26,234 nucleotides of DNA from a virus: the IMG/VR virus record IMGVR_UViG_3300046007_009330, positions 1 to 26,234 of that record; one strand, 5' to 3'. Below the pieces are notes generated by a model. That model did not search any database, was not told the origin of the DNA, and saw only the letters and a program-made list of their open reading frames with translations. The translations under genes were made by a program, and so were the position numbers. Within the stretch, counting starts at the first letter, position 1. Every line of letters begins with the position of its first letter. This document shows, piece by piece, positions 1-26,234 of the stretch.

Positions 1-2
1 CT

Positions 3-3000
3 GCTGATGAAAACGGGAATATCGAAGAAGTCATCGTTTTCTCTCCTGAGCAGATCAAGTCCGCCGACCCCGTAACCCGCGACGAAGCAGGCAACGTGAT
101 CCCGCTTTCCCAGCGGTTCAATCCTGCGTCCGACAGCATTCTTTACTCCGCTCCCGCTCGCCCAAAATCCAACAAGAAGGCCATCGAGGAGGCGCTTTCC
201 ACCATGCCGCCAATCTGGCAAAACGTGCTGCGCGACAAGTGGGCCGGGAAAGACATTCCCGACATCGCCACGGCTCGCAACATCTCCGAGGCGGCTGTCG
301 TCAACGTGCTCCGCATGGCTGAGGGCCGTTTGCGCGTCCTGATGGATAGCGCCGCGACAAAGCCGACCGTCCAAGTCGAGGATGGTGTCGTAAAAGCCGT
401 TGGTGGGCGTCCTGACCTCGCGATGGCAGGCAATGCCGCCTTTGCGGGCGTGGATCAGCGCCGCATGACTTCCGAGGAGGTCACGCACGCGGAAATGAAC
501 GAACTGGCAACGCGGCTCTTTGCCGTCGATCCTGACGCGGCGGAAAAGCTCGTCGTGCGCTGGATGGACTCCGGCACAACTGTACTCTCGACGGACGGCT
601 TCCCGGACGGTATCAAGGCCATCGTGAGCGAGGCGCAGGCCCGCAGCGCCGCCGAAATGCTCATGACGGCCGCCGCCAAGCTGCTCGTGACGCAAAAGGC
701 CATGCAGGGCGGGAACACGACCCAAATCGCCCGCTTGATCTACCTTTACCGCAACACGGGCACCGAGCAGGCCCGCGCCCTGGGGATGCGGCAAGACCCG
801 TTCGATTCTCCTGCCGAGCGTGCCGCCATGTACCTGCAAGAAACGCTCCTGACGCCGCCTGAGTCGATGCGGAACGAACTCCGCCGCAATCCAGCCAATC
901 GTGAGCGAATCCTCGCCGCCTGGGCAGCCCGTGCCGACAAGCTCAAGGCCGAATTGCTGGCCGAGGGCATCGACCTCGACGCCACGTTGCGCGAGTTCGC
1001 CAAGGAGCAGGAACTCGCCGAGGCGACCATTCCCGAGCCGGTCAAGCCCGTGCTCGCCCGTGCGCCGAAGAAGACACGCCAGCTCGTGAAAGCTCTCCTG
1101 CAAGGCTTGAACCCTTCCGAAGCCATCGCGAACGCGGGAATGAACGCCAAGGCCGCCTTCGCCGCCTACAAGGCATTCCGGGAGTCTATCAATCAAGCGG
1201 GCACCGATGCTGCCAAGGCCATGCAGGAGCAGCTTTTGCGCTCGGCACCGGCTGGAGACTTCGCGGCTTCTCTTGGCCTGCCTGACCTCACCGAAGAGCA
1301 ATGGCTGGAAGCCGTGATGGCTGACAAGCCGTTGCGCACCACGCCCGAGACGGAAAAGCTCAAGGTTCAGCGCGAGAAGAAAAAGGAGGGTGGCGAACTC
1401 GACCTCAAGAACCCGCTTTCGGTCAACAAGGCCCGCCGCGCCATCGAGGAGCGCAAGAGCAACGCTTTCGACAAGATGAGCGAGTTCTGGCGTGCGTCGA
1501 TCCTCTCCGGGCCGCAAACGCACGTCGTCAACGTCGTTTCCGGTCTCACCTACGGCACCTATGAGGCCACGTTCAAGAAGCTCGCGACCGGCGCACAGGC
1601 CGACATCGCCCGCATGTTCGGCATGAAGCCCGACGCTGCGAGCCTTGCCGACATCCCGGCCATGATTGCCGCGACCCTTCCAGCGATCCGCGCCGCCTTT
1701 TTGGACTCCATCAAGGCGTGGAAGTCCGAAACACGAGTCTTTGACGCCTATGCGCTCCAGCTCACCGACGAGAACGGGGCGCTTTTCAAGGAATCGTTCA
1801 GCCCGGCGCTCAAGGGAACCTTGGGGAAGGTCATGCGCGGGATCTCGTTCCGGCTCATGGGAGCCGCTGACGAGTTTGTGAAGTCGTTCTTCACTCGCGT
1901 GGAGGTCGCGGCACAGGCTCGACAGATTGCCCGCCAAGAAGGCAAAAGCGGCCTCGAACTTGCGAAAGCCATCTCGGAACTCTTGGAGCCGGGAAGTCTT
2001 GCGTGGGAGCGATCACTCGCACAGGCCAAGAAGATCACATTCCAGACCGAAATCGGCAGCGGAACCTCGTCGATCGACAGCACCGTGGACGGGCTGGCAA
2101 CACTCATCAGCAGGACCAAAAAGGGCGACTTCGGCAAGTTCCTCAAAGGCTTGTCCCACTTCACCTTTCCGTTTGTCGATACGCCGACTAACATCTTCAA
2201 GCAGGGGGTCACGATGTCGCCGGTCGGTGGTTTGCTGGCCCTCGTGGACGCGACTCGCTCGCTCATCCGCCGCAAGCAAGGCAACGTCGAGGAGGCAGAG
2301 CGCATCTACAACGCCGCCCGTGCTCTCGATGACCTCACGAACCAGATCGTCGCCTGGGGATTCATCATCGGCCTGTCCGAACTCGTGAAGCCCGGCGATG
2401 ACGACGAGGAGCTTCCGTTCATCACCGGCACGATTCCGTGGCGCTCCACATCGCCCGGCGAGCGCGAAATCGCCTACCGGACGGCCCCGCCGCAGTCCAT
2501 CCGCATTGGTGGGCAATGGTACTCCTACAAGCGCCTCGATCCATTCGCGTCCGCGTTGGCCTTCACGGTTGATGCCATCAAGGAAATGCAGTCTGGCAAG
2601 CCGATGGATGAAGCCTGGGGAAACATCGGCCTCGGGATGCTGCGCAACATGCAGGACAAGACGTTCCTGCAAGGGGTGTCAGACCTCGTGAACGCCGCGA
2701 CGGACCCGGAACGATTCGGCACCAAATGGGCGACCAACATCGCGATTGGCTTCATTCCGAACTTGATCCGCCAGCCCATCCGCACCGGGGATGACGTGTT
2801 CCGCGAAAACGACCTCCCGAACGACATGGGCTTTTGGGAGTCGCTTGGCCGCCGCGTCGGCTTCGGCGTCTATCCGAAGGGCTGGAATGGTGGCGTGCTG
2901 CCTGACAACCCGATTGCGCCCATGCCCGCTTTTGACGTGTGGGGCCGCGAAGCTGCCAAGAACACTGGCACAGGGCAGCCAACGACTGATTGGCTCCTGC

Positions 3001-3341
3001 GCCTACTCTCCCCGGTGGAAACGCGGGACGCTGATAATGTCGATCCGCTCGACCGGGCCTTGCTCCGCTACAACATGACGCACGATGAACCGTTTGGTGT
3101 CGCGGCACCGAGCCGGGAGATTCAGCGAACTATCGCGGGCAAGGTCGTGAAAGTCAGCCTGAACGATGCCGAATATGCTGAGTTCATCACCAAGGCGGGA
3201 ATTGCGGCTCGTGCTGCCATCGGTGGACGCTACACCGGACGCGACCTTACCGAAGCCGATGTGGAAACCATCAAAGACGTGATCTCAAAGGTTCAGGCGG
3301 TCTATCGTGACATCGCTTTTACGCGAGCGATGCGGCGCTGA
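3..3341 (+). CDS. Large polyvalent / internal virion protein, C-terminal part (5' end outside window)
   Basis: The reading frame is open to the left edge, so the GTG at 96 is not the real start and the protein is cut by the window; about 1,112 residues are visible. The first visible residues contain VIVFSPEQIKSAD, a tail often seen at the end of enzymatic domains in phage polyvalent proteins. At about 183-344 there is a sigma-region-4-like helix-turn-helix (MPPIWQNVL, then DIATARNISEAAVVNVL). At about 1480-1545 the segment ILSGPQTHVVNVVSG is a hallmark of large phage internal or polyvalent proteins. Long Ala/Glu/Lys-rich helices and a few hydrophobic stretches follow. Proteins of this kind are packaged with the genome and ejected into the host. 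It lies before the portal gene, which fits a virion role. Exact function and the missing N-terminus are unknown. Confidence 0.8.
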   Translation, partial: ADENGNIEEVIVFSPEQIKSADPVTRDEAGNVIPLSQRFNPASDSILYSAPARPKSNKKAIEEALSTMPPIWQNVLRDKWAGKDIPDIATARNISEAAVVNVLRMAEGRLRVLMDSAATKPTVQVEDGVVKAVGGRPDLAMAGNAAFAGVDQRRMTSEEVTHAEMNELATRLFAVDPDAAEKLVVRWMDSGTTVLSTDGFPDGIKAIVSEAQARSAAEMLMTAAAKLLVTQKAMQGGNTTQIARLIYLYRNTGTEQARALGMRQDPFDSPAERAAMYLQETLLTPPESMRNELRRNPANRERILAAWAARADKLKAELLAEGIDLDATLREFAKEQELAEATIPEPVKPVLARAPKKTRQLVKALLQGLNPSEAIANAGMNAKAAFAAYKAFRESINQAGTDAAKAMQEQLLRSAPAGDFAASLGLPDLTEEQWLEAVMADKPLRTTPETEKLKVQREKKKEGGELDLKNPLSVNKARRAIEERKSNAFDKMSEFWRASILSGPQTHVVNVVSGLTYGTYEATFKKLATGAQADIARMFGMKPDAASLADIPAMIAATLPAIRAAFLDSIKAWKSETRVFDAYALQLTDENGALFKESFSPALKGTLGKVMRGISFRLMGAADEFVKSFFTRVEVAAQARQIARQEGKSGLELAKAISELLEPGSLAWERSLAQAKKITFQTEIGSGTSSIDSTVDGLATLISRTKKGDFGKFLKGLSHFTFPFVDTPTNIFKQGVTMSPVGGLLALVDATRSLIRRKQGNVEEAERIYNAARALDDLTNQIVAWGFIIGLSELVKPGDDDEELPFITGTIPWRSTSPGEREIAYRTAPPQSIRIGGQWYSYKRLDPFASALAFTVDAIKEMQSGKPMDEAWGNIGLGMLRNMQDKTFLQGVSDLVNAATDPERFGTKWATNIAIGFIPNLIRQPIRTGDDVFRENDLPNDMGFWESLGRRVGFGVYPKGWNGGVLPDNPIAPMPAFDVWGREAAKNTGTGQPTTDWLLRLLSPVETRDADNVDPLDRALLRYNMTHDEPFGVAAPSREIQRTIAGKVVKVSLNDAEYAEFITKAGIAARAAIGGRYTGRDLTEADVETIKDVISKVQAVYRDIAFTRAMRR

Positions 3342-3414
3342 TTGTGCTTTGAACTACCAGACCACACCACAAAACCATGTTGCAAAACTCCCTTCGTCAC
3401 CCAATTGGCCCCAC

Positions 3415-4530
3415 ATGATCGGCTCCTACACCCCCAATTCCATCGCCGGACGGCCCGTGAGGCAGATTCCAAGCTCCAAGCGTCGCGGCACTGCGGCGAG
3501 TGATGTGCCGCCAACGATGATCGGCCAACCGCGTGCAATGCCTATGCCGACAAGGGCCGACAACATCGCCGCCGCTCGGGCTGATGGCACCTTTGATGCC
3601 AAGCGTAACACCTTCAATGCGGCCAATAAGAGCAGCTTCATGAACGAGCAGGGCATCATCGGGCCTCGTGCTCCGAGTCCAACGGGCGGAGTCGCCATGC
3701 CGTCCGCTCCTGCCGCGCCTGCTCCAGCATCAACCACGCCAAAACCTGCCCCCGCCCAAATCGGCAAACCTCGCCAGCCGCCAACCTTCGACGGTAAGAG
3801 TATGGGCGCTTTCAAAGCCTCCTATGCAGGCGGGCGGCAAGTCGAGAAACCTGTTTCTGGCGTCGCTCCAGCTTTCAAGGCCGGAAATGGCGAATGGATG
3901 TCCAGCCCTCAACGCATGGCGGCCTCGCGATCAACGGCACCTGCGGCTTTTCCCTCGCGCCCTGCTCCAGCATCACCCGTTGCCGCCGTCAAACCAACGA
4001 CAATGTCTGGACCTGGGGCACCAACACTTGAAAAGCGTGCTCAGGCGCTCCAAGACGCCGCCCGACTGTCTCAGGCCTCCCAAGGCCCAATGATGACACG
4101 CCCTACGGCTCCTACCCCTTCCGTTACTCCTTCCGCTCCAATGCGGCCAACCGGCGCACAATCTGGTTCCGCGTTTGGAATTGCGAGGAGCCGACCGATG
4201 CCGACAAAGGCACCGGGAAACAGTTCACAGTCTCCCAGCGTTGTAAAGTCCAGCACTACACCACCGAGGATTTCCGCCGCTCAAGCGCAGGCCATCAAGA
4301 ACCCGCAAGGACTCTCCGCCCGGATGAACCCGCTCGGATCGAAGCCCGTTGCGTTTTTGGACGATCCAATCGTCAAAATTAGCCAGACGTTAGCGCCTGT
4401 TGTTCCTCTTGCAAAAATTGGATCAATGGCGCTCGACAAACAGGCAGCCAGAAATCCAAAAGGTTTGGCCGCCAAAATTAGCGGCCTTTTGAGCAAACGA
4501 CCAGCACCCGCCACTTACGCACGCAACTAA
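3415..4530 (+). CDS. Pro/Ala-rich hypothetical phage protein
   Basis: A 371-residue protein between the internal-virion gene and the portal. I chose the ATG at 3415 (MIGSYTPNSIAGRPV) because the longer frame from 3307 would overlap the preceding gene by 35 bases and begin with an atypical Cys-containing stretch. The sequence is low-complexity: Pro, Ala, Ser, Thr, Lys and Arg dominate, with repeated APAP-type segments around residues 100-125 and few predicted ordered regions. Short ordered-looking parts are NTFNAANKSSFMNEQG near residue 66 and the C-terminal 60 residues. No enzyme motif is visible. The position suggests a minor virion or assembly protein, but I do not recognise the family. Confidence 0.7.
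   Translation: MIGSYTPNSIAGRPVRQIPSSKRRGTAASDVPPTMIGQPRAMPMPTRADNIAAARADGTFDAKRNTFNAANKSSFMNEQGIIGPRAPSPTGGVAMPSAPAAPAPASTTPKPAPAQIGKPRQPPTFDGKSMGAFKASYAGGRQVEKPVSGVAPAFKAGNGEWMSSPQRMAASRSTAPAAFPSRPAPASPVAAVKPTTMSGPGAPTLEKRAQALQDAARLSQASQGPMMTRPTAPTPSVTPSAPMRPTGAQSGSAFGIARSRPMPTKAPGNSSQSPSVVKSSTTPPRISAAQAQAIKNPQGLSARMNPLGSKPVAFLDDPIVKISQTLAPVVPLAKIGSMALDKQAARNPKGLAAKISGLLSKRPAPATYARN
4467..4490 (+). terminator. Possible intrinsic terminator inside the 3' end of the Pro/Ala-rich gene
   Basis: GGCCGC (4467-4472) and GCGGCC (4481-4486) form a perfect six-pair stem with an eight-base A/T-rich loop, followed by TTTT. It lies about 40 bases before the stop codon of the gene, so it could equally be a chance feature of coding sequence. 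It would separate the internal-virion genes from the portal gene if active. Confidence 0.3.
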
Positions 4531-4575
4531 TTTCCCAACTCCAGCCCGACGCAGTGAAGAACTCGAAAGGTGTAC

Positions 4576-6681
4576 ATGCCGCAGCAGCGGACACACACTT
4601 TCATGCCACTCGTCGCACCGCCAGCCACTCCAGATCCCGAATTAGCCGCTCTCCGCGCTAAGTCGGCATTGCAGCGCAAAAAGACCAAGACTCCTTTGGA
4701 GGATCGCTTGGCAGCAGGAGACGGGTCGCGGGCCGTGCGTCTGGTTCAATGGGCACGGACGCAAAAACAAGCCTATGACGCCAGCCTCATCACTTGGCGT
4801 GCAAATCGCATCAAGTGGGCGCAGGAAGCGCAGGACATTTTCGACCATCGTGCCGCCGCTCGCAAAGAGCAGGAAGACGAAGACCCGTCATCCGTCTTTG
4901 AGGTCGCGAACGAGTCCATCAACATCGTGGCAAGTCTGGCCGAATTTGCCGCCGCTCAGGCCGAGCAGGACATTTACGGCGGCGATCCATGGTTTGCAGC
5001 TATTCCCGTGGGTCGCTCAGATCCAGATCTTGCCGAGCAGGTGCAAAAGCATCTGCAATGGTCGTTCCGCGACGGTCGCATGGTGGATACGCACTGCCAG
5101 GGCATCGACCAAGCCGTCACGCTCGGGGAATGCTACCACAAGACGCTCTACTGCATCGACACCGACGAAAGCGAGTCAGTTGTCCCATGCCTGCACGTCA
5201 ATGGGAAGCCCGTGACGGACCAGAACGGCCAATACGTCACCACCGACGAGCAAGCGGCTACTCTTGGCCCTCTCAAAGGCAAAAAGGAGTGGAAGGACGC
5301 CTTCACGAAGCAGCAGACCGTCATCCGCCAGGGCGTCGAAGTGCTCCCCATCCACTTCAACGACATCTCGTTCCGCGAGGACGCCCCCGAACTCGATCTT
5401 CGCTACACGTCTGTCTATATCTCGGTGGAGATGAGCGTTTTTGAGGCCATGCGCCGCTTCAAGCTGTCCAAAGAGGACGCTATCAAACTGGCGCAGGTGG
5501 CAGGTGCCAAAGTTGCCGCCCAAGAGCATCAGCAGGAAAAGCGCAACGACACCACGGCCACGACCACCTTTACCGAAACGGAAGAATTGGGCGAGGAGGA
5601 AGCCGAAAAGCTGCTCAATACCCGCGTGCGGCTCATCGAGGGGTATATCCGCGCCGACGCGACCGGCACAGGACAAGAAGTCCGCATGTGCATCGTGTTC
5701 CCGCCTACTGGCGAGGACTGGATCATTTGGGCGGATTACCTCGCCAACATCTCCCCCAAGGCAGAATTGCCTGTGAAGTGCGAAGTCTGGGAGCCGGTGC
5801 CGCATCGCTCCTATGGCCGTGGGTTCTTTGCCAAGTATGCCTACCTCCAGACGGGCACCGACAACCTTTGGAATCAGGTCAGTTTCCGAAACGCGATGCA
5901 CGCCAACCCCATCGTGGGGCTGCACCTCGATAAAATGGATCGTGACGAAGACACAGAGGAGTTCGTGCTCAAGCCAAATGTGTCCGTCCATCTCAAAGGC
6001 GACAACAAACTGGCGGACGCCATCGAGACGTTCAGCCTCCCCGATGCCGACAGCCGCAGCATGGAGCTGATGCAGATTGGTATGCAGCTTGCCCAACTGC
6101 GTTCCGGCATCACTTCGGCCAGCCAGGGCGATATGTCCGGCATTCCAGAGTCAAACACCGCAACCGGCATCCGCTCTCTGATGAGCCGTGCCGCCGTGCT
6201 TTTGAAGAAGCCCATTCGCCGCATGCGCCGCGCCAAGGGACGGGCATTCAGCTACGCGGTGAAGCTCCACTATTCCAATTTCGACCGCGAGGAGGCATTT
6301 GTGTGGGGTGAAGGGCGAAACCAGCAGCTCATCACCATCACGCCCAAGCAAGTCAACGATCTCGACATCGACGTGCGGATGCTACTCACTCAGGAGCAGA
6401 ACCAAACGAAGCTCGAAGGTGCGCAGGTGGCAAGCGGCCTGATCGCGCAATGGCTCGCCGTGCCCGAGGCGGAAAAACCCGCCGTTCGTCCTCTTTTTCT
6501 CCAAGCCATCAAGGCGCTCGACTTCGACCAAGCCGACGAGATTGTCCGGCAGGCCGTGGCGCAAATTGAAGATTGCATTTCGCTTTTGTCACCCGAACAA
6601 GCTCAAAGGCTCCAAGGGCTGCTCGCACTTGAGCAAAACTTGCCTCAGACACCCGCTCCTCCTCAAACCACACCGCAGTAA
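4576..6681 (+). CDS. Portal protein (head-tail connector, podovirus type)
   Basis: A 701-residue portal, the ring through which DNA is packaged and ejected. The ATG at 4576 is preceded by GAAAGG at 4565-4570 with a five-base spacer, better than the GTG at 4570. Portal-like features are an N-terminal helical part with FEVANESINIVASLAEFAAA, a wing region with DISFREDAPELDLRYTSVYIS, and YLQTGTDNLWNQVSFRNAMH (about 5843-5902). A C-terminal helical crown follows (SGIPESNTATGIRSLMSRAA, then Arg/Lys-rich helices). The length of about 700 residues is typical of P22/T7-like portals rather than of the shorter HK97 type, which supports a short-tailed phage. The C-terminus is Gln/Pro-rich. It is unusual that the terminase is on the other strand about 15 kb away instead of directly before this gene. 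Confidence 0.88.
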   Translation: MPQQRTHTFMPLVAPPATPDPELAALRAKSALQRKKTKTPLEDRLAAGDGSRAVRLVQWARTQKQAYDASLITWRANRIKWAQEAQDIFDHRAAARKEQEDEDPSSVFEVANESINIVASLAEFAAAQAEQDIYGGDPWFAAIPVGRSDPDLAEQVQKHLQWSFRDGRMVDTHCQGIDQAVTLGECYHKTLYCIDTDESESVVPCLHVNGKPVTDQNGQYVTTDEQAATLGPLKGKKEWKDAFTKQQTVIRQGVEVLPIHFNDISFREDAPELDLRYTSVYISVEMSVFEAMRRFKLSKEDAIKLAQVAGAKVAAQEHQQEKRNDTTATTTFTETEELGEEEAEKLLNTRVRLIEGYIRADATGTGQEVRMCIVFPPTGEDWIIWADYLANISPKAELPVKCEVWEPVPHRSYGRGFFAKYAYLQTGTDNLWNQVSFRNAMHANPIVGLHLDKMDRDEDTEEFVLKPNVSVHLKGDNKLADAIETFSLPDADSRSMELMQIGMQLAQLRSGITSASQGDMSGIPESNTATGIRSLMSRAAVLLKKPIRRMRRAKGRAFSYAVKLHYSNFDREEAFVWGEGRNQQLITITPKQVNDLDIDVRMLLTQEQNQTKLEGAQVASGLIAQWLAVPEAEKPAVRPLFLQAIKALDFDQADEIVRQAVAQIEDCISLLSPEQAQRLQGLLALEQNLPQTPAPPQTTPQ

Positions 6682-6686
6682 ATACC

Positions 6687-7721
6687 ATGAAAAAGCATAT
6701 CCTAGTATCCTTGCTCGCCGTCGCGGGCCTCGCCGTCGCCGCTTCTATCGACCAGAAAGTGAAAGCCGTTGCTGGCAGCGACAATCCCAGCGTGGACGCC
6801 GTGCAAAGCGTCTCTGCCTACGCTCTCACGGACAAAAACGGCAATGTGAAGGTCAACGCCTACTCGGGCACCGTCACCATTTCCAGTGCCACCCTGAACG
6901 CTCCCGCCATCGTGGGTGATGCCGTGCAGGCCGGTGACGCTACGGGCGGCAACCTGGGCGCTACCTCGACCATCACGGGCATCGTAAACGCGGCCATGAT
7001 CCCCTTTGCGACCATGACGGACGGCACAGCCTCGACCAAAACGAAGGCATTGATGGACGATACGCCTGCCGGTGAATGGTCGGCCATCGGAGGCGGCACC
7101 GCTGATCCGACTCCGGCCAATGACGCAACCATTGCTCGAATCGGGTCCAATAGCCTGAAACTGCCGTTCACTGACGCTGCCGTTGCTGGCGATGGTGCCA
7201 AGTTCACGGCCTTTAGTTCCGAGAATTGGGAGGCTCAGGAAAGCGTCGGCCTATGGGTCAGGTCCAGCATTGTTCTAGTAGCTGGTGACGTGTGCCTCAA
7301 AACCGTGGATTCAACCGGCGATGTGAGTTTTGACATGCCAGCCGTCTCGACGGTGAACAAATGGCAATGGGTCGAGTTCGACATCTCGGGCCTCACGGGT
7401 GGCACTGGCGACGCCGTGACAAACGTCAAGCTCGCCCTCTCGACCGCTGGAGCCGCCAAGGGTGCGTTCAATCTATGGATCGACGGCGCTTACAAATGGG
7501 ATGCCACCGAGGAGCTAACGCTAGGCGTGGATCTCATCGACGGCCCCGGCACGGTTCGGAGCGTTCTCGGCATCACGAAGGCCAACACCGGCACGCATGA
7601 CATGACGGCCCTGGTCGAGAACACCGATTACTTTGTCCATCGAGAGTCCGGCAACGACTTCCTCGTCACGATCACGAATCAAAGCGCCCGCGCTGCTTTT
7701 GCGCTCGTGATGCACAAGTAA
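6687..7721 (+). CDS. Exported-looking beta-sandwich protein of unknown function
   Basis: A 344-residue protein starting five bases after the portal stop. The first 19 residues (MKKHILVSLLAVAGLAVAA) have the charged start, hydrophobic core and small residues of a Sec signal peptide with signal peptidase I-type cleavage. The rest is rich in Ala, Gly, Thr and Val. Residues of about 150-275 (ENWEAQESVGLWVRSS, then NKWQWVEFDISGL and GAFNLWIDGAYKWD) resemble the jelly-roll, carbohydrate-binding-like folds of secreted proteins. The C-terminus has LVENTDYFVHRESGNDFLVTI. No catalytic motif was seen. It sits between portal and tailspike, so a virion role is possible, but then a signal peptide would be odd. 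The start codon has no Shine-Dalgarno sequence (AATACC before ATG). Confidence 0.75.
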   Translation: MKKHILVSLLAVAGLAVAASIDQKVKAVAGSDNPSVDAVQSVSAYALTDKNGNVKVNAYSGTVTISSATLNAPAIVGDAVQAGDATGGNLGATSTITGIVNAAMIPFATMTDGTASTKTKALMDDTPAGEWSAIGGGTADPTPANDATIARIGSNSLKLPFTDAAVAGDGAKFTAFSSENWEAQESVGLWVRSSIVLVAGDVCLKTVDSTGDVSFDMPAVSTVNKWQWVEFDISGLTGGTGDAVTNVKLALSTAGAAKGAFNLWIDGAYKWDATEELTLGVDLIDGPGTVRSVLGITKANTGTHDMTALVENTDYFVHRESGNDFLVTITNQSARAAFALVMHK

Positions 7722-7739
7722 TTCTCACGCCTTCCCGCC

Positions 7740-7868
7740 ATGAACCCCAAGGTCGCCGAACTTCTCGCTATGCTGGACGCAGGCGACATCACGCCGCAAA
7801 ACGCTGACGAAGCGATTCAGCAGGCGGGAGGCTTGACCTTTATCCTCCTCAACCTCGCACTGCCATGA
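7740..7868 (+). CDS. 42-residue microprotein related to the tailspike N-terminus
   Basis: A small gene of 42 residues beginning MNPKVAELLAMLDAGDI and ending with a hydrophobic stretch. Its stop TGA overlaps the tailspike start (ATGA at 7865). It aligns without gaps to the first residues of the tailspike: the pattern x-V-x-x-LL-x-x-x-DAG-x-x-x-P-x-NA-x-EAI-x-QAGG is shared. This shared helical segment and the overlapping stop/start make it very likely to be translated. It may be a duplicated assembly or attachment helix for the tailspike. Function unknown. Confidence 0.65.
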   Translation: MNPKVAELLAMLDAGDITPQNADEAIQQAGGLTFILLNLALP

Positions 7869-9700
7869 GTCCATCCGTAACCAAACTGCTCGATCTCATC
7901 GACGCTGGCAGCGTGAAGCCTGCGAATGCCCGCGAGGCAATCCGGCAAGCGGGCGGGGATGCGCTCTGCATTTTGGAGGCTGTGCGCTCTTTGGCGGCAG
8001 GTGCCACGTCGGCAGGAATGGGCATCAACGTCAAGGATAGCGCCTATGGAGCCAAAGGCGACGCGAAAAAAGTCACCGATGGTGCCAGCACGAATGGCAG
8101 CACGACGGTGACGAGTGCCAGCGGACTGTTTACGGCGGACGATGTAGGGAAAGTGATCTGGGGCGTGAAGACTTCCACGAAGGCGCTGGCGGTGCCACTT
8201 GGCACCATCGCCACCTATGTAAGTGCCACGGAAATCACCGTTAGTGTGGCGGCGACATCCACTGAGGCGGGTCTGCATCTCGTGTGGGGCACGAATGACA
8301 CGGCAGCCATTCAGGCCGCGCATGCAGCGGCGATGGCAATGCAGCCTCGCGGCCTCGTGACGGTGCCTGCGGGGGGCTACATCTTCGATGAAGTGCTGTT
8401 TGATTTCACCGAGGCCGCCCCCGTGAAAAGCGGCGGGGTGCTCGGCGCGGGCAGTGGCAGCACGATCTTTTATCCGTCTCCGGCGCATGATTTGGCCGGG
8501 ACTTCGATGCTGGCGATCACCGGCGGTAACAACAATTACACGCGGCTCGAAGGCTTTGCGGTGGACGGCTGTTATTTCCAATGGTCGGCCACGTTCAAGA
8601 ACGTTATCCAGCTCGCGGGATTCCTCATGGAAACCGTGCGGGATGTGCGGCTCGAGTTCCTTTATGGCATGACGGACGGGATTAAGGCGCTGGGTTATTT
8701 CACGAGCTTGGAGCGCGTCTATGTGGAATCGACCGCTTCGTATGGTGTGACCTTGGCGGCTGGCGGGAGCGCTTTCGTCAGCGATTCCGTGTTCGCGAAC
8801 TGCGTCAATTTCTCGCTGAACATCGAGAGCGTGGCGGGCACTTCGAACGCGAAGAGCTTTGTGCGTGTGCTGAATTCCTGGGTGGATGAAAGCGGATCTG
8901 GAGCCTTGTATACCACGGGCAGCACAGATGTGGTTCTGGAAGGCGTGCGCGTGAGCGGCCCGGTGGGCGCTGCTGGATTGCAGCTCGCCAGTTCCAGTGT
9001 GGTGCATGCCATTGGCTGCGAGCTACTACCATGGGGAACGACGGGAAATCGCCCTGGGGCCAATGTGGCAAGTGGCTGTGTGCTGCATGCCACGAACTGC
9101 CGCTTTGATGCGGCGGGCACGGGCAACGCACTGACCAATGCGGGCACGGTGCATCTGGTGAACTCACGGCTCACGGTGCTCGGCAGCGGTGTGGCTCTCG
9201 CCAACACGGGCACGGCCAATGATCTCGGCGGGAATGTCATCGCCAGCAGCAGCGGCACGGCAGCGGTGCGGTTTGCGGGGTTGGGGGCAAATACTTTCAC
9301 GGGGGCACAATCCTTGCCAACGGGTAGCGCTGCTGCACCCTCATTGACTGGACCTGACACCGATAGCGGGGTGTATTTCTCTGCCAACAACCAGATTGAT
9401 TTTGCCACGGGTGGAATTCGTCGCTGGTATATCGACAGCTCGGGCATTCTCCAAGGCGCAGGTCATGTCATCCAGAACAGCGGCAATGCCATCTTTGGCA
9501 ATGTGTTCGCTCGCGGTAATTTGTTGTCCATTGGGGCCTCTGATGATGTGAGTGTGCGTGGCGGTAGTGGATCGCCGGAGGGTGTCATCAGTGCGAAACA
9601 GGGCAGTGTTTACCTTCGCCACACAGATGGCGGCGCGGGCACCACGTTTTACGTCAAAGAAAGCGGCGGCACGGGCAACACCGGATGGGTCGCAAAGTAA
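7865..9700 (+). CDS. Tailspike / tail fibre with pectate-lyase-like beta-helix
   Basis: A 611-residue receptor-binding protein. Residues 1-45 form a short helical segment shared with the upstream microprotein. Residues of about 56-110 (GINVKDSAYGAKGDAKKVTDG) match the start of the pectate-lyase-3-like domain of phage tailspikes. Repetitive Gly/Ala/Ser/Val-rich sequence of about 130-480 fits a right-handed parallel beta-helix. The C-terminal part has SGVYFSANNQIDFATGGIRR and YIDSSG, a pattern frequent in phage fibre distal regions. The protein would sit at the tail tip, bind and possibly cleave surface polysaccharide. I cannot place catalytic residues with confidence. Its start overlaps the microprotein stop, so the two are probably translationally coupled. 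Confidence 0.82.
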   Translation: MSPSVTKLLDLIDAGSVKPANAREAIRQAGGDALCILEAVRSLAAGATSAGMGINVKDSAYGAKGDAKKVTDGASTNGSTTVTSASGLFTADDVGKVIWGVKTSTKALAVPLGTIATYVSATEITVSVAATSTEAGLHLVWGTNDTAAIQAAHAAAMAMQPRGLVTVPAGGYIFDEVLFDFTEAAPVKSGGVLGAGSGSTIFYPSPAHDLAGTSMLAITGGNNNYTRLEGFAVDGCYFQWSATFKNVIQLAGFLMETVRDVRLEFLYGMTDGIKALGYFTSLERVYVESTASYGVTLAAGGSAFVSDSVFANCVNFSLNIESVAGTSNAKSFVRVLNSWVDESGSGALYTTGSTDVVLEGVRVSGPVGAAGLQLASSSVVHAIGCELLPWGTTGNRPGANVASGCVLHATNCRFDAAGTGNALTNAGTVHLVNSRLTVLGSGVALANTGTANDLGGNVIASSSGTAAVRFAGLGANTFTGAQSLPTGSAAAPSLTGPDTDSGVYFSANNQIDFATGGIRRWYIDSSGILQGAGHVIQNSGNAIFGNVFARGNLLSIGASDDVSVRGGSGSPEGVISAKQGSVYLRHTDGGAGTTFYVKESGGTGNTGWVAK

Positions 9701-9722
9701 CCAATTCCACCTCACCACCACC

Positions 9723-10010
9723 ATGCCTTCTCCTCTTGAAAATCCCATCACGATTCCCGCCGTCCCTGAGCGCACCTTTGACGAGTGGTTTTACACCAAC
9801 TTCCGCTGTGCAAACCTGCACGATGCCGACAGCGCGACGCTGACCTTTGAGCGGGTGCCGCGTAGCTCTGACACCAAGGAGCTGCTGCATAGCCACGCGG
9901 AAACCGTCACACGTCCCTTCTGGCCTCTCGTCACGCCGGAGTCCCCTGCCTTCAACCCTCAAGCCGCGCAAGCTATGGCGGCTGTTCTTGCTGCTCTGCC
10001 AGCTTTGTGA
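9723..10010 (+). CDS. Small hypothetical protein before the lysis cassette
   Basis: A 95-residue protein starting at the ATG at 9723 within a run of ACC triplets (no Shine-Dalgarno). It contains IPAVPERTFDEWFYTNFRCAN and an Ala-rich C-terminal helix. There is no signal peptide and no recognised motif. It ends three bases before the holin-like gene, so it belongs to the same transcript as tailspike and lysis genes. It might be a minor tail or chaperone protein for the spike; this is a guess from position only. Confidence 0.65.
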   Translation: MPSPLENPITIPAVPERTFDEWFYTNFRCANLHDADSATLTFERVPRSSDTKELLHSHAETVTRPFWPLVTPESPAFNPQAAQAMAAVLAALPAL

Positions 10011-10013
10011 CCT

Positions 10014-10289
10014 ATGAGCGACGAAACCCTTACTCACCTTGTCACCGCAGCCATTGCGGAAAACCTCTCGCCGCTGCTCAAGTGGCTTTACGGCGTTTTC
10101 TTGGCCGTGGTGGTTGGCACGGCTTTCGTTGTTGGTATGGTCTATGACGTGAAGGGAGGCATCGAGGAAGCCAAACGCAATGCCGAGCAGGCTCGAAAAG
10201 CCGCCGAGGAAATGCGCGGGCTGGTCTTGGCGCACGATAAAAGCATCAACATCCTCGAATTTCGAGCCACGAAAGGAGGAGGCGAATGA
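10014..10289 (+). CDS. Holin-like small membrane protein
   Basis: A 91-residue protein with one strong transmembrane segment (WLYGVFLAVVVGTAFVVGMV, about residues 24-43), followed by a charged amphipathic coiled-coil (GGIEEAKRNAEQARKAAEEM). Size, single membrane span and position directly before a hydrolase and an endolysin fit a class III-type holin, or alternatively a spanin-like or membrane-anchoring helper. Holins form lesions in the inner membrane at a set time so that endolysin can reach the wall. The stop overlaps the region upstream of the next gene, and a strong Shine-Dalgarno (AAGGAGG) for that next gene lies inside its last codons. Confidence 0.6.
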   Translation: MSDETLTHLVTAAIAENLSPLLKWLYGVFLAVVVGTAFVVGMVYDVKGGIEEAKRNAEQARKAAEEMRGLVLAHDKSINILEFRATKGGGE

Positions 10290-10290
10290 T

Positions 10291-10893
10291 ATGATGAATA
10301 CCGTCTATATCCTCATCAACGGCATCCGCACCGACCCGGACGACCAACATGCCTGGACGGATCGGCTCTGCACGCTCCTGAACCTGCGCACGCCAAACAA
10401 CGTGAAGGCGGAAAAGTTCGAGTACCAGTGTTCAGCGACGTTCCGACGTGTGGGCCAGTCACAGCGGGCGCGGGATTTGATTGAGCGTGTCACGACCTAC
10501 CGCAATGAAGGCTGGCGCGTGGTTCTCATCGGCCATAGCAACGGCTGCGATTTGATCGCCCGTGTGGTTGGGCATTTGTATGTGCCCGAAGTTCACCTTT
10601 TCGCACCGGCTGCGGAGGATAATGACTTTGCGGAGGCGCTGGAACATCTGCGCATCTCACGGCTCTACATCTACGGGAGCCGAAACGACAAGGCGCTGAA
10701 ATTTGCCAGTTTCACCTCACGCATTCTTCGTTGGATGAGGTTGGGCTACGGCTCGCTCGGGCTTCGAGGTGCCGAGTTGGCGGCACGTTTCCCGCATCAA
10801 ACACGGGATCGTAGCCAGCATGATTTTGGACACTCGACGTGGTTTGAGCCGCAACGCATCGAGGAAACCCTGCGCCTTATTTTAACTCCATGA
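10291..10893 (+). CDS. Alpha/beta hydrolase in the lysis cassette
   Basis: A 200-residue alpha/beta-fold hydrolase. The opening strand YILINGIRTD is followed by RVVLIGHSNG, the nucleophile elbow with Ser83. The likely acid is Asp133 (YGSRNDKA) and the likely base is His181 (DFGHSTWF), so a full catalytic triad is visible. It is shorter than most lipases and has no signal peptide. It is preceded by a strong ribosome binding site (AAGGAGG at 10273-10279), unusual for this window, and its stop overlaps the endolysin start. Being placed between holin and endolysin, it may be a lysis esterase acting on envelope lipids or on an acylated cell-wall component, as LysB does in mycobacteriophages. Substrate is inferred from position only. 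Confidence 0.75.
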   Translation: MMNTVYILINGIRTDPDDQHAWTDRLCTLLNLRTPNNVKAEKFEYQCSATFRRVGQSQRARDLIERVTTYRNEGWRVVLIGHSNGCDLIARVVGHLYVPEVHLFAPAAEDNDFAEALEHLRISRLYIYGSRNDKALKFASFTSRILRWMRLGYGSLGLRGAELAARFPHQTRDRSQHDFGHSTWFEPQRIEETLRLILTP

Positions 10894-11453
10894 CCACCGA
10901 TCAAATCATTTTCATGCAAAAGCGCATCGGTGCCACGCCGGACGGCTTTTGGGGGCCGAAGTCGCAGGACAGGTGCCGCCTGTATTTGCGCTCGCTCATG
11001 CCTGCGAAGAATCCATGGCCCGCCAGCGATCAAACCAGCCTGACGAAGTTTTACGGCAAGCCCGGTGATGAGTCGCAACACACCGCGCTCGATGTCAGCG
11101 ACTTGGATGTGCGTTACGAAGGCAAACGCGTCAAAACCATCCGCTGCCACAAAAAAGTGGCCGCCAGTTTGAAGCGGGTGCTCGTCGCCATCTCGAAAGG
11201 TCCACACGCTTGGGTATTGCAACGATTCGCCGGATGCTACAACAACCGCCCGATGCGGGGCGGTAGCCTGCCCAGCCTGCATGCTAGAGCCGCCGCTACG
11301 GATTGGGATGCTGAAAATAACAGCTACAAAGCGAACTGGCCGCTCAGCGCATCAATGCCTCTCGAAGTCATGGAAGAGTTCTCGAAAGAAGGCTGGCTTT
11401 GCGCAGGCGCTTTCTGGAATTACGACGCCATGCATGCGCAAGCCACCCGCTAA
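10890..11453 (+). CDS. Endolysin: peptidoglycan-binding domain plus M15-type peptidase
   Basis: A 187-residue lysis enzyme. Residues 1-35 (FMQKRIGATPDGFWGPKSQD) match the short peptidoglycan-binding repeat with its typical ATPDGxWGPxS. The C-terminal domain carries the M15 (VanY/D,D-peptidase-like) zinc signature: SLHARAAATDWD with His131 and Asp138, and DAMHAQ with His182. These would cut peptide stems or cross-links in peptidoglycan. There is no signal peptide, so it depends on a holin for access. Its ATG overlaps the hydrolase stop (ATGA). Confidence 0.85.
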   Translation: MTTDQIIFMQKRIGATPDGFWGPKSQDRCRLYLRSLMPAKNPWPASDQTSLTKFYGKPGDESQHTALDVSDLDVRYEGKRVKTIRCHKKVAASLKRVLVAISKGPHAWVLQRFAGCYNNRPMRGGSLPSLHARAAATDWDAENNSYKANWPLSASMPLEVMEEFSKEGWLCAGAFWNYDAMHAQATR

Positions 11454-11467
11454 CCAAATACCACTTT

Positions 11468-12136
11468 ATGCCAGCTCCTACTCTCACAGGCATCTCACCC
11501 AGCATTGGCGCAATTGCGGGCGGCCAAACGGCAACTCTGACCGGCACAAACTTCACCGGCACCACGGGCGTCACCTTTGGGGGCGTTGCGGCCACGAATG
11601 TGACCGTCGTAAGCGCAACGGAGATTACTTGTGTGATTCCTGCGGGTAGCTTGGGCGTCGCCAGCGTGCTTGTGACCAACGGCAGCGGCACCAATGGGGC
11701 AAACTCGCTGTTTTTCTACATCCAGGCGCAACCGACTGACACTTACATCTACCTCAGAGGTGGTCGAGGAGACGGTTTTGTGCCTGAATGGACGGGAGTC
11801 GTCACGGAAGTCGAAACCGATGAAAAAAGCGACCCCTATCGGAACATTTTCCCTTCAAGCAAGGTCACGCCAGCATTCTCCACAGGCTCCATTGGCGGCA
11901 TCGCCGTATTTACTGCCACAAGCGCGAACGGTTTCTTGGACGACGGCGAAGCAATGACGGCGCTGAACCTATCCAACGTCAAAAGCCGCCTTTCCGATGA
12001 AGTTGGCGGGATCACTCCCCGCCAGTTTGATAAAGCTACAACGTGGCTCGTCTTTCTGTCCGCAAATGGCCTGACCTACGAGTTCCGAAAGGATTTGGTC
12101 ATTGGTCGGTCAAGCCAGCCGCGAGACAGCGACTAA
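11468..12136 (+). CDS. IPT/TIG-domain phage structural protein
   Basis: A 222-residue protein. Residues 1-90 form an Ig-like IPT/TIG domain: PTLTGISPSIGAIAGGQTAT, then LTGTNF, VTFGG and ITCVIPAGSLGVASVLVTN are the diagnostic strands. The remaining part is unrecognised but contains ordered-looking stretches (YIYLRGGRGDGF, TTWLVFLSANGL). Ig-like domains in phage usually decorate capsids or tails and bind carbohydrates weakly. The start is the ATG at 11468 with no Shine-Dalgarno. It opens the gene run that leads to the His-rich and glycosyltransferase-like genes. Confidence 0.75.
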   Translation: MPAPTLTGISPSIGAIAGGQTATLTGTNFTGTTGVTFGGVAATNVTVVSATEITCVIPAGSLGVASVLVTNGSGTNGANSLFFYIQAQPTDTYIYLRGGRGDGFVPEWTGVVTEVETDEKSDPYRNIFPSSKVTPAFSTGSIGGIAVFTATSANGFLDDGEAMTALNLSNVKSRLSDEVGGITPRQFDKATTWLVFLSANGLTYEFRKDLVIGRSSQPRDSD

Positions 12137-12145
12137 ACTACCGCC

Positions 12146-12949
12146 ATGCCCGTTACTTCTACATTTGATTGGATCGACACGCCCAAACCTACGGAGCGGG
12201 CGTTCAAGATCACAGCCAAAGAAGATCCATCGGACCAAATCCCTGATTTCATCAACCAGCGCATCACATGGGCGACTTGTCCGGGATGGATCAAGAAAGC
12301 CGAGAATGTACCGGTGAGCCTGCAAGGCTACACGCTCGTGCATGCCGCGAAGGCTGGATTCCAAACGCGAAACTTCTTCTTCGCCAAGACACGCACAACG
12401 GCGGAGCGCCGAACACCGTTTGAAACTACCTGGGTCACGCGGCCTTTCCCGTGGCCTACGGTGCTGCTCAAACTGTGGGCAGAGGAAGGCGTCATTCCAG
12501 TTTCCGCACTGTCGGCCGATGGGAATGTTCAAAGCGTTGGCGGCACGTTGTTTCGAGATCGGCACCGCCCTGGCGGATCATACCCGACCCTGTTCCGCAT
12601 TCAGCATTTCCTGTCTGAGCGCCCATTTCCCAAAAAGCGCCATCTTGCACCCATCCCAGACTCGATTTCATGGGAATGGGATGGCGTTCGAGGCTCCTTC
12701 CCGTCCTGCCTGCATCCCGGTGTTGTGGTCACGAACCAGTACACCACTGGCAATGTCGTCTTCGGCTTTGGGACGCCCACCAAAGAAATCGGCGGCGATC
12801 TGGTGCGCCAAGAATACCCTCCGACCGATATGGAGGATTGGGAACCTTTCGTCATCGAGGACACGCGCAACAATGTGCTCGGCACCTTGCAGCATCGCAT
12901 CGTCGTGAAGGCGTTTCCACCCATTGACGATCGGGAGGTGAAATCGTGA
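12146..12949 (+). CDS. Hypothetical phage protein, probably tail or tail-associated
   Basis: A 267-residue protein rich in aromatic residues and Pro, with many short beta-like segments (FQTRNFFFAKTRTT, WVTRPFPWPTVLLKLW, VVVTNQYTTGNVVFGFG). There is no signal peptide or membrane segment, and no enzymatic motif that I recognise. It starts ten bases after the IPT/TIG gene. Its stop overlaps the GTG start of the Pro-His protein, so the two are likely co-translated. The strong GGAGG at 12934-12938 inside its 3' end serves the next gene. Position suggests a virion component; function not known. Confidence 0.72.
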   Translation: MPVTSTFDWIDTPKPTERAFKITAKEDPSDQIPDFINQRITWATCPGWIKKAENVPVSLQGYTLVHAAKAGFQTRNFFFAKTRTTAERRTPFETTWVTRPFPWPTVLLKLWAEEGVIPVSALSADGNVQSVGGTLFRDRHRPGGSYPTLFRIQHFLSERPFPKKRHLAPIPDSISWEWDGVRGSFPSCLHPGVVVTNQYTTGNVVFGFGTPTKEIGGDLVRQEYPPTDMEDWEPFVIEDTRNNVLGTLQHRIVVKAFPPIDDREVKS

Positions 12950-13500
12950 TCGAAGCCGGGCGAGCCGTATCGCTTTTCGAGCAAGGCACGCACTCCATGA
13001 GTGGCAACGGGGCGCACACCTTCCAAGGTATCAGCCAGCCCTATGTGATTCATCAAGCGACACCGCTTCCGACTATTGAGCGGAAGCCGAACGTGTTGCA
13101 ACCGGCTGTTCCTCCGCCTGCGGGTAGCTCGCTGGGTGGTCTGTGGACCGGATGGCTGGTGAGTGTGGGGGTGCCGGTGACGCCTCCTGACCCGCACCCG
13201 CACCCGCATCCTGACCCGCACCCGCATCCTGACCCGCACCCGCATCCTCACCCGCACCCGCATCCTCACCCGCACCCGCATCCTCACCCTCATCCTCACC
13301 CTCATCCTCACCCGCACCCGCATCCTCACCCGCACCCGCATCCTCACCCGCATCCTCACCCGCACCCGCATCCTCACCCGCACCCGCATCCTCACCCTCA
13401 TCCTCACCCGCACCCGCATCCTCACCCGCACCCGCATCCTCACCCTCATCCTCACCCTCATCCTCCACCTCCTCACCCCCATCCCCATCCTCCCCCATGA
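12946..13500 (+). CDS. Protein with a C-terminal Pro-His dipeptide repeat tail
   Basis: A 184-residue protein. The first 80 residues are ordinary (AGRAVSLFEQGTHSMSGNGA, then a Pro-rich linker). From residue 81 to the end there is almost only alternating Pro and His: three Pro-Asp dipeptides near the start of the tail, about 43 Pro-His dipeptides, then PPPP and three more His. Such a tail would bind transition metals (Ni, Zn, Cu, Co, Fe) and be extended. It starts with GTG at 12946, supported by GGGAGG seven bases upstream, and overlaps the genes on both sides. The tail is encoded by in-frame 6/12/18-base DNA repeats, so its length probably varies. Metal binding is inferred from composition; the biological role is unknown. 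Confidence 0.75.
   Translation: MIEAGRAVSLFEQGTHSMSGNGAHTFQGISQPYVIHQATPLPTIERKPNVLQPAVPPPAGSSLGGLWTGWLVSVGVPVTPPDPHPHPHPDPHPHPDPHPHPHPHPHPHPHPHPHPHPHPHPHPHPHPHPHPHPHPHPHPHPHPHPHPHPHPHPHPHPHPHPHPHPHPHPHPHPPPPHPHPHPPP
13186..13461 (+). repeat. Hexamer-based tandem repeat encoding Pro-His
   Basis: Forty-six consecutive hexamers of the form CC(G/T)(C/G)A(C/T). Most are arranged in an 18-base unit (CCGCAC, CCGCAT, CCTCAC), with interspersed 12-base blocks of CCTCAT plus CCTCAC. The first, fifth and eighth hexamers are CCTGAC and encode Asp in place of His. Every unit is a multiple of three bases, so slippage or recombination changes protein length without breaking the frame. One strand is very C-rich and its complement G-rich. 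The opposite strand is also open and would read as Arg-Val/Met repeats, which I treat as a shadow. Confidence 0.95.
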
Positions 13501-14072
13501 TACATCCGGTCATTCCATTGGATCTACCTTCCACGGCCAGGGTCGTTTTGGTCGGGAATGGTCCCTCGTTGCTGGCGGCTGCCAAGGGCAACGACATTGA
13601 CGCTTTTGATGAGGTGGTGAGGTTCAATCGATTCAAACTGCGAGGTTTTGAAGTTCACACAGGGACGCGCACGACGCTCTGGAGCACGTTTGGACATGGC
13701 TATCTTCCTGGCGACGAGGATGTGAGGCCGGAGCGCATGATCTTTGTCTATGGGGAACGCGGCGAGCCTGCTTATCAGCCCCAGGAGATTTATCGCATTC
13801 CGAAGGCGTTCTACAATGAACAGTGGGAACGGCTGAAAAATCAGGCAAAACGCCCGTGCAGCATTAGTAGCGGTTTCGTGGTCACAATGTGGCTGCTCAA
13901 TGTGGTTGGGTTGGAACAGGTGACGCTGGCCGGGTTCGATCATTTTCGCAAAGACTTCAGCAACCAACACCATTATTACAACCCACGAGGCTACGGACGT
14001 CCGCCTGAGATGGCTGGCGATGCCGAAGCGGAATTGCTGGACGAACTGGGGGAAAAGATCATTAGATTATGA
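13497..14072 (+). CDS. GT29 (sialyltransferase)-like protein, stand-alone, possibly inactive
   Basis: A 191-residue protein with the sialyltransferase-type motifs of family GT29. The L-like motif is VVLVGNGPSLL, then IDAFDEVVRFNRF, GFEVHTGTRTT (residues 16-60). The S-like motif is SISSGFVVTMWLL, then VTLAGFDHF (122-150). HHYYN at 158-162 matches motif III. By hand alignment to the fused domain downstream, the histidine of the VS motif (H-x4-E) is Met172 here while Glu177 is kept, so the catalytic base of known GT29 enzymes may be missing. There is no membrane anchor, unlike eukaryotic relatives. Start and stop both overlap neighbours. Donor and acceptor sugars are unknown; a role in modifying host or virion glycans is inferred. 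Confidence 0.75.
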   Translation: MIHPVIPLDLPSTARVVLVGNGPSLLAAAKGNDIDAFDEVVRFNRFKLRGFEVHTGTRTTLWSTFGHGYLPGDEDVRPERMIFVYGERGEPAYQPQEIYRIPKAFYNEQWERLKNQAKRPCSISSGFVVTMWLLNVVGLEQVTLAGFDHFRKDFSNQHHYYNPRGYGRPPEMAGDAEAELLDELGEKIIRL

Positions 14073-15157
14073 ACGAACTCGATAAATACTTGGGGATCTA
14101 TGGCTCCGAAGGACTGCCTGGTTACGGGCATAGCAACCATGGTGCGCGTTCGATTGCTTTTCTTGAGAAATGGCAACCTCGTTCATTGGTGGACGTGGGT
14201 TGTGGTTTTAACGAATATTGCCAAGCTATCCGGCAGAAATTCAGCATTCGGGCCGTTGGCGTCGATTTTGCCTGTCCTGGCGCTGACATTAAAGCCGCTG
14301 CGACCTCTCTACCTTTTGCTGACCAGGAATTTGATGTTTTGACGTCGTTCGATTGCTTGGAGCATCTGTTGCCAGCGGAAGTTGAGGTGGCTTTGCTGGA
14401 GATGGCGCGGGTGAGTGCCCGCTTTGTATTCTCGATTTCTTATGCTCCCTCTAAATGCCGGTGGAAAGGACAAGGCCTGCATCCAACTGTCCATAGTGAG
14501 CAGTGGTGGATCTCCCAAATCATGCGAGCTGGCGGGGCAAAATTGGTGAAGGTGGGCAAGTTTTTAACGGGTGTCTGGCAGCGAAGGTTGCCGATAAAGC
14601 CGGGGGACTCCGTGGTGCTTGTTGGCAATGGTCCGTCGGTATTTCAATCCACCCGTGGGAAAATGATTGATGAATTTGATCACATCGTTCGGTTCAATCG
14701 TTTTGCGACTGCAGGTTTTGAGCGGTGGGTCGGCTCTCGCACGACTCTTTGGTCCGCCACGCCTTTAGCAGGGAAAGATGGCATCCGCCATGATGAGTGC
14801 TTGTCCATCAATGAAGGTGCGTTGGTTGGGGTGGCGTCTAACGTGCATGATGTGCCGGACCATTACCGACGCGAGGTGACAGAAGCCTTGTGCCAAAGAG
14901 CGCAGTGGATGACGGGATTTAGAACCGATAGCCGCAGGCGGATCAAACCTTCGTCTGGCCTGCTGGTGATCGCGTATTTAGCGGAAATTGTTGGAGTTCA
15001 CGTTTTGCACGCTGTGGGCTTTGATCATTTCGCGGGCACAATTGCCCATTATTGGGATACCGATCATGGGATTGCTGGGGACGCGTCTCACGACGGGCAA
15101 GTCGAGTCGCGCTTTTTTCAAGATTTGGTTTCCTCCGGTCGGGTTGTTTTACTGTGA
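14069..15157 (+). CDS. SAM methyltransferase fused to GT29 (sialyltransferase)-like domain
   Basis: A 362-residue two-domain protein. Residues of about 30-125 are a class I SAM-dependent methyltransferase: SLVDVGCGF (motif I, 39-47), VGVDFA (63-68), SLPFADQEFDVLTSFDCLEHL. Residues of about 178-362 are GT29-like: SVVLVGNGPSVF, IDEFDHIVRFNRF, GFERWVGSRTT, then KPSSGLLVIAYLA and HAVGFDHF. HYWD (327-330) and the H-x4-E motif (His341, Glu346) are complete, unlike in the upstream paralogue. A plausible activity is transfer of an acidic sugar plus methylation of the product, on surface glycans or phage components; this is inference. Its ATG overlaps the preceding stop, and its last nine bases overlap the convergent minus-strand gene. 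Confidence 0.82.
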   Translation: MNELDKYLGIYGSEGLPGYGHSNHGARSIAFLEKWQPRSLVDVGCGFNEYCQAIRQKFSIRAVGVDFACPGADIKAAATSLPFADQEFDVLTSFDCLEHLLPAEVEVALLEMARVSARFVFSISYAPSKCRWKGQGLHPTVHSEQWWISQIMRAGGAKLVKVGKFLTGVWQRRLPIKPGDSVVLVGNGPSVFQSTRGKMIDEFDHIVRFNRFATAGFERWVGSRTTLWSATPLAGKDGIRHDECLSINEGALVGVASNVHDVPDHYRREVTEALCQRAQWMTGFRTDSRRRIKPSSGLLVIAYLAEIVGVHVLHAVGFDHFAGTIAHYWDTDHGIAGDASHDGQVESRFFQDLVSSGRVVLL

Positions 15158-15865
15158 AGTCGCGACTTTGAGATACCTGCGTCCAACCTCGGGGAGATCT
15201 AGCGTAGCGAGGTTGGATTCAATCAGGCACATCAGCCATTCTTCTTTGGATATCCGAATCGTAATTTTGTCCCCCTTCTGATTTGGCTTCCAAGTGCCTT
15301 TGGTAATGGTGCCACGGTCGTGAAACTCCATGGTTCCATCTGGATTGAATAGAGCCTCAGCGATTTTAGACGTGCTGTCGGGTTTGCCGTGATAAGTCCA
15401 CCGGCGAGGTATAATTGGGGTTTCTGGTGGCCGTTTCCCCGCCTCGACGTCGGTCTTGAGCTTTGCCAGCTCTGCCACGATCTCCGTTTTCTGGCCCTCG
15501 CTGCTTGATAGCGTGGCCTCGATGCGTCGGAGCGTCGATTCCCTGACGGGCGCGAGAGCTTTGATGCGGGCGGCATCGTAGGAGGCGAAGAGTTGCGCGG
15601 CCTGACTCACGGGCTGCGCGACCGCTTCACCGGCCTGCTTCGCCTTGACCTGCTCGGCCAGCTTCTCGACCGCAGGAGCATCGCCAAGGCTCAAGAGCGT
15701 GGCGGAAATCTTGGCCGCTTCGGTATCGAGCGTTTTGTTGAGCCGTTCCGTAGCCTGCTCGGCTTTGGCGCGGTAGTCGGCGGCGATTTGGGCGGGCGTT
15801 TCAGCCTGGGCGGTGGAGAGCATCGCCACGAGGGCGAGCACGAGGGGGCAGATGTGTGTGTTCAT
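15149..15865 (-). CDS. Secreted coiled-coil protein with small C-terminal beta domain (moron-like)
   Basis: A 238-residue protein. I start it at MNTHICPLVLALVAMLSTAQA because this gives a clean Sec signal peptide with cleavage after AQA, and because this ATG overlaps the stop of the gene upstream (ATGA). Residues of about 22-150 are an Ala/Lys/Glu-rich coiled coil. The C-terminus (RRWTYHGKPDSTSKIAEALF, then DGTMEFHDRGTITKGTWKP and KITIRI) is a small lipocalin-like beta domain of a kind common in secreted proteins of Verrucomicrobiota and Planctomycetota. It would act outside the inner membrane. It may be a lysogenic-conversion gene or an envelope-acting phage protein. Family not named; the host hint is my inference. 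Confidence 0.72.
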   Translation of the reverse strand: MNTHICPLVLALVAMLSTAQAETPAQIAADYRAKAEQATERLNKTLDTEAAKISATLLSLGDAPAVEKLAEQVKAKQAGEAVAQPVSQAAQLFASYDAARIKALAPVRESTLRRIEATLSSSEGQKTEIVAELAKLKTDVEAGKRPPETPIIPRRWTYHGKPDSTSKIAEALFNPDGTMEFHDRGTITKGTWKPNQKGDKITIRISKEEWLMCLIESNLATLDLPEVGRRYLKVATSQ

Positions 15866-16035
15866 GGGTGGGCTTGGCAAAAGTCGCGGAGTTTGGGCCA
15901 TTGGGTGGGTTCTTCCGGCTTCGGGCGCTGGCCTTTGTTCCAACGGGCGATGGCGTCCGATATTGCGGTGATCGGCTCAAACCACGGGTAGAAGTTCAGC
16001 CCTTGATTCGGTGGTATGGGCGGCAGTTTGGTCAT
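15862..16035 (-). CDS. 57-residue hypothetical protein
   Basis: A short protein beginning MTKLPPIPPNQGLNFYPWFE, followed by an amphipathic helix (ITAISDAIARWNKGQ) and KLRDFCQAHP. Both ends overlap neighbours by four bases (ATGA), strong support that it is real and co-translated with the genes on either side. There is no signal peptide or known motif. Small phage accessory protein of unknown function. Confidence 0.6.
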   Translation of the reverse strand: MTKLPPIPPNQGLNFYPWFEPITAISDAIARWNKGQRPKPEEPTQWPKLRDFCQAHP

Positions 16036-16364
16036 AGCTGTACATCCCACTCGCGGCGGATGGTTTCGAGTGCGTCCCATGCAGCATATTCGCCCATAGG
16101 TGAGCTTTCGTGAATCAGTTCCAGATTTTCAATCGCCATGAGCAACGCCCTAGCCATCTTGGGCGTGAGGTTGCGGCAAGCGGTGATGAAGTGGGCATTG
16201 TGACGATCATCCTCGACTGTTCTACCAGTCGTTGCAGTGCAAGCCACCTCGCCGGAATCGGCGTAAACGGTTAGCTCGACCGCGTGCCATTCTTTCTGCG
16301 TGGCCTTGTCGGCAAGTTCGATGATCTCGCGAACTTGCTGTTTGATGTCTTCAATGGTGGTCAT
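16032..16364 (-). CDS. 110-residue Ea22-like phage accessory protein
   Basis: Starts at MTTIEDIKQQVREIIELADK with AGGA six bases upstream. The central part (NAHFITACRNLTPKMARALL MAIENL, read as one helix) resembles the NAxFIAxAR...LL segment of Ea22-like phage early proteins. The segment TVYADSGEVACTATTGRTVE is probably beta. It is the first gene of a three-gene minus-strand operon, with an overlapping stop/start to the next gene. Ea22-like proteins are common accessory genes without a firm function. The assignment rests on one short pattern, so it is tentative. Confidence 0.6.
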   Translation of the reverse strand: MTTIEDIKQQVREIIELADKATQKEWHAVELTVYADSGEVACTATTGRTVEDDRHNAHFITACRNLTPKMARALLMAIENLELIHESSPMGEYAAWDALETIRREWDVQL

Positions 16365-16471
16365 GCGACATCCTGTCCGCCCCTGCGAATAATGCAAGCA
16401 TAATCAAGACACTGAAAGCAAGCAAATTCAAAATTGACATTAGAAACTGTCACCCAATACCAGAAACCACC
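16365..16471. promoter_or_regulatory. Divergent intergenic region, probable promoters for both sides
   Basis: The only divergent gene pair in the window is separated by this A/T-richer stretch. On the minus strand, TTGCTT (16425-16420) and TATGCT (16402-16397) are spaced 17 bases apart. On the plus strand, TTGACA at 16434-16439 is a perfect -35 box but no good -10 box lies at the right distance, and a start there would leave almost no leader. Promoter activity is expected from layout; the boxes are weak. Confidence 0.35.
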
Positions 16472-17590
16472 ATGCCCGACGACATCGCCCCGACCACGCC
16501 AGCCGCCGCCCCTGCGGTGGAAACTCCCGCCGCTCCTGCAACGCCTGCCGCCCCCGCCGCTGCCGATACGCCCAAAGGGACCGCTCCGACACTGGAGGAA
16601 GCGATTGCAAGCCTCGATGTCTCCAAGATGACCGATGCCCAAATGGCAGACTTGGAGAGCGGCGACACCAACCGCGTGCGCTCGGCGCTTGGGCTTGCGA
16701 ATGACAAACCCGCCGACAAAGCGCCCGCCGCTCCAGCCGCGCCCTTGTCCACCGATGGCACTCCAGCCGCGCCAGACAACAAACCCGCCGCTCGCGTCTC
16801 GCTGAAAAGCCTTCCTGCCGAAACGGCCTCCAAGCTGATTCAAGCGATCAACCTTGCTCGTGATGGCTCGATGACGTTTGAGGAAGCGCAGGCCAAGGTT
16901 TTTGGCGTGCTTACCGCCCCGGCTGCCGCGCCTGCGACTCCTGCGGCCCCCGCTGCTCCTGCCGCCGCGCCAGAACCGCCCACGCCATCGCCTGCTGCGG
17001 TGAAGGTCGAAGAACTCACGACCAAGGCTAACGACTTGAAGGCCAAGCACACCGCCGCGAAAGCCAACTACGATCCCAACGCCGATGCCATTTTCGAGGA
17101 ATACATGGACGCCAAGGTTGAGCTGAAAGAGGCACAGCGCGAAGCGGTGGCCTACGAAGCGGCGGCGAAAGAGTGGAACGCCGCTCAGGCCGCCAGCCAA
17201 GAGAGCGCCACGCTCGCGTTCTCCGACCTCATCACCGACCCCGATTCCAATTTCCTCGGACTCTGCGAAGACGAAATTGCGCTTGCGGAGATGAAAAATG
17301 ACCCAATTCTCAATTCGCCTGACTGGCCCGAGAAGATCGGCGAGCGGGTGAAGGGCAAGTATTTCAAAGGCTACGATGCGAAAAGCGCGGCGGCTGGAGA
17401 TGACGAGCCACAAACGATCCCCCCCGCACCCAATCAAAAGGTGCGCCTCCCTGGATCACCCGTTGGCCCCGGCTTTGCCGCAGGTGCAATGTCTCCCCAG
17501 ACGGCCCTGAGCGAGTTCGACAAGCTGACACCTGAGCAGCAAGACGCCCTCATTTTGGAGATGAACAAACTACCAACGCCCCGGCGCTGA
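16472..17590 (+). CDS. Probable capsid scaffold protein
   Basis: A 372-residue acidic, Ala/Pro-rich protein directly before the major capsid gene, the standard place for a scaffold. The N-terminal part is low-complexity (APAVETPAAPATPAAPAAAD). Short helical segments follow (TLEEAIASLDVSKMTDAQMA), then a second Ala-Pro linker near residues 150-172 and a long charged coiled coil of about 175-250 (VKVEELTTKANDLKAKHTAA). The C-terminus has a helix (ALSEFDKLTPEQQDALILEM) like the capsid-binding tail of scaffolds. Scaffolds guide procapsid assembly and are removed or recycled. Assigned from composition and position; no family-specific motif was recognised. Confidence 0.68.
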   Translation: MPDDIAPTTPAAAPAVETPAAPATPAAPAAADTPKGTAPTLEEAIASLDVSKMTDAQMADLESGDTNRVRSALGLANDKPADKAPAAPAAPLSTDGTPAAPDNKPAARVSLKSLPAETASKLIQAINLARDGSMTFEEAQAKVFGVLTAPAAAPATPAAPAAPAAAPEPPTPSPAAVKVEELTTKANDLKAKHTAAKANYDPNADAIFEEYMDAKVELKEAQREAVAYEAAAKEWNAAQAASQESATLAFSDLITDPDSNFLGLCEDEIALAEMKNDPILNSPDWPEKIGERVKGKYFKGYDAKSAAAGDDEPQTIPPAPNQKVRLPGSPVGPGFAAGAMSPQTALSEFDKLTPEQQDALILEMNKLPTPRR

Positions 17591-17621
17591 GTCTTTTGGA
17601 GTCCCTGATGGTGGTTTGCAG

Positions 17622-17647
17622 CAGTTCAGAGCAGTTCATACCAGTTC
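17622..17647 (+). repeat. Three CAGTTC repeats phased at ten bases, upstream of the capsid gene
   Basis: CAGTTC occurs at 17622, 17632 and 17642, exactly ten bases apart, in the short gap between scaffold and capsid genes. The phasing equals one helical turn, as seen at some protein-binding sites, but the element could also act in the mRNA leader. No clear promoter boxes flank it. Confidence 0.6.
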
Positions 17648-17678
17648 CAAACTTCACCATCTCTTTTGAGACACCCTT

Positions 17679-19262
17679 ATGGCTTACAACTCCGATTCCG
17701 TTGTTCAAACTCTTGCAGCCGCCCTCGCGGCTGATCCCTCCGTCGTCGCCAAGGTCAACTCCAAGCACCTCCGCGCAGGTGCCCGCTCGGTTGACGACTT
17801 TTCCATCTTTGAAGGGCCGGAGAAATCCGGCAAACCCATCATCGTTCGCAGCGACCTCGCAGGCGTGGGCGCTGGCGACGAAGTGAAATTCACCGTCGTC
17901 TCGCAGCCTCGCGGCGCTGGCGTCCGTGGTGAAGCCGAGCTTCGCGGTAATGAAAGTTCCATCACGCTCTCGACCTTCGGGTGCAAAGTGGACTACTGGC
18001 GCGACGCCGTGAAGTTCACCAAGAAAGAACTTCGCTTCCTCGCCGTGGGTGGTTCCCTGCGTGCCGTCGTGCTCGACATGATGAAGGTCAAGATGGGCCG
18101 CAAGCGCATGAACGACATGAAGATGGCGTTCAAGCTGCAAGCCAACGGCAACATCATCTACCCGAATGGCCGCAAGAGCTTTGCGACGCTTACCGCTCTC
18201 GACAGCCTGACGCCCTCCGGCATCACGGATGCAGTGCCGCAGTTCATTCGCCAAGGTGGCAAGGCTACCATCGTGAAGAACAAGCACGGCAGCCCGGTTC
18301 ACAAGCCGATCCTGTACATGGTTGATTCCGCTGGCGCGAACGTCAAAAACTCCTCCAGCTACGAACTTGCCGTCCAGAATGGCGATGTGCGCGGCGAAGG
18401 CAACGCCGCTTTCAATGGCATGCTTCGCGACTGGAATGGCGTCGGCCTCTTCGAGCATACTTCGGTCGATCCCGAGTATGACCAGATCGCCGACCCGCTG
18501 GCCCCTCGTGCGCTGCTTTCCACCGGCTTTGGCGTCGATAGCGCCTCGGCTGCCTGCGTCATCAAGAGCCACGCCTCGGACACCAAGACGCCTTACACGG
18601 CTTGGCTCGGTGGCTATGACTACGAATGGTATGAAGGCCAGAAGACCGACACGGCTACGACCGCCCCCGGTGGCGTCGCTTGGACCACTTGGTATGCAGC
18701 CATCACGGGCGCGACCTATTACGCCTGGGTTCGCAATCCAGACGGCAGCGTGGGCTTTGTGTCTTGGGTCGGCTCCAACAACAACGGCAACCGGATCACC
18801 ATCACGGCCATCCTGAACCCGGACAACACGAACGACGCCTCCGGCCTCGGCGTGGACACCCTGGGCAACTTCGTGGCGACCGGCGACACCTGGGGCCTCA
18901 ACACCGCAGGCAATGCCTACACTCGTGCAGTGGGCGGCGCTGGTGCTACCTCGAACTGCTCGGCGGATGTGGTCTGGACGGCTGAATTTGATGCCGGTGC
19001 CTACATCATCCCCTGCAACGCCAATGGCGCGGTGGATATGTCCAGCCTCATGCTCGGACAGGAAGCTGCCGTTCGTGCCTACGTCGGAGACGACGAGCTG
19101 ATCGGCGACTCTGACGACTACAAGTTCGTCAACGGCGGTGGCTACGAAACCATCTACGGTCAGGCCCCTTGCCGCCGCACGGATGGCAAGACGGCTGGTT
19201 ACAGCCTCCTGCGCCACTCTGGACAGCACCCCGGCCTCGAAGTGCCCACCCTGTCCGCGTAA
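17679..19262 (+). CDS. Major capsid protein, N4-gp56 type
   Basis: A 527-residue capsid protein. The N-terminal half matches the N4-gp56 family: DDFSIFEGPEKSGKPIIVRS, then DLAGVGAGDEVKFTVVSQPR, GVRGEAELRGNESSITLSTF, a long helix with KKELRFL and RMNDMKMAF, and KPILYMVD. The end of the family pattern returns at SSLMLGQEAAVRAYVGDDEL (about 455-475). Between them, residues of about 305-440 form a Gly/Thr/Trp-rich beta region (YEWYEGQKTDT, YYAWVRNPDGSVGFVSWVG) that makes the protein longer than typical family members, perhaps an inserted surface domain. A scaffold-like gene lies before it and a strong terminator after it, consistent with very high expression. Confidence 0.88.
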   Translation: MAYNSDSVVQTLAAALAADPSVVAKVNSKHLRAGARSVDDFSIFEGPEKSGKPIIVRSDLAGVGAGDEVKFTVVSQPRGAGVRGEAELRGNESSITLSTFGCKVDYWRDAVKFTKKELRFLAVGGSLRAVVLDMMKVKMGRKRMNDMKMAFKLQANGNIIYPNGRKSFATLTALDSLTPSGITDAVPQFIRQGGKATIVKNKHGSPVHKPILYMVDSAGANVKNSSSYELAVQNGDVRGEGNAAFNGMLRDWNGVGLFEHTSVDPEYDQIADPLAPRALLSTGFGVDSASAACVIKSHASDTKTPYTAWLGGYDYEWYEGQKTDTATTAPGGVAWTTWYAAITGATYYAWVRNPDGSVGFVSWVGSNNNGNRITITAILNPDNTNDASGLGVDTLGNFVATGDTWGLNTAGNAYTRAVGGAGATSNCSADVVWTAEFDAGAYIIPCNANGAVDMSSLMLGQEAAVRAYVGDDELIGDSDDYKFVNGGGYETIYGQAPCRRTDGKTAGYSLLRHSGQHPGLEVPTLSA

Positions 19263-19273
19263 ACGAACCTCAC

Positions 19274-19306
19274 GCCTGCCCGGCGTCAAAACCGGGCAGG
19301 CTTTTT
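19274..19306 (+). terminator. Intrinsic terminator after the major capsid gene
   Basis: GCCTGCCCGG (19274-19283) and CCGGGCAGGC (19292-19301) form a perfect ten-pair GC-rich stem with an eight-base loop, followed by TTTTT. It begins 11 bases after the capsid stop codon. It would end or attenuate the capsid transcript and reduce expression of the downstream head genes. Confidence 0.92.
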
Positions 19307-19314
19307 CCTTTCCC

Positions 19315-20214
19315 ATGAGCACCAAGCCCACCACACCCACCCTTCCGTCACGCATTGATTCCTCGATGCTGGCGAAATACCTCAACGTTGGCGAGTCCGT
19401 CGTCATCGTTAAACTGCTCGGCATCGGCAATACAGGAGCCTATGAGTTCCGTGACCGAGCCAGCCGCATTTACATTTTCCGTTGGGATACTCAGCAAGGC
19501 GGCCACGTTCTGCGCGTGCCACTGACTCTTTGGAACGCCGACAAGGGCCGCATTGCCCACGACATCATGGACCAGCGTCGATTGATGCACGCAATGGTGG
19601 TGACGGTCGAGGTGCCAACCGCAGAAGCCACGTCACCCATCAAGGAACTGATCGACGCAATGGTCAATGATCCCGAGTATGCTTGGGGATGGCATTGCAA
19701 CATTACGATGGCGGCCCATGACTCAGGAGCGAATCCGCATGACGCCCTCAATCGGGGTGCGGCGCTGTTTCTCAAACTGCTGAGCGATGGCCGTGTCGAT
19801 ACGACCACGCATCCCGCCTACGCTCAGACGCAAGAAACGACCACTTCAAGCCAGGGAGAATTGGATTCCAGCGAGGCCCATAACCTCGCCTCCGCAGGTT
19901 CGATTCCTGCCCCTGACACCACTTCCACCCCCGAAATGGACGCAACGGAGACGAAAAGCGCCCCTAACGTGGTAGGGCAGGGCGTGGAAGCGCCCGTTGC
20001 GTCCGCCTCGGCTCCTTCTGCTCAGATCATGCACGGGGACAAGCCCATGTTCTCCGCCGCCTGGGACAAGCTCGATGCGCCCATGCGGATCAAAGCCTTG
20101 GCCGCTTTGCTCGACACCGACGAGGAAACGCTCAAAGCCGCTATTCAAGACCCACTTTCGACCGTGGAACTCGGCCATGCTGGCTGGGTGAAGCGTCGTG
20201 AACCTCAAGCCTAA
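19315..20214 (+). CDS. Hypothetical head-region protein containing a translated tRNA-like segment
   Basis: A 299-residue protein just after the capsid terminator. Residues 1-165 look like one folded domain (IDSSMLAKYLNVGESVVIVK, YEFRDRASRIYIFRWDTQQG, AWGWHCNITMAAHDSG). Residues of about 166-235 are a Thr/Ser/Ala/Pro-rich linker, and residues of about 179-203 are the in-frame translation of a tRNA-Met-like sequence (SSEAHNLASAGSIPAPDTT). A small helical C-terminal domain follows (MFSAAWDKLDAPMRIKALAA). The frame is open throughout, so the tRNA-like DNA has not broken the gene. No family is recognised; the position suggests a minor head protein. Confidence 0.75.
   Translation: MSTKPTTPTLPSRIDSSMLAKYLNVGESVVIVKLLGIGNTGAYEFRDRASRIYIFRWDTQQGGHVLRVPLTLWNADKGRIAHDIMDQRRLMHAMVVTVEVPTAEATSPIKELIDAMVNDPEYAWGWHCNITMAAHDSGANPHDALNRGAALFLKLLSDGRVDTTTHPAYAQTQETTTSSQGELDSSEAHNLASAGSIPAPDTTSTPEMDATETKSAPNVVGQGVEAPVASASAPSAQIMHGDKPMFSAAWDKLDAPMRIKALAALLDTDEETLKAAIQDPLSTVELGHAGWVKRREPQA
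19850..19921 (+). tRNA. tRNA-Met(CAU)-like sequence, D-arm degenerate, inside a coding region
   Basis: The 3' half is canonical. Anticodon stem GCGAGG (19871-19876) pairs with CCTCGC (19884-19889) around a seven-base loop CCCATAA with anticodon CAT. T-stem GCAGG (19894-19898) pairs with CCTGC (19906-19910) around TTCGATT. These are followed by CCCTGAC, discriminator A and CCA (19919-19921). The 5' half is weaker: GCCAGGG (19850-19856) pairs with the acceptor except for one C-A mismatch, and a D-loop-like AATTGGA (19859-19865) remains without a normal D-stem. Base 33 is C instead of the near-universal T. It is most likely a tRNA-derived remnant; a functional tRNA is less likely. Confidence 0.45.
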
Positions 20215-20231
20215 CCACAAGCCCCACCACA

Positions 20232-20558
20232 ATGCAGACCATCATCGTTCCAGACATCAAGCCCACGGGCGCAATCGTCGTGTTGAATGTCACGCCGCAG
20301 GACAAGACCAGTGCCGCAGGCATTTACCTCCCCGTCGCCGTCCAAGGCGCGGAAACCCGCATGGAGGCGACCATTGTCGCCACCGGACCCGACTGCAAGC
20401 GCACTGACATCCAAGTCGGAGCGCGGGTCTATGTCGGCAAGTTCTGCTCGAACGAAATCCCGCGTGATGGCTTGAGCTACAAACTGGCTCAGGAAACGGA
20501 CATCTTCGCCATCTTGGATGCCAACACGCACACGCCGAGCCAAGCAGCCGACGCCTGA
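20232..20558 (+). CDS. GroES-like co-chaperonin
   Basis: A 108-residue protein with the GroES/Cpn10 plan: an N-terminal strand (DIKPTGAIVVLNVTP), a mobile-loop region with KTSAAGIYLPVAV (host GroES usually has TAGGIxLP), then MEATIVATGPDC, VGARVYVGKFCSNEI and ETDIFAILDA at the C-terminus. GroES caps the GroEL folding chamber. No GroEL is seen, so it would work with the host GroEL. Being in the head gene cluster, three genes from the capsid, it probably helps fold the large capsid protein, as T4 gp31 does. The start has no Shine-Dalgarno (CCACCACA before ATG). Confidence 0.82.
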   Translation: MQTIIVPDIKPTGAIVVLNVTPQDKTSAAGIYLPVAVQGAETRMEATIVATGPDCKRTDIQVGARVYVGKFCSNEIPRDGLSYKLAQETDIFAILDANTHTPSQAADA

Positions 20559-20560
20559 CC

Positions 20561-21472
20561 ATGACCGTCCGCCAAGCCATCGACGCAATGCTTCGCTACC
20601 TCCGCCCGGAGCAGCGTGTGTTTCCGTTTGTGAGCACGGACTATGACGACCCGCTTCCTGACGCCCTCAGTGCGTGCAATGCGGCCTTGCAGCAAATGGC
20701 GGTGTTTGCTCCGCTGTTTGCTGTGAAGCAGCAGCGAAGCGCCTACTTTCGAGCACCGTCCACCTTGGCCGTGGCAGGACTCACGAACGGCGGCATGACG
20801 GCAACGGGGGACTTTCCGGCGTGGTCGGTGGGTTGCTGGGTGCAGCTTCCCGGAGATGCGGATATGAATCGTATCCTCTCCATCTCGGGGACGACGGCCA
20901 CGTTGCAGTTTCCTCACTTGTCCGCCACTGCGGCAGGTAATGCCACCATCAAGGTCGATACGGTTGAACTGGCTGAGGACATCATCACGGTTTTGGAGCC
21001 GGTGCGCTACCGTGGCACCGTGAACAAGCTCAAGCCTGCCAGCAGCCGCACCGCACTCAGCGATAGCCAAGAGGAAGGGCGTTACTTCATCGAGTCCGCT
21101 CTGAGTGGCAGCAAAGTCCGGCTGCGCATGATGCTTTCAGGCCACGTCACGGCAGACACCGTGTTCGAGTTCCAGGCACGCACCGCCTTGGGCAGCATCA
21201 GCCAAGCGGATGTTTACGACGAAGAGACGCCCGATGCAGATCCCGGCGTGGCGGTGCCGGTCCCGACTGGATTTGTCGAGTCGATCTTCCTCCCGCTGGC
21301 GACGGACTTGTTCTTCTCCAAGCCGTGCGTGGTGAACTACGATACGGCAGGCCAGCTAAACCGCGATGCGGTCAAACTGGTGCGCGAGCAGGCGCAGACG
21401 GCGCTGGCAATGCTGGAGCGCATGCGCCCACAGGGCAGCAAGGCGACGAGGATCGTTCCGGGGTGGCAGTAA
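20561..21472 (+). CDS. Probable head-completion / head-tail adaptor protein
   Basis: A 303-residue protein. The N-terminus (TVRQAIDAMLRYLRPEQRVF, then DALSACNAALQQMAVFAPLF) looks like the helical start of phage adaptor proteins that bind the portal. The middle is a beta-rich barrel-like part (WVQLPGDADMNRILSISGTT). The end is helical again (DAVKLVREQAQTALAMLERM). It starts three bases after the co-chaperonin and ends one base before the convergent minus-strand gene, so it is the last gene of the head operon. The role is inferred from layout, size and helix-barrel-helix plan; no diagnostic motif was found. Confidence 0.6.
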   Translation: MTVRQAIDAMLRYLRPEQRVFPFVSTDYDDPLPDALSACNAALQQMAVFAPLFAVKQQRSAYFRAPSTLAVAGLTNGGMTATGDFPAWSVGCWVQLPGDADMNRILSISGTTATLQFPHLSATAAGNATIKVDTVELAEDIITVLEPVRYRGTVNKLKPASSRTALSDSQEEGRYFIESALSGSKVRLRMMLSGHVTADTVFEFQARTALGSISQADVYDEETPDADPGVAVPVPTGFVESIFLPLATDLFFSKPCVVNYDTAGQLNRDAVKLVREQAQTALAMLERMRPQGSKATRIVPGWQ

Positions 21473-21473
21473 G

Positions 21474-21725
21474 TCAGTCAGCGATCTCCCTTAGCTTGAT
21501 GGCGGCCTTTCTCTGTTCCGGCGTTGCCGCTTCTTTGCTCAACATCCACGCCTGAATCAGCAGCCCTATCTCCCTGCCTCTACTTTGTGCTCGGCGAGCT
21601 GTCGCCTCCATTTGTTCGTCCAGCTTCATTCCGAGCCTCATCAGCGCCAGTTTGACCTCGTTGATGACTCCCAAGAATGACTTCCCACTGGTCTTAATTC
21701 GATGTAGCTCAGTTGTCTCGTTCAT
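21474..21725 (-). CDS. 83-residue hypothetical protein
   Basis: I start it at MNETTELHRIKTSGKSFLGV (ATG at 21725), since the longer upstream frame overlaps another gene. The protein is almost wholly helical and charged (EVKLALMRLGMKLDEQMEAT, RREIGLL-like helix, EQRKAAIKLREIAD). It is the last gene of the minus-strand operon and its stop is one base from the stop of the convergent head gene. No terminator is visible in between. Function unknown. Confidence 0.5.
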   Translation of the reverse strand: MNETTELHRIKTSGKSFLGVINEVKLALMRLGMKLDEQMEATARRAQSRGREIGLLIQAWMLSKEAATPEQRKAAIKLREIAD

Positions 21726-21759
21726 TGGATTGCTTGGTTGGTGAGAGTTCCGGTGGCAT

Positions 21760-21999
21760 TCATGCGCGTTTAAAGGAAAAGAGTCTGGTCCATGAATTGA
21801 AAACGCAGATGAGGCCATTCTGCTCCGCCCAATAGTTGACCTGCTTGCGGAAAGGCAGGTCTGGCCGCAGACCTTGCAGGATGGCGGTGTCACGGCGCAT
21901 GGTGAGTTCTTGCACCGAGCAGGTGCCGCCGTGCCGTTCGAGGGCATTTATGATGCCTTTGAGCGGGCTGGTGTAATCGTCGCGCAGGTCGGTTTTCAT
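21760..21999 (-). CDS. 79-residue hypothetical protein, possibly winged-helix-like
   Basis: Begins MKTDLRDDYTSPLKGIINAL. Its ATG overlaps the terminase stop (ATGA) and has AGGAAG eight bases upstream, one of the few good Shine-Dalgarno sites here. The order helix (PLKGIINALERHGG), helix (SVQELTMRRDTAILQGL), helix (FRKQVNYWAEQNG), then strands (ICVFNSWTRLFSFK) resembles a small winged helix. It could be a DNA-binding partner of packaging, but this is only a shape argument and it is not a clear small terminase. Confidence 0.55.
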   Translation of the reverse strand: MKTDLRDDYTSPLKGIINALERHGGTCSVQELTMRRDTAILQGLRPDLPFRKQVNYWAEQNGLICVFNSWTRLFSFKRA

Positions 22000-23720
22000 C
22001 GGAGCTTCTTCCTGTAATCGGTTGGCCGTCTGCGGCGACGGACTTGCTGCTTGTAAAGCGTGGCACTGCCTCGGCACTTCCAAGCCATGCCAAGGCCCAT
22101 CACGTCGTCATCGTGGCAGCCAGAGCGAGCGGTGGGCTTGCCGTTTTTGTCCACGATGAACGTGCGGCCTTCGCCAATGATGTGCGGGCAATACACCTCC
22201 ATTTCGTTGCGTTGGATACCGAGAGCGAGGCCGTCGATGATGTCGCGGCGCTGGTCGGCATCTTTGAGCTTGAATCCGAACATGAACTTCGGTGTGTCGC
22301 GGTCGAACGGATCGACGACTTGGCGCTTGTAGAGCAGTACGCCAGCGTCTTGCAGCCCCTTGAGGATGTGCAGGCCCATGTTGATCTCCAGAACGACCAT
22401 GCAATCGCCGTAGTAGCTCGCCAGGGCAATAATGAAGTCCGTGGTCGTCTGGGCCGCACCCGTGAACGGAGGCCGCACGCGAGCCACGACGGCGGGCTTG
22501 TGGGCATAATTCGCGCCCGCGTCCTGATATTCGGCTCGAAGCACGCCGATGGAGTGGCGGTCTGGATCGTTGCTTTCGGTTTGGTCCTCGCCGGTAGAAG
22601 GGTCGCACCAAACGATGTAGGAGCAGCCGACTTTGGGCCGCTCCCAGATGTGGAAGTTACCGAAGCCCTCGGGATCGAGTTGGAAATCGTAGGTGCCATC
22701 GTTTTCGACGAGGTTGCCGACTTCGGGCGGGTGATTGCCAGCGTCCTTTGCCCATCGGGCGAGCACGGCTTGATTGAAGCGCGGGCGACCGGAGGCGAGG
22801 AAGCATGAAACATCGTCCTCCGGGAAATATTCATCAAAAGTGTCCTCGGACTCGCCGCACTCGGAGGCCATCTTGTCGCGCCTCCATTGAATCTGCTCGT
22901 GCGTCCAGCCGTATTTCTTTTGGCCGTTGGCCTCGCGCACGGTCAGCGTGGCGTCGATCTTGGCCCGCATGGCAGGTGTGACAGGCGTTTGGTTCTCCTC
23001 AAACTCGAACCATCCGGCGAACACTTTGACCCAGCCGTTGCCGGGCTTGGCTTCACCGGCCTTGAACGCCTTGATGAAGTCGTCCAGCCACAAAGCGCCC
23101 TCCCAAATCTTGAAGTGCTGACCGCTTGCGCCCTCGGGAGTTGTTTCGGCGATGGCGAGGCCAGCGCCATTCAGCGACGGCATCACTGAGGCAAAGATTT
23201 TCTTGTCGTTCTTCACGCCATCTCGCGGGTATTTGGCCGATTCCGAGAACAGGACGGCCTGCCGGGTTTGCGAGATACCGGGGTTGCGCACCTCGGAAGA
23301 GGTGATCTTGGCCGCGCTGCCGTTCGACCATTCCATTTCCTCAACGCGAGGCATGAGTTTGATTCCCCACGGGAAACGGTCGTGGTTCGAGAAGGTTTCG
23401 AGCCGCTGGACAATGACGGCGGCGTTCTCCTTCACATCGGCCATGATGAGGGCTTTGGTTGGGCGCTGCATGCAGACGTGGTAAATGATCTCCAGCGCCA
23501 TCGTGGTGCCGCCGCACTGGCGGATTTTGGTCACGATGATGAGGATTTGCTCAAGGCCCAAAGCCCAAAGCACCTCGAAAGCCTCCGCGAGACGCCGCTG
23601 GAGCACGTTCGACTTCGGAGATTCGAGAGCGTTAGTATGCGCGTTGGTGATCTTCACGCAGGTGTCGAAATGCACCGTGGGCGAGATGGCGGCGAGGTGG
23701 AAATCGGGATCTTCGGTCAT
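21996..23720 (-). CDS. terL: Terminase large subunit (packaging ATPase and nuclease)
   Basis: A 574-residue packaging motor. I start it at MTEDPDFHLAAISPTVHFDT because that ATG overlaps the HNH gene stop (ATGA). ATPase: TKIRQCGGTT at 64-73 matches the KxRQxGxST-type Walker A of many phage terminases; AVLFSESAKYP has the Walker B-type strand with Glu160; a coupling motif AETTPEG lies near 190. A bridging segment is DVSCFLASGRPRF. Nuclease: IVWCDPSTGED (Asp373), VVLEIN (Glu445) and CHDDDV (Asp537-539) give the acidic triad of the RNase H-like fold. It cuts concatemers and pumps DNA through the portal. The partner small subunit is not identifiable in the window. Confidence 0.88.
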   Translation of the reverse strand: MTEDPDFHLAAISPTVHFDTCVKITNAHTNALESPKSNVLQRRLAEAFEVLWALGLEQILIIVTKIRQCGGTTMALEIIYHVCMQRPTKALIMADVKENAAVIVQRLETFSNHDRFPWGIKLMPRVEEMEWSNGSAAKITSSEVRNPGISQTRQAVLFSESAKYPRDGVKNDKKIFASVMPSLNGAGLAIAETTPEGASGQHFKIWEGALWLDDFIKAFKAGEAKPGNGWVKVFAGWFEFEENQTPVTPAMRAKIDATLTVREANGQKKYGWTHEQIQWRRDKMASECGESEDTFDEYFPEDDVSCFLASGRPRFNQAVLARWAKDAGNHPPEVGNLVENDGTYDFQLDPEGFGNFHIWERPKVGCSYIVWCDPSTGEDQTESNDPDRHSIGVLRAEYQDAGANYAHKPAVVARVRPPFTGAAQTTTDFIIALASYYGDCMVVLEINMGLHILKGLQDAGVLLYKRQVVDPFDRDTPKFMFGFKLKDADQRRDIIDGLALGIQRNEMEVYCPHIIGEGRTFIVDKNGKPTARSGCHDDDVMGLGMAWKCRGSATLYKQQVRRRRRPTDYRKKLR

Positions 23721-24361
23721 GGTAAAAGGATGGCTGATTGTTTGCGGCGTTGCGCGAGGCGGGCCGCGAGTTCGGCGGTGACTCGTTTGTGGCAGGGATG
23801 GCAAAGCGTTCGGTAGTTCTCCAAACCGCACAGCCCGCCGCCCTCGGCGACTGGGACAATGTGATCTGCATCCCATGCGGTAGAGCGTCCGCTAGTCCAT
23901 CCGTCGCGACGCGGCCCCATGAGTCGGACGATTTCCGCATCTTTCTTGATAGCAACTTTCTTGTAGCAAGGCTTTCCACCTTTAAGGCAATCAGGCCACA
24001 TGGCGGCTTTGGCGATCAGGTGCCAATCGTGGCGGTGCTCGCGTGGCACCGCGAGGGAAGTTCGCCATTCCTCGCGAGACTCTAGCCACGAGAACAAGCG
24101 AGCAGCTTCTTTGCGGGCCGCCTGCCACGACCGAAACTCCGCCTCGGAATCGCAGCCACAGATAGCGCAGATGCCTTTGTCGCGCTTTTTCAACTCCTGC
24201 CGAATGTAGGCGGGATCATTGATCGCTCGCCATTGCTCCACACAGGCATCACTGAACCATGTGCGGCGCGGAGGTTGGGGAACCTGCCCACAGCCGCAAG
24301 AGCATAGCGTGACGCCATCAACGATGACGCGCTTGGATGGCTCTCGGCGTTTAGTGCTCAT
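23717..24361 (-). CDS. HNH endonuclease of the ZRANB3-like type next to terminase
   Basis: A 214-residue nuclease. The N-terminal Cys cluster (LCSCGCGQ at 19-26, then FSDACVEQW) looks like a zinc-binding WCSxxC module. CAICG at 65-69 and the C-terminal AWDADHIVPVAEGGG, then NYRTLCHPCHKRVT form the HNH core (Asp165-His166, Asn182, His191, with Cys187 and Cys190 holding zinc). The pattern closely resembles the HNH domain of ZRANB3-like proteins. HNH proteins beside terminase often aid DNA cleavage during packaging. Its stop overlaps the terminase start. A free-standing homing endonuclease is an alternative, less favoured because of the translational coupling. Confidence 0.83.
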   Translation of the reverse strand: MSTKRREPSKRVIVDGVTLCSCGCGQVPQPPRRTWFSDACVEQWRAINDPAYIRQELKKRDKGICAICGCDSEAEFRSWQAARKEAARLFSWLESREEWRTSLAVPREHRHDWHLIAKAAMWPDCLKGGKPCYKKVAIKKDAEIVRLMGPRRDGWTSGRSTAWDADHIVPVAEGGGLCGLENYRTLCHPCHKRVTAELAARLAQRRKQSAILLP

Positions 24362-24389
24362 GGTATTTTGTGCTGTGAAATGGTATTCG

Positions 24390-25304
24390 TTAAAACGTGT
24401 CTGCTGCGTCGGCTTCTTCACCTCGCATGGATGCCCACTCGCCAAAGTGGCGGAGCACGGTGCCGGAGTTTAGCCGATCACGGATGCGCTCGCCAAGCCA
24501 CTCGCGGATTTTTGGAAGGGTTTCGTTGCTCAGAAGAATGGTTTGCGTTCCGGCCTTGTGGCGTCCGTCGAGGATCGTGAACAGAATCTCCTCGCCATCG
24601 GCAGGAAGGGGACGAAGGGCAATTTCATCGAGCACGAGCAGATTGGCGACGATGTACCGGGAATAGATCGCTTCCGGCCCGCCTGACTCATAGGAGCGAT
24701 GGACGGCGCGGAACAGGGCCGAGCACTCCACCCATGCAACCGGCCATCCGGCGTCGAGGCGGGCAATCGCCACAGCGGCGGCGACGTGGCCTTTCCCGGT
24801 GCCTGGGGTTCCTGCAAAGATGGCGTTGCGGGCCGTGTGGTCGTGGATCGCCTGACCGATGCGGACAAATTCAGCCGGGTTGCCAGTCTTGATGCCGGGC
24901 CTATCGGTGCGGAAGTTCGCCAGCGTGGCGTGTCGCACATCGGACGGGATGCCCGCTTGAATCAACCGGCGCTCGCGGGCCTTCTGGTTCTCATCCCCGG
25001 CGCAGAGCGGACAGCGATAGACCGCCCTCCCGGCCTGCAAACTGGCCTCGTGGATCATCACAGCCATCGTTCCGGGGTGCGTCTTGCAGTCCCGTGATGG
25101 CGGCATGGTGGCAAGCTCGGCCTCGAAAGCAGCCGTCTTGGCTTGGATGGAGCCAAGGAGCCGGTTCATAGCCTCCTCGGCGCTTGCAGCCTTCTGGAGC
25201 CGTTCAGCCTCGACTTGGGCCTGTGCTGCCTCGCGGGCGGTTTTGGCGGCCTGCCAGCGAGCTTGCGCGGCGGCAATGATCTGTTTTTCGTCGTCGGTGC
25301 TCAT
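24390..25304 (-). CDS. DnaC/IstB-like helicase loader ATPase
   Basis: A 304-residue AAA+ protein. The N-terminus is a charged coiled coil (residues of about 5-65), followed by a zinc-finger-like CKTH...CPLC (Cys73, His76, Cys98, Cys101), typical of DnaC-like loaders. The ATPase has GTPGTGKGH (Walker A, Lys171), LLVLDEIA (Walker B, Asp226-Glu227), LLSNE (sensor 1, Asn260) and GERIRDRL with likely Arg-finger residues. DnaC-like proteins load the replicative helicase; IstB is a related transposition ATPase, but no transposase is here. It follows the probable replication organiser, supporting the replication role. Its ATG overlaps the preceding stop (ATGA). Confidence 0.85.
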   Translation of the reverse strand: MSTDDEKQIIAAAQARWQAAKTAREAAQAQVEAERLQKAASAEEAMNRLLGSIQAKTAAFEAELATMPPSRDCKTHPGTMAVMIHEASLQAGRAVYRCPLCAGDENQKARERRLIQAGIPSDVRHATLANFRTDRPGIKTGNPAEFVRIGQAIHDHTARNAIFAGTPGTGKGHVAAAVAIARLDAGWPVAWVECSALFRAVHRSYESGGPEAIYSRYIVANLLVLDEIALRPLPADGEEILFTILDGRHKAGTQTILLSNETLPKIREWLGERIRDRLNSGTVLRHFGEWASMRGEEADAADTF

Positions 25305-25849
25305 GGCTGGAAGCTGCGGACAAGGTTCACGATTTGGGCGATCTGCTCAGGAGTGAGAGCAGCGGTTTGAATGCGCAGGCTTTCCGCGATGCCGATTTTG
25401 TGACCGTCCTCACAATACCACGCGCAAGACAATGGCAACGGCTCAACCAAGGGCGTCACAAGGCTTTTACGAGCCTTCACCTTTTGCTCGCGTTCTGCAT
25501 TGGCGTCGCGTTTCGCATTGGATGCAGCCAGCCGCTTTTCGCAGTTGTGCAGCACATTGTTGAAGAGGGTGATGAATGACTCGCGCCAGTTTGCGACACT
25601 GCAATCGACGCGGCGCTTCAAGCAGTTGTAACCGCCAGAAATGGCAAACCCATCAATAACTCGGGGCAGTCTGATTCCGAAACATGTGCCTCCCGACTTC
25701 TTGGCTTCAACACAAAAACCAAGACGAATCCTTTCAAGGTCTGTGTCGATTTCCGAATAAACTCGGCGCAATCGTTGCTCGATTTGTTCCGGCGTGGCCG
25801 TTCGGATGAGCGTCAGGAGGTCAGGGGTGAGGTAGGGATGCAGTTTCAT
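25301..25849 (-). CDS. Hypothetical protein in the replication block
   Basis: A 182-residue protein that I start at MKLHPYLTPDLLTLIRTATP (ATG at 25849); the longer frame overlaps the upstream gene heavily. Helices flank a Cys-containing middle (CFGIRLPRVIDGFAISGGYN, then LKRRVDCSVANWRESFITLF). A basic coiled-coil stretch (KRDANAEREQKVKARKS) and a C-terminal helix (TPEQIAQIVNLVRSFQ) follow. Its stop overlaps the helicase loader start. No family recognised; the location between two replication genes suggests a DNA-related role. Confidence 0.62.
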   Translation of the reverse strand: MKLHPYLTPDLLTLIRTATPEQIEQRLRRVYSEIDTDLERIRLGFCVEAKKSGGTCFGIRLPRVIDGFAISGGYNCLKRRVDCSVANWRESFITLFNNVLHNCEKRLAASNAKRDANAEREQKVKARKSLVTPLVEPLPLSCAWYCEDGHKIGIAESLRIQTAALTPEQIAQIVNLVRSFQP

Positions 25850-25862
25850 TAGTGTGGTAGGG

Positions 25863-26234
25863 TTAGAAATCTTGGGGTGACTGGCCGGGCTTGAGTTTCG
25901 CCATTGCCCCGTCAGGCGTGTAAGCGGCGTGGCGGTCGCGGTCGGTCTGGCGGTAGCCGGTTCCACGCTGGCCGCCCTTCTGGCTCGGCATCCAGCCTTG
26001 GGACTTCCATTTGCGCATACCAGCCTTCCAACACTTCGAGGCGCTGCTGCCGTTCCTCCAGCCGTTCGCCGTCCAGTGGTCAAACATCGCGGTTCCATCG
26101 GAGGCGGGGAGGCCGAGTTCGATGGCGTAGGCTTCGAGTTCAGCCTGAGTGCCTTTGCCCTTCGACGGGTTGGCTGGCGGTTCGAGTCCAGGCAATGCGG
26201 CTTCGGGTGCCTCGCGCTCGCGTGTACGGGCCCC
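25863..26234 (-). CDS. C-terminal part of a probable phage replication organiser (cut by window edge)
   Basis: The frame is open to the right edge, so the TTG at 26195 is not a trusted start; about 123 residues are visible. The segment AYAIELGLPASDGTAMFDHW, then GWRNGSSASKCWKAGMRKWK resembles the common C-terminal helical segment of phage replisome organisers and lambda O/DnaD-like proteins (a FxxYWxxxGWK...W...RxW pattern). A basic, disordered tail follows. Together with the DnaC-like gene two places downstream it forms a typical initiator-loader set. The defining N-terminal DNA-binding domain is outside the window. Confidence 0.6.
   Translation of the reverse strand, partial: GARTREREAPEAALPGLEPPANPSKGKGTQAELEAYAIELGLPASDGTAMFDHWTANGWRNGSSASKCWKAGMRKWKSQGWMPSQKGGQRGTGYRQTDRDRHAAYTPDGAMAKLKPGQSPQDF

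Follow-up and report, generated by a model that had tools for sequence, protein, structure and literature searches.

A virus record of 26,234 bases (IMGVR_UViG_3300046007_009330), referred to over its full length as the window, derives from a phage, probably of Verrucomicrobia bacteria. The region holds portal and major capsid matches. The portal, at 4570-6681, is SU10-type (PF23899, 5e-19) and has no relative in 50,697 annotated phage records at E 1e-5; these phages are a poorly sampled lineage. The genes of interest, all on the plus strand, are as follows.

11399-12136 (+), TIG-domain protein gene upstream of the 267-aa gene, start codon uncertain; the order is the same in locus L036 (by tblastn) and, by eye, in L042 and L113
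12146-12949 (+), gene of a 267-aa family protein with a beta-rich model (pLDDT 87), used as the marker of the locus
12946-13500 (+), slot gene, encoding a Pro-His (PH)-tailed protein of 184 aa with a GTG start
12946-13185 (+), N-terminal segment of the slot gene, aa 1-80
13186-13497 (+), repetitive tail, aa 81-184, with an uninterrupted (PH)38 block at 13234-13461
13497-14072 (+), predicted GT29-fold enzyme gene, joined by an ATGA overlap
14069-15157 (+), methyltransferase-GT29 (MTase-GT29) fusion gene, also ATGA-coupled

The Pro-His gene and its closest counterparts

The tail from aa 81 holds only Pro, His and three Asp. The sequence-only reading had reported a long C-terminal run of about 43 PH dipeptides, and this observation is confirmed with exact coordinates, although the count is 46, of which 38 form one uninterrupted block at aa 97-172. 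Tandem Repeats Finder locates the array at 13181-13496 with periods of 12, 18 and 30. The slot gene start overlaps the upstream stop (GTGA, 12946-12949) and its stop overlaps the start of the GT29 gene (ATGA, 13497-13500), and therefore coupling on both sides is plausible. A frameshift artefact was rejected, as the N-terminus runs in frame into the tail both in the window and in L042. A frameshift joining PH and GT29 was considered from the sequence and dropped for want of a clear slippery site.

Contig IMGVR_UViG_3300046009_012051 is 100% identical to the window over 14,623 bases including the array, but is probably the same virus and was treated as such. A scan of viral contigs with the N-terminus returned only this sister contig. 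A diverged contig, IMGVR_UViG_3300034112_002103 (L018), has a portal 50% identical to that of the window and also carries a 104-aa PH-tailed gene, with a 21-unit block, followed by a GT29 gene 84-87% identical to that of the window. The N-terminus of this second PH-tailed protein does not align with that of the window and holds a collagen-like stretch. Apart from a 300-base portal stretch, the DNA matches of more than 100 bases between the two contigs (E 1e-5) begin in the PH array and end near the end of GT29. Thus, tail and GT29 form a shared unit in otherwise different phages.

In both PH blocks, of 38 and 21 units, all variation lies at third codon positions. Viral contigs hold 25 stretches with ten or more CAYCCN units, and only this virus and its diverged relative are taken as PH-coding. 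That was judged by eye from the translations and is not proven for the rest: frame length does not separate them, because the two real genes also have a longer open frame on the array (22 of the 25 loci examined; L016 and L028 repeat L008, and L031 repeats L007).

Searches of annotated records were negative. The 184-aa protein has no Pfam, PHROGs or NCBIfam family at E 0.01, and the 267-aa protein has none either. In the 50,697 phage records no match was found for window DNA by megablast, for the portal, for the PH protein or for the 267-aa proteins of the window, L060 and L065; GT29 matched only LR756508. The predicted fold of the 267-aa protein has no BFVD match at E 0.001 or better and no PDB chain at Z 5 or more among those aligned. 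Several phage tail-tube, terminator and neck chains align over residues 1-82 at Z about 3.3-4.2, which is within noise and does not place the protein in the virion. A PDB sequence search with the 267-aa profile returned nothing at E 1. Among possible hosts, 2 of 387 genomes in a sample of the phylum (one a 4.8e-4 fragment with a stop) and 6 of 386 in a sample of the order matched this profile, mostly genomes already found. Thus far the locus is known only from uncultured viral contigs and Verrucomicrobiota assemblies. No paper on a PH-repeat phage protein or on this gene cassette was seen in literature searches, which covered few subscription papers.

A slot gene with many tails

The 267-aa gene served as the marker for related loci, each designated by L and a number. 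Profile scans gave 7 viral loci, and then 54 viral loci and 5 genome loci, the latter all titled as Verrucomicrobiota MAGs; one more, L113, came from an order-wide search and is not in the counts. Sixty records were walked, after leaving out further copies of the same contigs. L075 (where the contig ends), L100, L101 and L104 gave no slot gene, and L103 is a copy of L018. That leaves 55 slot genes including the window, 53 by profile and L036 and L018 by position, and some are close copies from different contigs. The slot gene is the next gene after the 267-aa gene in all but L018, where one small gene lies between.

The tails fall into distinct classes. PH tails are found in the window and L018; PT tails in L042, L056 and L102, with PTTAP in L097; PS tails in L048, L050, L065, L067, L069, L070 and L071; and collagen GXY tails in L055, L060, L062, L086 and L087. 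Short Gly-rich tails with a C-terminal Tyr are present in L049 and L051, and also in L113. L057, L058, L059, L079, L083, L084, L088, L089 and L092 have no tail but a C-terminal FxY. L094 (6001-6255) and L095 (5938-6192), one lineage only, have neither. The rest carry T/S/P runs, some with extra domains, except L081, which is cut before the tail. In L088 (8585-8686) and L089 (7792-7893) a repeated peptide-like stretch (DETRSPRLLASL) is found in the open frame just before the slot start.

The best N-terminal match of the window is L042, which is 44% identical over 61 aa (E 2e-12), shares a GGLWxxWLVxVGV element before the tail, and carries (PT)45. Similarity of the window N-terminus to the wider family is weak by sequence: E 40 with a smaller seed, 0.2 against the wide profile without the window, and 0.023 against the profile of its own clade. 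The N-termini of L018 and L036 do not match.

These relatives bear on the purpose of the PH tail. The interpretation offered in the sequence-only reading is partly supported. The His-Pro tail and the coupling to a GT29-like gene hold, as does, indirectly, a place among virion genes: in L064 an exchanged block of DNA ends just before a homologue, by eye, of the window gene at 20561, and in L018 that gene lies directly before the 267-aa homologue. A metal-loaded tail as the purpose, by analogy with phage spike tips that bind iron through HxH motifs, is not supported. Homologues with the same neighbours had been named beforehand as a test, and they show that the gene is kept but its His is not, the best slot match having PT and others PS, T/S/P, collagen or no tail. 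No spike or PAAR-type domain was found in the protein by Pfam, PHROGs or NCBIfam, and no metal-site domain or metal gene was seen among the 20 window ORFs scanned. In favour of metal loading on the virion, or metal buffering in the cell, are the 46 alternating His and the maintenance of PH at the protein level in two divergent phages. Metal binding by the PH variant itself is chemically plausible from sequence alone, but as an account of the gene it appears unlikely.

Neutral expansion of simple sequence, with tails as slippage products tolerated at the end of a gene, appears very unlikely. The PH tail is a short-unit tandem DNA repeat, and the kind of tail changes between near relatives. However, the frame is kept through very different repeats, and in most slot genes the tail ends at or within a few bases of the next gene. 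First and second codon positions are invariant in the PH units while third positions vary, though few mutational events may underlie this because units spread by duplication. In addition, tail class tracks enzyme class, as described below.

Enzyme genes behind the slot and their exchange with the tail

Of the 55 slot genes, 48 are followed by an assigned gene family whose match starts within -4 to +37 bases of the slot stop. Five (L050, L052, L066, L070 and L081) run into a contig end, and L094/L095 have no assigned enzyme. Twenty representatives were scanned with Pfam: 2OG-FeII_Oxy_3 was found after collagen tails (L055, L060), GT2 in L036 (twice), L047 and L097, GT9 in L048, L065 and L090, and FkbM and other methyltransferases in L057, L098, L047 and L097, with L065 below cut-off. 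Eight of the 20 had no family, and their names (GT8-like, GT29d, MT, unknown) were given by eye. Other loci were assigned by tblastn to these representatives. Of the 48 first genes, 16 rest on Pfam through representatives (GT2 4, 2OG oxygenase 3, GT2-MTase 3, GT29 2, GT9 2, MTase-GT29 1, FkbM 1), 4 lie below the Pfam cut-off (MT24), and 28 are named by eye or unknown (GT8-like 11, MT 7, unknown 7, GT29d 3), with no Pfam or NCBIfam hit for those tested. A conserved family of about 306 aa behind T/S/P tails (L063 6151-7071, and homologues in L064, L068, L074, L076, L077 and L096) has no Pfam or NCBIfam hit but looks like a capsule-type glycosyltransferase by eye.

Tail class tracks enzyme class, with exceptions. 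Collagen tails are found with a prolyl-hydroxylase-like oxygenase, PS with GT9, a C-terminal Tyr with a GT8-like protein, and PH with GT29 in both PH loci. The pairing recurs with old enzymes: the oxygenases behind collagen share 42% identity, GT9 behind PS 55%, and the GT8-like proteins 43-48%. The 2OG-Fe(II) oxygenase genes directly behind collagen-like tail genes (L055 10150-10839; L060 9316-9882; L062 9316-9882) represent a candidate phage collagen prolyl hydroxylase pair, and the L055 oxygenase matches PKHD-type hydroxylases in the PDB. Tyr is found in the last eight residues in 11 of 11 GT8-like loci and 1 of 44 others (L048, behind a masked run), and L113, read separately, is a twelfth. 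The tail-less slot proteins with a C-terminal FxY and the Gly-rich ones, L113 included, are all followed by this one GT8-like family. This is reminiscent of glycogenin-type Tyr glucosylation, although the GT8-like name rests on a weak profile match to LgtC (E 0.47). Over 22 lineages grouped by hand, the mutual information of tail and enzyme class was reached by 0 of 20,000 shuffles; the classes were named and grouped after the data had been seen, and the lineages are not independent of descent. As exceptions, the collagen tail of L044/L086/L087 has no oxygenase, PT tails go with GT2-MTase (L056, L102, L097) or MTase-GT29 (L042), and T/S/P tails go with several enzyme sets.

Tail and enzymes are exchanged together. 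On a tree of the 267-aa protein (34 rows), rows with very short branches carry different sets: L060 (collagen, oxygenase) and L061 (T/S/P, MTase, GT29d, GT2-type), and L063 (T/S/P, unknown, MTase) and L065 (PS, MTase, GT9). In DNA, L060 and L061 are 95% identical up to base 8651, at about slot codon 25, and match again from 9879 and 11344, where their last enzyme genes end (9882, 11340). L064 and L065 are 94% identical, break at 9092, at about slot codon 83, and resume at 11798 and 12221, in L064 just before a structural gene at 11844. L073 and L064, 93% identical, break at the same point and resume just inside a shared third enzyme gene; they differ in tail and first two enzymes, but both tails are T/S/P. 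Linkage alone would also make neighbours travel together, and the PH-GT29 pair in particular is one recent shared unit.

The PH-coupled GT29 (191 aa) has a PF00777 match of 1.8e-13 and sialylmotif L. Its model (pLDDT 74.5, from a 4-row alignment) matches ST3Gal1 2wnf at Z 13.4 over 169 residues (2.9 A) and the Maf glycosyltransferase 5mu5 at Z 8.0, and the profile aligns along ST3Gal1 2wnb at E 6.3e-11. Motif III, with its catalytic-acid His, is present (H159-Y160-Y161). The VS motif, however, lacks the His that is the catalytic base in published work (PMC6884586) and whose Ala mutant is inactive (PMC6884586; PMC8433944): ST3Gal1 has HDGDFE and L042 HDGDAE, whereas the window has MAGDAE (M172 to E177) and L018 MDGDAE. 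His is kept in 11 of 11 other homologues judged: L042, the second window GT29 (the MTase-GT29 fusion, whose homologue, of 45% identity, directly follows the PT-tailed slot gene in L042), L114, L115, L116, L117 and L122 by alignment, and L118, L123 and two in L125 by the H-x4-E pattern near the expected place; L119, L120, L121 and L124 are not in this count. Only the two PH-coupled enzymes have Met, and as they are close relatives this is one event. L114, from a genome of the Prosthecobacter order, has a methyltransferase-GT29-GT9-like fusion (outer domains by eye) in an 857-aa open frame, with no PH tail seen in the stretch.

A proposed exchangeable tail cassette

The simplest account is that the PH gene is the histidine version of a modular tail cassette in phages, probably of Verrucomicrobiota, and we put the probability of this reading at roughly 0.6. 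In this view a short N-terminal segment, kept by lineage, most likely anchors the protein to the virion, the C-terminal tail is an exchangeable repeated chain, usually Pro-rich, and the enzymes translated right after it most likely modify the tail or C-terminus: hydroxylation of collagen-like tails, sugars on Thr/Ser tails, and a GT8-like enzyme acting on a C-terminal Tyr. The result would be a variable, chemically decorated chain. The analysis itself establishes the family, its modularity, the association with enzymes and the co-exchange, the last in three phage pairs and in the PH tail-GT29 unit shared by two phages. Display on the virion, the tail as substrate, a role in adsorption or shielding, sialic acid transfer by GT29 and metal binding are inferences without proteomic or biochemical data.

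An alternative is that the tail is only a stiff or flexible spacer or brush, and that the enzymes modify other targets (host envelope, other virion proteins, small glycans) and remain adjacent by linkage or operon convenience. PH, PT, PS, PPP/TTTT and collagen are all extended, polyproline-prone sequences, tail-less slot genes still have enzymes, and phage glycosyltransferases also participate in DNA and host-surface modification (PMC12619734). On the other hand, enzyme type tracks tail type across lineages, the exchanged DNA encloses both, and collagen with an oxygenase of the prolyl-hydroxylase kind, in two lineages, is a specific match of substrate and enzyme. L094/L095, a natural control for the link, lack both repeated tail and assigned enzyme. 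The spacer reading is possible but less likely.

The cassette model explains coupling, co-exchange and pairing, but for PH itself it stops short. The tail has no Ser, Thr or Tyr, which excludes ordinary O-glycosylation of the tail, and its GT29 lacks the usual base. GT29 may act on the His, on the N-terminal part or on another protein. Either it is idle or acts elsewhere, and PH is then a bare chain, possibly metal-binding, or His is its partner. Perhaps the enzyme puts a sugar on the imidazoles of the tail (protein-histidine glycosylation) or borrows a tail His as its base. This is an unlikely reading, but one not excluded by the evidence; more broadly, tail chemistry (hydroxyproline, O-glycan, Tyr-glycan, His) would be swapped as a unit with its own modification enzymes.

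It is often unknown what the glycosyltransferases and oxygenases carried by phages act on. This locus names a candidate substrate next to each enzyme and offers natural swap pairs (L060 against L061, L064 against L065) in which candidate substrate and enzyme change together. If the tails are displayed and modified, this would be an exchangeable surface-chemistry module of phages, and the PH/GT29 pair would bear on whether a GT29 without its usual base can work with histidine.

Several known systems share parts of this arrangement. Mycobacteriophage virion glycosylation (Freeman et al., 2023, as cited in PMC12619734 and PMC11256854) also involves phage-encoded glycosyltransferases, with glycans reported at C-termini of virion proteins (PMC12619734). 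There the targets are reportedly capsid and tail tube proteins, whereas here the putative target is a dedicated small protein with an exchangeable repeated tail and several enzyme types, an oxygenase included. Glycosylated serine-rich repeat adhesins are likewise low-complexity proteins encoded side by side with glycosyltransferases, but they are bacterial surface proteins; the PH locus has the adjacent GT29 and MTase-GT29 genes but no Ser or Thr acceptor in its repeat, whereas the T/S/P, PT and PS relatives do have such residues. Collagen-like stretches are found in prophage genes of E. coli O157:H7 (PMC3368898); here collagen is one of several interchangeable tails, and two of three collagen lineages have a coupled 2OG oxygenase. 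The GT29 sialyltransferase ST3Gal1 (PDB 2wnb/2wnf) shares the predicted fold, sialylmotif L and the HYY of motif III with the PH-coupled enzyme, but keeps the VS-motif His and has 298 aa in the solved chain against 191. In the tail-fibre tip cassettes of Mu, P2 and T4, a conserved N-terminus and variable C-terminus are exchanged together with a matching downstream chaperone gene; here the downstream genes are enzyme families, and the variable part is mostly repeated sequence.

Follow-up and report, generated by a model that had tools for sequence, protein, structure and literature searches.

Background

What is known of the sialyltransferase family (GT29) comes mainly from animals. The phage DNA analysed here carries two adjacent genes, Orf A and Orf B, that an earlier note had described from their sequence as a GT29-like tandem, the second joined to a methyltransferase, and this raises the question of what such a pair would do for a phage and on which molecule it would act. 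By linking profile searches, predicted structures, and gene neighbourhoods of related loci, we offer a graded answer in which a phage-coded repeat protein is the tentatively favoured acceptor.

Results and discussion

Gene arrangement of the window

The window, by which we mean the whole stretch of DNA analysed (26,234 bases), is a complete, linear IMG/VR record and is probably a fragment. Matches to internal virion protein, portal, endolysin, capsid, and terminase genes characterise it as a podovirus-like phage. Four of its ORFs are tightly coupled (Table 1), with 4-base overlaps between the HP-repeat ORF and Orf A and between Orf A and Orf B; the conserved ORF upstream overlaps the HP-repeat ORF as well. 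Mis-assembly of the window was judged unlikely, given that a second IMG/VR record, which may stem from the same population, contains a near-identical stretch.

Table 1. Features of the GT29 module and its borders, in window positions.
Feature	Position	Strand	Evidence or remark
TIG (Ig-like) domain protein, candidate surface protein	11399..12136	+	Upstream of module; Pfam TIG 52.9 bits
Conserved protein	12146..12949	+	In three related phages, lies ahead of repeat protein and GT29; phmmer matches in G009 and G012
Pro-rich repeat protein with (His-Pro)n tract, GTG start	12946..13500	+	Proposed partner or substrate
Tandem DNA repeat encoding (HP)n	13190..13496	+	Tandem Repeats Finder
Orf A, stand-alone GT29-family protein, 191 aa	13497..14072	+	Pfam GT29, AlphaFold, PDB matches, dN/dS
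Orf B, methyltransferase-GT29 fusion, 362 aa	14069..15157	+	Pfam Methyltransf_11 and GT29; AlphaFold, Foldseek
Class I SAM methyltransferase domain, Orf B	14069..14587	+	Pfam; alignment of five relatives
GT29 domain, Orf B	14606..15154	+	L motif about 14615-14764
Convergent gene, N-terminal signal-like segment	15149..15943	-	Borders module; also adjoins methyltransferase-GT29 gene in G012

Family membership and predicted fold

Profile searches and predicted structures confirm Orf A and Orf B as GT29-family proteins. Against a curated Pfam cut-off of 23 bits, PF00777 (GT29) matched Orf A with 50.9 bits (E 1.8e-13) and Orf B with 57.2 bits (E 2.2e-15); the identical search of 14 control genomes matched none of them. 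The L, S, and III sialylmotifs were found in both proteins, the S motif of Orf B reading PSSG and its motif III AHYWD. For the AlphaFold model of Orf A (pLDDT 92.1, pTM 0.90), all 30 PDB matches returned by Foldseek with E up to 0.001 were GT29 structures, the best being 2wnb (E 5e-9, TM 0.71 by query length). GT29 structures also lead the matches of the Orf B model (pLDDT 79, with the first 22 residues poor), which include SAM methyltransferase structures too. Both predicted structures have the GT29 fold (GT-A variant 2). When 14 phage GT29 domains were combined in a profile, it matched porcine ST3Gal1 over its whole length, VS motif included (E 1.9e-19), whereas its match to GT42 (Cst-II) is far weaker (E 3e-4). 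Membership of GT42, which was also absent from the Foldseek matches listed, was rejected on these grounds, and a chance motif match was rejected by profile, fold, and the existence of relatives. The tandem claimed by the earlier note is thereby borne out by profile and by predicted structure.

With the eukaryotic enzymes ST3Gal1, ST6GalNAc2, ST6Gal1, and ST8SiaIII, both phage proteins have in common the profile family, the fold, and the L, S, and III motifs. The VS motif is shared by Orf B, whereas its catalytic histidine is absent from Orf A. The phage domains are also shorter (about 185-190 residues, versus about 275-300 in eukaryotes), and the phage proteins are without an obvious membrane anchor and come with a fused or coupled methyltransferase. 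To our knowledge, characterised eukaryotic GT29 enzymes act on glycans and not on protein directly.

Distribution and movement of GT29 genes

A scan of IMG/VR gave at least 179 loci with GT29 relatives, 80 of which were kept, and a separate clade-specific scan gave further loci. Since a recognisable terminase was present in about half of the records examined (22/46), many of them are tailed phages. Bacterial GT29 enzymes of Proteobacteria were reported in 2018 (PMC5811610), so the contrast that had been drawn with a family of the eukaryotic Golgi no longer holds in that form. Public data also include A0A6J5NLG3, annotated as 'Glycosyl transferase family 29 [uncultured Caudovirales phage]' with no context given. 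Consequently, the presence of GT29 in phages and in bacteria is already known. Among the annotated phage genomes searched, GT29 occurred only in the uncultured huge phage LR756508 (484 kb), where four GT29 ORFs lie beside a NeuB-like gene (L009; LR756508.1 316054-328545) and also adjoin GDP-mannose dehydratase-like and GDP-fucose synthase-like genes. In sampled prokaryotes the family is scarce (5/289 Verrucomicrobiota genomes), and the closest cellular relative found, L096, is a Verrucomicrobiota protein that joins a methyltransferase, a GT29, and a GT9 domain.

In a tree of 71 domains, Orf A and Orf B share a clade that comprises ten rows of phage and bacterial origin and to which L026 attaches weakly; the two proteins form separate branches within it, that of Orf B being long. 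Orf A is 87% identical to its copy in phage G009, compared with 56% for the capsid proteins (window 13497-15157 versus 17679-19262), and Orf A and Orf B have a G+C content of 0.53 versus 0.59 for the window. This difference in identity and the lower G+C suggest that the GT29 gene passes from phage to phage.

Loss of the catalytic histidine in Orf A

The VS-motif histidine is the catalytic base of characterised GT29 enzymes (PMC10225777). It is retained in 67 of 72 distinct GT29 domains, including that of Orf B, whose VS motif SHDGQVE contains His341 (codon 15089-15091) and aligns with HDGDFE of ST3Gal1. In Orf A it is replaced by Met172 (codon 14010-14012), and the ortholog at L015 also has methionine; Orf A and Orf B are thus not equivalent, as they had been taken to be. 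Comparison of Orf A with its 87%-identical relative gave dN 0.09 and dS 1.1 (dN/dS about 0.08), as expected of a maintained coding gene. Orf A is under strong purifying selection although its catalytic histidine has been replaced, and a decaying pseudogene was rejected by the same ratio. As a GT29 homolog, Orf A may be an accessory paralog or may employ another mechanism, and the label sialyltransferase would be premature for it.

Seven consecutive GT29 ORFs, with methyltransferase genes among them, were observed at L045 1937-7773 (IMGVR_UViG_3300035698_015077); the VS histidine is absent in two of the seven.

The methyltransferase as a recurrent partner

Methyltransf_11 matched residues 41-115 of Orf B with 39.7 bits against a cut-off of 21.2, and an alignment of five relatives displayed motif I (VDVGCG) together with a conserved LHPTV..WW. 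By profile, motif I, and predicted fold, the N-terminal part of Orf B is a class I SAM methyltransferase, in agreement with the earlier claim of a methyltransferase preceding the second GT29 domain in the same chain.

A methyltransferase was fused to, or located within 200 bases of, 22 of 73 distinct GT29 ORFs (7 fused and 15 nearby). N-terminal fusions involve Methyltransf_11-type domains (Orf B, L017, L020, and L227), Methyltransf_24 (L025 and L096), or FkbM (L104 and L224), while L029 and L233 have a C-terminal methyltransferase. At L015, the Orf A ortholog (87% identical) is followed by a Methyltransf_24 ORF in the place of Orf B. Because several Pfam methyltransferase families are found fused at either end or abutting, the partner is recurrent and its family exchangeable. 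Adjacency by itself is moderate evidence of a link, given that glycan loci commonly hold methyltransferase genes; repeated fusion is stronger.

Repeat proteins beside GT29

Codons for histidine and proline in the (HP)n tract differ mostly at third positions, which supports translation in this frame. The N-terminal part of the protein resembles that of the (PPSSS)n protein which occupies the equivalent position in phage G012, and L015 has an HP-repeat protein in the corresponding position. Within the window's clade, the repeats preceding GT29 are (HP)n in the window and L015, (SSTPPP)n in L017, (SSSPPP)n in L227, and (PPSSS)n in L025. L020 and its relatives have a (PTPDVS)n protein two genes upstream of GT29, with a GT8 gene between; a (PT)n ORF overlaps in L224, and L226 has a divergent (PT)n neighbour. 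When, as a strict rule, only abutting neighbours on the same strand with a P/S/T/H content of at least 80% over 40 residues are counted, a repeat protein adjoins GT29 in 5/10 phage lineages of the window's clade versus 1/55 other phage GT29 ORFs, with a p of 2e-4 that serves as a guide only, the lineages having been grouped after the data were seen; half of the ten lineages are without such a neighbour by this rule.

Ig-like domains occur in two of the longer repeat proteins, one of which also has a beta-propeller; this is as expected of surface proteins, and we regard a virion role of the repeat proteins as putative; a PHROGs search returned no structural name for them. The (HP)n tract of the window contains neither serine nor threonine, so any O-linked sugar would have to be attached elsewhere.

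Both ends of contig IMGVR_UViG_3300010885_047290 (L108 1-735 and L017 2-412) lie inside a Ser/Thr/Pro-rich repeat ORF and look as if the assembly broke within the repeat.

Donor-sugar genes

CMP-sugar synthetase (PF02348) was found in 20/45 GT29 virus records versus 0/27 control contigs without GT29, which belong to one terminase lineage and are somewhat shorter than the GT29 records (Fisher p 1.7e-5; 1.6e-4 after rough removal of near-duplicates). A NeuB gene is present in 10/47 GT29 records, and GT29, CMP-synthetase, and NeuB are contiguous in G044 and G046. This context supports a CMP-activated acidic donor for the GT29 phage family as a whole. None of the contigs searched from the window's clade, mostly fragments, carries NeuB or CMP-sugar synthetase, and for this clade we infer a donor supplied by the host. 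The earlier proposal, in which an acidic sugar is combined with a methyl group, thus gains from these genes in other GT29 phages and from the recurring methyltransferase, but not from donor genes in the window's own clade.

One phage operon (L122 5455-11683; IMGVR_UViG_3300031802_000380) was seen to combine sulfotransferase, GT2, GT29, CMP-sugar synthetase, NeuB, Methyltransf_24, GT4-like, and PIG-L-like genes.

Proposed acceptor and alternatives

The earlier note left the target between a host surface glycan and a virion component; the coupled gene favours the phage repeat protein, and a host glycan persists as its rival. Since related viruses keep the trio of repeat protein, GT29, and methyltransferase with different parts, we propose, at somewhat less than an even chance, a glycosyl- and methyl-tailoring module that acts on the coupled repeat protein, probably part of the virion, with a donor taken from the host; we infer the donor and the acceptor, as well as the site of methylation. 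The upstream protein, the Pro-rich repeat protein, Orf A, and Orf B would be produced as a translationally coupled module. Orf B, with His341 serving as base in the inverting mechanism usual for GT29, would take an acidic keto-sugar, either Kdo or a nonulosonic acid, from the CMP-activated pool of the host and attach it to the repeat protein or to a glycan that the protein carries; the fused methyltransferase would methylate the acceptor or the sugar so attached. Orf A, being without the base, might be an acceptor-binding or specificity subunit or work by an altered mechanism. The likeliest product of the modification would be a late protein of the virion surface, whose charged, methyl-capped coat could alter adsorption or shield the particle.

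That a host surface glycan (LPS core, O-antigen, or capsule) is modified late in infection is possible, if on the doubtful side. GT29 would then add Kdo or a nonulosonic acid and the methyltransferase would cap it, with the effect that related phages or released progeny stop binding to the cell or to debris. CMP-Kdo is held by all Gram-negative cells with LPS, other GT29 phages carry polysaccharide-like cassettes (sulfotransferase, GT2, GT4-like, PIG-L-like, NeuB, and CMP-synthetase), and the fusion of bacterial L096 to a heptosyltransferase-type GT9 points to an LPS-type product. In the window, however, neither a flippase nor a polysaccharide gene was seen, and the coupled neighbours in its clade are repeat, Ig-like, or beta-propeller proteins. 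We consider this alternative especially serious for those GT29 phages that have such cassettes.

It is improbable that the chemistry has changed altogether, such that Orf A, and perhaps Orf B, would bind a glycan or nucleotide without transfer and the methyltransferase alone would be active, for example on the repeat histidines. While the VS histidine is lost in Orf A and its ortholog, precisely in the phages with (HP)n rather than Ser/Thr repeats, these two are close in Orf A (87% at the amino acid level) and the correlation may represent one event; Orf B also keeps all GT29 motifs including the VS histidine, and methyltransferase partners occur as well in clade members with Ser/Thr-Pro repeats. 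Least probable is that the gene pair is transient cargo out of a glycan locus of the host, with no specific phage role and with the repeats alongside by chance: the lower G+C and the apparent movement between phages would suit it, but purifying selection on Orf A, occupation of the same position in three related phages, and recurrence of repeat neighbours across lineages argue against it.

Relation to known systems

PMC5811610 makes no mention of phages or viruses in its text; its Proteobacteria enzymes share with ours a prokaryotic GT29 outside the Golgi context, and we saw there neither a methyltransferase fusion nor a coupling to repeat proteins. Maf enzymes attach Neu5Ac or Kdo directly to flagellin Ser/Thr (PMC11339370). 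The proposed likeness to Maf_flag10, a CMP-nonulosonate or CMP-Kdo donor with a cytoplasmic protein acceptor, concerns the way of working only; the central domain of Maf is sialyltransferase-like, but Maf belongs to another Pfam family, has three domains, and uses flagellin as acceptor, and a Pfam scan at E up to 0.1 gave no Maf_flag10 match for Orf A or Orf B. Phage capsids are glycosylated, according to PMC11256854 (citing Freeman 2023), in which virion-protein glycans of mycobacteriophages Che8 and Rita, comparable with those proposed here, are attributed to phage-coded glycosyltransferases. The sialyltransferases of a coccolithovirus, myxoma virus, and a herpesvirus (PMC5371807, PMC4338283) are likewise virus-coded GT29/sialyltransferases, but act in eukaryotic hosts. 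A search of an incomplete literature library found no description of a methyltransferase-GT29 fusion, an exchangeable methyltransferase, or repeat-protein coupling, and nothing relevant on mucin-like glycosylation in phages. For Che8 and Rita, we know of no methyltransferase pairing or repeat acceptor.

Reading the clade more broadly, it is quite conceivable, if far from assured, that these genes constitute a compact phage 'mucin' module, in which a Pro-rich, mostly Ser/Thr virion repeat protein is combined with GT29 and an exchangeable methyltransferase and would receive methylated acidic sugars from the host CMP-sugar pool; the window would be the variant with a His-Pro repeat and an additional, catalytically altered GT29 paralog. 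If true, viruses of prokaryotes would have in such a module their own counterpart of sialylated mucins. A large phage branch of GT29 that has methyltransferases as partners and is accompanied by CMP-sugar genes in some phages and by neighbouring repeat proteins in others would extend the biology of the family, and would offer enzymes for protein sialylation that are small, soluble, and presumably cytoplasmic. Such a branch would also open to testing the idea that there are environmental phages which add acidic sugars to surface proteins of their own.

Host and other observations

The convergent gene has homologs in 2/289 Verrucomicrobiota genomes and marginal matches in 2/299 Pseudomonadota, the former being a weak hint at Verrucomicrobiota as host phylum. 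ARAGORN reported a tRNA-Met (CAT) at window positions 19850-19921, within ORF 19138-20214.
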